Assembly (NCBI RefSeq): GCF_024714495.1
Contig: NZ_JAMZMJ010000010.1
Location: 1-64,000 of the forward strand
From: Marinoscillum pacificum
Lineage (GTDB): Bacteria; Bacteroidota; Bacteroidia; Cytophagales; Cyclobacteriaceae
Length of the DNA: 64,000 nucleotides
Reading direction: 5' to 3'
Part shown: piece by piece, positions 1-64,000 of the stretch
How the letters are laid out: the number at the start of each line of letters is the position of its first letter
Position numbering within the stretch: position 1 is the stretch's first letter
Translations under genes and position numbers: made by a program
Notes under the pieces: generated by a model
What the model was told of the DNA's origin: nothing
The model's database searches: none
Seen by the model: only the letters and a program-made list of their open reading frames with translations

Positions 1-781
1 CAACAACCTCACCATCACTATTTCGAATGGAATTGAATGCCAAAATTCCATTTGGAGAACTATCTAACACACTCTTAATGAGGTTCTGATAAAACTTTCT
101 TCGGTCTATTTCGGACTGCAGTTCTTCAATTTTGGAAGCTAGTTGTTTATTCACTTTGACATTGCTGTTCACTAACCGATTCGCTCTAATAAAAAGCAAA
201 CCGATAACGACCAAGGTAACTATAGTAAGAGCAAGCAAATTACGTGGTGTGGAAGTTTCTTCATCTTCTCTATGCTCTAACCTATTCAATAAAATAGATT
301 GCTCCTCGCGAACTATTTTGCTAGACTTATCAAGAACAAGTTCTAGCGCATTGGCTTCTTGAAGTATTAGAGACGAGATCACTCCCTTCGCACTATCTCC
401 ACCTAAAAAGGTATTTTTCACTTGTTCGCCAATATCGAGATAATCCATTATCAGCAGGTGCAACTCTTTAACTCTGGTCCTTTGATCAGCATTATCCAAC
501 ACCAAACTGTCCAACAAAGCAGATTTGATTTCTACATATTGTCTAATGGCAACTGGATCTGAAATAATGGTATCATTCAGAATAACCGCTTTTCTTATTT
601 CATTGGAAAAGTTTACCGGGTAGTTGGTCATCTGCTCGGTCTCTATCCGAACCAGTTCGCTATGCTCTACCCAAAGGTTGTCTGTTTGATGGTCTTCAAA
701 AGTGTTGTATACCCGCCAGGAAATCCCCAAAACGGTCAAAAGTGAAATCACAAATACCGCTTGATATGCTCTGTTACTCAT
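1..781 (-). CDS. Membrane sensor histidine kinase, N-terminal part (cut by window edge)
   Basis: The reading frame opens with ATG at 781 and runs off the left edge after 260 codons. It begins MSNRAYQAVFVISLLTVLGI, a first membrane segment, followed by a roughly 150-residue helical extracytoplasmic region of the CHASE3-like kind, a second membrane segment (about residues 185-205, NLLALTIVTLVVIGLLFI), a short coiled coil and the opening of a PAS-like domain (DSSPNGILAFNS). The kinase core lies outside the window, so the kinase call is inference from architecture and context: the start lies 5 bp after the stop of an NtrC-type activator, whose cognate sensor this should be. It is the last visible gene of a three-gene two-component operon. 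Confidence 0.75.
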   Translation of the reverse strand, partial: MSNRAYQAVFVISLLTVLGISWRVYNTFEDHQTDNLWVEHSELVRIETEQMTNYPVNFSNEIRKAVILNDTIISDPVAIRQYVEIKSALLDSLVLDNADQRTRVKELHLLIMDYLDIGEQVKNTFLGGDSAKGVISSLILQEANALELVLDKSSKIVREEQSILLNRLEHREDEETSTPRNLLALTIVTLVVIGLLFIRANRLVNSNVKVNKQLASKIEELQSEIDRRKFYQNLIKSVLDSSPNGILAFNSIRNSDGEVV

Positions 782-786
782 TCTGG

Positions 787-2157
787 TTATATCGTAATAT
801 CAAATGCCTTCAACTTATTATAAAGCGTCTTTCTGTCAATGTTGAGAAGTTTCGCTGCTTTGGTCTTGTTATAGCCTGATTTCTTCAAGGCATTGATTAT
901 CACCTGTCGCTCCGCCAACCCTGAAGCAACCTTCAGATCTGGTGCTCCAATGGCAACAGGAACTGCCTCATCTTGCATTTCTTCCACTTCCATCGGATAC
1001 ATAATTTCCTCCGGAAGTTGCTTCACCGTAATGTACTCTCCAGGACATAATAGAACTGCCCGCTTGATCACGTTGCTCAGCTCTCTTAAGTTGCCATACC
1101 AACCATATCCCTTTAACACGTCCATAGCCTCGGTATCAAATCCTGCAACATCTTTATTTAACTGAGCATTGGCCATCGCCAAAAAATGAGATGCAAACAA
1201 TGCTACATCATCTGGGCGATCTCTTAGTGGTGCCAGTTCTATTTTAAATTCGTTTATGCGATGGTAGATATCCTCACGGAAGCGATTTTCTCGTATCGCT
1301 AGTTTTAGGTTTTCATTTGTTGCTGCTAAAACGCGTACATCTATCGGAATGTCTGAATTGGATCCGATCCTTCTGATCTTACGCTCCTGAAGCACTCGAA
1401 GCAATTTGACTTGATTATCATAAGATAAATTTCCAATCTCATCCAAGAATAGCGTACCACCATTCGCCATTTCGAAACTACCTTGCTTGTCCTTCAGTGC
1501 ACCAGTGAATGACCCTTTCACATGACCAAATAATTCAGAGCCTGCCAGTTCTTTTGGAATTGCTCCACAATCAATTGCCACAAATGGACCATCGGCTCTA
1601 TTGCTTTGATGATGGATAGCATTGGCAACAAATTCTTTACCCGTACCCGTTTCACCTGTGATTATTACAGACATTTCAGTTGGTGCAATCAAAGCTATTT
1701 GCTGAGACACGCTCTTGGACTGCTCACTTACGCCTACTACGAATTTGCTGGTTGTTTTTTTAGGCTTAGAAGTCTTAATGGGTTCAGAAGGAGGAGTTGC
1801 TTTTTTCAGCGCCTCTTTGATCGTAACCAGAATTTCATCCGGGTAAAGCGGTTTGGTTACATAATCACAAGCACCGTGCTTCAGCGTTTCAACAGCTGTG
1901 CGAACATCTGAATATCCTGTAATAATGATTACGGAGACATTACGATCTAATATTTTGATCTTTTGTAATAACTCAACTCCCTCAACATTTGGAAGTTTGT
2001 AGTCACAGAGAATCAAGTCAAATCGATCCGTTCTTAAAGTCTGGAGAGCATCGTCTGCTGTATGAGTAAAACTCGCCTCGTACCCATTTTTGGTCAGAAA
2101 CTTAGATAAGAGAAGGCATATATCCTTGTCATCATCTATGATAAAAATTTTCTGCAT
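787..2157 (-). CDS. Sigma-54-dependent two-component response regulator (NtrC/AtoC family)
   Basis: A 456-residue protein with the standard three-part layout of a bacterial enhancer-binding protein. Residues 1-120 are a receiver domain with acidic pocket DDD at 8-10, phospho-acceptor Asp52 and the KPL motif at 102-104. The AAA+ domain follows with Walker A GETGTGKE (168-175), the sigma-54 contact loop as GSFTGA (215-220; the usual form is GAFTGA) and Walker B GGTLFLDE (233-240). The C-terminus (about 410-456) is a Fis-type helix-turn-helix (TKAAKLLNIDRKTLYNKLK). It should drive transcription from sigma-54 promoters when phosphorylated by the adjacent kinase. It lies 16 bp after a receiver-only gene. 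Candidate targets with shared inverted repeats lie at 2667-2714 and 3911-3947. Confidence 0.95.
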   Translation of the reverse strand: MQKIFIIDDDKDICLLLSKFLTKNGYEASFTHTADDALQTLRTDRFDLILCDYKLPNVEGVELLQKIKILDRNVSVIIITGYSDVRTAVETLKHGACDYVTKPLYPDEILVTIKEALKKATPPSEPIKTSKPKKTTSKFVVGVSEQSKSVSQQIALIAPTEMSVIITGETGTGKEFVANAIHHQSNRADGPFVAIDCGAIPKELAGSELFGHVKGSFTGALKDKQGSFEMANGGTLFLDEIGNLSYDNQVKLLRVLQERKIRRIGSNSDIPIDVRVLAATNENLKLAIRENRFREDIYHRINEFKIELAPLRDRPDDVALFASHFLAMANAQLNKDVAGFDTEAMDVLKGYGWYGNLRELSNVIKRAVLLCPGEYITVKQLPEEIMYPMEVEEMQDEAVPVAIGAPDLKVASGLAERQVIINALKKSGYNKTKAAKLLNIDRKTLYNKLKAFDITI

Positions 2158-2173
2158 CTGAATGGAGCTTTAG

Positions 2174-2539
2174 TTACCCCTTTGTTTTAAGTAAAAAATC
2201 TTCAAATAATTCTAGCACGTCGGATTTTGAAAATGGCTTAGGCAGAAACTTATAAACCTGCTTCTCTATCATTTTCTTATGATCACTTACGGAAGTATAC
2301 GCACTGCATACTATCACTACAATATCATCCTTGATGGCTTTCAATTTTGGGATGATATCCAATCCATTACCATCCGGGAGGTTTATATCCAGGAAAGTAA
2401 CTTCAAAGTCTCCTGTTTTAAATAAATTCAATCCACTCTGAAGCGTATTTGCTGTCTCCACAGTATGACCAGATTTTTTCAACACTTGACTTAGCAAAAA
2501 ACAAATTTCCGTTTCGTCATCAATTATCAATATTCTCAT
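2174..2539 (-). CDS. Single-domain response regulator (receiver only)
   Basis: A 121-residue stand-alone receiver domain: acidic residues DDE at 7-9, phospho-acceptor Asp51 in TFLDINLPDG, a Ser/Thr switch region (VCSAYTS) and the conserved Lys in LPKPFSK. It has no output domain, so it probably passes phosphate or signals by protein contact, in the manner of Spo0F or CheY; which of these cannot be told from sequence. It is the first gene of the operon with the sigma-54 activator and the membrane kinase. The presence of two receivers with one kinase suggests either a relay or a phosphate sink. The start ATG is unambiguous. Confidence 0.9.
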   Translation of the reverse strand: MRILIIDDETEICFLLSQVLKKSGHTVETANTLQSGLNLFKTGDFEVTFLDINLPDGNGLDIIPKLKAIKDDIVVIVCSAYTSVSDHKKMIEKQVYKFLPKPFSKSDVLELFEDFLLKTKG

Positions 2540-2666
2540 CGACGGGCTATTATCTATACTTTATTAATCAGTAGGTAGTGATACTAAATACTATTCTACT
2601 TCAATAAAGAAAATATCAAACCAATCTACTCCACGAGCCAGATTCCCCGAATGGGGCGTCAGCTAT

Positions 2667-2714
2667 GTTGGGAATATTCCACAAGATGGGGAATAAATTC
2701 CACACACTGTGGAA
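2667..2714. promoter_or_regulatory. Inverted-repeat cluster, candidate enhancer (activator-binding) sites
   Basis: The 308-bp gap between the divergent operons holds three related sites: GGGAATATTCCACA (2670-2683, containing the perfect palindrome GGAATATTCC at 2671-2680), GGGGAATAAATTCCACA (2688-2704) and a TTCCACA / TGTGGAA pair (2698-2704 and 2708-2714). The same half-site returns upstream of the gene at 4151. They lie about 90-130 bp upstream of a sigma-54-like -24 element, the usual position for enhancer sites. Binding by the neighbouring activator is inference. Confidence 0.5.
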
Positions 2715-2800
2715 GCGACTTCTTCTTAACACGCGTTTATTCTAATTGTTTTGATTGATTTCTCAGAAAAAACGAAGAAAATGATCTTTTCCATTTTTTG

Positions 2801-2816
2801 GCACGACTTTTTGATA
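2801..2816 (+). promoter_or_regulatory. Sigma-54-like promoter (-24 good, -12 weak)
   Basis: TGGCACGACTTTTTGA has a perfect -24 block (TGGCACG), but the -12 block reads TTTGA where TTGCA is expected, shifting the G by one base. It precedes the DUF2267 gene with room for a short leader. I call it tentatively because of the upstream inverted repeats and the adjacent sigma-54 activator gene. Confidence 0.4.
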
Positions 2817-2847
2817 GTTATCCGCATACTCAAAAACCACAATCACT

Positions 2848-3267
2848 ATGAATTACAACAATGACGAAGTGCTTTTCAATCAGATCCAAATAAAACTTGG
2901 AGTTGTAGACAGCTTAGATAATAAAAGAATCATCGGCAGAGTGATTCATGTTTTAAGAGATCAACTTTCTGAAGAAGAATCAGAAGAGATCATACAAAAA
3001 CTGCCTGTAGATCTTACCATGATTTACCTAACTGCCTGGAAGGTGACTCCACACAGATCAAGCACCTATCACCTGGATGAGTTTGTCACTCGACTTTTGG
3101 AAACAGATAGCATCATGCCTAAGAAGGTTTTCAGAACAGAGATAGAAGCTCTAAGAGCATCAATCATTGTTCTAACAGAACTAGACAAGAGATACAACCT
3201 GTTGGATTATCTACCAGGTAGCATCAAAAATGAATTGAATAACGCAATGTTAAACGAAGCAGCATAA
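2848..3267 (+). CDS. DUF2267-like protein
   Basis: A 139-residue soluble, mainly helical acidic protein without signal peptide or membrane segment. The pattern RVIHVLRDQLSEEESEEIIQKLPVDLTMIYLTAW followed by H..DEFVTRL and a second half (ALRASIIVLTELDKRYNLLDYLPGSIKNEL) fits the internally repeated DUF2267 family, whose biochemical role is not established. It is the first gene of a two-gene unit (4 bp before the next frame) and lies behind a sigma-54-like promoter facing the activator operon, which suggests control by that two-component system. Family assignment is by eye. Confidence 0.75.
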   Translation: MNYNNDEVLFNQIQIKLGVVDSLDNKRIIGRVIHVLRDQLSEEESEEIIQKLPVDLTMIYLTAWKVTPHRSSTYHLDEFVTRLLETDSIMPKKVFRTEIEALRASIIVLTELDKRYNLLDYLPGSIKNELNNAMLNEAA

Positions 3268-3271
3268 TATC

Positions 3272-3691
3272 ATGATACTTGAATCCACAACACAGACCGC
3301 CTCTTTTCAAAGAATTGATCTTAGCTCAGATAACATTCTTGGTAAACTAAAACAATCAACGAATAGCTATCAAAACATTCTGATGCTTTGTAAATATCCT
3401 CCTCTGCACAAATTGATTTCAGAGACAATCGAGGAACGAAAAAGGCTAATGAACCTGCTAGACTTTGAATTACCGGAAACACATCGCCAGTTCAATACTC
3501 CTAATGAAACGCTGACATGGGCTAGAACGGATGAAAATGAGTCATTAAAGCAAGTGGATCAAGGCTTAATCAACAGCATGAATTACCTGGTTCAATACTA
3601 TCCTTTCACTACTTCTACTTCAAGAAAGATTCAGTCATTCGTATCAAACCTTGAAAATCATATAGAGCAAGTAGAAGCTATTCTTGAATAG
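3272..3691 (+). CDS. Hypothetical helical protein, partner of the DUF2267 gene
   Basis: I do not recognise a family. The 139-residue product is predicted soluble and helical, with Ser/Thr/Gln-rich start, a central stretch KLISETIEERKRLMNLLDFELPETHRQF and a C-terminal helix FVSNLENHIEQVEAILE that could form a coiled coil. It has the same length as its upstream neighbour, and the 4-bp spacing makes co-transcription almost certain. The short charged-helix layout would suit a protein that binds another protein, but nothing in the sequence shows an activity. Confidence 0.75.
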   Translation: MILESTTQTASFQRIDLSSDNILGKLKQSTNSYQNILMLCKYPPLHKLISETIEERKRLMNLLDFELPETHRQFNTPNETLTWARTDENESLKQVDQGLINSMNYLVQYYPFTTSTSRKIQSFVSNLENHIEQVEAILE

Positions 3692-3853
3692 CTAAAGGAG
3701 TTTTTAGAACCTAGTCCCTTTTTTCACTCTACTATTATCACCATGACTTTTTTTATAGTGTTGTCATTTAAGATGTTGCAGCTTCATGTAAGGCAAAGCA
3801 TCCGACATTTATGGCAACGATTACTTGGCAAATAAACATTACCCAAAATGATA

Positions 3854-3895
3854 AGACCTTTTGACTTCATATTAAACACTCATAGCAAAAGGTCT
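3854..3895. repeat. Inverted repeat in a 459-bp intergenic stretch
   Basis: AGACCTTTTG (3854-3863) and CAAAAGGTCT (3886-3895) are perfect 10-bp complements separated by 22 bp. The hairpin lies between the DUF2267-pair genes and the porin-like gene. There is no T-run after it, so it is a poor terminator; it could be an operator or an RNA structure. Apart from this and the sites listed next, I see no gene in 3692-4150. Confidence 0.5.
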
Positions 3896-3910
3896 AAACT
3901 CACCCCAAAC

Positions 3911-3947
3911 TGTGGAATTATATCTACACTGTCGATTTAAATCCACA
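3911..3947. promoter_or_regulatory. Candidate enhancer sites related to those at 2667-2714
   Basis: TGTGGAATTATATCTACA (3911-3928) is an imperfect inverted repeat with the same TGTGGAA half-site as the cluster upstream of the DUF2267 gene; a further TCCACA half-site lies at 3942-3947. They lie about 75-110 bp upstream of a sigma-54-like promoter at 4023, matching the arrangement seen at 2667-2816. Confidence 0.45.
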
Positions 3948-4022
3948 CTAATTACCCAGCCGAAAGGCTAACAATCCACCAAAAACCAATGATATAGCTA
4001 AATAGAAGGAATTTTCACCTTT

Positions 4023-4038
4023 TGGCATGTCTATTGAA
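4023..4038 (+). promoter_or_regulatory. Sigma-54-like promoter of the porin-like gene
   Basis: TGGCATGTCTATTGAA matches the sigma-54 pattern TGGCAYRNNNNTTGCW at every fixed position except the C of the -12 box (A here), with correct spacing between the -24 GG and the -12 G. The start of transcription would fall near 4050, leaving a leader of about 100 nt. Confidence 0.5.
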
Positions 4039-4150
4039 TAATTACAAATAACTCAAAGCTATACTTCTTCTGACAAAATAGTCGATCGGTGATCACTGAC
4101 AGGAGAATTTGGCCAGCTTAAATTTTTAAAAATTAAAAGATTAATTCAAC

Positions 4151-4777
4151 ATGAAAACTCTATACAAAACAACCTTATTGCTTGCCTTTGGTCTTATTGC
4201 AGGTCTGAATATTTCAAACGCACAGGAAGCCCGCTCAGGTCTTAAAGGTGGTATTAATTTAAGTAACCTTTATCTAGATGAAGCAGATGATGAAAACCTA
4301 AGATTTGGATTTCATGTAGGTGCCTATACTCAATTATTAGGCCCTTCCAACATGGTAGGATTCCAACCAGAGATCGCGTTTTCAACGAAAGGGGCACGTG
4401 GAATGTATGATTTCGCTGGATATGAAGGAGAAGTAAAATTCAATCTTAATTATGTGGACGTCCCTTTACTAGCTGTAATTAAACTGGGTGAAGTAGCTGA
4501 AATTCATGGTGGTCTGTACACTGGTTATTTGATCAACGCTAATGTAACCACTGAAGGTGACCTGGGAAGTGGAGAAGATGAACTAGACAGAGACAACTTC
4601 AACACCTGGGATTACGGTTTAGCGGCAGGTTTTGCTTTCAATCTAGAAGAAATCAGCATCGGTGCAAGATATAACTATGGCCTACAGGAACTAGCCAAAA
4701 GCGATGAAGCAAAGACTTTATTGGATGACTCGAAGAACTCAAACACTCAATTCTTCATTGCATTCAATTTGAATTAA
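4151..4777 (+). CDS. Porin-family outer-membrane beta-barrel protein
   Basis: A 208-residue protein with a signal peptide (MKTLYKTTLLLAFGLIAGLNISNAQ, cut after AQ) and an eight-stranded OmpA/OprF-like barrel pattern of the Bacteroidota PorT/OMP_b-brl_2 type: LKGGINLSNLY, GFHVGAYTQL, MVGFQPEIAFSTKG, LNYVDVPLLAVI and a final aromatic strand ending in NTQFFIAFNLN. Proteins of this kind sit in the outer membrane; a transport or structural role cannot be assigned. It is a single-gene unit with a sigma-54-like promoter and its own terminator. Its expression probably follows the same two-component system as the DUF2267 pair. Confidence 0.85.
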   Translation: MKTLYKTTLLLAFGLIAGLNISNAQEARSGLKGGINLSNLYLDEADDENLRFGFHVGAYTQLLGPSNMVGFQPEIAFSTKGARGMYDFAGYEGEVKFNLNYVDVPLLAVIKLGEVAEIHGGLYTGYLINANVTTEGDLGSGEDELDRDNFNTWDYGLAAGFAFNLEEISIGARYNYGLQELAKSDEAKTLLDDSKNSNTQFFIAFNLN

Positions 4778-4805
4778 AAAAGACAGTAATTTTCCTCTTC
4801 ATACA

Positions 4806-4842
4806 AGAACCTATCACTTACAGAGTGGTAGGTTCTTTTTTT
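4806..4842 (+). terminator. Rho-independent terminator of the porin-like gene
   Basis: AGAACCTATCACT (4806-4818) pairs with AGTGGTAGGTTCT (4824-4836) with a five-base loop and is followed by a T-run. Confidence 0.85.
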
Positions 4843-4930
4843 ATGAGAATCAGCTTAAAGTGATTAAAATTTGAAATAATTGTCGTGAGTAGCTGATTTC
4901 ACTATTTTTGCGACTTCTCATTAAAGAGAT

Positions 4931-4980
4931 GGTCCCGTAGTTCAATGCCTGCCTGCCGGTAGGCAGGGATAGAATATTTT
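4931..4980 (+). pseudogene. Broken tRNA 5' part carrying a GC-rich palindrome
   Basis: GGTCCCGTAGTTCAAT (4931-4946) and GGATAGAATA (4967-4976) read together as acceptor strand, D-stem and D-loop of a tRNA very like the intact tRNA-Arg(CCT) next to it, but 20 bp of palindromic DNA (4947-4966) interrupt the D-loop and the anticodon arm is absent. The acceptor strand GGTCCCG is complementary to CGGGACT at 5123-5129, so the matching 3' end may lie beyond the intact tRNA. Confidence 0.7.
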
Positions 4981-5052
4981 GGCCTCTTAGTTCAACGGAT
5001 AGAATAGGCGTTTCCTAAACGCTTGATCCAGGTTCGATTCCTGGAGAGGCTA
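4981..5052 (+). tRNA. tRNA-Arg (anticodon CCT)
   Basis: A full cloverleaf folds: acceptor GGCCTCT/AGAGGCT, D-stem GTTC/GAAT with GG in the D-loop, anticodon stem GGCGT/ACGCT around loop TTCCTAA (anticodon CCT), and T-stem CCAGG/CCTGG around TTCGATT. The discriminator base is A and no CCA is encoded. It reads the AGG codon. It is embedded in tRNA-derived debris: a 5' part in front and three 3' halves behind, all lacking a complete fold. Confidence 0.93.
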
Positions 5053-5053
5053 C

Positions 5054-5132
5054 TTCCTAAACTTTAGATGCAGCCGCGTCGGCGGTCCGATTCGATTCTC
5101 TACCTTGTCGGCAGACAGGCTGCCGGGACTAC
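5054..5132 (+). pseudogene. tRNA-Arg 3'-half repeat 1 with two insertions
   Basis: The unit starts in the anticodon loop (TTCCTAAAC) and continues through GATGCAGC, a GC-rich insert, the T-loop TTCGATTC, a palindromic insert (about 5098-5119, core CTTGTCGGCAGACAGG) and GCTGCCGGGACTAC. With both inserts removed, GCAGC and GCTGC pair as a T-stem and the end is a normal acceptor strand. The 5' half is absent locally, so no mature tRNA is expected. Confidence 0.7.
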
Positions 5133-5143
5133 AAATACCAAAG

Positions 5144-5237
5144 TTTCCTAAACTCCTGATCCAGTGTGAACGACAAGTTCGGGTAGCCGGTGCCATTCGA
5201 TTCCCTTTCTTGACGGCAGGCAGGCTGGAGGGGCTAC
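5144..5237 (+). pseudogene. tRNA-Arg 3'-half repeat 2 with two insertions
   Basis: Starting TTTCCTAAACTCCTGATCCAG, interrupted before and after the T-loop TTCGATTCC, and ending TGGAGGGGCTAC. Joining the pieces gives a sequence almost identical to the 3' half of the intact tRNA-Arg(CCT) at 4981-5052. The second insert (about 5204-5224, core TTGACGGCAGGCAGG) is a copy of the GC-rich palindrome; the first is a different 30-base sequence. Confidence 0.7.
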
Positions 5238-5332
5238 TTTCCTAAACTTTAGATACAGCCATCCGAGGTTTCGGCGGTGCGCCGCTGCGACTCGATTCCC
5301 TGCCTTGTCGGCAGATAGGCTGTAGAGGCACT
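5238..5332 (+). pseudogene. tRNA-Arg 3'-half repeat 3 with two insertions
   Basis: Again begins TTTCCTAAAC, then GATACAGC, an insert containing GGCGGTGCGCCGC, the T-loop TCGATTCC, a palindromic insert (about 5299-5319, core CTTGTCGGCAGATAGG) and GCTGTAGAGGCACT. ACAGC pairs with GCTGT, so the T-stem is kept by compensating changes relative to repeats 1 and 2. Confidence 0.68.
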
Positions 5333-5353
5333 TATACAATTATGAATTCTTCA

Positions 5354-5383
5354 TAAAAAAGCCCTCCATTGCTGAAGGGCTTT
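5354..5383 (-). terminator. Terminator of the GH87-like giant gene
   Basis: On the minus strand AAAGCCCT and AGGGCTTT pair around a loop and are followed by a T-run (A-run at 5355-5360 on the plus strand), about 30 bp beyond the stop at 5412. Confidence 0.8.
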
Positions 5384-5411
5384 CCAAAAAATAAATGAAG
5401 AATCAATCAAT

Positions 5412-8400
5412 CTACTTCACCAAAACTCTCTTCAATACCTCACCTTCACCTACCAAACGAAGGAAGTAAACCCCAGGGATTACCTGCGTCACATTGATGG
5501 TTTCTTTAGAGGATTTGATTTCTCCTGACTGTACAACAATCCCCGTAAGAGAAATCAATTCGTAACTATTTAGGACATGCTCTCTAGAATTCACATAGAT
5601 CTTATCATCCATTACTGGAACCGGATACACATCTACATCTTCTGAACTCAAAGTACTAAATAGCTCACTTGCTACCCTTGCTCCTCCTACTGACTCTAGT
5701 GCCCACTGAGCACTTTGCCACGATCCGTCAATGGTACCATGCTGAGCATTTCCGTTCAGGTTCTCCACATGGATGTAATTAGTACTTTGCCATACATTGC
5801 GAACTCTACTGTATGTGCCATCTACATTTTCAAGGGTCCATCTTGAGCTGTACCATCCATATGTTCTGGACGTACACTGCACATTTCCTGTTAGGTTTTC
5901 AATATGCATGTATTCTCCAGTGCCAACGTTGCGGATTTCTACATTTCCGCCACCTACATCTTCAAGTTCCCACAGATAGTTATCACCCGATCCTGTAGCG
6001 CTGTACGTAACTGTAGCACCACCATCTCCAAGATACGTATTCTGCCATCTGTTTCGGATTCGATATCCAGAAGCACTTGTACCATTATTCACCGTTACGC
6101 TTATATCATCTGTAGCAGTTAGTGATCCATCACTTACAGTCAATCTGAAGACATACGTATTGCCATCACTCAAGCCAGTTACAGAAGTACTTGCATTTGA
6201 TGAATTGCTAATAGTAGCAGAAGGTCCACTTATCTGGCTCCAGCTGTAGCTAATCGGATCGCTATCAGGATCACTTCCAGAACCACTTAAACTCACTGAG
6301 GTGGTGCCTGAATTGAGTGTCTGATCTGAACCAGCGTTAGCTGTTGGTGCCTGATTGGATGTACCACCTGCACTTGAGATGATGATTTTATCCAGATTGT
6401 GATTCGGATTATCAAAAGCGACACGCATTACTTGCACACCAGCACTTAGTGGAACATTATCCACACTTACTGTGGTCCAATTTTGCCATCCTCCAGTATT
6501 CACACTTGTGACAGTACCTGTCTTATCTACTCCATTAAATTCTACATGGAAGGTTCCTCCACTGAGAGTAGAAGCCACTCTAAAGTCAAAGTCATAATTA
6601 CCTGCAGCAGTAACATTAACAGTATACTCAGTCCACTCGCCTGCTGACGTCCAGCCAATATTAAGACCTCCATCGCTACAGTTTTCAGTGTCAACTCCTT
6701 CGTTTGTTCTGCCTTGTCCCCCTTGATTGGCCGCATCGGCATCATTGTATGCTACCCCTGCACCACCAGTATCAAAGTTTTCAGCCTCTACCGTTCCTGG
6801 CAAGCTCACTGGTGATCCCAGATAAGGATCCTGCTGAACCACAACTACCGTGATTTCACAATTATCAGTAAGACCGTTGGCATTGGTCGTCACCGTAATA
6901 GTAGCCGTACCAGCTGCATTTGCTGTCAATAAACCACTAGAGTTAACAGAAAGAACTGATGCGTTGCTCGTCGAGAAAGTCACATTCTTATTTGTCGCAT
7001 TGGCAGGAAGTACCGTCCACGACAACTGATGTGAATTGCCTGCATCCAATGATCCAGGACAGGTCAACGAAACACTTGTCGGCAAAACTTCTTGCGTTGA
7101 AACGGTAACAGTTGTTGTCGCTGTAATACCATTGACTGTAGAAGCGGTAATGGTCGCTGTACCATCTGCTACCGCAGTAACCACGCCATTAGAAACTGTT
7201 GCCACACTCGTATTACTACTTGTCCACGTTACCGATTTATTGGTAGCGTTTCCTGGAGATACCGTTGCCGTGATGGTACTAGTACTACCAGAATTCAGAC
7301 TCAAAGAAGTCGGACTCACAGTGATTCCAGTTGGATCAACAGAATTACAATAGGTCAAATTGATATTACCTGGAGTATCTAACTGAACATCTGGTTGAGA
7401 TGCAGCATTGGAAACGGACAAATCACAAATGGTCACATTCGCCTGAATCTGATTATCCATCAAAATAGCATACCCAGCATAATCATCATAAGTACCAGTA
7501 GTAAAATTGTTCGCATTGCCATCCAAACCTGTTCCATTGATCGTTATGTTATTCAACTGTAAGTTTTGAATGGTATATGAAGGGTTCACTGCATAAATGA
7601 AAATAGCATCCTTCTGTGAATCGATGATATCGATATTGTCAAAAGTGACATTATTGATATTGTATAATTTGGTAAAGATGTCAATCGCACCGTATCGATT
7701 CGACCACAAGTTGGCATTGGTACCTGATCCAATTACCGTGATGTTGCTAAACTCAATCAGGTCATTGGTAAACTGATAGCCAGGGAAATCCGAATTGATA
7801 CGAAGGCCAGCTTCTGTGTTGTCTTTTACAATGATGTGATGAGCTTTGTGTCCACCGCCACCAAAGAATCCAACACCGGCTGCTCTCAAGGTATTTTCTG
7901 TAGTACAGTATCTAAATTCATTGAACATACTTGCAGTAGGACCATCAGAAGGAGACCATGAAGCTATCGCATCGTCCAGGTTATTTCGCATGTCAGAATG
8001 CTCTACAATCGAGTAGGATGTTCCACTTGACAAGTTGATACCATCCGCATAATTGTTTCTGAATCGGCATTCGCTAACTGTCAAATTAGATGTAGCCACT
8101 CCATTGACCTGCCAAATCCATGCACCAGTTTCATGGTGAACCACCCACATTCTTTCGATTGTGGAATTACTACCGAATGATCCGGTAATTCCTTTGTAAT
8201 CCGAAGTTCTATTGGTATTCTCAGTAGTCAGGTATAAGTCTGATACATGGACATTGCCTCCATCAGCGCTGATACCTCCAGCACTTGGAGTCCCTTGCAG
8301 GAAATGTAATTCTGAATACCACATTCCAGCACCCTGAATCGTAATATCATGACCAATACTCAACTTGAAACTCAAGTCCCAAACACCTTCTGGAATGTAC

Positions 8401-11400
8401 AACGTCTTTCCACTTGTTCGCGCATTATTCACTGCATTGACAAATGGCTGAGTGTCTGAAGATCCATCATTTTTCACCGCACCAAAATCCTCCACAGAAA
8501 TCATAGTCGCTGCATTGAAGGCTACCGGAGCAGGAATTGGTTCCAACTCCATGAAATCAACGATGTAATACGCAATACTTCCTGAAGCAGCATTTCTCTC
8601 CAATCTGAAAGTGGTTCCCTGAGGGTACGACTGATCCAGCTTGATTCGCTTCTCATCATATCTCATGCGAATTGTACGATTGGTACCCGGTTCGTTGCGA
8701 GGCAGATTAGGATCGCCACTATTTACATTATCAAAATAGTTATACGCCCACTTAGAAGTCAGATCAATGTTGCTATGGAAATTGCCATTGATGTACAAAG
8801 CCAGACTTCCGTTCAATCCACCACCATTTGGCGCATCTGGCATGCTGTAACGAATCACCATACCCTGTCCACCTGCTGAGGTCGTCCACTCTACGTATTG
8901 TCCAGTGCTGTTTAGTTTCACAGCAGTTCTATCGGTAGCTTCAAACTGAAGATCCGCTTGAGTCATACTGAATGGAAGCACCTCTGCGCCACCACCTGCA
9001 GATGCTCCTGAAGCCTCATATCGGGTATAAGGTGCATCATAATAACCTCGATCTGTAGGATATGTTGGTTGTGTACTTACCGTCACCGTTGATACGGCTG
9101 CATTTGTATTGCCGTCGTTATCAGTAACGGTTAATTCAAACTGATAAGAACCTTCGATCAATCCACTTAGGCTTAAAGTAGCCGTATTTTGTCCTGAAAG
9201 AGTCGCTGTATTTGGACCGCTCAGTTGTACCCAGGCATATCCAGTGATTGTCCCATCTGCATCTGAACTAGCGGATCCATTAACAGAAGTACTGTTATCT
9301 GGAAGTGTAATGCTACTGTTAGTTACAACTGCCACAGGTGGATCCTGAGGAGCCTCCGTGACAGTAATCACTAAAGACTCGGAATCTGTTCCGGCAGTAT
9401 TGGATGCAGATATGCTCACATTATAAGTTCCAGCAGCACTCAAAGTGCCACTCAACTGGCCAGTACTGGTATTAACAGAAATTCCGGAAGGCAAATTGGT
9501 CGCTCCAAACGATGTTGGGAAATTAGCTGCAACAATGCTGTAGTTAATTGCTTGACCTTCTTCTCGAGTAATCTCCAATTGACTGGTGATACTCGGAGTT
9601 GTAGGCGTGATTGGCTCACAAGTAGTCAAGTAAACCGAACCAAACAGACTTGGATTGCTCCAACCCATTTCTGTAGTGGCAAAACTTGATACCTGAGAAT
9701 CTCTACTTCCTCCTCCATCATCATCATCTACAGCTACATCAAACCCGATGGTATAGCCGATGGAAGGAGATACGCCAATCGTTGACCATGGAATGGCAGC
9801 CTTGCAAACATATCCTCCAGAAACCGCAAACATGTTGAAGGTAATGCCTGTCGAATTTTGAACTGAATTTCCACCTAAATGCACGGTTGCATCATTCCAA
9901 CGGAAGCCAAATTGGAAATCATTGATCCCGTCGTAAGAAGTTCCTTTTGAGTTGTTTCCATCAATGAAAATGTTCACCACGTCATCATTCCACCATTCAG
10001 AGCCAGAGTCATTGTTCAGTGAATTATCCGATACTTCAACCAACACATACAGTGCTTGATTGTCATACATAGCACGCCACTGTCCTGAATAATCACCTGG
10101 CAATCCACCGACAGTCACATTAGAGATGCTACGAGATGGAACTTCACTCCATGCAGATTCAATAGTAGCCGTATTTCCTGGTGCATTGGCCGTCAACCCG
10201 ATTACAGGAGCGGTACACGGAGGATTTTCATTGTCCTTGATGGTTACAGTGGCAGTACCAGCACCAATATTGTAGTTTCCATTATCGACAATAGTCAATG
10301 TAATCGTTTCGTCTCCTTCAAAATCCGAATCGTCTGTTGCCGTGACAAAAATAGACTGAGACAAACTGGACTGAGTCAATGTTACAGATCCCGATAAAGC
10401 AGGAGTTGCTGAATAATCTCCAGCAGAGGCAGAACCACTTACCGTATAACTGACCGTAAGATCTCCTGCCAATTCAGTGGTACTAATCACAAACTCTCCA
10501 TTTGCGCCACCTTCAAAAGCTTCACTCACCACTGCTTCAATATTGACTGCAGAAGTCACATTGATCGTTACCTGATCAGTTGCTGAAGGATTGTCATCAG
10601 ATGTTACGGTGATGATTGTCTGACCTACACCCGTTGCTTCAAACTGACCTGTTACCTGATTGATCGATCCAACAGATGAATTGCTGTCTGTATAAGTCAC
10701 TGCTTTATTCGAAGCATTTTGAGGTGCAAATGTCGGTGCAAGATTTACTGTCTGACCAACCACCAAAGAAAGCGGGCCGTCTGGCATGTTCACAGACTGC
10801 ACACCAACTGGCTCTGTGAAATAAGTGTTAACCACCAAATTTCCAGTAGTAATGATGCTATCCTCTGTTTCCCAACTGATCCATTGTGGATTGTACAAAT
10901 CTATTTGTCCACTGGCGCTGGCCGCAATTCCAGTACCACCATCAGTATAAACCACTGTATTGTGATCGTATGGATCTAGTCCTGTCCCATCAACTTTCAA
11001 CGAATGAAACTCAATATTTTGATAAGGCCCACCTTCAAGCGTGATCGCATGTCTCTGTGAATTAATCAGATCAATATCTTCCCAATACACATTCCAAAGT
11101 CCAGCTGCACCAGAAAGGTAAATAGCACCAATTTCCTCATTGAACAAGTCATAAGTTGTACCATGATTGATGATGGTGATATTACTCATCACTGACTGGT
11201 TGTTTTGAAGAAACTTAAATCCTGGGAACGTATCAGTAAATCGAATACCCGCACATCCTCGTCCATCACGAATCAAAACGTGGTTCACACCATGTCCATC
11301 GGCACCATGGAAAGCCACACCACCTGCGCGCCAAACATTCTCCACCGTACTAAATTGCAAGGTGTTGTGAGTACCTGGTGTTCCGTGACCAAAGGCATCA

Positions 11401-12689
11401 GATGACCAAACCGCAAACCCATCATCTCCACTGTTTCTGATATTGGTATGCTCTACTGTACAATGGTTACTTCCTTCCGCAAAGTTGACCCCATCAGCAT
11501 AGTTGTTTCTGATTCGGCAATTAGAGATGAGCATATTATTGGTAATATCTGGTTGTGAAGCTCCTTCTACTGCCCAATCGTAATCCGCAAACCACATGCC
11601 TGTCTCAAAGTGTTCTACCCAGACATTTTTCACCTGAGAGTAACTACCCCATGTACCAAAAACACCTTTGTATCCTTTGTACGGCTCATTCCAACCAGGA
11701 ATTCGCTCATTATCCGGGCAAAAGCGATCGTTATTATTGGTGGTAATATGCACATCTGAGAACTCAAGTTGATCTGCTCTCGCCTTAACTCCTCCAGAAA
11801 ATGCCAGATCAGAAGAGAAGAAAAGCTCGGTATGCCACATTCCCGCACCTTGCACTTTGATGTTGCTGGCGTTTAGTCTAAACTGACCGTTCAGATAATA
11901 CTTTCCCGGTGGGATGTACATGTTTTTACCTTGTGCATTGGCATCAGCCAAACAAGCATGGAAAGCTGCCAAGTCATCAACCTGATCATTTCCATTGGCA
12001 TTGTAAGGCGCATCTGTTACCGACAGGTAATTAGCAGGAGGTCCTTTTACGGCTTCAATTGGTTCTATTTCTATAAAGTCAATTCCATATTCAAAAGAAC
12101 TTCCGCCAGTCTTTTCCAATCGAATGGTACTTCCTGGAGAAAGAGGGGTATTCAGTTTGAAGTTGATATCATCAAAATACATCCTGACTTCACTGAAACC
12201 TTGATTAGGAATATTTCCTCCCTGGGCTCCCTGGAATTTATTCAAGTAATGAAATGCCCAATAAGAGTTTAGTGTGATCGTTTGATCCAAAGCTCCATTT
12301 ACATAGACATTCAATGCTGCTTGATTTCCAGTACCCGATGCATTATCAGGAATAGTGAATCTTAAGGTTACTCCATTGGCTGATTCTCCAACTGTCCATT
12401 CTGCATAATCTCCATCAGAAACTAAAGCCAAATAATGCTGAGTAGAAGCTTCAGCCGCTGCTACATCAGGTAAGAATTCATAATCTGTGCGGGCTTGAGC
12501 CTGAGACTGGGACGTATTGTCCGACTCATATCTGGTGTAAGGCATTTGATAGGCTCCTCTTGGGAGACCATCGCCTTGTGCATACAATGCCGCACTCAGT
12601 GCGAACAATAGTAGATACGTGAGTAGTTTTCCAATTGTCGTTGACTCTTGATGGAGCCAACCAATTGGTCGTTTTTCATCATTTTTCAT
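5412..12689 (-). CDS. Secreted multidomain glycosidase with two GH87-like (alpha-1,3-glucanase/mycodextranase) domains and a T9SS sorting domain
   Basis: A 2425-residue protein. A signal peptide (hydrophobic core about 21-36, ALYAQ) is followed by two copies of the same block: a beta-sandwich carbohydrate-binding module starting with the motif P-Y-T-R-Y-E (49-215 and 1219-1385), then a right-handed beta-helix resembling GH87 (about 222-620 and 1397-1782). Acidic residues at the expected GH87 active site are YADG Asp399 with GDD 421-423, and YADG Asp1549 with LDD 1571-1573. Between and after lie a Big_2-type domain (630-712), Calx-beta (715-820), CBM9-like (825-1024), He_PIG-like (1030-1110), PKD-like (1115-1206), two Big_2 (1785-1950), CBM6 (1960-2105), PKD-like (2112-2202), a ricin-like trefoil (2205-2337) and a type IX secretion C-terminal domain (2350-2425). 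Secretion to the cell surface and attack on alpha-1,3-glucan are inferred from these families and the PUL context. Confidence 0.88.
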   Translation of the reverse strand: MKNDEKRPIGWLHQESTTIGKLLTYLLLFALSAALYAQGDGLPRGAYQMPYTRYESDNTSQSQAQARTDYEFLPDVAAAEASTQHYLALVSDGDYAEWTVGESANGVTLRFTIPDNASGTGNQAALNVYVNGALDQTITLNSYWAFHYLNKFQGAQGGNIPNQGFSEVRMYFDDINFKLNTPLSPGSTIRLEKTGGSSFEYGIDFIEIEPIEAVKGPPANYLSVTDAPYNANGNDQVDDLAAFHACLADANAQGKNMYIPPGKYYLNGQFRLNASNIKVQGAGMWHTELFFSSDLAFSGGVKARADQLEFSDVHITTNNNDRFCPDNERIPGWNEPYKGYKGVFGTWGSYSQVKNVWVEHFETGMWFADYDWAVEGASQPDITNNMLISNCRIRNNYADGVNFAEGSNHCTVEHTNIRNSGDDGFAVWSSDAFGHGTPGTHNTLQFSTVENVWRAGGVAFHGADGHGVNHVLIRDGRGCAGIRFTDTFPGFKFLQNNQSVMSNITIINHGTTYDLFNEEIGAIYLSGAAGLWNVYWEDIDLINSQRHAITLEGGPYQNIEFHSLKVDGTGLDPYDHNTVVYTDGGTGIAASASGQIDLYNPQWISWETEDSIITTGNLVVNTYFTEPVGVQSVNMPDGPLSLVVGQTVNLAPTFAPQNASNKAVTYTDSNSSVGSINQVTGQFEATGVGQTIITVTSDDNPSATDQVTINVTSAVNIEAVVSEAFEGGANGEFVISTTELAGDLTVSYTVSGSASAGDYSATPALSGSVTLTQSSLSQSIFVTATDDSDFEGDETITLTIVDNGNYNIGAGTATVTIKDNENPPCTAPVIGLTANAPGNTATIESAWSEVPSRSISNVTVGGLPGDYSGQWRAMYDNQALYVLVEVSDNSLNNDSGSEWWNDDVVNIFIDGNNSKGTSYDGINDFQFGFRWNDATVHLGGNSVQNSTGITFNMFAVSGGYVCKAAIPWSTIGVSPSIGYTIGFDVAVDDDDGGGSRDSQVSSFATTEMGWSNPSLFGSVYLTTCEPITPTTPSITSQLEITREEGQAINYSIVAANFPTSFGATNLPSGISVNTSTGQLSGTLSAAGTYNVSISASNTAGTDSESLVITVTEAPQDPPVAVVTNSSITLPDNSTSVNGSASSDADGTITGYAWVQLSGPNTATLSGQNTATLSLSGLIEGSYQFELTVTDNDGNTNAAVSTVTVSTQPTYPTDRGYYDAPYTRYEASGASAGGGAEVLPFSMTQADLQFEATDRTAVKLNSTGQYVEWTTSAGGQGMVIRYSMPDAPNGGGLNGSLALYINGNFHSNIDLTSKWAYNYFDNVNSGDPNLPRNEPGTNRTIRMRYDEKRIKLDQSYPQGTTFRLERNAASGSIAYYIVDFMELEPIPAPVAFNAATMISVEDFGAVKNDGSSDTQPFVNAVNNARTSGKTLYIPEGVWDLSFKLSIGHDITIQGAGMWYSELHFLQGTPSAGGISADGGNVHVSDLYLTTENTNRTSDYKGITGSFGSNSTIERMWVVHHETGAWIWQVNGVATSNLTVSECRFRNNYADGINLSSGTSYSIVEHSDMRNNLDDAIASWSPSDGPTASMFNEFRYCTTENTLRAAGVGFFGGGGHKAHHIIVKDNTEAGLRINSDFPGYQFTNDLIEFSNITVIGSGTNANLWSNRYGAIDIFTKLYNINNVTFDNIDIIDSQKDAIFIYAVNPSYTIQNLQLNNITINGTGLDGNANNFTTGTYDDYAGYAILMDNQIQANVTICDLSVSNAASQPDVQLDTPGNINLTYCNSVDPTGITVSPTSLSLNSGSTSTITATVSPGNATNKSVTWTSSNTSVATVSNGVVTAVADGTATITASTVNGITATTTVTVSTQEVLPTSVSLTCPGSLDAGNSHQLSWTVLPANATNKNVTFSTSNASVLSVNSSGLLTANAAGTATITVTTNANGLTDNCEITVVVVQQDPYLGSPVSLPGTVEAENFDTGGAGVAYNDADAANQGGQGRTNEGVDTENCSDGGLNIGWTSAGEWTEYTVNVTAAGNYDFDFRVASTLSGGTFHVEFNGVDKTGTVTSVNTGGWQNWTTVSVDNVPLSAGVQVMRVAFDNPNHNLDKIIISSAGGTSNQAPTANAGSDQTLNSGTTSVSLSGSGSDPDSDPISYSWSQISGPSATISNSSNASTSVTGLSDGNTYVFRLTVSDGSLTATDDISVTVNNGTSASGYRIRNRWQNTYLGDGGATVTYSATGSGDNYLWELEDVGGGNVEIRNVGTGEYMHIENLTGNVQCTSRTYGWYSSRWTLENVDGTYSRVRNVWQSTNYIHVENLNGNAQHGTIDGSWQSAQWALESVGGARVASELFSTLSSEDVDVYPVPVMDDKIYVNSREHVLNSYELISLTGIVVQSGEIKSSKETINVTQVIPGVYFLRLVGEGEVLKRVLVK

Positions 12690-12867
12690 AGGGTTTTACA
12701 TTTAATAGGTTGGTTTTAAGAGTAGACAGGTGTCAAACTCTTGTGATTCATTTTGAAATGGTTCTGTTTCATAGGCATTATTGATTTATTTTAAATAGCG
12801 GTTTTGTAAAAACATACCTCACCTGTTGGCATCAATACCTTTAATGAATCATTAAGAAAAGCGGGGA

Positions 12868-12899
12868 AAAATGCGATCCGTCTTGAGCGACGGATCGCG
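12868..12899 (-). terminator. Terminator of the SusE/F-like gene
   Basis: GCGATCCGTC (12874-12883) and GACGGATCGC (12890-12899) are perfect complements around a six-base loop; on the minus strand the stem is followed by ATTTTT. It lies within the 287-bp gap ahead of the giant glycosidase gene, which therefore probably has its own promoter in 12690-12867 or depends on read-through. Confidence 0.8.
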
Positions 12900-12976
12900 G
12901 AGTGATGATGGAGCCTTACATCAGGCTCTATTACTTCTTCATACTATTACATCATCCTAATATCTATTTCAAACTA

Positions 12977-14575
12977 CTACTGTGCAGGCTCAATGTTCAG
13001 CGTTCTTCCCTGATCCAGTGAGTTAATAGTGAAGGTTATCACATAATCTCCACCAGTTGCCACGAAGTAGTTGTCTTGTCCATCTTCTTTGATGATTTGC
13101 TCATCATCGAAAGCTGCTCCGGTATGGTTTGCACCACCGAAGGTTACCCATTCTCCATCAGGGCTTTCTCTGAAAACAAATGATCTTCCTTCAATCAATT
13201 CCAATTCCCAGGTCCATGAGTAGATGTCTCCATCTTTTTCAGGAGTCTTTGCAAAGTGAATGGCATCCCACGCACCTTCTGTTGTTCCTTCTACAAAATA
13301 TGCGTTGCCAAATATTCCATACTCTTTAGCAGACAAATCATCACCACCTGCTGAAGGTTCAATGGTCAAAGTACGGCCATCATCCTCGGAGTTGATTGTG
13401 AACGTCACATCATAAGTACCTGCAGTTTGCACCCAGTAGTTGTCCTGACCATCTTCTTGAATGATCAATTCATCATCAAAAGCAGACCCTACTTTTCCAG
13501 CACCTCCATAGGTAATCCAAATGGTTCCATAAGGATCTCTTAACACGAATGCTCTGTCTGCAATCAATTCAACAGTCCATTTCCAGTTGTAAAGATTACC
13601 ATCTCTTTCAGGCGTTTTCACCATATGAACAGTTTCCCACTGACCAGTCGGTTCTGCGCCATCTATTTTGTAAGCATTGCCAAACCATCCGATCTCCACA
13701 GCAGAATAATCATTCTCCAATGTTCCAGTTTTTTCTTTGGTCTCATCCCACTCACCTGTGCTTGCATTGAATGCCAATGTGTACGTAAATAACCCTGTTT
13801 CAATGTTTGGCAGGTTTACATCCATATAAACCAAATCATTTTCACCAGCATCCCAGGCTGCTTGGTAGTCAGCCACACCCAGATAATCTATCGTAGCGAT
13901 TACGCCATCATTGTACAATTCATAACCTTGATTGAAGCGAATTTTGTAACCAGCTGCTCCAAACAAACCTAAGTCTGTTGCTTCGAAAGTAGTTCCTTCA
14001 GCAGTTGCAGATTTCATTGGAATCGCAGTGCTTTCTGTCCATTGACCAGGAGTAGCATCTCCGATCACATTGATTTCAACTTTCATCATTCGGAATGATT
14101 CCGTAGAGATGTCCACAAACAGCTTATAGAGCCCTTCATCAGCTATAGTGATTGGATCTCCATCAGCAACGAGTGTTCCATGGATGATATCTGCATCAAT
14201 GTCCGTAAAGTCAAGTTCTAAACCATTAGTAACAGAGGCAGCTCCTTCTACGCCGTAGGTAGTAGCTTCTTCACCCTCTACATAACTGATTTGAAGGGTA
14301 CTGTTAGCTCCGATATACATGAGCTTTCCGAAGTAACCATCTACGTTTTCTGCTCCACCACTTTTAGCTGGATTAAGAGTCGCTAAACTCATTTTTGCAT
14401 TGGGCTCCAGTGCTGTGGTCGCAATGGTATTACTTCCAAAAACATAAGCACCATCCACTTTTGGCACCAGCACTTCTGGCTCATTTGGTTCATCCTCTCC
14501 ACAGGACATGAAGATGGATGTCGTCAGCACTAAGGCAGCTAACAAAATCCTGTTTAGGTAATTAGATTTCATCAT
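12977..14575 (-). CDS. SusE/SusF-like surface glycan-binding lipoprotein
   Basis: A 532-residue lipoprotein: signal peptide with lipobox (TSIFMSC, Cys25) followed by an acidic stretch GEDEPNEPE typical of surface-exposed Bacteroidota lipoproteins. The N-terminal half has Ig-like strands. The C-terminal half is a clear tandem duplication of about 115 residues (roughly 296-412 and 416-532); both copies share G.FGNAY, KTPE.DG..Y.W.WE, FDDE.II.EDGQDNY and GRTL.IEP. Such starch-binding-module-like repeats in SusE/SusF bind glycan at the cell surface. It lies 26 bp after the GH71/99-like gene in the PUL. Ligand is unknown; alpha-glucan is the inference from neighbours. Confidence 0.82.
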   Translation of the reverse strand: MMKSNYLNRILLAALVLTTSIFMSCGEDEPNEPEVLVPKVDGAYVFGSNTIATTALEPNAKMSLATLNPAKSGGAENVDGYFGKLMYIGANSTLQISYVEGEEATTYGVEGAASVTNGLELDFTDIDADIIHGTLVADGDPITIADEGLYKLFVDISTESFRMMKVEINVIGDATPGQWTESTAIPMKSATAEGTTFEATDLGLFGAAGYKIRFNQGYELYNDGVIATIDYLGVADYQAAWDAGENDLVYMDVNLPNIETGLFTYTLAFNASTGEWDETKEKTGTLENDYSAVEIGWFGNAYKIDGAEPTGQWETVHMVKTPERDGNLYNWKWTVELIADRAFVLRDPYGTIWITYGGAGKVGSAFDDELIIQEDGQDNYWVQTAGTYDVTFTINSEDDGRTLTIEPSAGGDDLSAKEYGIFGNAYFVEGTTEGAWDAIHFAKTPEKDGDIYSWTWELELIEGRSFVFRESPDGEWVTFGGANHTGAAFDDEQIIKEDGQDNYFVATGGDYVITFTINSLDQGRTLNIEPAQ

Positions 14576-14601
14576 ATTAGGATTTAATTGCGATTAATGA
14601 T

Positions 14602-15840
14602 TTACAGTTGATTTATTATTTCCGAAGCCTTTTCAGGCCTTAGTTCCGATAAATGCAGGAATGCCTCATCCAACTTCTCCATCGCTCCTTCATTCCCTTT
14701 TGATTCTTTTCTTTTCGAGTAATACTGATGTACTAATTCCAACTCTTCCACGCCATAGGTCACTCCGGAAAAATTCTGAATGCTTTCCAGAAACTGAAAG
14801 CCAAATTCATCAGTAGGTTCAATCATGGTTCCTTCTCCAAAGTCATTCCATGTGACCAGTTGTACATAATCCAGGTTATACTCCGCAGCTTTTGCTAATT
14901 GATCTTCCAAGGTTTGGCCACCTCGATGACTCAAATACCCGTAGCCTTCACCCCAGCCACCTTCTTTGTAGTAATCGTCAAAACCAGGGCATGCTGAGCC
15001 AACCAACAATCCATCTTTGTAGGTGGAATAAAAATTATCCAGATCACGCATATCTGTATTGAAATCCACCCAGGAAAACTCCCCACCCCCATTGGATCCT
15101 ACATAATAATCATGTCCCCAAAGCGGCAAGAAAAGGGGCTTCTCCTCGGTAATGGAAAAGATTTCTGTCCAATCATCGGCATCTCTGAAGTAGCGAGGGC
15201 CGAATGTCAGCAGCAGCGGACGATCATTGATACTGATGTATTGATCTCTGGTGAAATAATCGGTTTCAAGAAACTCTATATCCTGCTGTGCTGCTTCTAC
15301 TTCTGTAATATTCTTTCTGGTGGCTACTGCTTCTACTGTATATTCTTCGTAGACAATACCGAAGCCCAAACCAATGGTATCAAGCTTGGATACCAGAGCA
15401 TCACTATTGGCGAAGTTGACATGGTAATCCAATGCTTTATGTGTGCCATACCAATCAATAAGCACACCATCAATGCCAGCATATTTCATTAATAAAAGAT
15501 GATACTCTATCACATCTGGGTCAGCAGAATCATAAGGTCCGATCAATGGATAATAGTGAGCAGCAATATCTCTTTTACCTTCACCATCTATATTATCCGG
15601 GTTGCTGTTAGCCATGCGCCAATGACTTCCCCAAAGGCCAGAAAAATCCTTCGATTGGAACCACGGCATGTAGTGCATGTAGAGTTTTGTAGCATTGGTT
15701 TTATCCACCAAAACAGGCTCATACTTCACTTCATCGGGCGTGACCTCCTGATCTTTACAACCAGTCAACCAGACTGAAAAGAGCATAGTTATCCCAGTGA
15801 TCAAACTGATCATTTTTTTATTTTTTTGATACAAAAGCAT
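14602..15840 (-). CDS. GH71/GH99-like lipoprotein glycosidase
   Basis: A 412-residue lipoprotein. The signal sequence MISLITGITMLFSVWLTGC (from Met10, position 15813, possibly the true start) ends in a lipobox. The body has the (beta/alpha)8 pattern of GH71/GH99-like enzymes: KLYMHYMPWF near the start, YHLLLMKYAGIDGVLIDWYG, PLLLTFGPRYF, and a late LDYVQLVTWNDFGEGTMIEPT strand that carries acidic active-site candidates. GH71 enzymes cleave alpha-1,3-glucan and GH99 cleaves alpha-mannosides; I favour GH71-type activity because two GH87-like domains occur in the same locus. It lies 24 bp after susD, inside the PUL. Confidence 0.78.
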   Translation of the reverse strand: MLLYQKNKKMISLITGITMLFSVWLTGCKDQEVTPDEVKYEPVLVDKTNATKLYMHYMPWFQSKDFSGLWGSHWRMANSNPDNIDGEGKRDIAAHYYPLIGPYDSADPDVIEYHLLLMKYAGIDGVLIDWYGTHKALDYHVNFANSDALVSKLDTIGLGFGIVYEEYTVEAVATRKNITEVEAAQQDIEFLETDYFTRDQYISINDRPLLLTFGPRYFRDADDWTEIFSITEEKPLFLPLWGHDYYVGSNGGGEFSWVDFNTDMRDLDNFYSTYKDGLLVGSACPGFDDYYKEGGWGEGYGYLSHRGGQTLEDQLAKAAEYNLDYVQLVTWNDFGEGTMIEPTDEFGFQFLESIQNFSGVTYGVEELELVHQYYSKRKESKGNEGAMEKLDEAFLHLSELRPEKASEIINQL

Positions 15841-15864
15841 TATTCTATCTTATCCGCAATCGAT

Positions 15865-17424
15865 TTATTCGTAACCTGTACTTGGTGTCATATTTGGGTT
15901 ATTATCTATTTCCTGTAGTGGCACCGGGTAGTAATAATCTTTGTCATCATAGATGATTTCACCTTGAGTTACCCGAAAGTCATTGTACTTCATCACCTCT
16001 TCCTGTACAATTCCCCATCTCACGATATCATACCAGCGATGACCTTCCGCAAACAGCTCTCTAAAACGTTCTTCTCTAATCGAATCTCTCAGCTGCACTC
16101 CCGACACTGCATAATCCACACTTCCTTCAGGAGTATTGGGATTGAAACCGTAAGCTCTACGACGAACCTTATTCATAAATTCTGCTGCCAAAGCATCATT
16201 TCCAGTATTATTCAGCACTTCGGCATACATCAAATACACATCCGAAAGGCGCATATTCACGAAGTTGATTCCGCTATTTCTATTGGTTGAATAGACTGAA
16301 TAATCTTCAGGAACGTACTTTCTAAAACTATGACCAGTATAATTGAACTCACTCTCACCTACAGGCACCATAGTGCCATCTACATTGGCTGCTGAATCTT
16401 CTGGCGCATATGTGCTAATTTTCAATCTCGGGTCATTGCCAAAGCGGAAAATATTCACCCCATGTGGCGTACAGTTGCTCCACCCTCTTCCCGGAGGTGC
16501 CAGAGTCAGAGCTATTCCAGAACCCAAACCATTCTCCCAGATATTCTGCTGCATATCTATGGTATAACTCAGTTCAAAAATGGTCTCATCACTGAACTCC
16601 TGCTTGCCTTGAAACATGTCGTCAACCCCTTGAAAGTCCAGTAATGAAAAATTCCCTGAGTTAATCACTTCTTCGAAATAAGCCTTTGACTGATCATAAT
16701 CCTCCATGTAGAGATATACCTTCCCAAGGTAGCCTTTTGCTGCCCAGCTCGTGGCACGAGCAATATTGTCATCATTCCAACTTGGAGGCAATAGTGATTC
16801 GGCCATTTTCAAATCCTCGACAATTTGATTGTAGACCCGACCAACTGAAGCTCGCTCCTTCATCATATCATCGCGAGTAGTTGCTACTTTCAAATGAAGA
16901 GGAACAGATAGTTTGGTGCTATCCTCGGCAAACCCAGCTTCTCCCCAAAGTCTCACCATGTGGAAATAGGCAAAACCTCTTAAGAAATGTGCCTGACCCA
17001 AAATCAAATCCAATTCTGCTTTCTCCGTTTCATTCGGAGCATATTTATCAGTGAATATTGGTGCATTCTCTATCAAGTCATTGGCCCGAGCCACTACACG
17101 ATACCAACCTCTCCAGGCGAGGTATAAATTACCATCTCCGGAAGTCACTTCGTTTCGACATTGGGCATTCCAATAGTCAGAAGTGTGAGGCAAGGCCAGC
17201 AATGTCTGCACATAAAATGCCTGCCCGAACAGGTCGATACTCTTGGTAGCGGAGTAAACAGAATTGAGTGAATACTCGAAATTATCTACGTTAGTATAAA
17301 AGTTCTCAGCAACAATTTCATTTGGATTGGTCAGATCCAAAAACTCATCCTCACATGCCATGACCAATGTCAAACCGATGAATGCTAGTGCTATGTGTTT
17401 TATTCTTTTCATGATCGTTTTCAT
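15865..17424 (-). CDS. SusD/RagB-family outer-membrane glycan-binding lipoprotein
   Basis: A 519-residue protein with lipoprotein signal (ALAFIGLTLVMAC) and the SusD signature EDEFLDLTNPNEI just after it. TPR-like helices follow (LILGQAHFLRGFAYFHMVRLWG, ATSWAAKGYLGKVYLYMEDYDQSKAYFEEVI) and the C-terminus has the family block IREERFRELFAEGHRWYDIVRWG...YYPVPLQEIDNNPNMTPS. SusD partners with SusC as the lid of the outer-membrane importer. It lies 9 bp after susC. The length is typical. Confidence 0.95.
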   Translation of the reverse strand: MKTIMKRIKHIALAFIGLTLVMACEDEFLDLTNPNEIVAENFYTNVDNFEYSLNSVYSATKSIDLFGQAFYVQTLLALPHTSDYWNAQCRNEVTSGDGNLYLAWRGWYRVVARANDLIENAPIFTDKYAPNETEKAELDLILGQAHFLRGFAYFHMVRLWGEAGFAEDSTKLSVPLHLKVATTRDDMMKERASVGRVYNQIVEDLKMAESLLPPSWNDDNIARATSWAAKGYLGKVYLYMEDYDQSKAYFEEVINSGNFSLLDFQGVDDMFQGKQEFSDETIFELSYTIDMQQNIWENGLGSGIALTLAPPGRGWSNCTPHGVNIFRFGNDPRLKISTYAPEDSAANVDGTMVPVGESEFNYTGHSFRKYVPEDYSVYSTNRNSGINFVNMRLSDVYLMYAEVLNNTGNDALAAEFMNKVRRRAYGFNPNTPEGSVDYAVSGVQLRDSIREERFRELFAEGHRWYDIVRWGIVQEEVMKYNDFRVTQGEIIYDDKDYYYPVPLQEIDNNPNMTPSTGYE

Positions 17425-17433
17425 CCTTTGTGT

Positions 17434-20400
17434 TTAAAACTGCACTTCCAGTCCTCCTCCAAAAGTTCTGGTGTGAGGATACAATCCATAATCAATTCCT
17501 CTGCCTACATTGGATCCTGCGATTTCCGGATCCATGCCAGAGTATTTCGATATAGTCAGCAAATTATTCGCATTTACATACAAGCGAATTTTACCAACCT
17601 TTAGCTTGCTCAGAATATTTTCAGGCATGTTAAATCCAATCTGGGCATTTCTCAATTTCAAGTAAGAACCATCTTCAACGAAGTAAGTAGATGGTCTACT
17701 AAAGTTCCCATTCGGGTCACTAGCAATGTTTCTAGGATGCTGAGTGTGATTTTCAGGAGTCCAAGCTTCAAAAATGTCTGTAGAGGTATTGGAATCGCCG
17801 AAGAAGTTACGGGAATACGCCTTATTGGCATTGAACACGTCTACCCCTTGAAGTCCCTGAAACTGCAGCAACAAATCAAAAGTCTGATTGTAGGACATGT
17901 TGATATTGAAACCATACATCACTTTTGGCCAAGGATTCCCAATGAAGGTTCGGTCATGCTCCCAAGTAACTTGTCCATCAGGAACACCTTCCGGACCACT
18001 AATATCTTTGTACATAAAATCTCCTGCTCCTGTACCACCTTCCTGATAGGTCCCGTCTGGCGCCCAGCTATTGATCGCATATACATCTGTTTCAGAGTTG
18101 AGCATCTGCTGTACCACAAAACCATAGAAACTTGATACTGGCATACCTGCTTCTGTTCGAGTCATTCCTCCTATTTGTCCTCCACCAGCTCCAGCCGTGA
18201 TGTACTCATCACCGAACAGTTGCAGTACCTCGTTTTTCATGAGCGAAGCATTGGTATTCAAAGTCAATCCAACCTTCCCATAGTTATCCCGATACGTTAT
18301 CTCCAGGTCAAGCCCGGTATTACGCATGGTTCCAACATTTAGCTCTGGATTAACCGGATTGAAGTTGTGCACTGCCAAACCGACAGACGAAGGAACTGGC
18401 ACTGGGTATAATAGATCTTTGGTGTCTTTGATATAATAGTCTGCAGTGACCGAAAGTCGATCCTCCAAAAGACCTACATCTAACCCAATGTTATGCATGT
18501 TTACCTCTTCCCATTTTACATCTCCGTTTGGGAACTTACTGATGAAGTAACCCGGCACTTTGTTCGTACCATTGAGATCGAATGCGTAGGTACTAAATTG
18601 AGAGGAGTACGTCTTGGACCAGATATATCCAGGGATCTTATCTGATCCAAGCTTACCGGTACTCACTCTCACTTTTAGGTTGGAAATGAAGGCAATCGAA
18701 TTGAAGAAACTTTCATTAGACACTCTCCACCCAAGAGAGTAACTAGGAAAGATTCCCCAGACATTGTTGGGACCAAACTGCGGTGACGAAGCATCGCGAC
18801 GGACGTTTGCTTCTAACAAATAGCGGTCGTCAAAATTGTAGTTGATTCTACCAAATTGTGACAAAATTCTTGATTGACGTAAAGTATATCGATCCGAGAT
18901 AGTGGCATTAGGCCCCATCACATTGAAACTCCAAGCTACGTCAAGTGGTGAACCGGAAGCCATAACAGGAAATCCATTCCCTTCATACTTCTGAGCTTCG
19001 TAACCACCCATTACTTTGATGTTGTGTTTACCAAATGTTTGATCGTAGGTAGCCACCACATTGCCAATGATCGTTTCATCATTTCCATCTACATAAGTCA
19101 AGCGACCAATTGGGTCTGCAAAAGCTCCATAGTTGAAGGCTTCTTTGAATGACTTACCAAGAAATGATAAGTAGTTGTACCCTACCTGACCTCTGATAGT
19201 CAAAACATCCAGTGGCTTGATCGCTAAATAAACACTTCCATCCAATCTGTTGTAAACTCGTTTTTCATGCTGCTGATATTGAGAAGCGACAGGATTTGGC
19301 CCCTGAAAATAAGCAGGAGCCATACCCCATCCGCCGTAAGGATTAGTCTCATCATAAATTGGCATGATCGGAATGGAGCGATAAGGAATGGCTCCATTAT
19401 AGTCTTCATTGAAATTATCAATTGGATTCTCAGATACACGCGACAATAAAACGCGTTCTCCAATGGTAATCCACTTAGCTAGATCCAGATCCGAATTGAA
19501 TCGCATGCTGAATCGCTCAAAGTTGTTTTCGATTAAGATTCCTTCCTCGTCATCATACCCGAAGGACAAGTAGTAATTAGAGGACTCAGTTCCTTTAGCA
19601 ACAGAGAAGTCATGGTAATGAGAAAAACCAGAACCGTCATAAAAAGCATCTATCCAATCAGTATCATGTTCCCAGTCATCCCAGGAAGGCTCGGGGTTCT
19701 GACCAGCGTTGATTCTGGACTGCTTTTTATAGTTGACAAAATCTTCGCTCCCTAATAAAGTTGGCAATCTGATAGGGTTCACTTTAGCGAAAGAGCTCTT
19801 GTAGCTGATTTGCGTTTTGCCTTCCTTTCCTCTTTTGGTTGTTACGAGAATTACTCCATGAGCAGCAGCAGCGCCATAAATAGCGGAACTTGCAGCATCC
19901 TTGAGAATCTCAATTGATTCAACATCGTCCAGATTGAAATGATTTCCAGGAGCCATTCGAACGCCATCAATGATCCAAAGTGGATCTGTATTATTAATGG
20001 AGCCTACACCTCTGATGTGAATAGTCGGGCTAGCACCTGGAGCACCTCCACCTTTGGAGACAAAAACACCCGAGGACATACCTTGCAGCGCCTGATCTAA
20101 ACGTATCACTGGACGGTTTTCTAAATTCTCCACTTTCACAGAGGAAACTGATCCAGTCAGATTAGATCGCTTTTGCTGTCCATATCCTACCACAACAACC
20201 TCCTCCAAAGCAGAAATATCAGTTTCCAAAGTCACGTTGACTTGAGTCTGATCTGTGACCAGAACTTCTTTGGATTTATATCCTACAAAGGACACAATTA
20301 AAATGGCAGGAAGTGTTCCCTCCTCAATGTCCAACTTGAAAGTACCATCTACATTGGTAATGCTTCCATCCCCAGCATCTTTCACGATAATGGTAGCCCC

Positions 20401-20892
20401 AGGCAGGCCTTCTCCGTTATCATCTGTCACTTTTCCCGTAATTGTTCTAGGTCCGGTTGAGATTTTACTGTTCTTGACAGATTGTATTCCATTTCGGTTC
20501 AGTTGATCAAATTGCTTTGCTTTTTGATCTTCTTTCTGCTTTGTTGGTACGTCTGCCTTCTTTAGGATGATGTAGGTTGATTCGTTGAGCTTTTCGAATG
20601 TGAGTTTGTGTGGCTCTAACAGTTTTTCTAAGAATTGATTTAGCTGTGCTTTTTCTTTTGGCAGTTCAAGCTGTTCGTCAATGTCCAGATCTTTGAGTAA
20701 ATCATCATCGTAATTGAAAAATACCCCGAATGATTTCTCAATCTCAAAAAGTATCTGCTTGAAAGTATCTGCCGAAGTATCGCTGAGCACTACTTCGTGA
20801 GGCTTAGCTAAAGCCTTTTTGCTCAAACCAAAGGCACTCACACTCAATATGAGTAGGGAGAGAAAAAGTGATATGGTTTTAATGCGTATCAT
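17434..20892 (-). CDS. SusC/RagA-family TonB-dependent receptor with STN signalling domain
   Basis: A 1152-residue outer-membrane importer. After the signal peptide come an STN domain (about 40-115, FKQILFEIEKSFGVFFNYDDDLL), a carboxypeptidase-like beta-sandwich (about 148-230, TGKVTDDNGEGLPGATIIVK), the SusC signature LEEVVVVGYGQQKRSNLTGS, a plug domain and a 22-strand barrel ending in GGGLEVQF. The STN extension is found in receptors that signal to a FecR anti-sigma factor, and the fecR gene ends 1 bp before this start, so ligand uptake and induction of the locus should be coupled. Substrate is inferred to be alpha-1,3-glucan oligosaccharide. Confidence 0.96.
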   Translation of the reverse strand: MIRIKTISLFLSLLILSVSAFGLSKKALAKPHEVVLSDTSADTFKQILFEIEKSFGVFFNYDDDLLKDLDIDEQLELPKEKAQLNQFLEKLLEPHKLTFEKLNESTYIILKKADVPTKQKEDQKAKQFDQLNRNGIQSVKNSKISTGPRTITGKVTDDNGEGLPGATIIVKDAGDGSITNVDGTFKLDIEEGTLPAILIVSFVGYKSKEVLVTDQTQVNVTLETDISALEEVVVVGYGQQKRSNLTGSVSSVKVENLENRPVIRLDQALQGMSSGVFVSKGGGAPGASPTIHIRGVGSINNTDPLWIIDGVRMAPGNHFNLDDVESIEILKDAASSAIYGAAAAHGVILVTTKRGKEGKTQISYKSSFAKVNPIRLPTLLGSEDFVNYKKQSRINAGQNPEPSWDDWEHDTDWIDAFYDGSGFSHYHDFSVAKGTESSNYYLSFGYDDEEGILIENNFERFSMRFNSDLDLAKWITIGERVLLSRVSENPIDNFNEDYNGAIPYRSIPIMPIYDETNPYGGWGMAPAYFQGPNPVASQYQQHEKRVYNRLDGSVYLAIKPLDVLTIRGQVGYNYLSFLGKSFKEAFNYGAFADPIGRLTYVDGNDETIIGNVVATYDQTFGKHNIKVMGGYEAQKYEGNGFPVMASGSPLDVAWSFNVMGPNATISDRYTLRQSRILSQFGRINYNFDDRYLLEANVRRDASSPQFGPNNVWGIFPSYSLGWRVSNESFFNSIAFISNLKVRVSTGKLGSDKIPGYIWSKTYSSQFSTYAFDLNGTNKVPGYFISKFPNGDVKWEEVNMHNIGLDVGLLEDRLSVTADYYIKDTKDLLYPVPVPSSVGLAVHNFNPVNPELNVGTMRNTGLDLEITYRDNYGKVGLTLNTNASLMKNEVLQLFGDEYITAGAGGGQIGGMTRTEAGMPVSSFYGFVVQQMLNSETDVYAINSWAPDGTYQEGGTGAGDFMYKDISGPEGVPDGQVTWEHDRTFIGNPWPKVMYGFNINMSYNQTFDLLLQFQGLQGVDVFNANKAYSRNFFGDSNTSTDIFEAWTPENHTQHPRNIASDPNGNFSRPSTYFVEDGSYLKLRNAQIGFNMPENILSKLKVGKIRLYVNANNLLTISKYSGMDPEIAGSNVGRGIDYGLYPHTRTFGGGLEVQF

Positions 20893-20893
20893 T

Positions 20894-21931
20894 TCAAAGG
20901 TTAGGTTTGATGATTACAGTTTGTCCTTTTCGGTTGATCTCCAGATCAAAAGTTTTACTGATGGTAGTCAGCAGTAAGTCGATATTGTCAGCAGGCACAG
21001 TTCCAGTGAAGTAATGTTCAGAACTAGCACCTTGAGTGAAGAAAACATCGATATCATAATTGGTTTTTAGCAGCTCACTGATTTCTTCCAGAGAAGTTCT
21101 TCTGAAAATGAGCAGGTTATTTTTCCATGATGACACTTCCTCAGGATCAACTTCTTCTTTTACTGCTTGCTCAGTTGGGGTGTCATAGGTTACGCGTTCT
21201 CCAGGCATCATGTCAACATCTTCCTGGGTAACTTGATTCTTCAAAACTACTTTCCCTGAAGCGAGATCAATTTGACTTTTCTTACCTCGGCTGAAGACAT
21301 TGAATTCTGTTCCAAGAACATTGACATCTACTTTATTAGCATGAACAATGAACTTTTGATCAGAAGCAGTGTGGATGACATTGAAAAATGCCTCTCCATC
21401 CAGCCATACTTCTCTATCAGCATTCTCAGCTTCAAATTCACCCACATAAAGTTTTGAATTAGCATTGAGTACTACCACCGTTCCATCTTCCAATTGTACT
21501 TCTCTGGTTTCTCCAAAGTCTGTCGTGTAGGCCAGCTGATTGTTTTCAGTAACTTTTATTAGCGAATAGATCGCAGCAACCATAGCCAGCACCAACGAAG
21601 CAGCAACAGCCAATTTGGCCCATATCCTAGTTCCATTTGATGAATAGCTATCTAATGGCATGAATCGAACTGGAACTTCATCGTTAGTTCCGTCAATTCT
21701 AGAGGTGATATTATTGAAGATCAGATGCTCATCTTCATCCGACAGCTCATGATAAGGGAAGGATAGATTTTCCAGGATACGCTTTGCCGCTTTGATATCC
21801 GCAAGTCTCTCCGGGTGCTCCTGCAACCAATTATTCCAATAAGCATCGGAATGATCATCTGGTTGAAGAACCCACTCGCGAAAGTCTCGGTCTAGCGCAA
21901 AATCTTCTATCGTGTAACTGTTGTAATCCAT
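20894..21931 (-). CDS. FecR-family anti-sigma factor
   Basis: A 345-residue inner-membrane protein: cytoplasmic N-terminal anti-sigma part (1-100, including DRDFREWVLQPDDHSDAYWNNWLQEHPE), one membrane helix (about 107-125, LAVAASLVLAMVAAIYSLI), a periplasmic FecR domain (about 135-230, TDFGETREVQLEDGTVVVLNANS, EVWLDGEAFFNV) and a C-terminal DUF4974-type domain that would contact the STN domain of SusC. It should hold the ECF sigma factor encoded 134 bp upstream until the receptor signals. Translational coupling with susC is likely from the 1-bp spacing. Confidence 0.94.
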   Translation of the reverse strand: MDYNSYTIEDFALDRDFREWVLQPDDHSDAYWNNWLQEHPERLADIKAAKRILENLSFPYHELSDEDEHLIFNNITSRIDGTNDEVPVRFMPLDSYSSNGTRIWAKLAVAASLVLAMVAAIYSLIKVTENNQLAYTTDFGETREVQLEDGTVVVLNANSKLYVGEFEAENADREVWLDGEAFFNVIHTASDQKFIVHANKVDVNVLGTEFNVFSRGKKSQIDLASGKVVLKNQVTQEDVDMMPGERVTYDTPTEQAVKEEVDPEEVSSWKNNLLIFRRTSLEEISELLKTNYDIDVFFTQGASSEHYFTGTVPADNIDLLLTTISKTFDLEINRKGQTVIIKPNL

Positions 21932-22065
21932 TCTTCCTTGTTCTGACCCTAGAAAGGAAGAATGTCCTCTTTTTTCTACTCCAAAAGAGAAGAAAATTTC
22001 AACATTTACATTTTATTCAAAATAAAGAGAAATATATTGAATATAAAAACAGCAATTCAGGAGTT

Positions 22066-22728
22066 TTATTGAGAAATTTCTACCATTTCCACACTACATT
22101 CTACAGCAGCTGCGATCAAAGCAGGACTCAAATAGAAGAAATTAGCTCTTGATAATGTTTTTCTCAATGACTCTACTCCACGCCATGCCAGATTGTAGAC
22201 CGTCTTCACATTCACATTCATCATGGATGCTGCTTCCTCATAGCTAAGGTTTTCATAATAAATATGATAAAGCGCTTCTCGCTGACGAGCAGGCAAATCA
22301 GAAATCGCCTCACTGAGTTTCTGTGCAATTTCTTTTTCGGTTAATCCTGCCCTTGAAGTGAACTCAGCCAGACTTCTTTTGCTCATTATCTGAGAAAGTT
22401 TGGTAGAAGTACTGGACGTAGATTCCCAACGTTTGTTGTTTGATTGTGTTTTGGCGATTTTTCTACGAAGCGATCGCATGAGGTAAAACTTAATGTTGTC
22501 TGTATTACCCAATCGCTCTCTATTGGCCCAGATTTCTACAAATAGGTCCTGTATACTTTCTTTAACCAAAATAGCATCCGGAACGAACGTCATCCCGTAA
22601 TTATAGAGTTGTTTGACAAATTTGTGATATATCAATTCAAAGGCATCACGATCTCCTCCTCGGAATAAATCCCAAAGCTGAGCATCGTTTTGATCCTCAA
22701 AAAAATGATGAATTGATCTTTCGTTCAA
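22066..22728 (-). CDS. ECF-type RNA polymerase sigma factor of the PUL
   Basis: A 220-residue sigma-70-family protein. Region 2 (about 25-90, AFELIYHKFVKQLYNYGMTFV...IQDLFVEIWANRERL) and region 4 (about 140-195, LPARQREALYHIYYENLSYEEAASMMNVNVKTVYNLAWRGVESLRK) are clear. No in-frame ATG precedes residue 46, so the start is TTG at 22728 (or a nearby non-ATG codon), which may keep its level low. The last 20 residues are unusually hydrophobic (FFYLSPALIAAAV). With FecR and the STN-bearing SusC it forms a trans-envelope switch for the glucan locus. Confidence 0.92.
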   Translation of the reverse strand: MNERSIHHFFEDQNDAQLWDLFRGGDRDAFELIYHKFVKQLYNYGMTFVPDAILVKESIQDLFVEIWANRERLGNTDNIKFYLMRSLRRKIAKTQSNNKRWESTSSTSTKLSQIMSKRSLAEFTSRAGLTEKEIAQKLSEAISDLPARQREALYHIYYENLSYEEAASMMNVNVKTVYNLAWRGVESLRKTLSRANFFYLSPALIAAAVECSVEMVEISQ

Positions 22729-22911
22729 AATCTCGTAATTAACTGGTTATTTATTGATGCTATTTTTAATTTCTTTTAGAAGTAAGATCACTAAAAAATC
22801 AATTTTAAATTTAAAGCAAAATTTTTCGTTTTCGCAAATAGCCCCAATTTCTGATTGTTAAGGCCACTTTTTTCAATCATTAATCGTTAATTTTATAGAA
22901 ACAACAACCCA

Positions 22912-23784
22912 ATGATGGAACAGCTGATAGACTTTTTTGGTGAAGTACCTACCTGGTTTAGGTCGATGATATTGATAGGAGGAATTGTCTTATTTTGGAT
23001 TGCTGAAGGAATACTCCCACTATTCAAATTTCAATATCAGAAGGTTCGTCACGCAGGGATCAATCTCTTTTTCACAATGACCACTGCAATCATTGGTTTT
23101 GGACTGGCAAGTGTACTTTTAATGTCTTCCAATTGGGTAGCCGAGAACCAGTTTGGATTACTTTATATCATTGATTTACCTCTTTGGGCACAAATCGTGG
23201 TAGGTGTATTGTTACTCGATATGATAGGAGCTTATTTTATCCATTGGACGGAGCACAAAGTGAAGTGGATGTGGAAGTTTCATCTGGTTCATCATAGTGA
23301 CACCACTGTGGATGTGACCACAGGATTGAGACACCATCCAGGTGAGACAGTTTTCAGAATAGCATTCACCATTATGGCCGTCATAGTAGTTGGAGCACCT
23401 ATAGGTATTGTGATGTTGTATCAATCATTATCTGTGTTATTTGCACACATCACTCATGCCAATATCAATCTTCCAAAAGGTCTTGACAAGGCGTTATCGT
23501 ACATTTTTGTGACACCAAACATGCACAAAGTGCATCATCATTTCACTCAACCGCTCACTGATACCAACTATGGAAATATTTTTTCCATCTGGGATCGCAT
23601 CTTTGGGACCTTTGCTAGCGTTGAAGATACCAGAAGCTTGAAGTATGGTATTGATACGCATATGGATCCTAAAGAGAACGATCGTTTGACCAATCTTTTG
23701 TCCATTCCATTTCAGCCATACCGAACTCCGGAAAGCATTGTGGAATTAAAAGATCAGACCAAGGAAAAGGTCGCTAGTAGCTAA
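22912..23784 (+). CDS. Sterol desaturase / fatty-acid hydroxylase family membrane protein
   Basis: A 290-residue integral membrane protein with four hydrophobic segments and the histidine clusters of the di-iron hydroxylase superfamily: HWTEH, KFHLVHHSD and MHKVHHHF, with a further RHHPGE. These ligate two irons and act on lipid or sterol-like substrates; the actual substrate is unknown. It overlaps the next gene through the TAATG junction at 23782-23786, so the two are translationally coupled. It is transcribed away from the PUL sigma gene across a 183-bp gap. Confidence 0.9.
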   Translation: MMEQLIDFFGEVPTWFRSMILIGGIVLFWIAEGILPLFKFQYQKVRHAGINLFFTMTTAIIGFGLASVLLMSSNWVAENQFGLLYIIDLPLWAQIVVGVLLLDMIGAYFIHWTEHKVKWMWKFHLVHHSDTTVDVTTGLRHHPGETVFRIAFTIMAVIVVGAPIGIVMLYQSLSVLFAHITHANINLPKGLDKALSYIFVTPNMHKVHHHFTQPLTDTNYGNIFSIWDRIFGTFASVEDTRSLKYGIDTHMDPKENDRLTNLLSIPFQPYRTPESIVELKDQTKEKVASS

Positions 23785-24581
23785 TGAGATTAACTCTTCT
23801 ATTATCATTTCTCTTCATAACAGTATTTGTAAACGCACAAAAGAAAGACGTGGAAGTCTTTCATCAAGCTCAAGATGATGGCACGCTATTCATTATGGCT
23901 AAAAATAATACGGATGTGCTACAAAGTGTAGTAGTCAACATTATCTTGAAAGGAATGGAATCCAGTGAACCTTTGCCTGTGACCAAACTTCTGGAACCTA
24001 AAAAAGAGTCTCGGATCACCATTTTAAAGCCTGTTAAAAAATCTTATTCGTACAATACGCAGCTGAGTTACATCAAGGGAGATATTACTGCCAATCACAA
24101 TGACCAAGTAGTTTATCAACTTCCATATAAAAGTGGAGAATCCTATAAAATTGATCAGGGATATAATGGCACCTCAACTCACATGGGCAAATTTGCTTTG
24201 GACTTTCACATGGATGAAGGAACCGAAGTTTGTGCAATAAGAGATGGAGTAGTATTTGAAGTGCAAGAAAGCAACAACCGAGGCTGCCCAAGTAACGACT
24301 GTTCTAAATTCAACAACTTTATTTTGGTGCGTCATGATGACGGATCAATAGCCGATTACTCACATATCAAGAAAAATGGCGCTCTGGTAAAAACTGGAGA
24401 TCAAGTAAAAGCTGGAGATGTGATTGCATTAAGTGGAAGCACAGGCTACGCTAGCGGACCACATCTCCACCTGGAAGTGTATGTCATGAGGCTCAACGGA
24501 CAAAACTCCGTAAAAGCTCAATATCAATTAGGCAACTCGGCAGGCATTCCAAAAGAAGGAGAATCCTACCGTAAAAATTAA
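23784..24581 (+). CDS. M23 family (LytM-type) metallopeptidase
   Basis: A 265-residue secreted protein: signal peptide MRLTLLLSFLFITVFVNAQ, an N-terminal beta domain (about 25-110) and a C-terminal LytM/M23 domain with the zinc and catalytic pattern THMGKFALDFHMDEGTEV, ADYSHI and GPHLHLEV. The family cuts peptide cross-links in peptidoglycan or related glycine-rich peptides in the periplasm. It contains two close cysteines (RGCPSNDCSKF), possibly a disulfide. The start ATG overlaps the stop of the hydroxylase gene by one base. The stop lies within the end of the convergent gene (24578). Confidence 0.92.
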   Translation: MRLTLLLSFLFITVFVNAQKKDVEVFHQAQDDGTLFIMAKNNTDVLQSVVVNIILKGMESSEPLPVTKLLEPKKESRITILKPVKKSYSYNTQLSYIKGDITANHNDQVVYQLPYKSGESYKIDQGYNGTSTHMGKFALDFHMDEGTEVCAIRDGVVFEVQESNNRGCPSNDCSKFNNFILVRHDDGSIADYSHIKKNGALVKTGDQVKAGDVIALSGSTGYASGPHLHLEVYVMRLNGQNSVKAQYQLGNSAGIPKEGESYRKN

Positions 24582-25807
24582 TCGTAAACACGTTTGGCAA
24601 ACCACAAGTCTCTGATAGAAACACTCAGAGAAAAAGTATGCATTTGCTCTTCAATCAGTCTGGTTCCTACTTTTCCCTGTTGCTGGTAAGAGTAACCAAG
24701 GTTTACATATCCTGTTCCTCGATTCACTGGCAAACCAAAGCCTGTAGAGAACCGATGTGACTCGAAAGTATTGCTTAATGCATCGATGTAACCCTGACTA
24801 TATCGATATCCAAATCGGTAAATCACTCGATTCAAGTATTTCTCTTTGTAGTCTTTGGCTTGATATTCCGCACCTCCTGAAAAGGAAATTAGGTCCTGAT
24901 AGTCAAAATTTGACTCACCTTCATTGACACCCCATCTTTCAAGCTCTCCATCTCCCATCAATGTCCAATTCTTCAAAGCCAATTGAAAACCAGCGCCAAG
25001 TTTTTCAGGAATAACCTTACTTCCATCAGACTCACTTGTCAGCGTATCATACCCTGATCTTAGGATACTCTGGTCGATATCATAACTCACAGAAAAGGAA
25101 GGTTGATAGGTAACACCAAGAGTTAAGCTTTTTGATTTACCCAGAGGCACATTATACTGAAGTCCAACATCATAAACTGCTCTCGCCACATTCATTTCCT
25201 GGGTAATACTGGTACCATCTACCAAGGAATTTCCAGACATGGTTTGGGTCTTAGTCAAACTTCCAAAAATCAATCCCCCTCGAAAACCAAGACTCAATCT
25301 TGGTAATACATCATACCCTACTGCTCCATACAATTGAGACAATCCTCCACTTCCCTGATATCGGACTTCATATGCTCCTACTAAAGCAGAAGAGGTGCTA
25401 AGATCCGTCACATCATATCTGGCGTCACTGTATTGTGACAAGCCGAAAGTAAAGGCTGTTTTCTTGCCTGACTTCACCCAAAAGTTCATAGATGACAGAC
25501 CTCCAATAGCCGTAGAAAACGATGACGAAGAATTAAATTGATTTAACTGGGTAATATTCAACCCTAAATCGAATGAATGATTAGGACCTACTATTGAAGT
25601 CAATGCTGCTGGATTCTCAAGGTTCACACTACTTGCAAGTCGGGCTCCTATTCCGGTGTAACCCAACTGTGAAAACTCTGTGAGACCTGTGTTATTCAGC
25701 GATCCAAATCCAAAAGCATTATAAGCGGAGCCTGTGGTTGATTGTCCAGAAACCTGAACTTGTAATAGTATGAAGAATGCACAGGCTCCCGCAAATATCT
25801 TAGTCAT
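24578..25807 (-). CDS. Outer-membrane beta-barrel protein of the DUF4270/Kelch operon
   Basis: 409 residues from the ATG at 25807; this start gives a clean signal peptide (MTKIFAGACAFFILLQVQVSG) and an 8-bp overlap with the Kelch gene (ATGACTAA contains that stop). A longer frame to 25852 has no signal peptide at its start. The mature part begins TTGSAYNAFGFGSLNNTGLTEFSQLGYTGIG and consists of alternating amphipathic strands with FadL-like features (NLENPAALTSI, FSTGFGLPVNRGTGYVNLGYSYQQQG). It is predicted to be an outer-membrane protein of unknown role. Order and coupling with a Kelch lipoprotein and DUF4270 suggest a surface complex. Confidence 0.82.
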   Translation of the reverse strand: MTKIFAGACAFFILLQVQVSGQSTTGSAYNAFGFGSLNNTGLTEFSQLGYTGIGARLASSVNLENPAALTSIVGPNHSFDLGLNITQLNQFNSSSSFSTAIGGLSSMNFWVKSGKKTAFTFGLSQYSDARYDVTDLSTSSALVGAYEVRYQGSGGLSQLYGAVGYDVLPRLSLGFRGGLIFGSLTKTQTMSGNSLVDGTSITQEMNVARAVYDVGLQYNVPLGKSKSLTLGVTYQPSFSVSYDIDQSILRSGYDTLTSESDGSKVIPEKLGAGFQLALKNWTLMGDGELERWGVNEGESNFDYQDLISFSGGAEYQAKDYKEKYLNRVIYRFGYRYSQGYIDALSNTFESHRFSTGFGLPVNRGTGYVNLGYSYQQQGKVGTRLIEEQMHTFSLSVSIRDLWFAKRVYD

Positions 25808-26810
25808 ACTCGTTATACTCTTCATCAGGATAATAAGCCCAGATATCATCAAATCGCTGACTACTATTTCTTCCTGTTACGATATATGGAACATTATCTA
25901 AAACAAAAGCCACAGCATCTGACCTCCCTGATCCTTCAAACTCAGTTACTTCATCATCCCACTCATTAGTAGATGGATCATAAGTATAAAAACTTGTGCT
26001 GTAAGAAGAAGCTACTCCCAGCCCAACATATGCGATCCCATCAACTACAAATGCACTAGCATCATATCTTCCCAAAGCAAGAACGAACTCATCGTAAGTA
26101 TCATCCTCATCGTTCAGAGATAATTCAGTCCAAGATTCAGATTCAGCATCAAAAGCCCAGAAGTCATACAAATAGACCCCATTGTTTCTTCCTGAAATGA
26201 TATATGCCTTATTGTCAATAACAAAGGAAACAGCGGCTTCTCGCTTAGACCCATAAAGACTTACTGTCTGTGTCCAGGTATCGGAAGTTGGATTGTAACG
26301 ATAAAAATCCTTCAAATAATTGCCGTCATAGCCTGTTCCTACATATCCATGATCGTTCAGCGTAAAGGCGACAGCATCGTAACGTGCAGTACCAGGGAAT
26401 GAAGTTTTTTGAGTCCATGTATTGCTCGAAGGATCGTATTCCCATAGGTCATTCAATTCTTCTGTATCCAGATCATCATTGAAACCAGTAGTAACATACC
26501 CTTTTCCATTCGCCGCAAATGAAACAGCACTTACTCTACCTGGCCCAGGGAAATCGGCCATTTGCTGCCAGAAGTTCTTAGCAGCGTCATATCTCCATAA
26601 GTCTAGTAGGTAGTCATCGCCATCTGTTCCTAAACCTACGTAAGCATATTCTCCAATCGTAAAAGACACTGCACTGGATCTGGTCACACCTTCATAGTCA
26701 GAATACTTCACCCAGTTTCCATACTCCGTTTCTTCCGTTTCGTCACAACTGGCTATGGCCAAAACCATCAGTTGAAAAATGAACATCAAACGCATTTTCA
26801 TATTATTCAT
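25800..26810 (-). CDS. Kelch-repeat lipoprotein
   Basis: A 336-residue lipoprotein (MKMRLMFIFQLMVLAIASC lipobox, preceded by MNN) built of about six Kelch blades of 45-50 residues; each has a YDP/YDA aromatic-acid turn, ..W.Q.. and R..AVSFVI/AFT with .GYVGTG (for example RYDAVAFTLNDHGYVGTGYDG, KREAAVSFVIDNKAYIISGRN). A Kelch beta-propeller on the cell surface probably mediates binding. The start overlaps the DUF4270 stop as ATGAATAA. No catalytic residues of galactose oxidase are visible. Confidence 0.87.
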   Translation of the reverse strand: MNNMKMRLMFIFQLMVLAIASCDETEETEYGNWVKYSDYEGVTRSSAVSFTIGEYAYVGLGTDGDDYLLDLWRYDAAKNFWQQMADFPGPGRVSAVSFAANGKGYVTTGFNDDLDTEELNDLWEYDPSSNTWTQKTSFPGTARYDAVAFTLNDHGYVGTGYDGNYLKDFYRYNPTSDTWTQTVSLYGSKREAAVSFVIDNKAYIISGRNNGVYLYDFWAFDAESESWTELSLNDEDDTYDEFVLALGRYDASAFVVDGIAYVGLGVASSYSTSFYTYDPSTNEWDDEVTEFEGSGRSDAVAFVLDNVPYIVTGRNSSQRFDDIWAYYPDEEYNEYD

Positions 26811-28056
26811 TAGTAATAGTATATAGAATTAATTCACTGTTATAAACCTCATCACCGAGCCAAAGACTAGAGAATGAATTGTTATATTCTTCACCCAAAG
26901 TCAATACAATTGAGTATTCACGGGCAGTTATATCTTCATGCATTGCAGACACTAAATCACTCACATCCATTGCATAGTAAGTATCTCGTCCGTGATCATC
27001 GTCCAGGACCAAACCAAGACTCATGGTCGTTGAGGACAACACGTTGAACTCCTCATCTACATAGTGCGCATAAATCGTCTCAGGGAGATCATCTGAGCTT
27101 TCAGTAGGATATATTTTCAATAATGCACCAGAGATCACATAGTCTTTGCCCGCCAAAAAAAGTTCCTCCAGAGTTGGCATAGAAATAAGTGGTGCATAAC
27201 CCAAGCCTCCATAAATCAGGGAGGCATGTCCGGTAGAACTTGAAGAGACTAAATCACCCAATTCAGTAATTGAGGATAACTCTTCAGGCACTTCATACAG
27301 ATAACGTGTATAATATGGCGCTCCATAGCTGTACATATCCAGCGTATTTTGCGCATTGGATGTTGTAGAATTATTGGTGTAATAAATACGGAATCGAATA
27401 CTGTCGGCAATGATTCCTAATGCCTGAGTCTCATCAGCAGACATACTTATCTGGAATCCTTTCAAGTATTGCCTAAACTCGGATACTGACTCTATTTTGT
27501 CTGTAGCTTCTTGAAACTGTCTATACAACTCATAACCAAAACTATCATCTAACCTTACTTCCACGTCAACATCACGATCTATGTAAAACTTCACGTTTTG
27601 ACTGACAAGTGATGTTTTAGATGATGTAGTTGAAGCCGGTGTTGAGAAATTATAATAGCTGTCTGATTCCAATTCTACTGACAATCTGCTTACTTCTAAG
27701 CCTACCTCCGTGTAGTCTTCAATATTAAGAGCATATCCATCTTGAGGAATCAGAATGGTCAACGAATCAAAAACATCCGTATCATCTATTTCATAAAGGG
27801 AACCAGGCAGGGACAATGAAAAATACCCTTCTGATTTCACCTCACTAAAAAAATCATCCGTCTGATAACCAAGCACAATTCTGTCCGAAGAACTCGTCAA
27901 CAAAGAGTCATATTGAAAAGTATTGACTTGAAGACTAATCGTATCAATATATGACACATCCAAACCATCATCTCCTATAAACTCATCACCTAAAATCGAT
28001 GACTCAGAACAGGATATTATAAGAGCAGCAATAAGATATAAATAGCTATACTTCAT
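26803..28056 (-). CDS. DUF4270-family lipoprotein
   Basis: A 417-residue lipoprotein (MKYSYLYLIAALIISC) whose first mature segment IGDEFIGDDGLDVSYIDTISLQVNTFQYDSL...SSDRIVLGYQTDDFFSEVKSEGYFSL matches the DUF4270 pattern. The family is common in Bacteroidota and has no assigned activity. It is the first gene of a tightly coupled three-gene operon with the Kelch lipoprotein and the barrel protein, both joined by 8-bp start/stop overlaps. Confidence 0.85.
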   Translation of the reverse strand: MKYSYLYLIAALIISCSESSILGDEFIGDDGLDVSYIDTISLQVNTFQYDSLLTSSSDRIVLGYQTDDFFSEVKSEGYFSLSLPGSLYEIDDTDVFDSLTILIPQDGYALNIEDYTEVGLEVSRLSVELESDSYYNFSTPASTTSSKTSLVSQNVKFYIDRDVDVEVRLDDSFGYELYRQFQEATDKIESVSEFRQYLKGFQISMSADETQALGIIADSIRFRIYYTNNSTTSNAQNTLDMYSYGAPYYTRYLYEVPEELSSITELGDLVSSSSTGHASLIYGGLGYAPLISMPTLEELFLAGKDYVISGALLKIYPTESSDDLPETIYAHYVDEEFNVLSSTTMSLGLVLDDDHGRDTYYAMDVSDLVSAMHEDITAREYSIVLTLGEEYNNSFSSLWLGDEVYNSELILYTITNE

Positions 28057-28070
28057 GATTTTTATAAATA

Positions 28071-28094
28071 ATCCCGACGCACCTGCGCCGGGAT
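28071..28094 (-). terminator. Hairpin after the 62-residue gene
   Basis: ATCCCG-A-CGC and GCG-C-CGGGAT form a ten-position stem with one mismatch and a four-base loop. On the minus strand the stem is followed by an A/T-rich stretch (ATTATTTATAAAAA), a fair terminator between the small gene and DUF4270. Confidence 0.55.
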
Positions 28095-28123
28095 CTACCT
28101 AATACTGAGATGTTAAACCAAAC

Positions 28124-28312
28124 TCAACTACTTTTCACCTCAGCCTTGAACTCTCGGAATCGCTTTGGACCTAATAGCTCTAACAGTTTTTGATCTCTTA
28201 ACTTACTTGCAATCCCCACTTCACCCTTGGATGACAAATCGAACACCCATGACAATGACTCTTCATAGATTTGATCGATTACGTGGTGCTCTTCAGATGT
28301 TAAGAATTCCAT
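28124..28312 (-). CDS. Small hypothetical protein (62 residues)
   Basis: I recognise no family. The product is soluble, charged and helical (MEFLTSEEHHVIDQIYEESLSWVFDLSSKGEVG...LLGPKRFREFKAEVKSS). It has an ATG start, sits alone between a LytS regulator operon and the DUF4270 operon, and is followed by a hairpin, which supports it being a real gene. Nothing in the sequence indicates activity. Confidence 0.55.
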   Translation of the reverse strand: MEFLTSEEHHVIDQIYEESLSWVFDLSSKGEVGIASKLRDQKLLELLGPKRFREFKAEVKSS

Positions 28313-28368
28313 TATTCCTTTTTATTTCTGGCTCGAAAGTATGGAGGGAATGAAAAGCCTGAAAATCA

Positions 28369-28401
28369 ATTCAACCAACGATGATTAGAATTCAACCAAC
28401 G
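28369..28401. promoter_or_regulatory. 21-bp-period direct repeat, candidate LytTR operator
   Basis: ATTCAACCAACG occurs at 28369-28380 and 28390-28401, so the copies are exactly 21 bp apart, and an inverted partial copy (TTGGTTGAA) lies at 28468-28476. LytTR regulators bind direct repeats about two helical turns apart. The site is about 140 bp upstream of the LytS/LytTR operon, so autoregulation is the inference. Confidence 0.45.
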
Positions 28402-28536
28402 TAGGGAATTGACACATTTGGGTAAATTGTTGATGAAAACCGCCTGTTTATTGAAGGATGCTGATGATTGGTTGAAATAGTTATCGCTTCCTGATGATAT
28501 TAGCTAGACTTGTTGTAGTTAAGTACCTGATAATAA

Positions 28537-29601
28537 ATGAAAGTCCGAGAAATTCTTATTCACGCCCTGGTTTGGCTAGCATTCCTGGCCATCATTACCT
28601 TTTGGCAATGGGATATCTTTTCCTTGCAAGATTCCCTAATTCACGCATCCAGAATGGCAGTGATATCCATCGTAGTATTCTATTCCAATTATTACTTGCT
28701 ACTCCCGAGACTATTCGCAAAAGGAAATACATTCTATTACGTGCTTTCCATTGGTGCTATACTTGTTGGTGTCTATATTATTTTTGAATTAACCCGTGAG
28801 TGGATGCCTCGACCGGAATTCATGAATTTTCCAAGAAGAGCGGAATTCAAAGAGATTTTTAAAGACATGCCACGTATGGAACCTCCCAAAAATATGTGGG
28901 CACGAATGTTACCTCAAACTGCAGCACAAACAATTCCCATGTTGTTTTTCTCTTCATTGCTATGGTTCGCTAATGAAAACAGGCAGCGAAAAGAGAAAGA
29001 GGTTTCTCTAATGAATGAAAATTTGATCTCCGAAATGCGCTTCTTAAAATCACAGATCAACCCACATTTTTTATTCAACGCCCTGAACAATATCTATTCC
29101 CTGGCTTTCAGAAAATCTGATCACACACCAGAGATGATAATGAAGCTATCGGATATGCTACGACATGTAGTTTATGACAGTTCAAATAGTGTAAGTCTGA
29201 ATAAAGAAGTGGCCTACATCAAAAATTATATTGACTTCCAAACACTTAAGCTGGGTAATGAAAAAGGAGTAACATTTGCTTATGATGGTATCAATGATCG
29301 ATTGGTACTAGAACCTATGCTACTCATTCCCTTCATAGAAAATGCATTTAAGCATAGCAATATTGAAGATTCTGCTGATGGCTCTATAGACATTAAATTA
29401 TCTACTGAAGGAACTATTATTCGATTAGAAGTAAAAAACACCTTTTCGGAAAGCACTCAAACGAAAGATCATACTCCGGGAATTGGTATGCAAAATGTAC
29501 AGCAAAGACTTAATTTGGTATACCCAGACAAGTCTAAACTAACCAAAACGATTCAGGATGGAGTATTCATTGTAAATGTAGAAATCGACACCAATGCTTA
29601 A
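28537..29601 (+). CDS. LytS-family sensor histidine kinase
   Basis: A 354-residue membrane kinase. Three or four hydrophobic segments occupy residues 8-85 and one lies at about 132-146; the His_kinase domain starts at about 165 with SQINPHFLFNALNNIYSLA (phospho-acceptor His177) and the ATP-binding part has LVLEPMLLIPFIENAFKHS and GIGMQNVQQRLNLVY. It overlaps the following regulator gene by 8 bp (ATGCTTAA), so the two are one operon. No extracytoplasmic sensor domain is evident, so the signal is probably sensed within the membrane. Confidence 0.93.
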   Translation: MKVREILIHALVWLAFLAIITFWQWDIFSLQDSLIHASRMAVISIVVFYSNYYLLLPRLFAKGNTFYYVLSIGAILVGVYIIFELTREWMPRPEFMNFPRRAEFKEIFKDMPRMEPPKNMWARMLPQTAAQTIPMLFFSSLLWFANENRQRKEKEVSLMNENLISEMRFLKSQINPHFLFNALNNIYSLAFRKSDHTPEMIMKLSDMLRHVVYDSSNSVSLNKEVAYIKNYIDFQTLKLGNEKGVTFAYDGINDRLVLEPMLLIPFIENAFKHSNIEDSADGSIDIKLSTEGTIIRLEVKNTFSESTQTKDHTPGIGMQNVQQRLNLVYPDKSKLTKTIQDGVFIVNVEIDTNA

Positions 29602-30286
29602 GTGTGTAATCATAGATGATGAACAGCCGGCTAGAATGCTGATTGCTGAGTATGTCAAGAAAGTTCCTTTTCTTGAGTTGGTTGGAGAATTTAAAAGTCC
29701 AATTGAAGCAATGACTCAGTTTCAAAAACTGCAAATTGACTTAATCTTTTTGGACATTCAGATGCCAGGATTAACAGGTCTTGAGTTTGCTCGCACGTTG
29801 AACAATAAGCCACACATTATACTTACTACTGCCTATTCTGAATATGCATTGGAAAGCTATGAGCTGGATGTGGATGATTACCTAATGAAACCGATCTCCT
29901 TTGAGCGATTCTTCAAAGCAGTGAGCAAAATTGTTCAAAAACCAAACACTCCTGGAACTCCTACACAACCGGTGGTTTCAGATACTTCGCTCATTGTAAA
30001 AGCCGATGGACAAACGCATCGTATCTTCACCAAAGACATTTTGTACATCGAAGGATTGAAGGAATATGTGACGATTCACACCGCTGAGAAGAAAATCATC
30101 ACACTTGAATCGCTGAAAAAACTGACCGAGGAATTACCCGCTGATGAATTTCTAAGAGTACACAAATCATTTATCATCAATCAGCACAAGGTCTCCAGTC
30201 ACTCTAATCATGACCTTACCATTGGAGCAAAAAAAATCCCGATAGGGTCAAGCTATCGGGATGATGTATTAAAAAAGTTATTTTAA
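29594..30286 (+). CDS. LytTR-family response regulator
   Basis: A 230-residue regulator: receiver domain 1-115 with DDE at 8-10, Asp54 in IFLDIQMPG and the MKPISF switch; LytTR DNA-binding domain about 130-228 ([29 protein letters not shown]...[15 protein letters not shown]). It is the partner of the overlapping LytS-type kinase. The last codons, which encode the conserved [12 protein letters not shown] motif, also contain a perfect 10-bp inverted repeat that serves as terminator for the opposite gene asnS. The stop overlaps the asnS stop by 4 bp. Confidence 0.95.
30229..30262 (-). terminator. asnS terminator inside the LytTR regulator gene
   Basis: CTATCGGGAT and ATCCCGATAG (30253-30262 and 30236-30245) are perfect complements around a seven-base loop, and on the minus strand the stem is followed by eight Ts (A-run at 30229-30236 on the plus strand). 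It lies 20-55 bp beyond the asnS stop and entirely within the 3' end of the convergent coding region. Confidence 0.8.
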
Positions 30287-31731
30287 AATTCGCAGTTACC
30301 AGGAGTTCTCGGGAATGGGATTACGTCTCTGATGTTACCCATTCCTGTTACGAATAGGATCATACGCTCAAACCCAAGTCCAAAGCCACTGTGCGGAACT
30401 GCACCGTATCTTCTGGTATCCAGATACCATGACATCTCGTCTGCTGGAATATCCATCTCCTGCATTCTGGTAGTTAATAGATCCAGACGCTCCTCACGCT
30501 GTGATCCACCCACTATTTCCCCAATACCCGGGAAAAGAATATCCATGGCTCCTACTGTCTTTCCGTCCTCATTCTGACGCATGTAGAATGCTTTGATGTC
30601 TTTCGGATAGTTATAAAGGATTACTGGTTTGTTAAAGTGCTTCTCCACCAAATAACGTTCATGCTCAGATTGCAAATCAGCACCCCACTCTTCAATCAAG
30701 TATGAGAATTTCTTCTTCTTATTCGGCTTAGAGTTTTTCAAGATTTCAATTGCCTCTGTATAGCTTACTCGCTCAAAGTCATTATCCAGAACAAACTTCA
30801 ATCGCTCTGTCAAAGTCATTTCAGAACGTTCTGCTTGCGGCTTGTTCTTTTCTTCTTCAATGATTCTTTTCTCAAGGAAGGCTAAATCATCGGCACAGTT
30901 ATCCAATGCATACTTCACCAAGTATTTCAGCATCTCCTGAGCAAGGTCCATGTTGTCTTGCAAATCATAGAATGCCATTTCTGGCTCTATCATCCAAAAC
31001 TCCGCAAGGTGTCTTGTTGTATTGGAGTTTTCAGCTCTGAAAGTAGGTCCGAACGTATATATTTCAGACAATGCCATTGCTGCCAACTCACCCTCTAACT
31101 GTCCAGATACCGTCAGGTTAGACTCCTTCTCAAAGAAATCCTGTGCGTAATCAACCTGACCTTCCTCCGTTTTCGGAATGTTGTTCAAATCAAAGTTGGT
31201 TACTTTAAATGCCTCACCAGCACCTTCCGCATCAGAAGAGGTGATTATTGGAGTGTTGATATAAAAGAACCCTTTATCGTTAAAGAATTTATGCACTGCA
31301 AATGCCAATGCATGACGAACACGCATTACAGCACTGAACGTATTCGTTCTTGGTCTCAAGTGCGCAATCTCACGTAGAAACTCCAAACTATGCTTTTTAG
31401 GCTGTAGAGGATATTTATCTGGATCTGCTTCACCAAATACTTCAATGCTCTCCGCTACCAATTCACATGCTTGTCCTGCACCTTGAGATTCCACTATTTT
31501 ACCAGTCGCAGAAATACTTGCGCCTGTAGTAATTCGCCTTAATATGTCTTCGCCAAATTTTTCTGCATCAGCTACAACTTGTAGGTTATTGATCGTAGAA
31601 CCGTCATTCAGCGCAATAAAGGCTACATTTTTGCTGGCACGTTTGGTACGGACCCACCCCATGACCGTTATTTCCTGGCCTACTAGCTCATCGGTCAAAA
31701 CAACTTGAATCTTGGTTCGTTTTTCTTTCAC
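30283..31731 (-). CDS. asnS: Asparaginyl-tRNA synthetase
   Basis: A 482-residue class IIb aminoacyl-tRNA synthetase that charges tRNA-Asn in the cytoplasm. The OB-fold anticodon-binding domain (about 15-110, [25 protein letters not shown]) precedes the class II core with motif 2 [22 protein letters not shown] and motif 3 [31 protein letters not shown], the C-terminal sequence usual for AsnS rather than AspS. The start is GTG at 31731. Length is normal. It is a single gene with a terminator placed inside its convergent neighbour. Confidence 0.97.
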
Positions 31732-31817
31732 AGTCTCAACAACTTAAAGTCACTTATTAAAAACAGGGCAAAAAAAGGATATTTTAGCGGACTAATCAAA
31801 GAATCACAGAATTATGA

Positions 31818-31825
31818 TAATTTTG
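31818..31825 (+). promoter_or_regulatory. Possible Bacteroidota -7 promoter element of rpoN
   Basis: TAATTTTG fits the TAnnTTTG -7 consensus of the Bacteroidota main sigma factor and lies 19 bp before the rpoN start. No convincing -33 TTTG is visible at the usual spacing. Confidence 0.35.
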
Positions 31826-31843
31826 ATTACTAGCAAATAGATC

Positions 31844-33289
31844 ATGCAGAAACTCAACCTTACACAATCATTATCTCAGAAGCTGTCTCCACAACAGATA
31901 CAGTTTATAAAGCTGTTGCAAGTTCCAACAGCTGAGCTTGACGCACGCATAGAAGAAGAGCTTGAAGTAAACCCTGCTCTGGAAGAAGGAGCGGTTGAAA
32001 AAGAGGATGATTATAGCTCGGATGACGAGTATGATGATTACGAAAATTCTACTGAATCGGAGAGCATAGAAGAATACTTGCACGATGACTACTCCGGTTA
32101 CAAAATGCAAGGCGATGGCCGTGGCTCGGATGAAGACGATAAAGAAATGCCGATCTCCGTTGGCTCCACATTGCATGAACGATTGACTACTCAGCTAGGC
32201 TATTTAAGACTTGATGATAGAGAACATAAATTAGGAGAACAACTTATCGGTAGTGTAGATGCGGATGGATATATCCGTCGGGAGCTCGAAGCTATTGTTA
32301 ATGACCTGATTTTCTCTCAAAATATAGAAACAGACGCGGAGGAACTAGAAAGTATCCTTTACAAAATTCAAAACTTTGACCCTCCAGGGATCGCTGCAAG
32401 AAACTTACAAGAATGTTTGATGCTGCAGCTTGAACGAAAGGATGAACATACAGATCACCTGGAATCTGCTAAGCAAATCATTGATAAATGCTTTAATGAG
32501 TTCTCTAAGAAGCACTATGACAAGATCGCCAAGAGGCTGAATATAGAAGACGAAGAAGAGCTAAAAGGAGCCATTTCACTTATTACTAAATTGAATCCAA
32601 AGCCAGGTGGAGCTGGTGAAGAAAACGTTCGAACAGCTCAGTATTTAATGCCGGACTTTTTGCTAAACAACAATAACGGCAAGCTAGAACTCACGCTAAA
32701 CTCTCGCAATGCTCCGATGCTCAAGGTCAGCAGATCTTATTCTGATATGCTTCATGCCTATGACAAGAGTGATAAGAAGGACAAAAAATTAAAAGAAACC
32801 GTTTCGTTCATCAAACAAAAGCTGGATTCTGCAAAGTGGTTCATTGATGCAATCAAACAACGTCAAAACACCTTACTCAATACGATGCAAGCCATCATTG
32901 ACTTCCAATATGATTATTTTCAGGAAGGAGATGAAAGTAAGCTCAAACCAATGATCTTAAAAGACATTGCCGATCGTATCAATATGGATATTTCCACAGT
33001 TTCCAGGGTTGCGAACAGTAAAAGCATCCAGACAGAATTCGGAATATTCCCATTGAAATATTTCTTCTCTGAAGGAATTGCTACAGACTCTGGAGAAGAT
33101 GTAAGTAGCCGTGAGGTTAAAAATAAACTCAAGGAATTCATCGATGGCGAAGACAAGTCCAAACCGCTCTCTGATGACAAATTGGAAAAACTACTTCGTG
33201 GTGAAGGCTATAACATTGCCCGACGAACAGTCGCTAAATACCGCGAACAATTAAATATTCCAGTTGCCAGACTAAGAAAACAACTGTAA
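31844..33289 (+). CDS. rpoN: RNA polymerase sigma-54 factor
   Basis: A 481-residue sigma-54. Region I is Gln/Leu-rich (MQKLNLTQSLSQKLSPQQIQFIKLLQVPTAELDARIEEELEVNPALEEG), region II is a long acidic stretch (residues about 45-85), then come the core-binding domain (LDADGYIRRELEAI-like) and the C-terminal DNA-binding part with a helix-turn-helix (MDISTVSRVANSKSI) and an RpoN box (ARRTVAKYRE, near residue 465). It recognises -24/-12 promoters such as those at 2801, 4023 and 39691 and needs an activator such as the one at 787-2157. A membrane-protein gene follows with no gap. Confidence 0.98.
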   Translation: MQKLNLTQSLSQKLSPQQIQFIKLLQVPTAELDARIEEELEVNPALEEGAVEKEDDYSSDDEYDDYENSTESESIEEYLHDDYSGYKMQGDGRGSDEDDKEMPISVGSTLHERLTTQLGYLRLDDREHKLGEQLIGSVDADGYIRRELEAIVNDLIFSQNIETDAEELESILYKIQNFDPPGIAARNLQECLMLQLERKDEHTDHLESAKQIIDKCFNEFSKKHYDKIAKRLNIEDEEELKGAISLITKLNPKPGGAGEENVRTAQYLMPDFLLNNNNGKLELTLNSRNAPMLKVSRSYSDMLHAYDKSDKKDKKLKETVSFIKQKLDSAKWFIDAIKQRQNTLLNTMQAIIDFQYDYFQEGDESKLKPMILKDIADRINMDISTVSRVANSKSIQTEFGIFPLKYFFSEGIATDSGEDVSSREVKNKLKEFIDGEDKSKPLSDDKLEKLLRGEGYNIARRTVAKYREQLNIPVARLRKQL

Positions 33290-33301
33290 GTGCAGAATGT
33301 A

Positions 33302-33907
33302 ATGAAAACCATATCCGCAGTGTTTCACCCACTGCTAATGGCTACTTATAGTTGTGTCGTCATGTTTTTGGTGATCCCTGAGATATTTTCACCGATAAGA
33401 TATGAAGCTATTCCTTCATTTATCATCATCGTGTTCATCACAACATGCGTAGTTCCGGCAATTAGTATTTTGTTTCTGAAGTTTACTCAGCGGGTATCTA
33501 GTCTGGAGATCACCAAACTTGAAGAACGTTCTTTACCGTTTTTGTCTATCGGAACATTTTATGGAGTGACTTGCTATATGTTCTATTCGAAGCTGAATGT
33601 TCCGTGGCCACTTCTGATCATGATGATATCCGTAACGCTACTCATATTCATCATTTACCTAATTAGTTTCCGCTTTAAAATCAGCGTTCATTCAGCAGCT
33701 ATCTGGGGAGTAGCTGGCCTTTTTAGTGCAATGGCAGTAAAATATCTATCTACTGTGAATGTAGAAGTATTAGCACTACTATTTGTTTTATCTGGATTAA
33801 CGACCACTTCTAGATTATTTCTTGGTCGTCACACTCCAGCAGAAAGCTGGAGTGGAGCATTTTTAGGATTTGTATTCTGCTTTACAGCATTCTTCTTATT
33901 GGGTTAG
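33302..33907 (+). CDS. PAP2-like integral membrane protein
   Basis: 201 residues from ATG at 33302 (an in-frame GTG at 33290 abuts the rpoN stop but adds only four residues). Six hydrophobic segments are visible. The C-terminal part carries KISVHSAAIWG and SRLFLGRHTPAESWSG, which line up with the phosphatase motifs of the PAP2 family (SGHxx and SRxxxxxHxxxD), though the SGH glycine and the final Asp are altered. It could be a divergent lipid phosphatase or a non-catalytic relative. It probably shares the rpoN transcript. The 3' end overlaps the convergent gene by 4 bp. Confidence 0.75.
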   Translation: MKTISAVFHPLLMATYSCVVMFLVIPEIFSPIRYEAIPSFIIIVFITTCVVPAISILFLKFTQRVSSLEITKLEERSLPFLSIGTFYGVTCYMFYSKLNVPWPLLIMMISVTLLIFIIYLISFRFKISVHSAAIWGVAGLFSAMAVKYLSTVNVEVLALLFVLSGLTTTSRLFLGRHTPAESWSGAFLGFVFCFTAFFLLG

Positions 33908-34590
33908 AATCCACTTACATTAATTCCGATTGTCCAAGCTTGAGGGTTAGACCCCTCTAAAGAATTATTGAATACATTGTTTAGATAGTGCTTGTAGTAC
34001 ACATGAAACGATCTGAATCCAAATCTTGCTTGAACCCCATATCTAAAATCTACTGTATCAAAATCATCAAATAATTTCTCCTTGTATTCTCCCTGAGCAA
34101 CCTGGTATTTTATTTTCGTATGAGCCGCAATCCTTCTACCAGCAAACGCACCCAAACCTATGAACCATCCTTCTCCTTCTTTAGTACCTAAAGGGTGAAT
34201 TCTAAATTCTACTGGCAATTCAGCGTAAGTTGTTACTAATTTATTCTTAGCAAAGTTTGCTGAAGTCAATGAATCAAAAGAAACATCACCATCACTATCC
34301 CTAAGCCATGTAGCGTTACCTTCTGAAGCATATTTATCAATACTAATCCCTGGATTTAAATGGAAAGCGATATGCTTACTAATTTCAAATCTCTTGCTAT
34401 AATAGATTCCTATTGAATTAGAGCCCAACCACTTAGTTTCGTATACATCTGGTGCATTATTCCAAAAGTTAAACCCAAAGTCAAACATCAAATCTCCTGG
34501 GAAGTTTGGCTGAGTAGGTCTTTCTTTCTCTTGCGCAAACACAAAAGATGTCACTAAAATCAAAAGGGCTGTTCCTATTAGTCGCTTCAT
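33904..34590 (-). CDS. Porin-family outer-membrane beta-barrel protein
   Basis: A 228-residue protein with signal peptide MKRLIGTALLILVTSFVFAQ and a barrel pattern rich in alternating aromatic strands: DLMFDFGFNFWNNAP, SIGIYYSKRFEI, IAFHLNPGISIDKY, TYAELPVEFRIHPLG, GWFIGLGAFAGRRIAAHTKIKYQV, YGVQARFGFRSFHVYYKHYLNNVF and the final AWTIGINVSGF. This is the PorT-like OMP_b-brl family of Bacteroidota. No specific function can be assigned. It is a single-gene unit ending against the PAP2-like gene. Confidence 0.82.
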   Translation of the reverse strand: MKRLIGTALLILVTSFVFAQEKERPTQPNFPGDLMFDFGFNFWNNAPDVYETKWLGSNSIGIYYSKRFEISKHIAFHLNPGISIDKYASEGNATWLRDSDGDVSFDSLTSANFAKNKLVTTYAELPVEFRIHPLGTKEGEGWFIGLGAFAGRRIAAHTKIKYQVAQGEYKEKLFDDFDTVDFRYGVQARFGFRSFHVYYKHYLNNVFNNSLEGSNPQAWTIGINVSGF

Positions 34591-34775
34591 AAAAATGATT
34601 ATTTCGGGGGCAAAGATAGAATCTATTTTAAAACCTAGAAGATTAACGTTGATTTATAAGACAAATTATTAACTTTGCCCTCGATTTTAGTCAAGCATCT
34701 AGATAACAGGTGCAAGATACACTCAAGATTTCAGGTCTAAATAAGCCTTCATCTTAAAAAGTGTTAATCGAAAAT

Positions 34776-34859
34776 GGCCTCCTAGTCTACCTCGTCGGCA
34801 GACGGGCTCAACTGAATACCTGCCTTGCCGGCAGGCAGGGAGCAGTTGATTACAGGCTT
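34776..34859 (+). pseudogene. Broken tRNA-Arg 5' half with two GC-rich palindrome insertions
   Basis: GGCCTCCTAG (34776-34785), CTCAACTGAATA (34807-34818) and GAGCAGTTGATTACAGGCTT (from 34840) reproduce the first 41 bases or so of the intact tRNA-Arg(ACG) at 35099 with few changes. Two palindromic insertions (34786-34806, core CCTCGTCGGCAGACGGG; 34819-34839, core TGCCTTGCCGGCAGGCA) split it at the base of the D-stem and in the D-loop. The remnant stops in the anticodon loop, directly at the start codon of the GIY-YIG gene. The shared flank AAAATGGCCTCCTAG precedes both tRNA copies. Confidence 0.75.
34819..34839 (+). repeat. GC-rich palindromic element (best copy of six)
   Basis: A 21-bp near-perfect palindrome, core TGCCTTGCCGGCAGGCA. 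Related copies lie at 4947-4966, about 5098-5119, 5204-5224, 5299-5319 and 34786-34806. Every copy that I found sits inside tRNA-Arg-derived sequence, either in the D-arm or next to the T-loop. Confidence 0.75.
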
Positions 34860-35108
34860 ATGACAACATACACTGTATATGTTTTAAAGAGTATTAACTT
34901 TGACAGATATTATACAGGAATGACAGCTGATCTTGAACGAAGGTTAGCAGAACATAACAGCGGAAAAACAAAATCAACTAAAGCATACAAGCCTTGGAAG
35001 ATTGTTTATAAAGAATCATTTTCATCAAGATCTGAAGCTCGCGCTCATGAGAAATATCTCAAAAGTGGGTCAGGAAGAGAATGGATTAAAAAGAAAATGG
35101 CCTCCTAG
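34860..35108 (+). CDS. GIY-YIG nuclease-domain protein nested between tRNA-Arg copies
   Basis: 82 residues from ATG at 34860; the open frame upstream to 34761 runs through the tRNA remnant and palindromes and is not used as coding. The domain is complete: VYV (6-8) and YTG (18-20) in place of GIY and YIG, Arg27/28 in LERRLAEHN, and the catalytic Glu64 in SEARAHEKYLKSGSGREW. This is the small UvrC/Slx1-like GIY-YIG family (metal-dependent DNA cleavage). The last codons (ATG GCC TCC TAG) coincide with the first ten bases of the intact tRNA-Arg(ACG). Gene, flanking tRNA duplication and palindromes together look like a small mobile unit. Confidence 0.88.
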   Translation: MTTYTVYVLKSINFDRYYTGMTADLERRLAEHNSGKTKSTKAYKPWKIVYKESFSSRSEARAHEKYLKSGSGREWIKKKMAS

Positions 35109-35175
35109 CTCAACTGAATAGAGCACTTGATTACGGCTCAAGAGGTTGCAGGTTTGAATCCTGCGGAGGTCACCA
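35099..35175 (+). tRNA. tRNA-Arg (anticodon ACG), CCA encoded
   Basis: Acceptor GGCCTCC/GGAGGTC, D-arm GCTC/GAGC, anticodon stem CTTGA/TCAAG around TTACGGC (anticodon ACG, presumably edited to ICG), T-stem GCAGG/CCTGC around TTTGAAT, discriminator A and an encoded CCA. It serves CGN codons. Its 5' end overlaps the last ten bases of the GIY-YIG gene, so the nuclease message and the pre-tRNA are probably one transcript. Confidence 0.95.
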
Positions 35176-35182
35176 AGAGAGC

Positions 35183-35220
35183 AAAGCCCTTTCATTCATA
35201 TGAAAGGGCTTTTGTGTTTT
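35183..35220 (+). terminator. Terminator after tRNA-Arg(ACG)
   Basis: AAAGCCCTTTCA (35183-35194) pairs perfectly with TGAAAGGGCTTT (35201-35212) and is followed by a T-rich run. Confidence 0.85.
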
Positions 35221-35347
35221 TAGACGTTCAGAATTTATTCTGATAAGGATTTAAAAACGCAAAAGACTAAATCTTTGATTTAAGGCTTTGCTATCGGAAT
35301 TAGGAACGACATCAGGATCACCGTAGGTAATCCTACGATTTCAATTA

Positions 35348-36475
35348 TCAATCTGGAAACGCACTTTTATCTAACCCTGGAATAATTCGAAGGGCATTTT
35401 TATAATACACCTTCTTAAGCACCTCATCAGACAAGCCTAGACCATACATTCTCCAGAAGGCATGGTATTTCTTATAGTATGGAAAATACTCATCTTCTGT
35501 CTCCAATACCCTAAAGTAAGTGTAATACTCCACAGGGTTGTAAGCATCTTTAGCGAACAATATTCGATCCTGATATTTCTCAAAGAATGCTTTTGCAAAT
35601 CGAGGCTGTCTTCCCAACTCGGCAATCACTGCTCCTATACCAACATTGACATTCGGATAAGTATCAAGGTGTTTTGCTAATGCACCTAGATCGTTAGCCA
35701 TCCAACCCATGTGTGCATTGACAAAAGTCGTATTCGGATGCTTTTTAAACACATCATGCTGCTCAGCAATGATCTGCTCGAAAGGTGCAGGATCCGTATC
35801 AGTTCTTTTTCTTCCTGGACGCAACTTCAACTCCAACCAACGTTCATTTTTCTCATCATGATCATCCCAAAATGATTTAGGATCAGCCGAATGGATCAAA
35901 ACAGGAATGCCCAATTCACCACACTTAGTCCAGATTGGGTCCAAACGAGCATCATTTACAGGTACACGATTACCATCCACATCATTGATACCCATCCCCA
36001 GACTCTTATAGATTTTCAGACCTACAGCACCATTAGCAACATCTTCTTCCAATTGTTTTACTGCCTGTTGGGTCCATCCTTTCTTTCCGATTTCTTTGAA
36101 AGAGACATTAGTGAACACTACGATTCTTCCCGGCGCTTCTCCCTCTATTCTTCTCACCATAGATGCCAAATATTCCTGCGAACCAATATCACCAGCTGAA
36201 CGATCATACCCTCTACCACTCAGATTGACCATGACCCCCATATTGAGCGCATCCATTTCTGGCTCTAACTTATTGATCCCATCAATAGTCAAGTTCCATT
36301 GATGACTATGCACATCAATAAATGGAAATTTAGCTCTTATCACAGGATGCTCTGGAACCACCAGAGTTGATATCGGATCATACTCCTCAAAGTCCATTCG
36401 GACCGTATCCATATCCTGTGCCTTGGAATAATTAAGTAGCCCCAAAAGGGTGATGATCAATAAATGCTTCTTCAT
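35348..36475 (-). CDS. Secreted amidohydrolase-family protein (PF04909-like)
   Basis: A 375-residue protein with signal peptide MKKHLLIITLLGLLNYSKAQ and a TIM-barrel metal-dependent hydrolase pattern: FPFIDVHSHQW (first His pair), VGLKIYKSLGMG, IPVLIHSADPKSFWD, TFVNAHMGWM and the late ILFAKDAYNP with the conserved Asp. The amidohydrolase-2 family includes decarboxylases and lactonases; the substrate is unknown. It is predicted periplasmic. Single-gene unit, divergent from an L,D-transpeptidase gene. Confidence 0.85.
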   Translation of the reverse strand: MKKHLLIITLLGLLNYSKAQDMDTVRMDFEEYDPISTLVVPEHPVIRAKFPFIDVHSHQWNLTIDGINKLEPEMDALNMGVMVNLSGRGYDRSAGDIGSQEYLASMVRRIEGEAPGRIVVFTNVSFKEIGKKGWTQQAVKQLEEDVANGAVGLKIYKSLGMGINDVDGNRVPVNDARLDPIWTKCGELGIPVLIHSADPKSFWDDHDEKNERWLELKLRPGRKRTDTDPAPFEQIIAEQHDVFKKHPNTTFVNAHMGWMANDLGALAKHLDTYPNVNVGIGAVIAELGRQPRFAKAFFEKYQDRILFAKDAYNPVEYYTYFRVLETEDEYFPYYKKYHAFWRMYGLGLSDEVLKKVYYKNALRIIPGLDKSAFPD

Positions 36476-36550
36476 AAATTATTTTTTCTCGTTTGACGGT
36501 TACCACGCACCTTTTATACTGATTTTACGTTATCCTCGTTACGTTTTACA

Positions 36551-37291
36551 ATGATGAAGCTCAATTTAAAAGTGTTTTTCGTTAACGCCATCATTACTGG
36601 GATTTTGATGGCCTTTACCCATGATAGTTATGGTCACCCTGACCTGAAACTTCACCCATTTATTTCACAACAATATCAAAGTCTAACACCATTAGACGGT
36701 AGCAAACCCGCTTATGATATTTATGAAAAAGGGATAATCGGGTATTACAACCTTCTTGCTCAAGGAAAGAAAATCGACAATAATAAATTAACTCTGATTG
36801 ATTTTCGCTTATCAAGCAACAAGAAACGCATGTGGGTAATTGACCTTACAACCAATAAGGTACTGTATTACCGATTAGTTGCCCATGGAAAAAATACGGG
36901 AGAGGAGTATGCCACCAACTTCTCTAATGTTAAGAATTCTAATAAAAGCAGTGTAGGCTTCTATCTAACTGGAGAGAATTATTATGGCAAACATGGACTT
37001 AGTCTTCGACTTGATGGAATGGAGCCTGGCTTTAACAGCAATGCAAGGGACAGAGCCATTGTCATGCATAGTGCAGCTTATGTGAGCAAAGACTTTTCAA
37101 AGAACATTGGACGATTAGGTCGGTCTTTCGGTTGCCCGTCGATTGCCCTAAAAAACCATAAAGAGATCATCAAAGGCCTAGCGGAGCGGTCAGTGCTTTT
37201 TATTTACTACCCCTTAGATGAGTACCATCAAAAATCTACTTTAAGCAATGTGGAGGCAGCCGAATTGTATTACAGCAAACTAACACTCTAA
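36551..37291 (+). CDS. L,D-transpeptidase catalytic-domain protein (YkuD_2 type)
   Basis: A 246-residue exported protein: signal peptide region to about residue 29 and a YkuD_2/PF13645-type domain with MWVIDLTTNKVLYYRLVAHGKNTGE, IVMHSAAYVS (His173) and GRSFGCPSIAL (nucleophile Cys195). Such enzymes exchange or cross-link peptidoglycan stem peptides at L,D bonds in the periplasm. The lack of a peptidoglycan-binding domain distinguishes it from its convergent neighbour, which belongs to the larger YcbB-type. The two stops overlap. Confidence 0.9.
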   Translation: MMKLNLKVFFVNAIITGILMAFTHDSYGHPDLKLHPFISQQYQSLTPLDGSKPAYDIYEKGIIGYYNLLAQGKKIDNNKLTLIDFRLSSNKKRMWVIDLTTNKVLYYRLVAHGKNTGEEYATNFSNVKNSNKSSVGFYLTGENYYGKHGLSLRLDGMEPGFNSNARDRAIVMHSAAYVSKDFSKNIGRLGRSFGCPSIALKNHKEIIKGLAERSVLFIYYPLDEYHQKSTLSNVEAAELYYSKLTL

Positions 37292-38880
37292 AGCGTACTC
37301 AATAAAGCCTTTTTCAACTTTGGATTTCGATCATAAATATCAGGTCTAAAGTTCAAATAGCCGTTTTCATCCACAAAGGCAGTCCAGTATTGCAAATGCA
37401 CCATAATTGGTGAATTCATAATAATGGTTTGATTCGATTTTGATTTAGAGATCTCATCTATATCTCTTTCAGATAAAGGCTTGTTTTGAGTAGCACCGAT
37501 ATAATAAGCTAATTTCATTGGTTCAGACAATCTCACGCATCCTGAACTCAACGCACGATTGTATTTGGCAAATACTTCAGGATGGTTGGTATCGTGCATG
37601 TAGATATTGAATTCATTCGGGAAAATGAATTTTACTCTGCCCAAGGCATTCATTTTTCCTGGCTCTTGCCTCAAGGTATAAGGAAATTTCCCGGCATTCT
37701 GCCAGTTAATAGAAGCAGGGTCCACTTCATTTCCTGACGCATCTAACACCTTGATTTGTAAAGAAGATAGGTAGTTTGAATTCTTTGCCTGTGCAGGTAT
37801 CATGTCCTGATATAAGATCGTTGGAGGCACTGTCCAATAGGGATTTACAACGAAGTAGGTCATTTTGGATGAAAAAACAGGTGTTTGACGATACGGCTTC
37901 CCTACAGCAACTCCCATTTCCAATTTGATTTCACCTTCCTTGACCACCTCCATTTCATAAGCAGGCAAGTTCACCATAATATAGTGCTCACCTAATTCTC
38001 TAGGCAGCCATCGGCAACGCTCGAGGTTCAGAATAATATCTTCAATCCTAACCTCAACCGGCACATTCATACTTGCTCGTGTCGATTTACCGACCGCTCC
38101 ATCTTCTTCCAGACCGTAGCGTTTTTGATATTTCAATATGGCCTTTTGCAATTCATCATCAAACACTTCAGGCTCATCATTAGTATATGGCAGCAGATCG
38201 CCGCTTGCTTCTAGTCTTTTTCTTACCTGCAATATTCTTTCCCCAGACTCACCAAGTTTGATCGTAGCTCCTTCATCTATCATACCCCAACCACCACTTG
38301 AAGCTATCTTACGATACTTCACTAACTTGGCAGCTAGACGTCTGTAGGATTTATACTTTGGTTTTGCTTCATTCATTGCAGCACTCACATCTCCACTCTC
38401 TATTGCTTTCAACAAAAGCTCCACAGGATCACCCTCACGACGAACCACTCGCCAGTCTGAATTTAGGCTGACAGGATTAACTTTTCCTGACATCAAGTGA
38501 GTAGTGAGCAATAAAAAAGAATCCGTGAGCAACAAATCAAGATTAGCTTTCTCAAAAGCATTCATATTCCCTCCAGTCAACAGATCTTGTAATAAGGAAT
38601 AATGATAATCTTCTGGGTTTAATCCCTCTATCTCACATTTAAGAATTTCAAGCAAAAGCTCATTCGCCAGAGAATCTGTCCATAATGGATTAAATACACG
38701 CTCTGAATAGATTGAAGTGATCGATTGACCACAGCAAATCTTTTCTCCCTGAACGAATAATCCATTACCTCGGAGAAGTTCAGTTTTGATTCGGATTTCA
38801 TTCCTCAGCTCATCATCAATCTGGCCGAGTGAAACTATGCTAACTAAAAGAAATGAAGAGTATAATAAATGCTTTAACAT
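37288..38880 (-). CDS. L,D-transpeptidase with peptidoglycan-binding domain (YcbB/LdtD type)
   Basis: A 530-residue secreted enzyme. After the signal peptide (MLKHLLYSSFLLVSIVSLGQ) comes the helical scaffold domain typical of YcbB (about 60-200), a PG_binding_1 domain (about 215-270, KAILKYQKRYGLEEDGAVGKSTRASM) and the catalytic YkuD domain with MHDTNHPEVF and RALSSGCVRL (nucleophile Cys448). It forms 3-3 cross-links in peptidoglycan. It ends against the YkuD_2-type gene in opposite orientation. Confidence 0.93.
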   Translation of the reverse strand: MLKHLLYSSFLLVSIVSLGQIDDELRNEIRIKTELLRGNGLFVQGEKICCGQSITSIYSERVFNPLWTDSLANELLLEILKCEIEGLNPEDYHYSLLQDLLTGGNMNAFEKANLDLLLTDSFLLLTTHLMSGKVNPVSLNSDWRVVRREGDPVELLLKAIESGDVSAAMNEAKPKYKSYRRLAAKLVKYRKIASSGGWGMIDEGATIKLGESGERILQVRKRLEASGDLLPYTNDEPEVFDDELQKAILKYQKRYGLEEDGAVGKSTRASMNVPVEVRIEDIILNLERCRWLPRELGEHYIMVNLPAYEMEVVKEGEIKLEMGVAVGKPYRQTPVFSSKMTYFVVNPYWTVPPTILYQDMIPAQAKNSNYLSSLQIKVLDASGNEVDPASINWQNAGKFPYTLRQEPGKMNALGRVKFIFPNEFNIYMHDTNHPEVFAKYNRALSSGCVRLSEPMKLAYYIGATQNKPLSERDIDEISKSKSNQTIIMNSPIMVHLQYWTAFVDENGYLNFRPDIYDRNPKLKKALLSTL

Positions 38881-38927
38881 ATTAAGGTTCCGTTGCGAAA
38901 ATTAAAATTAGGGCATAGCCTATAAAT

Positions 38928-38958
38928 AAAAAAAGCCGCCCGCTATAAAGCGGACGAC
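38928..38958 (-). terminator. Terminator of the coiled-coil lipoprotein gene
   Basis: GCCGCCCGC (38935-38943) pairs with GCGGACGAC (38950-38958), allowing G-U pairs, around a six-base loop; on the minus strand seven Ts follow. Confidence 0.8.
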
Positions 38959-38983
38959 TTACTCGCCATAACTGATAAGTCTA

Positions 38984-39406
38984 TTATGAGTTGAAGACTT
39001 CTTCTACTCTGTCACCGAAGTTTTTCAGTGCTTTCTCTACTTCATTAGAAGTTTCCTTAGCAAACTCCTTCGTATCATTCCAAGCTTGTTTGGTAGAGTT
39101 TTCTACTTTATCAATTGCTCTATCCAAGTCATCTTGAGTTTCTTCCAAGTCAGCTTTGATCTTCTCTAGCTTGGTTTTATTACCATCCGTTGCATCAGCA
39201 ATTTTGTCGTTGATGTCATCAAGCTTAGTTTCTACATCCAATTTCATTTCTTCAAGCTTTAATTTCAAATCAGACTGCTCCGACTCAAATGAGTCTTTCA
39301 TTTCTTCCATTGCATTTTCTGCTTTGGATTCGTTTTTCGTATTGTTACACGCCACAACAGAAGTTCCTATAATGGCAATCGCAAATATTTTAGTTAGCAT
39401 TTTCAT
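38984..39406 (-). CDS. Small coiled-coil lipoprotein
   Basis: A 140-residue lipoprotein: signal MKMLTKIFAIAIIGTSVVAC with lipobox, then an almost uninterrupted charged helix with heptad spacing (SDLKLKLEEMKLDVETKLDDINDKIADATDGNKTKLEKIKADLEE and onward). It resembles small stress-related lipoproteins with apolipophorin/YtxH-like helices, but I cannot name a family. It is divergent from the small membrane protein/PspC pair and shares with it a 315-bp intergenic region holding paired inverted repeats, so the two units may be co-regulated. Confidence 0.78.
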   Translation of the reverse strand: MKMLTKIFAIAIIGTSVVACNNTKNESKAENAMEEMKDSFESEQSDLKLKLEEMKLDVETKLDDINDKIADATDGNKTKLEKIKADLEETQDDLDRAIDKVENSTKQAWNDTKEFAKETSNEVEKALKNFGDRVEEVFNS

Positions 39407-39565
39407 AGTAAAAAGTGTTTAAGTGAGTAAAGCTTTGTTTTGAGTATTTGATTGGTACTATGCCAATACCAGACCAAAACCACTATCCATTGATTATCAA
39501 TTACTTACATTTTACATCTTTTCAAAATTCCTTTCATTTTGAAAAATCCCTTCCAGATTTGAAAA

Positions 39566-39627
39566 AGTGTCCGACAAAATATTGCAAGCGTACACTTATG
39601 AGACTTTCAGTGTCCACTTGCGTACAC
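39566..39627. promoter_or_regulatory. Two related inverted-repeat sites, candidate activator-binding sites
   Basis: AGTGTCC...GCGTACAC occurs twice: at 39566-39595 with a longer centre, and compactly as AGTGTCCACTTGCGTACAC at 39609-39627. The half-sites GTGT/ACAC are inverted. They lie about 65-125 bp upstream of a strong sigma-54 promoter, the distance used by enhancer-binding proteins. The half-site differs from the TTCCACA sites near 2.7 kb, so a different activator is implied. Nothing else is evident in 39407-39690. Confidence 0.6.
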
Positions 39628-39690
39628 AATTAATTGCATTAAAAAAGCAATACCATTACAACTTATTGATTATCTGTGTTTTATGATTTT

Positions 39691-39706
39691 TGGCACACCA
39701 GTTGCC
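39691..39706 (+). promoter_or_regulatory. Strong sigma-54 promoter
   Basis: TGGCACACCAGTTGCC carries a complete -24 block (TGGCAC) and -12 block (TTGC) at exact spacing, the best sigma-54 match in the window. Transcription would begin near 39717, only about 5 nt before the ATG at 39722, implying an almost leaderless message. Confidence 0.75.
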
Positions 39707-39721
39707 AATTAGATAATCGTT

Positions 39722-39991
39722 ATGCTAAGCAAAAGATCAATCAGTAAAAGCGGAATAGGAAAAACCTTATTAATCATACTAGGGGTAATAGTCGCTTTGC
39801 TCTTGACATATAACAGTCCGCTGTTTACAGCGGAAGTCTTCAATCTAACCGGAAGCGAAGTTGAGCCAGTAGCCGAAACACCTAAAGATCAAAACTCAAA
39901 ACTCAAGGGCGTAGCTGGCTCAACTTTCAATTCTACATCAGAACTATTTCATGTATTAACCATGAATTCACCATTTCTCAACAGCAAATAA
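39722..39991 (+). CDS. Small single-pass membrane protein
   Basis: An 89-residue protein with a basic N-terminus (MLSKRSISKSGIGK), one strong membrane helix (about 15-32, TLLIILGVIVALLLTY) and a polar tail with no recognised domain. It lies 2 bp ahead of a PspC-domain gene and directly behind a sigma-54 promoter. Phage-shock-type envelope stress operons in enterobacteria are also sigma-54-controlled, so a role in envelope stress is a reasonable inference, but the protein itself is not recognisable. Confidence 0.7.
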   Translation: MLSKRSISKSGIGKTLLIILGVIVALLLTYNSPLFTAEVFNLTGSEVEPVAETPKDQNSKLKGVAGSTFNSTSELFHVLTMNSPFLNSK

Positions 39992-39993
39992 AT

Positions 39994-40188
39994 ATGCCAA
40001 ACAATAGACTTTTCAGATCCAAAACAGAATCAATGTTGGCTGGAGTATGTGGAGGAATCGCCAAATACTTCGACCTGGACCCATCCTTAGTAAGACTAGG
40101 GTATGTAGTACTTTCAGTACTGAGTGCTGCCTTTCCAGGAATACTGGTTTACATCATTCTATGGATAATAATACCTGAGGAATACTAA
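39994..40188 (+). CDS. PspC-domain membrane protein
   Basis: A 64-residue protein consisting of a single PspC domain: RLFRSKTESMLAGVCGGIAKYFDLDPSLVRLGYVVLSVLSAAFPGILVYIILWIIIPEE. The motif AGVCGGIAKYF.LDPSLVR is diagnostic. It has an amphipathic start and a hydrophobic hairpin anchored in the inner membrane. PspC proteins take part in envelope-stress responses. It is second in a sigma-54-driven pair; its stop overlaps the convergent arginase-fold gene by 4 bp. Confidence 0.93.
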   Translation: MPNNRLFRSKTESMLAGVCGGIAKYFDLDPSLVRLGYVVLSVLSAAFPGILVYIILWIIIPEEY

Positions 40189-41351
40189 ACAAACTTCGAA
40201 TAAGTAGTGATCCACCGATTAGGGACTTCCCCTTCTAAAGCAGTTTCATAATCAGAGTAATTACACGGAATCATTCTACTTCTTAAGAAACCTGAGGTTT
40301 CTTCTGGATGCGGAACTTCCATCCACCACTTTTCGGACAGCTTACTCTTGTAAAACTTAATAGAAGAAGGTTCACCGCCCATTGATACCTCATAAACAAG
40401 GTAGTCATTGGATCGAAAGTTCTTATCTCCTTTTCGATTATAGAAGCCTTCTATGAAGTACCAAATCATGGTGCCGATCACAAATGCTGTCTTACGATCT
40501 GTAGTATCCTTGTAGACATCATAGTCATAGAAGCCGATACTACTGAGCTTATCATTAAGACCTGCATACCAGCATAGCTGACATGCTTCTTCTCCAGTAA
40601 GCCCATAGACATTGGAATCAACTGCTCCTGGGCAGTAATGCGCCTGAAGTGATGAAATATCAAAGCTCATCATATCCGCGTCTCGTACGATTGGTTCTAA
40701 TTCTTTGATGTTTTCTTTTACCACACCAAGTCTTACTGCTTCGAAATATAGCTTCTCAATTAATTCTGCCTCCTTAGCCTCTACCAGATATGATTGATAG
40801 GCTAATTGATAGTAGTTAAAGAGATAATTTGGGTCGTATTTAAAAATCTTATGAATATGAGCATCTACTGGAAGAGCTGATTTAGGATCTGCAAGATCTA
40901 GCTTGTTGTCTATATTCAATACGGTAATTAGCTTCTCTTGATTTTCATATGCCTGATACTGTCCCAGATCAACATCATGACTACCTCCAATTATGATCGG
41001 CAGTATATTATTTTCCATCAAGTATCCACACACCTCCTGCAAGCGCTGGTAAGTGTCTGTCAACTCAGGACCATTTCTAAAATTACCAAGATCAACAACT
41101 TTAAGATTCCCTGAACCTTTCTTTAACCGATAAAAGCTCTGACGTATTTCAGTAGCAGATAAGGATATCCCTTTCTGATTTTCTTCATTGGCTCCCCTTG
41201 ACTCCTGCACTCCAATGATTGCAATATCCCGATCATCCAATTCTGGAAGCTGACCTTGATTGATGTACATGGAATGAGCAATTGCCGAAGAAGGCAAAGA
41301 ATCCACTTGAATATCAGATGAAATTGGGTCAAAGAAGAGTTTTAAATCCAT
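40185..41351 (-). CDS. Arginase/formimidoylglutamase-fold protein with incomplete metal site
   Basis: 388 residues from the ATG at 41351 (a TTG eight codons upstream is less likely). The ureohydrolase fold is marked by ILPIIIGGSHDV (His125), VLNIDNKLDL (Asp148, Lys150, Asp152) and MMSFDISSLQ (Asp231, Ser233). By comparison with arginase, the ligands of the first manganese (His, Asp, Asp, Asp) are kept, while two ligands of the second (His and Asp) are replaced by Lys150 and Ser233. Bacteroidota proteins of this kind are often annotated as formimidoylglutamase. No other histidine-degradation gene lies nearby, so I make no hutG call. Confidence 0.78.
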   Translation of the reverse strand: MDLKLFFDPISSDIQVDSLPSSAIAHSMYINQGQLPELDDRDIAIIGVQESRGANEENQKGISLSATEIRQSFYRLKKGSGNLKVVDLGNFRNGPELTDTYQRLQEVCGYLMENNILPIIIGGSHDVDLGQYQAYENQEKLITVLNIDNKLDLADPKSALPVDAHIHKIFKYDPNYLFNYYQLAYQSYLVEAKEAELIEKLYFEAVRLGVVKENIKELEPIVRDADMMSFDISSLQAHYCPGAVDSNVYGLTGEEACQLCWYAGLNDKLSSIGFYDYDVYKDTTDRKTAFVIGTMIWYFIEGFYNRKGDKNFRSNDYLVYEVSMGGEPSSIKFYKSKLSEKWWMEVPHPEETSGFLRSRMIPCNYSDYETALEGEVPNRWITTYSKFV

Positions 41352-41408
41352 GAAGTTGAGGCTGTGTTTGGACAAATCTAATGAAAATTGGCTAGGCTGA
41401 AAGCCATA

Positions 41409-41451
41409 AAAAAAGGGGAAAATTGCTTTTCCCCTTTTCGTATTTTTTTTG
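41409..41451. terminator. Bidirectional terminator after nqrF
   Basis: AAAAGGGGAAAA (41412-41423) and TTTTCCCCTTTT (41428-41439) form a perfect 12-bp stem with a four-base loop, flanked by an A-run on one side and a T-run on the other. Confidence 0.85.
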
Positions 41452-41456
41452 ATGGA

Positions 41457-42758
41457 TTAACCTCCGAAATCGTCAAATCGGATGTTTTCATCAGGAATAC
41501 CAAAGTCCTGACCCATTTTCTCTACTGCTGCGTTCATCAATGGAGGTCCACAGAAGTAAAGCTCTATTTCTTCTGGCTCATCGTGCTTGCTCAAGTACTG
41601 ATCAATTACAGCCTGGTGAACAAATCCTAAGAAGCCGTCTCCTTCTTTGTCATTAATGTCTGTCTTCACTTTCCAGTTATCTTCAGGAAGTGGCTCAGAA
41701 AGCACAACAAAGAACTGGAAGTTAGGGAAGTCTTTTTCTAGCTTGTAGAAGTGATCCAGATAGAATAGCTCTCTTTTAGATCTACCACCGTACCAGTAAG
41801 TAACTTTTCTACCAGTTTTCAAGGTTCTGAATAGGTGGTAAAGGTGAGATCTCATTGGAGCCATACCTGCTCCACCACCTACGTAAAGCATTTCAGCTTC
41901 TGAAGGATTGATGAAGAATTCACCGTAAGGACCTGAAATAGTCACTTTATCACCTGGCTTTTTCGAGAAGATGTAAGATGAAGCTATACCTGGGTTTACC
42001 TTCATCCAGCCATTAGCTGATCTATCCCATGGTGGAGTAGCTACCCTTACATTTAGCATAATCTCTCTTCCCTCTGCAGGGTAAGAAGCCATAGAGTAAG
42101 CTCTTTCTACTGTCTCTGGATTAACCATTTTCAGATCCCAAAGACCAAATTTATCCCACTCCATTTTGAATTTCTCAGGATCATCATGCTCCTCAGGGTG
42201 AGCAGTGATATCCATATCTTTATAATCTACTTCGCATTCTGGAATTTCGATCTGAATATATCCTCCAGCTTCGTAATCCATATCTTCAGGAATTTCTACT
42301 ACAAATTCCTTGATAAAAGATGCTACGTTATAATTTCTAACCACAGTCGCTTCCCACTTCTTGATTCCGAAAATTTCCTCTGGAATCTCAATGCGCATAT
42401 CCTGCTTCACCTTCACCTGACATCCAAGACGAACACCTTCCTGCTGTTGCGTGCGGCTTAAGTGTCCTTCCTCTGTAGGAAGAATCTCTCCTCCTCCTTC
42501 TTTCACGGTACACTTACACTCTGCACAGGTTCCACCACCACCACATGCTGATGGTAAGAAAATCTTCTGACCCGAAAGTGTAGACAACAAAGATGAACCA
42601 GCTGGTGCTGTGATCGGGTTTGCTTCATCACCATTAATGATGATCTTCACTGGTCCTGACTGAACCAACTTAGACTGAGCAAACAATAGGATGAATACCA
42701 ATAGCAGGATAACTCCTGTAAAGGCAATGATTCCTGAAGTGATAATGACTGATGACAT
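41457..42758 (-). CDS. nqrF: Na+-translocating NADH:quinone reductase subunit F
   Basis: A 433-residue subunit that takes electrons from NADH into the Na+-pumping NQR complex. It has an N-terminal membrane helix (about 5-27), a plant-type ferredoxin domain with 2Fe-2S ligands Cys72, Cys78, Cys81 and Cys113, an FAD-binding part ([12 protein letters not shown]) and an NADH-binding part ([29 protein letters not shown], ending in RFDDFGG). Length is slightly above the usual 405-410. No nqrA-E gene lies next to it, so it stands apart from the rest of the complex. Confidence 0.96.
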
Positions 42759-42797
42759 AGGTCTTTAAGCCTTTTGTTTTTAAATTAAAATCGGGTG

Positions 42798-42805
42798 CAA
42801 ATATA
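42798..42805 (-). promoter_or_regulatory. Possible Bacteroidota -7 element of nqrF
   Basis: On the minus strand TATATTTG matches TAnnTTTG about 40 bp upstream of the nqrF start. The -33 element is not clear. Confidence 0.35.
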
Positions 42806-42890
42806 AGAGATAAACCCTTGTGATTAAAGATGAATCAATTCAATTATTGCACGATTCGGTAACAGATTGATAAATAAAAAGGTTTTATAA

Positions 42891-43730
42891 TCAATAGATC
42901 ATTTTCAACAGAGCCGTAAGCTTCGCTTTCAGATGTCTACGATCTACGATAAAATCCAAAAATCCGTGATCCAATACAAATTCAGAGCTTTGGAAACCTT
43001 TTGGTAAATCCTTACCGATGGTCTCTCTAATAACTCGAGGACCTGCAAAACCAATCAAAGCGCCTGGCTCCGCAATATTGAAATCACCAAGCATTGCATA
43101 GGATGCTGTAACTCCACCAGTTGTAGGATCTGTTAGCAAAGAAATGTATGGAATACCTGCCTCTGAGAGCAGCGCTAGCTTCGCTGAAGTCTTCGCCATT
43201 TGCATCAAAGAGAAACCTGCCTCCATCATACGAGCACCTCCAGATTTAGAGATCATCAAGAATGGAATCTTTTTCTTTAATGAATAATCAATACCTCTAG
43301 CGATTTTCTCTCCCACTACTGATCCCATAGAACCACCAATGAAATTGAAATCCATACAACAAATGGTGATATCACGACCATTCATTTTACCATGTGCCGT
43401 TCTTACAGCATCTTTCAAACCAGTTTTAGCTTGAGTCGCTGCAATACGATCTGGATATTTCTTGCTATCTGTAAATTTCAACGGATCGGCAGAACTTAAG
43501 TCCTTATCCAGTTCCGTGAATTTGTTTTCATCGAATAGAATTTCGAAATACTCCTTAGAGCCAATTCTTACGTGAAAATCATCATCTGGACATACGTAAG
43601 CGTTGTTTTTAAGCTCACGCATGTGAATGATATTTCCACTTGGAGATTTATACCAAAGACCATCTGGGGCCTCTTTTTTCTTCTCTGTAGGGGTGTGTAT
43701 TCCTTTGTCTTGTCTTTTAAACCAAGCCAT
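42891..43730 (-). CDS. accD: Acetyl-CoA carboxylase carboxyltransferase subunit beta
   Basis: A 279-residue AccD that, with AccA, transfers the carboxyl group from biotin to acetyl-CoA in fatty-acid synthesis. The crotonase-type core is intact ([79 protein letters not shown]). The N-terminal zinc ribbon is degraded: Ser29, Gly32, Cys47 and Asp50 occupy the four positions that are Cys in the Escherichia coli protein, so only one ligand remains. It is a single gene between nqrF and DUF4834. Confidence 0.96.
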
Positions 43731-43752
43731 AAGCCGATTTTTTGTGAGTGTG

Positions 43753-43760
43753 CAAAACTA
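43753..43760 (-). promoter_or_regulatory. Possible Bacteroidota promoter of accD
   Basis: On the minus strand TAGTTTTG (-7, TAnnTTTG) lies 22 bp before the accD start, with TTTG 17 bp further upstream (43778-43781), close to the -33/-7 arrangement. Confidence 0.35.
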
Positions 43761-43780
43761 TATGATGTTCCTGAAATCAA

Positions 43781-43816
43781 ATAACGCCTGCTCGGATTTC
43801 TCCAAACAGGCGTTAT
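43781..43816 (-). terminator. Inverted repeat after the DUF4834 gene
   Basis: ATAACGCCTG (43781-43790) and CAGGCGTTAT (43807-43816) are perfect complements around a 16-base loop, 17 bp beyond the DUF4834 stop. The following T-run is weak, so termination is probable rather than certain. Confidence 0.55.
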
Positions 43817-43832
43817 CAATTTAGTCGTATTA

Positions 43833-44087
43833 TTACTTTACTTCCTCAAAATCAACGTATTCTCCTCCGCCGAAATTCTTGGTATCCTTCTTATCTTTTT
43901 GAGGAATATGATCAATATTCAAGTTACTATTGGGTGCTTTTTTATGATTATGCCTTTGTTGCTGGTCTGCATTGTAGCCCCGATTAAACTCCTGAGCTCC
44001 TCTAAACAACAGACCGAACAAATAGCCCCCTACTCTTACGAATAGGTAAGCTACCAATATTAAAATGATGATAAATTTTAAAAACAT
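43833..44087 (-). CDS. DUF4834-family small membrane protein
   Basis: An 84-residue protein with one N-terminal membrane helix (MFLKFIIILILVAYLFVRVGGYLFGLLF) and a basic/polar tail ending KKDTKNFGGGEYVDFEEVK. The layout and the terminal GEYVDFEEV motif fit DUF4834, which is restricted to Bacteroidota and has no known role. It follows carB by 14 bp on the same strand and is probably co-transcribed. Confidence 0.8.
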   Translation of the reverse strand: MFLKFIIILILVAYLFVRVGGYLFGLLFRGAQEFNRGYNADQQQRHNHKKAPNSNLNIDHIPQKDKKDTKNFGGGEYVDFEEVK

Positions 44088-44101
44088 AGTACTCCTATAA
44101 C

Positions 44102-46915
44102 TTATCTACTCAAGTAGAGGTTTCGTTCTGAGTAGATTTCTAAGAAATAATCGTCCATTAAGTCATCAATGAAATAGATCGCTTCACCAGTAGATTTCAT
44201 CTCAGGGCCCAATTCCTTGTTTACATTCGGGAATTTGTGGAATGAGAATACAGGTTCTTTGATCGCATATCCATGCTTGTAAGGTTTGAAATCAAAATCC
44301 TTCACCTTCTTATCACCAAGCATCACTTTCGTTGCATAGTTAACATATGGTTCTCTGTATGCTTTACAGATGAACGGAACTGTTCTGGATGCTCTTGGGT
44401 TTGCTTCGATGATGTATACTTTATCTTCTTTGATCGCGAACTGGATATTGATCAAACCTACAGTTTTCAAAGCTTTAGCAATCTTCACTGTATATTCCTC
44501 AATCTGACGCATCACAAAATCTCCAAGGTTATATGGAGGAAGTACTGCGTAAGAATCACCTGAGTGAATACCAGCCGGCTCTATATGCTGCATGATACCG
44601 ATGATATATACATCTTCACCATCACAGATTGCATCTGCTTCTGCCTCAATTGCACCTTCCAGGAAGTGATCCAACAAGATTTTACCATCAGGCTTGTCTT
44701 TCAATAGATTTACTACATGCTCTTCAAGCTCTTGCTCGTTGATTACGATCTTCATGCTCTGTCCTCCAAGCACATAACTTGGACGAACTAACAATGGGAA
44801 ACCAATTGTTTTAGAAAGCTCAACTGCACTCTCAGCATCCTCGATCGTACCATATTCAGGATAAGGAATGTTCTGCTCTTTTAGCAAATCAGAGAAACGA
44901 CCTCTATCCTCAGCTAAATCAAGTGCTTCGTAACTAGTACCTATAATTTTGATACCGTATCTACTTAGTTTTTCAGACAACTTCAAAGCAGTCTGTCCAC
45001 CAAGCTGCACAATCACACCTTCTGGTTTCTCATGAAGGATGATGTCATATATGTGCTCCCAGAATACTGGCTCAAAGTATAATTTATCCGCTGTGTCAAA
45101 GTCAGTAGATACTGTCTCCGGGTTACAGTTGATCATGATGGTTTCATAACCTGCCTCTTTTGCAGCAAGTACACCATGCACACACGAGTAATCAAACTCA
45201 ATCCCCTGACCAATACGGTTAGGACCTGAACCTAAAACAACAATTTTCTTCTTATCAGTAGGCTCTGACTCGTTTTCCTCATCAAAAGAAGAGTAGTAAT
45301 ATGGAGTTTGTGCTTCGAACTCAGCAGCACACGTATCAACCAGTTTGTAAACACGCTTGATACCTAGATCAATTCGCTTCGTATATACTTCACTTTCCAG
45401 ACACTTCACCAGGTGAGCGATCTGACGGTCAGCATATCCTTTTTCCTTCGCTTCTTTCAGTAGTTCTTTAGGAAGAGACTCAACTGTATGCTTTTCAATG
45501 TCTTTTTCCAATAAGATCAGCTCCTCAATCTGGTGTAAGAACCATGGATCGATCTTAGTCAACTTATGAATGGTTTTGAATGGAATTCCTAGCTTGAATG
45601 CATCATAGATATGGAACAACCTATTCCAGCTTGGATGCTCCAGACTGTAAAGCAATGCAGCCTGATCTTTCAGCTCTTTTCCATCAGCACCTAATCCATT
45701 TCTCTTAATTTCTAGAGACTGACATGCTTTTTGAAGGGCTTCCTGGAAGTTTCTTCCGATACCCATAGCCTCACCAACAGATTTCATCTGAAGTCCTAGC
45801 TTTCTGTCAGATCCCTGGAACTTATCGAAGTTCCATCTTGGTATTTTCACGATTACATAGTCCAAAGCAGGCTCGAAGAACGCTGAAGTTGTTTTAGTAA
45901 TCTGATTTTTCAATTCGTCAAGGTTATAACCGATTGCCAACTTAGCAGCAATTTTTGCGATAGGATAACCAGTTGCTTTTGATGCCAATGCAGATGAACG
46001 AGATACACGCGGGTTAATCTCAATACCGATGATTTCATCAGTATCAGGGTTTACTGAAAACTGAACATTACACCCACCAGCAAACTGACCGATACCATTC
46101 ATCATCTTGATCGCTAGATCACGCATGTTCTGATAAATAGTATCTGGCAATGTCATAGCAGGAGCCACCGTAATCGAGTCTCCAGTATGAACACCCATTG
46201 GGTCGAAGTTTTCGATGCTACAAATAATAATAATGTTTCCAATATTATCTCTCAATAGCTCCAACTCATACTCCTTCCAGCCCATGATACTCTGCTCCAC
46301 CAAAACTTCGTGGATTGGAGATGCCTGTAGGCCGGCGTTCAAGGCTTTGTCAAATTCCTCAGGATTATCTACAAATCCTCCTCCGTAACCACCAAGGGTA
46401 TAGGATGGTCTGATAACCAATGGGAACCCAATTTCTTGAGCAATTTCTTTTCCTTTTAAGAAAGAAGTAGCCGTTTCACCTTTACAAACTCCAACATTGA
46501 GTTCGTGCATTTTCATACGGAATTTCTCACGATCCTCAGTAGTTTCTATCGCATTGATATCCACACCGATGATACGCACTCCGTATTTCTCCCAAATTCC
46601 TGCTTTGTCACAATCAATAGCCAGGTTCAATGCAGTTTGACCACCTTGAGTAGGTAATACAGCATCAACCTTATGCTTTTCAAGAATCTCCTTGATCGAT
46701 TGTTTCGTAAGAGGCTTCAGGTAAACGTGATCCGCAGTAACCGGATCCGTCATGATCGTAGCAGGATTGCTATTGATCAGAATCACTTCAATTCCTTCTT
46801 CTCTTAAAGATCTTGATGCTTGAGAACCTGAATAATCAAACTCACAAGCTTGTCCGATGATGATCGGTCCACTTCCAATAATTAGTACTGACTTGATACT
46901 GGAATCCTTCGGCAT
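44102..46915 (-). CDS. carB: Carbamoyl-phosphate synthase large subunit, without allosteric domain
   Basis: A 937-residue CarB with two ATP-grasp halves (about 1-400 and 555-935; SVLIIGSGPIIIGQACEFDYSGSQA and KIVVLGSGPNRIGQGIEFDYSCVH open each half) and a helical oligomerisation region between them. It makes carbamoyl phosphate for pyrimidine and arginine synthesis with CarA, which is not in this window. The protein stops at the point where the roughly 135-residue MGS-like regulatory domain of the E. coli enzyme begins, so control by UMP, IMP and ornithine through that domain is absent. Confidence 0.97.
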   Translation of the reverse strand: MPKDSSIKSVLIIGSGPIIIGQACEFDYSGSQASRSLREEGIEVILINSNPATIMTDPVTADHVYLKPLTKQSIKEILEKHKVDAVLPTQGGQTALNLAIDCDKAGIWEKYGVRIIGVDINAIETTEDREKFRMKMHELNVGVCKGETATSFLKGKEIAQEIGFPLVIRPSYTLGGYGGGFVDNPEEFDKALNAGLQASPIHEVLVEQSIMGWKEYELELLRDNIGNIIIICSIENFDPMGVHTGDSITVAPAMTLPDTIYQNMRDLAIKMMNGIGQFAGGCNVQFSVNPDTDEIIGIEINPRVSRSSALASKATGYPIAKIAAKLAIGYNLDELKNQITKTTSAFFEPALDYVIVKIPRWNFDKFQGSDRKLGLQMKSVGEAMGIGRNFQEALQKACQSLEIKRNGLGADGKELKDQAALLYSLEHPSWNRLFHIYDAFKLGIPFKTIHKLTKIDPWFLHQIEELILLEKDIEKHTVESLPKELLKEAKEKGYADRQIAHLVKCLESEVYTKRIDLGIKRVYKLVDTCAAEFEAQTPYYYSSFDEENESEPTDKKKIVVLGSGPNRIGQGIEFDYSCVHGVLAAKEAGYETIMINCNPETVSTDFDTADKLYFEPVFWEHIYDIILHEKPEGVIVQLGGQTALKLSEKLSRYGIKIIGTSYEALDLAEDRGRFSDLLKEQNIPYPEYGTIEDAESAVELSKTIGFPLLVRPSYVLGGQSMKIVINEQELEEHVVNLLKDKPDGKILLDHFLEGAIEAEADAICDGEDVYIIGIMQHIEPAGIHSGDSYAVLPPYNLGDFVMRQIEEYTVKIAKALKTVGLINIQFAIKEDKVYIIEANPRASRTVPFICKAYREPYVNYATKVMLGDKKVKDFDFKPYKHGYAIKEPVFSFHKFPNVNKELGPEMKSTGEAIYFIDDLMDDYFLEIYSERNLYLSR

Positions 46916-46950
46916 ATTCGTATGGTGGTTTACATAGGTACAAATTGTGG

Positions 46951-46958
46951 CAAATTTA
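46951..46958 (-). promoter_or_regulatory. Possible Bacteroidota -7 element of carB
   Basis: On the minus strand TAAATTTG fits TAnnTTTG about 36 bp before the carB start. No good -33 is visible. Confidence 0.33.
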
Positions 46959-47083
46959 AGTCACGGATTCTCCACCGGAAAACTGTTTAAAATTAAATTT
47001 GGCAGAATTCTCATTTTTTTCACTTTTTATTCGATTCTTGAAAGAAAAACAGGGTATTCTCACAATTTCATTTCTGAAGACTC

Positions 47084-48061
47084 ATGAACCGTATCGACCG
47101 ACTTACAGCCATATTAGTACACTTGCAGAGTAAATCTCGAGTTCCACTGGAAGAAATGGAGGAGCGTTTTGAGGTCAGCAGACGCACTATTTTTCGTGAT
47201 GTGAAGTCTCTGATGGAGGCAGGAGTGCCTATCGGAGGTGATGCAGGCGAAGGATACTTCATAGTAGAAGGTTATCATTTGCCACCTGTCGTTTTTAACA
47301 AAGAAGAAGCTGCGGCGATCCTGGTTGGTGCCAAGTTCATACAGAAAAATGGTGGTGAGAAGATCTCTAAGAATTTTGAAGAGGCCATGTATAAAATCAA
47401 AGCCGTACTCAAATATCGTGATCGTGAATTCCTGGAAAACCTGGAAGAGAGCATATCCGTAATTGGTCCGCCCACTGCAACCAAGATGACCAACATCGAT
47501 CCTCATATTGAGGAATTGCAGATTGCCATAGCTTCTCAGAAAAAAATCAAGATTACCTATTACTCCAATTACACAGAGCAAACCAATCAACGTGAAGTAG
47601 AGCCTTTAGGCCTCGTTCATTACTCTGGCAGATGGCACTTAATTGCATATTGCTTACTCCGAGAAGATTTTAGAGACTTCAGAACAGACAGAATCCAGCA
47701 ACTGCATATCACTTCGGAATCATTTGATAGATCAAAACACCCCAACTTTATGGAGTTTGTTCACGGCATGGTAGGAGGAACTGATGCGAAAGAAGCTGAG
47801 ATTCGATTTTCAAAAAAAGCTGCTCGGTTCACTCAAGACCAACGCTACTATTATGGTTTTTTGGAAGAAACTAAGCATGAGGATTTTATTGATATGAAAT
47901 TCATCACTCCACATTATCCGTATTTAGCTAAATGGTTACTCATGTATGGAAGTGAAGTCAGCGTGTTGTCTCCTCCTCAGCTTCAGGGATTGGTTGCAAC
48001 CTATTCCAAAGAGCTTTTTGAGCACCATCAAAAATATTTTACTGCCGAACTAAGGAAGTGA
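47084..48061 (+). CDS. WYL-domain transcriptional regulator
   Basis: A 325-residue regulator: N-terminal winged helix of the HTH_11/DeoR-like type (MNRIDRLTAILVHLQSKSRVPLEEMEERFEVSRRTIFRDVKSL), a WYL domain at about 140-215 (KKIKITYYSNYTEQTNQREVEPLGLVHYSGRWHLIAYCLLREDFRDFRTDRI) and a WCX C-terminal extension. WYL domains sense ligands, often nucleic acids or nucleotides. It is the first gene of a four-gene run with a GyrI-like, a VOC and an SRPBCC protein, which it may control. Divergent from carB. Confidence 0.92.
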   Translation: MNRIDRLTAILVHLQSKSRVPLEEMEERFEVSRRTIFRDVKSLMEAGVPIGGDAGEGYFIVEGYHLPPVVFNKEEAAAILVGAKFIQKNGGEKISKNFEEAMYKIKAVLKYRDREFLENLEESISVIGPPTATKMTNIDPHIEELQIAIASQKKIKITYYSNYTEQTNQREVEPLGLVHYSGRWHLIAYCLLREDFRDFRTDRIQQLHITSESFDRSKHPNFMEFVHGMVGGTDAKEAEIRFSKKAARFTQDQRYYYGFLEETKHEDFIDMKFITPHYPYLAKWLLMYGSEVSVLSPPQLQGLVATYSKELFEHHQKYFTAELRK

Positions 48062-48116
48062 CATAGGGTTGACACTTTCGAATTTTTCTTTGATCCTGAA
48101 ACCAAACTTCAGGAAC

Positions 48117-48743
48117 ATGGAACTACTCAAAACAGATCTCATTAAATCCGACCCCTCTTATTACAAAGCAGGCAAAAATCCTCAACTCGTTGAGCTGGGA
48201 GAATACTATTATTTAACGATCAAAGGACAATCAAGCCCAGAAGATACACTCTTCCTAAATGCACTTCAAACCATATATCCCGTAGCCTACGGGATCAAAT
48301 TTCTATGCAAGGCAGAAGACAATGATTTCACTGTCCCTAAAATGGAATGCTACTGGTATGTCAATGGAGGGCAAGAAGTGCAGAAACTCTTTAGGCAGAC
48401 TCCACGAGATGAATGGATGTGGCAAATCAAAATCCGCATGCCTGATTTTGTAGAACATGATCATTTCTTCAGAGCGGTTCATAACGCAAGACAGAGAAAA
48501 CCTTATCAGACCAACTTTGATGACGTCAAGTTTGAACTGGTAAGAGAAGGGCTTTGCGCTCAAATTCTTCACATTGGATCTTATGAAGACGAAGCTCCAA
48601 ACATAGATCTGTTGCACCAATTCATTGAAGAACAAAACTGTCAGATTTCAGGATATCATAAGGAAATCTATTTGTCAGATCCTAGAAGAACAGCTCCTGA
48701 GAAACTAAAAACAATTATCAGATATCAAATTTCACCCAAGTGA
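48117..48743 (+). CDS. GyrI-like small-molecule-binding protein
   Basis: 208 residues from the ATG at 48117; the frame can be extended to a TTG at 48069, but that segment has no family character. It begins MELLKTDLIKSDPSYYKAGKNPQLVELGEYYYLTIKGQSSPED and has the SOUL/GyrI-like duplicated beta-alpha pattern (AYGIKFLCKAE, CYWYVNGGQ, LVREGLCAQILHIGSYEDEAPNIDLLHQFI, YLSDPRRTAPEKLKTIIRYQI). Such domains bind small molecules or inhibit gyrase; the ligand here is unknown. The context with a WYL regulator fits a ligand-sensing or detoxification role. Confidence 0.85.
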   Translation: MELLKTDLIKSDPSYYKAGKNPQLVELGEYYYLTIKGQSSPEDTLFLNALQTIYPVAYGIKFLCKAEDNDFTVPKMECYWYVNGGQEVQKLFRQTPRDEWMWQIKIRMPDFVEHDHFFRAVHNARQRKPYQTNFDDVKFELVREGLCAQILHIGSYEDEAPNIDLLHQFIEEQNCQISGYHKEIYLSDPRRTAPEKLKTIIRYQISPK

Positions 48744-48811
48744 ATCTTAGAATCGTCATTATGATCCAATGTCTTTTCTGCATTGGAATTAACCAGGCAA
48801 ATAATCAAACC

Positions 48812-49489
48812 ATGAACATAGAAGCAAAAGGACTCAGAACCACCATTTACAAAGTAGACGATTTAGCAGCGGCCACCGAGTGGTATAGCAAAGCGTTCGG
48901 CACCAAACCTTATTTCAATGAACCATTTTATGTGGGGTTCAATATTGGAGGATATGAATTGGGATTACTTCCAGAAAAAACAGAAACGCCAAAAACCACC
49001 AATATACTATCCTACTGGGGAGTGGATGACATCACAGATGCTTATGACATCATGATTTCTAATGATGCTATTGAATTGGAATCACCGCAAGATGTAGGCG
49101 ATGGCGTAATGGTTGCTCTTGTCAAAGATCCATGGCAAAACGTGATCGGGTTGATTTATAACCCATACTTTAAAACAGAAACTCCGGAAAACAGCATCAT
49201 AGAGTGGGCTCCATTTGAATTAGCGGACCATGCAACCAAAGAGGAATTATTCAATGCGGGAATGAGACTAGAAAAGGAATTTCTAATCAAACAACCCGGA
49301 TTCATCAAGAGAGAATTGCTTCATAAGCAAAGCAATCAATGGGTAGATCTCATTTATTGGGAATCCGAAACAGCTGCGCAAGCGGCAAAGGATGCATGCA
49401 AAACCAATGAAGCCGCCGAAGCATATTTCTCACTGATGAAATCAGTTGACGAAACTTCTATTAAACATTATTCAATCATCAATAAGTAA
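48812..49489 (+). CDS. VOC-family (glyoxalase-like) protein with C-terminal extension
   Basis: 225 residues from ATG at 48812. An earlier GTG at 48740 would overlap the previous stop and give an unconvincing hydrophobic leader. Residues 1-105 form a vicinal-oxygen-chelate module (LRTTIYKVDDLAAATEWYSKAFGTKPYF, GYELGLLPE, ALVKDPWQNVIGLIYNP). Residues 120-225 resemble a ferredoxin-like antibiotic-monooxygenase-type fold (FLIKQPGFIKRELLHK...WVDLIYWESETAAQAA). Enzymatic role unknown. It is followed 7 bp later by the SRPBCC gene. Confidence 0.8.
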   Translation: MNIEAKGLRTTIYKVDDLAAATEWYSKAFGTKPYFNEPFYVGFNIGGYELGLLPEKTETPKTTNILSYWGVDDITDAYDIMISNDAIELESPQDVGDGVMVALVKDPWQNVIGLIYNPYFKTETPENSIIEWAPFELADHATKEELFNAGMRLEKEFLIKQPGFIKRELLHKQSNQWVDLIYWESETAAQAAKDACKTNEAAEAYFSLMKSVDETSIKHYSIINK

Positions 49490-49496
49490 CCAAACC

Positions 49497-49937
49497 ATGC
49501 TAAACAAAGACCTAGTTTTCAAGACCTCCATTCAAATCAATAGTACAGCATCTGAAGTTTGGGATGCGCTTATCAATCCAGAAAAGATCAAAAAGTATTT
49601 TTTCGGAACAGAAACAAAGAGTGACTGGAAAACCGGAAGTGACTTGATCTTTCAGGGTGAATGGGAAGGAACTCCCTACATTGATAAAGGAACAATCCTG
49701 TCAATAGAACCAAATCGTATGTTGTCATACAATTACATCAGCAGCTTTTCGCAGCTAAAGGATAAGCCTGAAAACAGAGCAACGATCACTATGGAAGTTC
49801 TTGAAGAAAATGATCAGGCAAACTTGACTCTCACTCAAGAAGGTTTCGAAACTCAAGAGGCTTTCGATCACTCGGCAAGCAATTGGTCTAGTGTACTGGA
49901 AGATCTGAAGAATCGCGTTGAGAAAAACGACTGGTGA
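49497..49937 (+). CDS. SRPBCC/AHSA1-like protein
   Basis: 146 residues from ATG at 49497. It shows the AHSA1 pattern: VFKTSIQINSTASEVWDALINPEKIKKYFFGTET, WKTGSDLIFQGEWEGTPYIDKGTILSIEPNRMLSYNY, and a closing helix ASNWSSVLEDLKNRVEK. The fold makes a deep hydrophobic cavity for lipids or aromatic ligands. Last but one in the WYL-led run; no terminator separates it from its neighbours. Confidence 0.87.
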   Translation: MLNKDLVFKTSIQINSTASEVWDALINPEKIKKYFFGTETKSDWKTGSDLIFQGEWEGTPYIDKGTILSIEPNRMLSYNYISSFSQLKDKPENRATITMEVLEENDQANLTLTQEGFETQEAFDHSASNWSSVLEDLKNRVEKNDW

Positions 49938-50000
49938 TCTGATCAATTCAAACCATTTGCCTGGAAATCGATTTATTATAGAAACAAACGAATCGAAACT

Positions 50001-50216
50001 ATGAAAAGTGGAATGGTCCGAGGCGTGGTAATGATCGCTGCAGGAATTTTTTTAGTCTATTGGGCTCAATCTCACTCACCTAAAGATTTTGGACAAGTAA
50101 TTGGCAATGCTGTCTCTGGAGGCTACACCATGTCAGAACCATGGTATTATGTATGTCTTGTCTTGGGAATAGTAGTAGGCGTAGTGGGTGTGCTTAGAAC
50201 ATTCAAATCGATGTAA
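50001..50216 (+). CDS. Small two-helix membrane protein
   Basis: 71 residues with two membrane helices (about 7-24, GVVMIAAGIFLVYWAQS, and 48-65, WYYVCLVLGIVVGVVGVL) linked by a short polar loop. The layout recalls DUF3185, but the match is not firm. Its own terminator follows and it lies 64 bp after the SRPBCC gene. No function can be given. Confidence 0.65.
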   Translation: MKSGMVRGVVMIAAGIFLVYWAQSHSPKDFGQVIGNAVSGGYTMSEPWYYVCLVLGIVVGVVGVLRTFKSM

Positions 50217-50237
50217 CAACCTATTAGTACGGACATT

Positions 50238-50262
50238 AAAAAAGCGGCTCCAGGCCGCTTTT
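50238..50262. terminator. Bidirectional terminator
   Basis: AAAAGCGGC (50240-50248) and GCCGCTTTT (50254-50262) pair around a five-base loop. It lies between the small membrane protein gene and the end of the convergent repeat-protein gene and can serve both. Confidence 0.85.
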
Positions 50263-50263
50263 C

Positions 50264-51991
50264 TTATTTTATCTTAAACTCTATCGTTACTTCTTGCTCG
50301 TTATTGAGATAATCTACTGCCTTGATCGTCATTTCATGCTTGCCTTTACTAAAGCCGGTAATCAAACCTCGATAAGGAACAAATGCCGAACCATCTAAAT
50401 TGTAAGAAAGCGATTTAATACCAGAGGTCTGGTCTGTAGCTGACAAGAAAAGTCCAGATGTAATAGGATATGTTGGGATTTTTGAACCTTCCACAGCTCC
50501 TGTGTTGAACTGCGTGAAAATCTCTGGTAGAGTCGCATCATAGAAGAACGCAAACTCAGCCACATTTCGGTTGTTCACATTGTCATATCCATAGTACTCC
50601 ATTATGTAATACCCATCCTTCTCACCTTTGATCTCAAATGGTTCAGAATAATCCGTTTCTCCAATATCTGTTTTGAATGAGTAAGCAAATTTACTCAACC
50701 CAGATTCAACATCTTTTCCGGAAAATTTGATCTTGGTATACGGCCCAATAAACAAGGTATCATCTCTTACAAATGAGTGATTTAAAATAGCATGATCGAT
50801 AATTGGGCCTGTTAAATCCACATAAAACTTATTGACGTTATGCTTGTACTCCTCATAACCACCTTGTCCTAAGTATCTACTTTTCTTCTGATCGGCAGTA
50901 GAGTTATTCAAATTATCTACCGAATAATATTTAATGGAGTGAAGTCCTGCTACACTTGGTAAATAAAACGGTTTATCATATTCAACGAATTCAGAATTAT
51001 CAATTGAGTACCTGATTTCCTTTACTCCAACCTTATTATCAACCGCAGTAAGTTTCAACTTCGTTCTTCCTGAGAAATAGATTTCATCCCCTACGATAAA
51101 TCGATCACCAAGGACATCAGCCACCATTAATGGAGCTGAACGATCTAGATAGAATTTAAAAGAATGTGGTTCTTCTGTATTCCCAACATTATCTACAGAA
51201 TAATAGGTAATCAAGTGTTCACCCTCTTTCAATGAAGCAACTTTAAGTTCCTTTCCTGGATATTTTAAATATTCTCCTCCATCCAATTTGTAGTAAACAG
51301 ACTGAATTCCTGAAGTGGAATCATATGCCTGGAGATACATTTTAGAAGCCAAGGAAATGATATTATCACCTGTGATACCATTAATAGTCAAATCACTGAA
51401 GGGAACATCTGAATCCACAATAAAATCTACGGAATGCTTTTCTTCAGTATTGCCAACGTTATCAACCGCATAATAATCTATATGTACTTCACGCTCATCA
51501 AGCGTAAACGCACTATCATAAGCAAGTTCTTCAGCTCCGTTGATGGAGTACATTAACCTACTTACTCCTGTTAAATTGTCTTTAGCTTCCAAAGCAACCA
51601 CAACTTCATTCGCATAATACACCGCGTCTCCTTGATATTTCGAATTATAGTCGATTTTTATATTACTTATTGGATTAATTCCATCTGCATAAACCTCAAA
51701 CATCACTTCAGTATTTGGTACTGGGCGCATTGTTTTTGGATCTACAGCTTCTCTTGATCGAATGTAATTTACCCCCTCCGTATCCAGATAAAACGGCTCA
51801 GCGTATTGAGGAGTAGACTTGCTCTTCAAGCGTTCTGTATCATTTCCTTCAGGATTGTCGGCGATAAATAAATAAACTGGCTGTGACTTTTTCCAATATA
51901 AAGTGCCTGTAGTATCAATGAAGTGGGTTGGTTCCTGTGCAACTACCGAAAAGCTGATTATGCCAAGAAGAGTAAAAAGTAAAGACCTCAT
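50264..51991 (-). CDS. Secreted protein of repeated Ig-like (OmpL47-type) domains
   Basis: A 575-residue protein with signal peptide MRSLLFTLLGIISFSVVAQ and about five repeats of roughly 90 residues. Each ends in a strand with VDNVGNTEEPHSFKFYLDRSAP or a variant (YGYDNVNNRNVAEFAFFYDATLP, VDNLNNSTADQKKSRYL) and contains SG..S..YS.DG..F/Y..P. This matches OmpL47-type/chitobiase-C-terminal-like beta-sandwich repeats of surface proteins. No anchor or sorting domain is evident. It lies 36 bp after two histidine-kinase genes on the same strand, but its own signal peptide and distinct type suggest a separate role. Confidence 0.8.
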   Translation of the reverse strand: MRSLLFTLLGIISFSVVAQEPTHFIDTTGTLYWKKSQPVYLFIADNPEGNDTERLKSKSTPQYAEPFYLDTEGVNYIRSREAVDPKTMRPVPNTEVMFEVYADGINPISNIKIDYNSKYQGDAVYYANEVVVALEAKDNLTGVSRLMYSINGAEELAYDSAFTLDEREVHIDYYAVDNVGNTEEKHSVDFIVDSDVPFSDLTINGITGDNIISLASKMYLQAYDSTSGIQSVYYKLDGGEYLKYPGKELKVASLKEGEHLITYYSVDNVGNTEEPHSFKFYLDRSAPLMVADVLGDRFIVGDEIYFSGRTKLKLTAVDNKVGVKEIRYSIDNSEFVEYDKPFYLPSVAGLHSIKYYSVDNLNNSTADQKKSRYLGQGGYEEYKHNVNKFYVDLTGPIIDHAILNHSFVRDDTLFIGPYTKIKFSGKDVESGLSKFAYSFKTDIGETDYSEPFEIKGEKDGYYIMEYYGYDNVNNRNVAEFAFFYDATLPEIFTQFNTGAVEGSKIPTYPITSGLFLSATDQTSGIKSLSYNLDGSAFVPYRGLITGFSKGKHEMTIKAVDYLNNEQEVTIEFKIK

Positions 51992-52027
51992 AATATATCG
52001 TATACTGAGAAATGATGGTTTGGTGAT

Positions 52028-53770
52028 TTAATTGGAAAATTTAAGGGAGAATTCGGTACCGACACCTAGTTCACTAGAAACTTCGATAAACCCTCCTACT
52101 TTCTCGATTAACTCCTTACATATAATAAGGCCTAACCCAGAACCTTTTTCATTATTGGTACCGTTAGTTGTTTTATTTGTAGAAATATCAAAAAGTGTCT
52201 TCAACTTCTCGCTACTCATACCGACACCCGTATCCTTAATTTTGAGAATAGTTGCAGACTGCTCATGATCCAATCTAACCTGAACAGTACCTCCTTTTGG
52301 AGTGAACTTAATGGCATTCTGAATCAAATTCCTTAAAGTAATATCGACAAACCTCTCATCACTCTTGATGTAAGAATGTTTATCCACGTGATTCGCTAAT
52401 GCAATTCCTTTTTCAATAGCGAGTGGTTCTAGTAACCGGATACTTTGGTCAATTAACGACCCAACTTCAATTTCAGAAATATCAGGATCTGCATTTTCCA
52501 ATTGTGATCTAGACCATACCAGTAGATTATCCAGTAATGTAGCGCTATTAGAAAGTTGTGACTCCACACCTCCTAATGCTTCTTTTAATTCTTCTGAAAC
52601 ATCAAACTCATCGATGTAATAAAAGAATCCTCGCAGTGAACTGATTGGACTTCTCAAATCATGACTGATTACGGAAAATATCTTGTCTTTGGTATTGTTT
52701 GCTTTAACTAATTCAACCTTTTGATCTGCAATCTCTTCATTTTGTGACTTCAGCTTTTCATTATATCGGGTAATCTTTCGGTTGTGTCTAGTGATCAAAA
52801 GTGTTAGTATGACAAAAAAAGAAACAATTAAGACTCCAAAAATTATCCAAAATTGCTGACGGGCTTCCAACTTCTCACGCTCCACTTTTTCTTCATGAAC
52901 CCTCATATCTGAAAGCTGCTTATCCTTCTCTAACAATTGAAGCGCCAACTCACGCTTAGATAGTTTGCTGTTCAAGTATTGATTGATTGAATCCTTTTCA
53001 TCAATCTCTTCATACAACTCAAGCTGCTGTCTTAATGCTTCAATCTCCTGCTGAGCTTTTTCTATTTCAAGTAATTCTTTGGCTCCTTTTTCAACCTGAA
53101 GTTCCTGATTGATCTCTGCAATTTTTCTTTTGTTAATGTCTTCATGGAATGATCGATACAACTCGAAATACTTTAGAGATTTTTCTACGTCACCTTTCTT
53201 TTCATAAGTTTCAGAGAGCATCCCGTATACACTCCGCATTTGTTCTTCATCAAATAACTCCCGAGCTATGTCCAATGCTTCCATTAAATGATCAATGGAT
53301 TCATCATAACGCTCCAAATTATTTAAAACTACCGAGAGGTTTATAGATGCTGAGATGACTCCAATAGACTCTTTATTTGATTTTCTTGATGCGAGTGTTT
53401 TTGTAAAACTATCCAATGACTCATCAAACCTTTCCAAGTCTGCATAAAGCATTCCCAGATTGTTATGAATCATAGCGATACCATTTTCATTACCTACTTG
53501 TTCATTAAATGCTAATGACCTTTCGTAATAATCTGCCGCCGTAGCGTAATGATTATTATTCCAATAGACAAATGCCACTTGATTCAGAGCTTCGGAAGCT
53601 CCTCGCCAATCTTTGAGTTCTGATAAATATTCGTACTTCTCAAGACTTTTTATGACAATTCCAGAATCACTCTTGGATAAGGGGTGCTCCTGTGAGTATC
53701 CTATTAAAGGAATGATTAACAGAAATAGAAAGACTATCCGAATTAAAAAACGTTGTAAATGGGAATGCAT
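52028..53770 (-). CDS. TPR-containing sensor histidine kinase (copy A)
   Basis: A 580-residue kinase. Signal peptide (to about 26, LIGYSQ), periplasmic TPR repeats (about 60-215, RYDESIDHLMEALDIAREL and similar), a long coiled coil (about 215-305), one membrane helix (307-327), then HisKA with SVISHDLRSPISSL (phospho-acceptor His370) and HATPase with NLIQNAIKFTPKGG, DTGVGM and GSGLGLIICKELIEKVGG. It is a close paralogue of the gene upstream of it (53826-55556). No response regulator lies nearby, so its partner is encoded elsewhere. Confidence 0.93.
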   Translation of the reverse strand: MHSHLQRFLIRIVFLFLLIIPLIGYSQEHPLSKSDSGIVIKSLEKYEYLSELKDWRGASEALNQVAFVYWNNNHYATAADYYERSLAFNEQVGNENGIAMIHNNLGMLYADLERFDESLDSFTKTLASRKSNKESIGVISASINLSVVLNNLERYDESIDHLMEALDIARELFDEEQMRSVYGMLSETYEKKGDVEKSLKYFELYRSFHEDINKRKIAEINQELQVEKGAKELLEIEKAQQEIEALRQQLELYEEIDEKDSINQYLNSKLSKRELALQLLEKDKQLSDMRVHEEKVEREKLEARQQFWIIFGVLIVSFFVILTLLITRHNRKITRYNEKLKSQNEEIADQKVELVKANNTKDKIFSVISHDLRSPISSLRGFFYYIDEFDVSEELKEALGGVESQLSNSATLLDNLLVWSRSQLENADPDISEIEVGSLIDQSIRLLEPLAIEKGIALANHVDKHSYIKSDERFVDITLRNLIQNAIKFTPKGGTVQVRLDHEQSATILKIKDTGVGMSSEKLKTLFDISTNKTTNGTNNEKGSGLGLIICKELIEKVGGFIEVSSELGVGTEFSLKFSN

Positions 53771-53825
53771 GGATATTCAGTCTTCAAGACTTAAAACCTA
53801 AGTGTTGTTTGAATAAATTTACGTT

Positions 53826-55556
53826 CTACTTCTTGAATTTCAATGAGAATTCCGTTCCTTCACCTGGCTCACTCGAAACTTCAATATGACCACCTACTTT
53901 CTCAATTAATTCTTTACAGATAATCAATCCTAACCCAGAACCCTTTTCATTATTGGTACCGTCAGTTGTTTTGTTAGTAGTGATATCAAACAAAGTCTTC
54001 ACTTTTTCAGAAGTCATACCAACACCATTGTCAGATACTTTCAAGTAGGAAGCTTTTCCATTGTGAACCATATCTACTTTAACTGTACCACCCTTCGGGG
54101 TAAACTTAATCGCGTTTTGCATCAAGTTTCTTACCACAATGCTAACCATCTGAGGATCGCTGTTAATTTTATCCGATGATGCCACTGAATTATCCAAGGT
54201 TACTCCTTTAGAAGTAGCCATTTGTTGCAGCAACCTCATGTTATGATCAACAAGATCGGCCGGTGGGAATTCCTGAATTGTTGGCTCATCTGTTTCCAAT
54301 TGTGACCTTGACCAAACTAATAAGTTATCTAGCAAAGTGGCACTGTTGGTAAGCTGTGATTCTACGCTACTCAAGGCTGCCTTCAGATCATCAGGAATTT
54401 CGAATTCATCAATAGCCATGAAAAACCCTTGAAGGGATGTAATCGGACTTCTCAAATCATGAGAAATTACCGAGAACATTCTGTCCTTGGTATGGTTAGC
54501 TACTTCTAGTTCTTTGGTCTTTTTCTCTAGAGATTCGTTAATGGCAGCAAGTTTCTCATTATGCCTTTTGGTACGTTGCTGACCCATCCAAATCAGAACA
54601 GCAATAATTAAAACAGCGACAATTGTTACCAAAAGAATATTCCGTAGTTGCTTTTTTTGCACAGTCAAACGGTCATTTGCAAGCGCTTGATTTGCTGCTT
54701 TAGCTTCAGCTAATTCCTTTTCGTTCTCAAGAAGTTTACGACTCATCTCGGCCGCTGTAAGACTGGTATTCAAACTTTCGTTCAAAGAATCTCTCACCAG
54801 AATTTGTTCATCCTTCTCATACAATTCGAGTTTCTGCTTAAGAAGTTCATTCTCCTTTTGTGCTTTTTCCGCAATTAGGATTTGCTTTTGTAGCCTTTCT
54901 TCTTCTAGCTCGGTTTGTACATTGGCAATTTGCTCTCGATTAATCTTTTCATGGAACGTTTTGTATAACTCGAAATACTCCAACGATTTATCTACATCGC
55001 CCATTTTTTCATACGTTTCAGAGAGCATGCCATACACACTGCGCATACGTTCTTCATCGTAACTTTCTCTAGCCAAATCATTGGCTTCAGTTAAATATTC
55101 AATGGACTTGTTATAGCTACCAAGGTTGTTATGAACTACAGACAAATTAATCAATGCAGAAATGATCCCCTCTGTCTCTTTTTCTGATCTTCTAGCGGCG
55201 AGTGTTTCGGTGAATTTTTGAAGCGATTCGTTATACCTTCCCAAATCAGAATACAACATTCCTAAATTGTTGTTGATCATGGCAATGCCATTCTCATTTC
55301 CAATTCGCTTGTTGAAGGAAAGTGATAACTCGTAATAGGATGCGGCTTGAGCATAATGGTTGTTATTCCAATACACAAATGCAACATCATTTAAAGCTTC
55401 CGATGCTCCTCGGAGATCATTGTCCGCTTTAAGTCTTTCATATTTCGCAAGACTCTTCACTACAATACCAGAATCACTTCTGGACAGTGGATGTTCTTGC
55501 GCGTTAATAGTCAATGCCCAAAAAAGGCATGCAACCAAAACAGTTAGTCTAGCCAT
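53826..55556 (-). CDS. TPR-containing sensor histidine kinase (copy B)
   Basis: 576 residues from the ATG at 55556, which gives the signal peptide MARLTVLVACLFWALTINAQ; the frame extends to 55595. Same architecture as copy A: QEHPLSRSDSGIVVKSLAKYE at the mature start, TPR repeats, coiled coil, one membrane helix (about 305-325), HisKA SVISHDLRSPITSL (His366) and HATPase ending GSGLGLIICKELIEKVGGHIEVSSEPGEGTEFSLKF. The kinase parts of A and B are nearly identical while the coiled-coil part differs most, a pattern of tandem duplication followed by divergence. Confidence 0.93.
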   Translation of the reverse strand: MARLTVLVACLFWALTINAQEHPLSRSDSGIVVKSLAKYERLKADNDLRGASEALNDVAFVYWNNNHYAQAASYYELSLSFNKRIGNENGIAMINNNLGMLYSDLGRYNESLQKFTETLAARRSEKETEGIISALINLSVVHNNLGSYNKSIEYLTEANDLARESYDEERMRSVYGMLSETYEKMGDVDKSLEYFELYKTFHEKINREQIANVQTELEEERLQKQILIAEKAQKENELLKQKLELYEKDEQILVRDSLNESLNTSLTAAEMSRKLLENEKELAEAKAANQALANDRLTVQKKQLRNILLVTIVAVLIIAVLIWMGQQRTKRHNEKLAAINESLEKKTKELEVANHTKDRMFSVISHDLRSPITSLQGFFMAIDEFEIPDDLKAALSSVESQLTNSATLLDNLLVWSRSQLETDEPTIQEFPPADLVDHNMRLLQQMATSKGVTLDNSVASSDKINSDPQMVSIVVRNLMQNAIKFTPKGGTVKVDMVHNGKASYLKVSDNGVGMTSEKVKTLFDITTNKTTDGTNNEKGSGLGLIICKELIEKVGGHIEVSSEPGEGTEFSLKFKK

Positions 55557-55614
55557 AACGTGACTAATGTAATTAATTGCATGCCTAAACATCAAATTTT
55601 TTAGGTGAACTGGC

Positions 55615-58068
55615 CTATTTAGGGTCTAAAACTTGGTTTATCCTCTTTAATAAGTCTTCAAGATGATATTTTGACACGGTATCTGACTGTCTAGAAATAC
55701 CTCGTGACACTTCCGTTTTAAGTGACTTTAGAGTACCTAAAGCTAAAGAAGGAATGTCCGTAGTTCTTACATCTTCGTCTTCAGTATTCACCAACTCTTC
55801 CATCGTATCAACAAATGCCTTTTGAAGGTTTCTTCTGTAGGTATCTATTTTTTGACCAGATCTTAGCTCTGAATAAATTCCTTTGCGAAGGTCATCAAAC
55901 AATGCTGATGCAGTGTATGCATCCTTACCATTTAGCACCTCGTTTTCGATCATTCGCTTCAAACGGTCATCGTCCATCAATCGGCTTAATGTTCTTGTTT
56001 GCAATGACTTAATTCGATCAACAATACCGTCTTGTTCTATTCTACCCAATATTTGCGGATCAACGAGCCATTCTGGAGTAGCAAACAGTTGCTCATTAAA
56101 AAACTTAACTGCACGTTTTTGCTTGTCTAAACTCACATGTGTATAAACCAAACCTTCTTGTTCTGAAGTCTTGAAATTCTCATATACACCACCAACATTG
56201 GCAGCTACGTGTCCGAGGTATCTGTTATACTGACCAACAATGTTGTTATAAAGTTCTTGCAAGTCATCATAGTCTTTACCTTCCTCAGTTCCCCACTCGA
56301 TCAATTTATCTTTGATACGCTTCAGGTTTCTAATTCCAAGCTCTGATGCTATCATGCTATCATCCCCAAGGTCTTCAGTTTGAGCACTTGGATCAACTAC
56401 TCCACCTCTTTGTCTTCCATATCTATAAAGAGGATTACCTGCTTTCTCAAGAATCCAGGCATTCAAAGTAGTTTCCTCCTCTTCTGCGGATTCTACATTG
56501 GCAATTGGGTGGTAGCCATAGTAAATCGCCCAATCATCATACTCTCCAATACCAGGATAGAAACTTGTCACGCCATCTTCTGGCTGTGCTACATAGTTGA
56601 ATCGTGCATAATCCATAATGGATGGAGCCGTTCCGTGAGTAGCAGTAAATGAAGGAGATCTCAATGAATCAACAGGATACCCTACTGAAGATCCCATGTT
56701 GTGAGGCAAACCTAATGTATGTCCTACTTCGTGAGCCGCCACAAAACGGATCAACTCTCCCATAACCTCATCTTCAAACTTCACACCTCTTGCTGTTTCA
56801 TTAATTGCTGCGGTCTGTACGAAATACCAGTTTCTCAAAAGGTTCATCACATTGTGATACCAAAGAATATCACTTTCTAGAATTTCTCCTGTTCTTGGAT
56901 CATGAACATGAGGACCTTGAGCGTTTTGAATATCTGTAGCGATATATCTGATGACAGAATAACGTACATCTTCTGGACTCCAATCAGGATCCTCCTCTGG
57001 TGTTGGTGCATCTTTTGCGATGATCGCATTTTTCAAACCAGCTTTTTCGAATGAACGCTGCCAGTCTTCAACACCTCGCTTGATGAATGGTCTCCACTTT
57101 TCTGGTGTAGCTGGATCAATGTAATACACGATTGGTTTAACAGGCTCCACTGCCTCACCTCTATTGAAGGCATCCCAATCACTTGGCTCCAATCTCCAAC
57201 GAGTGATAAATCTATTTCTTGCAGCTCTTTGCTCATCCAATGAATAGTCTAGCTGACTTAACGAAAAATACCCAACTCGATCATCATGATTTCTTGGTAC
57301 CATCGGATCTGCAGGTAACAAAATAAAAGATTGGTTCATTCCGATAGATAAGGCACCAGTTAATTGATTGTCTGGAAGGTCAGATCCCTTATAGGTTAAT
57401 ACGTGTCTTACTTCTACATTTTCTGGAAATGCTTTCACCCAGTCAATCATTGATCTACTTTTATCAACAGAAGAAACTTTAAAGCTCTTTCTCTGATAGT
57501 CATACAACGCACCAATCATTGGCACATCAGTAGTAAAGAAGTCTTCTATATTGATCACATAAGAAGCAGAGTCTTTTCCTTGTGCTTCAATTTTGAACGA
57601 ATGAATAACAGGCTCGAAATTGTTATTCACAACAGACTTGTAAATTGGATCTTCTTCGCTCGCCACTGAATTGTAGCTCACAGATCTGATAATAATGTTA
57701 TTGTCCTTTTTCTGGAAACGAATTACTTGCTGTGGTCTGGACTTCATACCAGCTCCACCAAAATTTAATCCTTTTACGTGACCTGAAATTCTAGACACTA
57801 CAAGAATTTCCTTTTCTAAAATATCTGTAGGCAATTCGAAGTAATACTTATCATCAACCTTATGGAAGGTGAATAGACCTTCATCCGATTCTGCTTTATC
57901 AGTAATTACTTCTGAATAAGGTTTGTAAGGACCTTTTTCTTTCTTTTTAGGTTGCTCAGCAGCAGCTTTTTTCTTCTTTTTCCCGAAGAGCTGCGCATGA
58001 GAAGGTGTGGTCACAATCGAGAAAGCCAGGATGGCCATCAACCCAATTGCTTTGGTGTTTACTCTCAT
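55615..58068 (-). CDS. Secreted zinc-dependent metalloprotease (DUF5117/DUF4953 type)
   Basis: 817 residues from the ATG at 58068 (signal peptide MRVNTKAIGLMAILAFSIVTTPSHAQ); a longer frame to 58116 lacks such a start. A basic linker (LFGKKKKKAAAEQPKKKEKG) precedes DUF5118/DUF5117-like beta domains (about 45-310) and the protease domain with HEVGHTLGLPHN (zinc ligands His446, His450, His456, catalytic Glu447). The family is common in Bacteroidota and degrades extracellular or periplasmic proteins; substrate unknown. Single-gene unit. Confidence 0.92.
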   Translation of the reverse strand: MRVNTKAIGLMAILAFSIVTTPSHAQLFGKKKKKAAAEQPKKKEKGPYKPYSEVITDKAESDEGLFTFHKVDDKYYFELPTDILEKEILVVSRISGHVKGLNFGGAGMKSRPQQVIRFQKKDNNIIIRSVSYNSVASEEDPIYKSVVNNNFEPVIHSFKIEAQGKDSASYVINIEDFFTTDVPMIGALYDYQRKSFKVSSVDKSRSMIDWVKAFPENVEVRHVLTYKGSDLPDNQLTGALSIGMNQSFILLPADPMVPRNHDDRVGYFSLSQLDYSLDEQRAARNRFITRWRLEPSDWDAFNRGEAVEPVKPIVYYIDPATPEKWRPFIKRGVEDWQRSFEKAGLKNAIIAKDAPTPEEDPDWSPEDVRYSVIRYIATDIQNAQGPHVHDPRTGEILESDILWYHNVMNLLRNWYFVQTAAINETARGVKFEDEVMGELIRFVAAHEVGHTLGLPHNMGSSVGYPVDSLRSPSFTATHGTAPSIMDYARFNYVAQPEDGVTSFYPGIGEYDDWAIYYGYHPIANVESAEEEETTLNAWILEKAGNPLYRYGRQRGGVVDPSAQTEDLGDDSMIASELGIRNLKRIKDKLIEWGTEEGKDYDDLQELYNNIVGQYNRYLGHVAANVGGVYENFKTSEQEGLVYTHVSLDKQKRAVKFFNEQLFATPEWLVDPQILGRIEQDGIVDRIKSLQTRTLSRLMDDDRLKRMIENEVLNGKDAYTASALFDDLRKGIYSELRSGQKIDTYRRNLQKAFVDTMEELVNTEDEDVRTTDIPSLALGTLKSLKTEVSRGISRQSDTVSKYHLEDLLKRINQVLDPK

Positions 58069-58195
58069 TCTATCCTCTATTATAGTTTTTACTTGCCAAC
58101 TAAAGTATAACAGCAAATTTTTAATAGCGGATCAAAATCCACAGACGGCCGATAACTCTTTTAAACTCATCGAAAATGACCTATGTAGCTCCGAG

Positions 58196-58211
58196 GTTGA
58201 CTTAAGTCAAC
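58196..58211. promoter_or_regulatory. Crp/Fnr-family-like operator
   Basis: GTTGACTTAAGTCAAC is a perfect 16-bp palindrome of the TTGAC-N4-GTCAA type bound by Crp/Fnr-family regulators. Its centre lies about 86 bp upstream of the ATG at 58290 and about 135 bp from the divergent metalloprotease start. Confidence 0.5.
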
Positions 58212-58289
58212 GATTTGAGTCACCTATGTTACAGTTGCCTGTTCGTATGATATAGACATTTGCTTTCTCACAATAAGGGGAAAATTAGC

Positions 58290-59963
58290 ATGAGAAAACC
58301 AAGAATCATCATCATAGGAGGCCTTTCTGCTGGACCATCAGCCGCAGCAAAAGCAAGACGAGTAAATGAAAACGCTGAAATTATTCTGTTTGAAAAAACG
58401 GCTCACATAAGTTACGCTACTTGTGGTATTCCATATGCGCTTTCTGGTAAGATCCAGTCTCGAGACAAATTAATCGTAGTTCAACCGGATCAATTAGTGA
58501 AACGATTTGACATAGATCTTCATTTGAATGAGCCTGTCACAGACATTGATCCGAATGCTCACATGGTTTATACCCACAAAGGTGCTTATCAATATGACAA
58601 ACTAATCTTCGCTACTGGTGGACGAGCCATTTTACCTCATATTGAAGGAATAGAGGAATACAATAATTGGGCTCACGCTAAAACACTGGAAGATTTTGAT
58701 AAGATCATGAAACAAGATGTGGTCGCTAAATCGGATCATATCACCATCATAGGCGCAGGATTGATCGGATTAGAAAATGCTGAAAACCTGGTGAAAATCG
58801 GCAAAAAAGTAACTGTAATTGAGTTAGGAGATCACGTACTAGCTAATTGGGATGCCAAGTTTGCTACTATGGCAGAGAAAGTGTTAATAGATAACGGAAT
58901 TGACCTTCGATTGAAAACGAGTGTTGTTGGTGTAGATGCTACGACCAATGAATTGATTCTGAACACAGGTGAACGACTATATACTGATTATACGCTAATA
59001 GGAATAAGTATCCGTCCTAACACAGAAATGCTTACTAGCAAAGGAGCTGAACACTTACCTAATGGCGCGCTTATTGTCAATGAGAAAATGGAAACTTCCA
59101 TTGAAGACGTTTATGCTGCAGGAGACTGTGCCAGTATTCCTCATAAACTAACTGGAGAATCTGGCTGGTTCCCAATGGGCACGCATTCCAACAAAGGCGG
59201 AAGAACAGCAGGAGCCAATGCAGTAGGCGGTGAAAGTGCTTTTGATGGAGGTTATGGAACTGCCATTATGAAATTGTTTGATTTCACCATCGCCAGAACT
59301 GGAATGGGACCCAAAGAGCTCAAGCGAAAAGGTATCAATTTTAAGTCTTCATTTTCCATTTCCGGAACGACACCTGGCTTTTATCCAGATCAGAAAGACT
59401 TATTCCTGGAAATCTATTTTGATCCAGAAACTAAAGTATTGCTAGGCGCTGAACTTATGGGTGAGCGAGGAGTAGATAAGCGAGTAGATGTACTCTCTAC
59501 CGCGATTTATGCCAAACTAACTATTGATGACCTTCCAAAATTGGATTTAGCCTATGCTCCTCCATTCTCTCCTGCGAAAGACCCTGTAATCGTAGCAGGT
59601 TTTGTAGCAGGGAATTCCATAACTGAAGGCTATCAAGAAGTTTCTGTTACCGAAGCAGATGAAATTTTCTCCAACCCTAATATTTCTAACTACATCATAT
59701 TGGACGTGAGAAATCCTTCTGAAATTCACAAAAATGGCTTGATTGAAGACTCCATCAATATTCCACTAGATGACTTGAGAGATCGGTTAAGCGAATTGAA
59801 TAAGCACAAACACATATTCGTGTATTGTGCGAAAGGGCTGAGAGGCTACCTATCAAGTCTTATATTGCTACATCATGGCTTTGAAAATGTGAGCAATATT
59901 GGAGGTGGCTTCACTGCCTGGGATAAAATTATTCAGAAGTCCGTTTCCCTCGAACTAGATTGA
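58290..59963 (+). CDS. CoA-disulfide reductase-like FAD oxidoreductase fused to a rhodanese domain
   Basis: 557 residues from the ATG at 58290 (a 10-codon extension to 58260 is unlikely). FAD-binding GGLSAGPSAAAKARR near the N-terminus, the single redox-active Cys45 in SYATCGIPYALSG, NAD(P)H-binding IIGAGLIGLENAENL, and EDVYAAGDCA mark the CoADR/NADH oxidase family; the dimerisation domain follows. Residues about 465-557 are a rhodanese domain with active Cys513 in FVYCAKGLRG. CoADR-rhodanese fusions handle CoA persulfides or polysulfide sulfur. The upstream Crp/Fnr-like palindrome suggests redox or oxygen control. It is monocistronic. Confidence 0.92.
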   Translation: MRKPRIIIIGGLSAGPSAAAKARRVNENAEIILFEKTAHISYATCGIPYALSGKIQSRDKLIVVQPDQLVKRFDIDLHLNEPVTDIDPNAHMVYTHKGAYQYDKLIFATGGRAILPHIEGIEEYNNWAHAKTLEDFDKIMKQDVVAKSDHITIIGAGLIGLENAENLVKIGKKVTVIELGDHVLANWDAKFATMAEKVLIDNGIDLRLKTSVVGVDATTNELILNTGERLYTDYTLIGISIRPNTEMLTSKGAEHLPNGALIVNEKMETSIEDVYAAGDCASIPHKLTGESGWFPMGTHSNKGGRTAGANAVGGESAFDGGYGTAIMKLFDFTIARTGMGPKELKRKGINFKSSFSISGTTPGFYPDQKDLFLEIYFDPETKVLLGAELMGERGVDKRVDVLSTAIYAKLTIDDLPKLDLAYAPPFSPAKDPVIVAGFVAGNSITEGYQEVSVTEADEIFSNPNISNYIILDVRNPSEIHKNGLIEDSINIPLDDLRDRLSELNKHKHIFVYCAKGLRGYLSSLILLHHGFENVSNIGGGFTAWDKIIQKSVSLELD

Positions 59964-59970
59964 TTCAACA

Positions 59971-60099
59971 GAGGCTGTCTCAAAAACTGTCATTTCGACT
60001 TAGGAGAAATCTTTCTCAAACATTAGAATAATAAAATCGAAAAAATGAGATTTCCGATTACCTCTAAATGACCATTAAAAGATCCTTTTGAGACAGTTT
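59971..60099. mobile_element. MITE-like inverted-repeat element
   Basis: CTGTCTCAAAA (59975-59985) and TTTTGAGACAG (60086-60096) are perfect terminal inverted repeats of a 122-bp non-coding segment between the convergent rhodanese-fusion and phosphatase genes. The interior contains CATTTCGACTTAGGAGAAA, of a kind that recurs in Bacteroidota intergenic repeats as far as I recall. No transposase lies nearby. It could also act as a bidirectional hairpin terminator. Confidence 0.5.
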
Positions 60100-60103
60100 C
60101 ATT

Positions 60104-61186
60104 TTACTTCTTAAAGACTGAAGGTATTGACTCTCCTGCTTTTGATTGATTGTATGAAACACCCAGAGCCTCTGCAACTGTAGCAGCAACTTGATTTTGA
60201 TAGAGCTGAGCGTTTGTTTTTACCTCACCTAAAGCCGGCACATTAGGCCCCATAGCCATGAACCAAATCTGACTGGATTCTGGCGTGCCTTCTCCATGAT
60301 ATCGCCACGCATCTTTTGGCACCGTTCCTCTGCCATGATCTGTGGTTATGATTAACGTCGTTTGATCTTTATAAAACGGATCACTTTGGACATAGGCCCA
60401 GAGCTTAGCGATGTAGTCATCAGTTTGCCTGGCGGATTTTAAATAATGATCGTATTTACCATCATGAGCATAATCATCGGTCTCACCATAGGCGATGTAC
60501 ATCAACTTTGGCTTTTTACTCTTCAAACATTCCATCGCATAATGATGTGTGAAGACATCTAAACGAACATTGCCCCATGGACCAATTACTTCATCCTGGA
60601 GTTCATTCAAGAATCGTTCTCTTTCAGTAAGACTCTCATTTGCCTTTTCAAATCCAGCATTCACTGGCACTCCTGATCGTTCTTCATTGATGATAAACGG
60701 AAACACATCCCAGGAACCAAAAGCAAACACCTTATTTTCAAATCCGTTCTGTTTATTCACATATTCTAGCAGCGTTTCATTTGGGTTGAGGATTTTATCG
60801 TTGCTTCGAATGTTTTCATCATCTGCAAAACCTGTCAATATTTCATTATAGCCCGGATATGAGAAACGCATTTGATTGCTACAATCCACTTTATTGCCAA
60901 GTTCACGATTCCCGTAAATCTGACCTTGTTCAACCAAAGTTGACCAAACGAACGGCATCAGAATTTCTCGACGTTGCAGCGGATCGTTCGTCCAAAACTC
61001 TTTAGCTAAATCATCTAGATGCTCCGTGTATCCAGAATCACCCACCAATGATGAATCAGCTCCTGTGAATAATTCTTGCCACCTCAAACCATCTAATGTA
61101 ATCCAAATGACTTTGGGTGATTTCTTCTGCGCAAAGACTTGCAACGAAAGCAATAAGAAGAATCCAAGCGTAAGTTTTTTAATCAT
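60104..61186 (-). CDS. Alkaline-phosphatase-superfamily hydrolase (secreted)
   Basis: A 360-residue protein with signal peptide MIKKLTLGFFLLLSLQVFAQ. Metal-site motifs of the alkaline phosphatase/nucleotide pyrophosphatase fold are present: PKVIWITLDGLRWQELF (first Asp), AYGETDDYAHDG, LIITTDHGRGTVPKDAWRYHGEG (Asp-His and His). The nucleophile region is GADSSL or SNQMRFSYPGYNEI; I favour the latter because SYPGYNE is family-like. Substrate unknown (phosphoester, sulfate ester or phosphonate). Single gene. Confidence 0.87.
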   Translation of the reverse strand: MIKKLTLGFFLLLSLQVFAQKKSPKVIWITLDGLRWQELFTGADSSLVGDSGYTEHLDDLAKEFWTNDPLQRREILMPFVWSTLVEQGQIYGNRELGNKVDCSNQMRFSYPGYNEILTGFADDENIRSNDKILNPNETLLEYVNKQNGFENKVFAFGSWDVFPFIINEERSGVPVNAGFEKANESLTERERFLNELQDEVIGPWGNVRLDVFTHHYAMECLKSKKPKLMYIAYGETDDYAHDGKYDHYLKSARQTDDYIAKLWAYVQSDPFYKDQTTLIITTDHGRGTVPKDAWRYHGEGTPESSQIWFMAMGPNVPALGEVKTNAQLYQNQVAATVAEALGVSYNQSKAGESIPSVFKK

Positions 61187-61209
61187 GGCAAGCGAGTAGA
61201 GTTAAGGTC

Positions 61210-61253
61210 AAAAAAAATGCTATCACTGACTAATAGAAGTCAATAATAGCATT
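61210..61253 (-). terminator. Terminator of lpdA
   Basis: AATGCTAT (61216-61223) and ATAGCATT (61246-61253) pair, with an inner TGAC/GTCA stem, and on the minus strand the hairpin is followed by eight Ts. Confidence 0.75.
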
Positions 61254-61316
61254 CTTTAAGTTTATTATTATCAATTGAGGTGTTAGGATATCATTATTAT
61301 CCGTTGTTCCTCAACA

Positions 61317-62714
61317 TTAAATATGCAATGGTCTATTATCTGTAGCTGCCAAACATGCTTCTTTCACCGCTTCCATATAGGTAGGGTGAGCGTGTGACAT
61401 TCTAGAAATGTCTTCAGCTGATGCTCTGAATTCCATAGCAGTTACTCCTGCAGCAATCATATCTGCTGCTCTTGCTCCGATGATGTGAATTCCAAGAATT
61501 TCATCGGTCTGCTGATCAGCCAATACTTTCACTAAACCGTCCAGATCCATACTTGCTCTAGCTCTACCAAGTGCTTTGTATGGGAACTTACCAGTTTTAA
61601 ACTTCACTCCTTTTTCTTTCAGCTGCTCTTCAGTGAATCCTACACTCGCAACTTCTGGCCAGGTATAAACCACACCAGGAATCAAGTTATAATTGATATG
61701 TGGCTTTTGTCCTGCCATTTGCTCAGCAACAAACACACCTTCTTCCTCCGCTTTGTGGGCCAACATGGCTCCTTTTACTACATCACCAATTGCCCAAATG
61801 TCATCAACGCTGGTTTTCAAGTGGTCATCTACTTCGATTTGACCTCTCTCAGTCGTTTTGATACCCACATTTTCAAGTCCAAGGCCTTCAGTGTATGGCT
61901 TTCTACCTATAGAGACTAAACAATAGTCACCTTTCAATTCGACAGTTTCACCTTTCTTATCTTCTGCCTTTACAATCACTTCTTTTCCCTTAGCCTCAAC
62001 AGCTGTCACTTTGTGACTTGTAAAAATGTCGAAACCAAGTTTCTTTAAGGACTTCTGAAGCTCTTTCCCCAGGGTTCCATCCATTGACGGAATCAAGTTA
62101 TCCAGGTACTCAACAACAGAAACTTTAGCACCTAAACGCGCATAAACAGAACCAAGCTCCATACCAATTACACCACCACCGATTACGATCATGTGTTTTG
62201 GCACTTCCTTCAGTTCCAATGCTTCTGTACTCGTGATCACACGTCTCTTATCCAATTTGATGAATGGAAGAGATGCAGGCTTAGATCCAGTCGCTATAAT
62301 AATTTTCTCAGAAGTGATTTCTTTCTTTCCTTCATCAGAAGTGATCACCACAGTGTTTTTGTCTTTGAAAGATCCAACACCTTGATGCACATCGATTTTG
62401 TTCTTTTTCATCAAGAACGAAATTCCTTCCACGTTTTGCTTCACCACATCTGCTTTGCGAGCAATCATCTGCGTAATGTTCACTTTTGGTTTAGGAATAT
62501 CAATCCCATGCTCCTTAAAAGTATGCTCCGCATTGTGAAAATGCTCTGAAGAATCCAATAATGCTTTTGACGGAATACATCCTACATTAAGACATGTTCC
62601 TCCAAGAGTGGGGTATTTCTCTATGATTGCGGTTTTGAAACCCAATTGCGCCGCACGAATCGCAGCAACATATCCACCAGGTCCAGAACCAATGACTGTT
62701 ACATCGTAATCCAT
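61317..62714 (-). CDS. lpdA: Dihydrolipoyl dehydrogenase (E3)
   Basis: A 465-residue flavoprotein that reoxidises dihydrolipoamide in 2-oxo-acid dehydrogenase complexes. FAD motif GSGPGGYVAAIRAAQLG, redox disulfide in GGTCLNVGCIPSK, NAD-binding IGGGVIGMELGSVYARLGAKVSVVE, FAD-binding WAIGDV, and the His-Glu dyad region SHAHPTYMEAVKEA are all present. It lies 67 bp downstream of the E2 gene on the same strand with a terminator in between, so it may have its own promoter or receive read-through. Confidence 0.97.
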   Translation of the reverse strand: MDYDVTVIGSGPGGYVAAIRAAQLGFKTAIIEKYPTLGGTCLNVGCIPSKALLDSSEHFHNAEHTFKEHGIDIPKPKVNITQMIARKADVVKQNVEGISFLMKKNKIDVHQGVGSFKDKNTVVITSDEGKKEITSEKIIIATGSKPASLPFIKLDKRRVITSTEALELKEVPKHMIVIGGGVIGMELGSVYARLGAKVSVVEYLDNLIPSMDGTLGKELQKSLKKLGFDIFTSHKVTAVEAKGKEVIVKAEDKKGETVELKGDYCLVSIGRKPYTEGLGLENVGIKTTERGQIEVDDHLKTSVDDIWAIGDVVKGAMLAHKAEEEGVFVAEQMAGQKPHINYNLIPGVVYTWPEVASVGFTEEQLKEKGVKFKTGKFPYKALGRARASMDLDGLVKVLADQQTDEILGIHIIGARAADMIAAGVTAMEFRASAEDISRMSHAHPTYMEAVKEACLAATDNRPLHI

Positions 62715-62729
62715 TTGTGTAGTATTTAT

Positions 62730-62760
62730 AAAAACTCAGCACCTGGTGTTGGTGCTGAGT
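62730..62760 (-). terminator. Terminator between the E2 gene and lpdA
   Basis: ACTCAGCACC (62734-62743) and GGTGCTGAGT (62751-62760) are perfect complements around a seven-base loop; on the minus strand TTTTTATA follows. Confidence 0.8.
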
Positions 62761-62781
62761 TTATTGTTGTTATCTAAAAAA

Positions 62782-64000
62782 TTATACGCCAAGTAAGATT
62801 CTAGTAGGATCTTCTAAAAGCTCTTTTACTCTTACAAGGAAGCTAACTGATTCTCTACCATCAATTACTCTGTGGTCATAAGAAAGTGCTACATACATGA
62901 TTGGTCTAATCACGATCTCACCATTCTCAACTACCGGACGCTCTACGATATTATGCATACCCAAGATTGCTGACTGTGGAGCGTTTATGATTGGAGTAGA
63001 AAGCATCGACCCGAAAATACCTCCGTTTGTGATCGTGAAAGTACCACCTTGCATTTCGTCAATACTCAATTTACCATCTCTTGCTCTTGTCGCTAATCTG
63101 ATGATCTCTTTCTCTACCTGATCGAAGCTCAATTGCTCTGCGTTTCTAATCACTGGAACCACCAAACCTTTAGGAGTAGATACCGCGATAGATACATCAC
63201 AGTAATCGTGGAATACCATTTCCTCACCATCAATAGCTGCTCCAACTGCTGGCCAATCTTGCAATGCCATACAAACAGCCTTAGTGAAGAATGACATAAA
63301 TCCAAGACCTACCTCATGCTTATCCTTGAAGCTTTCTTTATACTTCTTACGGATATCCATGATTGGCTGCATGTTCACCTCATTGAAAGTGGTCAACATC
63401 GCAGTTTCGTTCTTCACAGATACTAAACGCTTAGAAATAGTCTTTCTCAATGAAGACATTTTCTCACGTTTCTGCTCTCTGCTAACACCTGTGCTAAACG
63501 TTGGTGCTTCAAATGCTGGTTTGGAAGGCTTAGGTTCTGCCTGAGGAGCAGCTTTTGGAGCCGCTGGTTTAGGGGCAGACTTCTGAGCATTCATCGCATC
63601 TTCTTTGGTGATACGACCATCTTTTCCAGAACCAGAAACATCAGATGCTGAAATTCCTTTTTCTTGAAGAATCTTAGCAGCTGCAGGAGACGCATGTCCA
63701 GTTGCATATGTTTCATTAGAACTAGATGATGCAGAAGAAGTAGAGGCAGATCCAGCATCTGAAGAACTGGCACTGCTTGAAGAAGATCCTCCTTCAGCAA
63801 CCTCGATCTTGCAGATCAATGCACCAATCTCTAATGTTTCACCTTCCGCAGCGATAATCTCAAGCTTACCGCTCGCCTCTGCAGTTAATTCGAAAGTTGC
63901 TTTATCTGACTCGATTTCAGCAATTACCTCATCCAACTCAACCATATCGCCAGAAGCTTTGGTCCAGTTAGAAATGGTCACCTCATTGATAGACTCACCA
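62782..64000 (-). CDS. sucB: 2-oxoglutarate dehydrogenase E2 (dihydrolipoyllysine succinyltransferase), 5' end outside window
   Basis: The frame remains open to the right edge, reading [36 protein letters not shown], so the first ATG in the window (63981) is internal and about ten residues are missing. GESINE is typical of the succinyltransferase rather than the pyruvate-type E2. The lipoyl domain (lysine in ESDKA) is followed by a Ser/Ala-rich linker, an E3-binding domain ([34 protein letters not shown]), a Pro/Ala linker and the catalytic domain ending in [32 protein letters not shown]. It feeds succinyl-CoA into the TCA cycle with E1 and lpdA. Confidence 0.95.

What the first reader, a model, noticed from the sequence alone, without database searches (positions are those of the whole stretch)
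34776..35175. GIY-YIG nuclease gene nested between a broken tRNA-Arg 5' half and an intact tRNA-Arg(ACG)
The order is: flank AAAATGG, tRNA-Arg 5' half up to the anticodon loop, an 82-residue GIY-YIG gene starting at once, the same flank, and a complete tRNA-Arg. The tRNA start is thus a direct repeat of about 40 bases bracketing the nuclease gene, as expected if a nuclease-carrying cassette cut at the tRNA anticodon loop and brought a replacement tRNA start with it. Small GIY-YIG proteins are known as homing nucleases, but a tRNA-anchored cassette with palindromes and no integrase is not a standard type.
Basis: partly seen in the sequence, partly recalled or inferred. Interest (0 to 1): 0.85.

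Follow-up and report, generated by a model that had tools for sequence, protein, structure and literature searches.

The report
Nuclease gene wedged between tRNA copies
A tiny DNA-cutting-enzyme gene sits between a damaged and an intact copy of the same tRNA gene, and the same layout recurs in other bacteria, which points to an undescribed one-gene selfish element that lives in tRNA genes while leaving the host one working tRNA.

Summary
An 82-aa GIY-YIG gene (34860-35108) lies between a broken 5' copy of tRNA-Arg(ACG), interrupted by two 21-nt hairpin insertions, and the intact gene (35099-35175); its stop codon lies inside the tRNA.

A same-strand tRNA lies within 150 bp in 68 of 80 relatives from named genomes and 26 of 30 best hits from the window's own phylum, with no opposite-strand cases. 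Of 71 loci with the tRNA downstream, 65 have an upstream tRNA remnant beating shuffles. About 64 could be anchored; 46 carry an insert, mostly CCTGCC...GGCAGG hairpins, at one D-loop position. Mirror-image layouts and tandem arrays occur. Two genera show occupied, GIY-less and empty versions of one locus.

Best reading: a free-standing, homing-endonuclease-like cassette that invades tRNA genes, keeps one working tRNA and hairpin-marks the displaced copy. Mobility is inferred; cleavage is untested. Cutting at the anticodon is not supported as a general rule. A replacement tRNA fits three other loci but cannot be shown at the finding itself. The closest described system found is phage SegB.

The parts
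34649..34677 (+). putative native tRNA promoter (TTG - 18 nt - TAACTTTG), upstream of the inserted material
   Evidence: Read from sequence; same stretch seen in congeners G003, G004, G002 and, less exactly, G001. The Bacteroidota promoter consensus is recalled; inference.
34770..34785 (+). displaced copy of tRNA-Arg: 6 nt of 5' flank plus tRNA bases 1-10
   Evidence: 16/16 identical to 35093-35108
34786..34806 (+). hairpin insertion 1, 21 nt, at tRNA base 9/10 (one-base ambiguity at both ends)
   Evidence: alignment gap; imperfect hairpin read from sequence
34806..34818 (+). displaced copy of tRNA-Arg, about bases 10-22
   Evidence: 13/13 identical to 35108-35120
34819..34839 (+). hairpin insertion 2, CCTGCCTTGCCGGCAGGCAGG, at the conserved D-loop site
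   Evidence: 46 loci carry an insert at offset 21-23
34840..34858 (+). displaced copy of tRNA-Arg, about bases 23-40
   Evidence: alignment (one mismatch, one insertion)
34860..35108 (+). 82-aa single-domain GIY-YIG nuclease; stop codon TAG lies in the tRNA gene
   Evidence: PF01541 E 3.4e-16; invariant Y7 Y18 R28 H32 N33 G35 E64 K68 in 62 relatives; AF2 pLDDT 94
35099..35175 (+). intact tRNA-Arg(ACG); the only ACG among the 34 tRNA loci of the genome that were typed
35183..35212 (+). hairpin followed by T-rich stretch, likely tRNA terminator
   Evidence: inverted repeat
4931..4979 (+). second locus: 5' remnant of a tRNA-Arg with CCTGCCTGCCGGTAGGCAGG at 4948-4967 in its D-loop, no GIY gene
4981..5053 (+). 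intact tRNA-Arg(CCT) of the second locus
5054..5334 (+). 3' tRNA-Arg remnants with hairpins in the T-arm; the first ends CGGGACTAC

Best explanation
This is a selfish, free-standing homing-endonuclease-like element that lives in tRNA genes. It consists of one small GIY-YIG gene, a short hairpin insertion, and a second copy of the target tRNA (or of its proximal half). The nuclease is proposed to break tRNA genes of a preferred isotype. Repair from an occupied tRNA locus, whose two tRNA copies act as homology arms, inserts the GIY gene and leaves one intact tRNA, so the host survives. The superfluous copy (5' side in one layout, 3' side in the other) carries a hairpin in its D- or T-arm and then erodes. 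GIY is probably read from the tRNA's own promoter, and the downstream tRNA is released by processing. Unequal recombination between copies gives tandem arrays; loss of GIY leaves solo remnants; loss of everything leaves an empty tRNA. Shown: the layout, its recurrence, isotype clustering, occupied/GIY-less/empty versions of a locus, purifying selection, a complete active-site residue set. Inferred: DNA cleavage, homing, expression route, the role of the hairpin.
For: Same-strand tRNA within 150 bp: 68 of 80 loci from named genomes and 26 of 30 best hits of an own-phylum sample, opposite strand 0; 21 of 29 best hits in relatives, opposite strand 0. In the 80 named-genome loci tRNA density falls from 30 per 10 kb (<150 bp) to 0.14 at 1-2 kb. 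Far-side tRNA remnant above 100 shuffles in 65 of 71 (tRNA downstream) and 22 of 29 (tRNA upstream) loci. Insert at offset 21-23 in 46 of about 64 anchored loci, 42 of them CCTGCC...GG-like by a strict pattern. Occupied/GIY-less/empty states in the window's genus (1/2/3 of 6 species) and in a second genus (2 with GIY, 1 possible remnant, 22 without remnant signal, of 25 loci from 40 genomes searched). tRNA isotype changes on the GIY tree 20, against a minimum of 33 in 300 shuffles, with isotype groups mixing phyla. dN/dS 0.05-0.24 in the 33 of 52 pairs where dS was measurable. Tandem arrays beside one intact tRNA. Profile present in 121 of 296 own-phylum genomes, up to 16 copies. Truncated or stop-bearing GIY copies.
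Against: No cleavage, homing or transcription data. In the empty congener G003 the tRNA is identical to the window's, so nothing shows why the occupied locus would escape its own nuclease. GIY and tRNA isotype also cluster because of shared descent; shuffles do not remove that, and most inner branches of the tree are weakly supported. The A/B layout shows little tree signal (20 changes, shuffle minimum 20). In some genomes the palindrome lies outside tRNAs (10 of 16 fetched loci). 12 of 80 named-genome loci lack a tRNA within 150 bp (7 have one within about 450 bp or 600 bp, 3 are contig ends just behind the stop codon).
Confidence: 0.68

Rival explanations
1. The palindrome is the mobile unit and the GIY-YIG protein its mobiliser, by analogy with REP sequences and RAYT transposases; loops of superfluous tRNA copies are merely favoured landing sites.
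For: Near-identical 20-mers at one tRNA position in hosts of several phyla whose GIY proteins are only about 45-60% identical; 5 of 16 palindrome loci are GIY-less remnants before an intact tRNA; palindromes also outside tRNAs in 10 of 16 loci; small GIY genes away from tRNAs lie between direct repeats in 5 of 9 loci, 0 of 10 controls. Closest solved folds include the branched-DNA nuclease SLX1.
Against: 48 of 59 relatives' genomes lack the palindrome within one mismatch, including some with tRNA-linked GIY genes; other hairpin sequences occupy the same site (L090, L171; L255, L250). It does not explain the tRNA duplication.
Confidence: 0.17
2. A host-beneficial or dosage system: a SegB-like nuclease that amplifies its neighbouring tRNA by breaks and recombination, kept because extra tRNA copies help (for example against tRNA-cutting defence or toxins).
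For: Phage T6 SegB is reported to amplify a tRNA-plus-segB segment into tandem repeats (PMC13096335, abstract, passages and section 10 seen); our arrays are tandem GIY units beside a tRNA.
Against: In the arrays read in detail the repeated tRNA pieces are mostly broken and one intact tRNA remains (L261 has two tRNA calls, one of them altered). Occupancy is patchy and the GIY copies decay.
Confidence: 0.1
3. Attachment-site scars of tyrosine-recombinase elements, which also duplicate tRNA ends, with the GIY gene as a leftover cargo gene.
For: Partial tRNA duplications are typical of such elements (recalled); 15 of 34 tRNA loci in this genome have remnants.
Against: 5' as well as 3' duplications, a single conserved gene in the insert, hairpins at fixed positions; no integrase-sized ORF between tRNA and remnant in the window. 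Integrases elsewhere in the genome were not searched for.
Confidence: 0.03
4. Chance neighbourhood plus ordinary tRNA tandem duplication.
For: Tandem tRNA pseudogenes occur in this genome without GIY.
Confidence: 0.01

Closest known systems
Phage T4/T6 SegB (free-standing GIY-YIG homing endonuclease beside tRNA genes)
   Same: GIY-YIG; in T4 the segB stop lies 5 bp before tRNA-Arg on the same strand; segB is reported to cluster with phage tRNA genes and to drive tandem tRNA-segB repeats (PMC13096335); homing reported (PMC2988022, passages).
   Different: 221 aa against 82; no significant similarity beyond the first GIY motif; no tRNA-Arg remnant upstream of T4 segB; phage-borne, whereas our family had 0 confirmed relatives in viral contigs and only 15 phage records below 60% identity.
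Fungal mitochondrial mobile ORFs carrying a replacement gene end (Allomyces atp6, Glomus atp6/atp9/cox2/nad3)
   Same: Endonuclease ORF inserted in a gene, gene end duplicated, gene stays functional, displaced native piece left behind; the atp9 one is GIY-YIG (PMC3630166, passages).
   Different: Protein-coding targets in mitochondria, C-terminal ends, mostly LAGLIDADG; no fixed hairpin mark in the displaced piece in the passages seen.
UPF0213-type small GIY-YIG proteins (and SLX1)
   Same: Best solved relatives: 1zg2/1ywl UPF0213 E 3e-14, SLX1 E 4.5e-7 by profile; same by Foldseek.
   Different: Function of UPF0213 proteins not known to me; the UPF0213-like paralogues in this genome (L003, L004, L005, L007, L008) have no tRNA nearby. 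SLX1 needs SLX4 and larger domains (recalled).
Mitochondrial hairpin elements (double-hairpin elements, GC clusters)
   Same: Short GC-rich mobile hairpins without target duplications, some in RNA genes (PMC2800124, passages).
   Different: No linked nuclease gene named in the passages seen; organellar.

Membership tests
Free-standing homing endonuclease genes | Nuclease domain with a complete active site | tested here: met
   Y7, Y18, R28, H32, E64 invariant in 62 of 62 aligned sequences; matching them to the I-TevI residues is recalled
Free-standing homing endonuclease genes | Occupied and empty alleles of the same site in close relatives | tested here: met
   two genera
Free-standing homing endonuclease genes | Purifying selection with intermittent decay | tested here: met
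   dN/dS 0.05-0.24 in 33 measurable of 52 pairs; broken copies
Free-standing homing endonuclease genes | Occupation destroys or hides the recognition site | tested here: inconclusive
   hairpin interrupts the displaced copy, but the intact tRNA is uninterrupted and in the window equals the empty allele of G003
Free-standing homing endonuclease genes | Cleaves the empty allele and is inherited in excess | not testable with these tools
   needs bench work
SegB family | Sequence similarity along SegB, including its C-terminal part | tested here: not met
   BLASTP E 1.3; hhalign only 22 columns, probability 33%
SegB family | Position directly before a tRNA gene on the same strand | tested here: met
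   T4 segB to tRNA-Arg 5 bp; here overlapping
Mobile ORFs with replacement gene end | Displaced remnant is native, intact copy is foreign | tested here: inconclusive
   fits in L270, L155 and the window's Arg-CCT locus; in 42-44 of 44 loci the remnant matches its own adjacent tRNA better than other-anticodon tRNAs
tRNA-targeting integrative elements | Integrase gene in the insert | tested here: not met
   insert holds only the GIY ORF
Group I introns with GIY-YIG ORF | Intron RNA around the ORF, split tRNA exons | tested here: not met
   Rfam scan of the window lists only the two tRNAs; the tRNA downstream is complete
REP/RAYT systems | Y1 tyrosine transposase next to the palindromes | tested here: not met
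   the linked protein is GIY-YIG; definition of RAYT recalled
UPF0213-like small GIY-YIG | Single GIY-YIG domain of about 80-100 aa with UPF0213 as best solved relative | tested here: met

The most novel reading that the evidence does not exclude
A categorically new class of bacterial mobile element: a one-gene GIY-YIG cassette that colonises tRNA genes across phyla, uses the tRNA sequence itself as homology arms (and sometimes swaps in a new tRNA), and disarms the displaced copy by placing a hairpin in its D- or T-loop. The same principle may extend to small GIY genes lying between other direct repeats, making it a major undescribed source of tRNA gene replacement and of palindromic repeats.
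Probability: 0.45. Interest if true: 0.92.

Novelty: new variant of a known kind. Interest (0 to 1): 0.85.

Why it matters
If true, essential tRNA genes are a regular home of a minimal selfish nuclease in a large share of genomes of this phylum (121 of 296 sampled). It would explain broken tRNA copies and hairpin repeats beside tRNAs, offer a route for tRNA genes to be replaced horizontally, and give an 82-aa nuclease with a testable preference for tRNA genes. It is also a chromosomal counterpart to the recently reported SegB-driven tRNA amplification in phages.

Tried and rejected
Rejected: chance; integrase scars and group I intron (membership table); a defence-system or named phage family (no hit at E 0.001 in NCBIfam, PHROGs or PADLOC); a phage- or plasmid-borne family (15 phage and 2 plasmid records, mostly Rhizobium phages and Listeria records, below 60% identity; viral contigs 3 pattern matches, none confirmed). 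Rejected as a general rule: insertion with the element carrying its own tRNA bases 22-38, because those bases match the adjacent tRNA in 42 of 44 loci.

Led nowhere or stayed open: whether the different tRNA-Arg(ACG) of G002 and G004 came with an earlier element (other genera of the family have the window type at 92-95% identity, which suggests that theirs is the derived one); overlapping alternative hairpins in the 20-mers, with only 12 distinct 20-mers and little covariation.

Rows dropped or corrected: L095 was left out (truncated contig). L076, L092 and L101 were placed wrongly, because their loci are cut at contig ends; they counted as 'no tRNA', which is right for the DNA held. A recount with positions from an HMM gave 21 of 29 relatives instead of 20 of 28. 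Two of the 71 tRNA-downstream loci (L165, L168) had too little flank to test. Of the four that failed the shuffle test, L078, L155 and L160 do show a palindrome-broken tRNA piece by eye; L163 does not. The anchored count is 64 and 63 because the shuffles are random. The two weakest or duplicate-cluster tRNA matches of 36 were not used in the 34-locus counts.

Sampling bias: the 80 loci came from peptide patterns of this one protein, the own-phylum 30 from the best matches of a profile made mainly from them; neither search used tRNA sequence.

Full report
OBSERVATION. The window holds two tRNA genes, Arg(CCT) at 4981-5053 and Arg(ACG) at 35099-35175. Upstream of the second, 34770-34858 repeats the tRNA's 5' flank and 5' half in three blocks, parted by two 21-nt insertions, one of them CCTGCCTTGCCGGCAGGCAGG. 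The score is 57, against a maximum of 34 in 1000 shuffles. Directly after it starts an 82-aa GIY-YIG gene (PF01541, E 3.4e-16), whose TAG stop is part of the tRNA gene.

RECURRENCE. A scan of named genomes with this protein alone gave 80 loci, mostly Bacteroidota but also Chlorobiota, Ignavibacteriota, Omnitrophota, Neomarinimicrobiota (Fidelibacterota), WOR-3-type and CPR genomes. Of these, 68 have a same-strand tRNA within 150 bp and none has an opposite-strand one. Twelve do not: three are contig ends just behind the stop codon (L118, L149, L170), and the other nine have a tRNA further off, mostly within about 450 bp. Of 29 best-hit loci in relatives of the window's genome, 21 have it. Of 30 best hits in an even sample of the own phylum, 26 have it. 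tRNA density in the 80 loci falls from 30 per 10 kb within 150 bp to 0.14 per 10 kb at 1-2 kb. The five UPF0213-like paralogues in the same genome have none.

ANATOMY. Of 116 loci (own genome, relatives, named genomes), 71 have GIY followed by the intact tRNA, 29 the intact tRNA followed by GIY, and 16 no tRNA within 600 bp. On the far side of GIY lies a remnant of the same tRNA that beats 100 shuffles in 65 of 71 and 22 of 29 loci. In the first layout, about 64 remnants could be anchored to the tRNA start; 46 of them have an insertion at offset 21-23, just before the 3' strand of the D-stem (arm names recalled). 42 of these 46 fit a strict CCTGCC...GG pattern. The same site holds other hairpins in some hosts, such as two CCCCGC/CCCGCC-type ones in the Ser arrays L255 and L250. 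In the mirror layout the hairpin sits in the T-arm region. In 36 of 71 first-layout loci the GIY stop codon lies inside the tRNA, 16 of them at tRNA bases 8-10.

THE 'HALF'. Remnant ends cluster at bases 27-40 (35 of 63) but 7 of 63 reach base 60 or more. L121, L145 and L128 keep nearly the whole tRNA with the hairpin as the main lesion, and in L121 more than 60 bp of upstream flank are also duplicated. The event therefore looks like a duplication of a tRNA, sometimes with its promoter, followed by erosion. The hairpin, not the anticodon, is the constant landmark.

TANDEM ARRAYS. Several genomes carry GIY units in tandem beside one intact tRNA. L255 and L250 have three near-identical units of [tRNA 1-35 with two hairpins]-GIY before an intact tRNA-Ser. 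L247 has five GIY copies and a partial sixth behind tRNA-Leu, each followed by a hairpin-marked tRNA 3' piece and the same downstream sequence.

EMPTY SITES. In the window's genus the orthologous upstream flank leads straight into an intact tRNA in G003, G004 and G002; G001 and G005 have a hairpin-marked remnant but no GIY; only G000 has the full set. In a second genus, 25 orthologous Arg(TCG) loci were read out of 40 genomes searched: two have GIY (G087, G374), one has a possible remnant (L267), and 22 show no remnant signal (scores up to 19, no formal threshold).

REPLACEMENT tRNA. In L270 (G374) the displaced piece reads GTTCAACTGGATAGAA, as in the genus's own tRNA, while the intact tRNA behind GIY is of another type. 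In L155 the remnant matches other Arg(CCT) genes better than its own neighbour (41 against 28). In the window's Arg(CCT) locus the 5' remnant's acceptor strand pairs 7/7 with the first 3' remnant and 5/7 with the intact tRNA, while the intact tRNA pairs 7/7 with itself. This is not fully specific: the second 3' remnant pairs 6/7 with the 5' remnant and 7/7 with the intact strand. Against a general rule: in 44 of 44 (left part) and 42 of 44 (right part) loci the remnant matches its own adjacent tRNA better than any other-anticodon tRNA of the set. The comparison set is from other species, so it is a weak control.

PROTEIN. Y7, Y18, R28, H32, N33, G35, E64 and K68 are invariant in 62 sequences. 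AlphaFold2 gives pLDDT 94. The best solved relatives are UPF0213 proteins and SLX1 by sequence profile and by fold. dN/dS is 0.05-0.24 in the 33 of 52 pairs where dS could be estimated. The family is absent from NCBIfam, PHROGs and PADLOC at E 0.001.

SPREAD. A 62-sequence profile finds members at E <= 1e-15 in 121 of 296 own-phylum genomes, up to 16 copies. On the GIY tree tRNA isotype changes 20 times, against a shuffle minimum of 33 of 300. One Ser-rich group holds Berkelbacteria, Endomicrobiales, Ignavibacteriales, Nomurabacteria and Neomarinimicrobiota members, mixed with a few other isotypes. Short sequences make most forks unsure.

MECHANISM. Best supported is a homing-type cassette in tRNA genes (confidence 0.68). 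Shown: layout, recurrence, polymorphic occupancy, selection, isotype clustering. Inferred: cutting, repair from a donor with tRNA copies as homology arms, transcription from the tRNA promoter, the hairpin's role. An SLX1-like fold makes cutting of branched or hairpin DNA plausible; it is not tested.

KNOWN SYSTEMS. SegB is the nearest described case: a GIY-YIG homing enzyme beside phage tRNAs, reported in 2026 to amplify tRNA-segB segments (PMC13096335: abstract, passages and section 10 seen). T4 segB ends 5 bp before tRNA-Arg but is not alignable beyond the first motif and lacks the tRNA remnant. Fungal mitochondrial mobile ORFs carry replacement gene ends (PMC3630166, passages). Ten literature searches, read as listings except for four papers read in part, listed no paper on such cassettes in bacterial chromosomes; subscription journals and preprints are mostly not covered.

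Noticed in passing
window 4931-5334: tRNA-Arg(CCT) is nested between a 5' remnant and three 3' remnants of tRNA-Arg genes, each with a hairpin, and no GIY gene: looks like a GIY-less relic of repeated invasions.
   Followed up: partly
own genome, L003-L005, L007, L008, and L099 of a congener: Small GIY-YIG genes away from tRNAs lie between long direct repeats in L004, L005, L007, L008 and L099 (5 of 9 such loci, 0 of 10 control loci): a second, non-tRNA version of the same layout.
   Followed up: partly
own genome, 34 tRNA loci: 15 of 34 tRNA loci have a same-strand tRNA remnant nearby, against 2 of 34 on the opposite strand and 0 of 34 with swapped flanks; only 3 sites had a GIY gene in the first search.
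   Followed up: partly
L203, L204, L206, L207, L211: GIY-less tRNA 5' remnants (Leu, Val, Gln, Arg, Leu) with the 20-mer hairpin in the D-loop directly before the intact tRNA, like non-autonomous derivatives.
   Followed up: partly
L196, L199 (G004, G002): Two congeners have a clearly different tRNA-Arg(ACG) at the same locus, with compensating changes in acceptor, D and anticodon stems.
   Followed up: partly
L034 (tRNA-Asp pair, own genome): Remnants carry another hairpin, around CCGATAGCTATCGG, in the D-loop region: the position recurs with a different palindrome.
   Followed up: no
L118, L149, L170: Assemblies break within about 25 bases behind the GIY stop codon, probably because the tRNA copies are repeats; such loci may be undercounted in draft genomes.
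   Followed up: no
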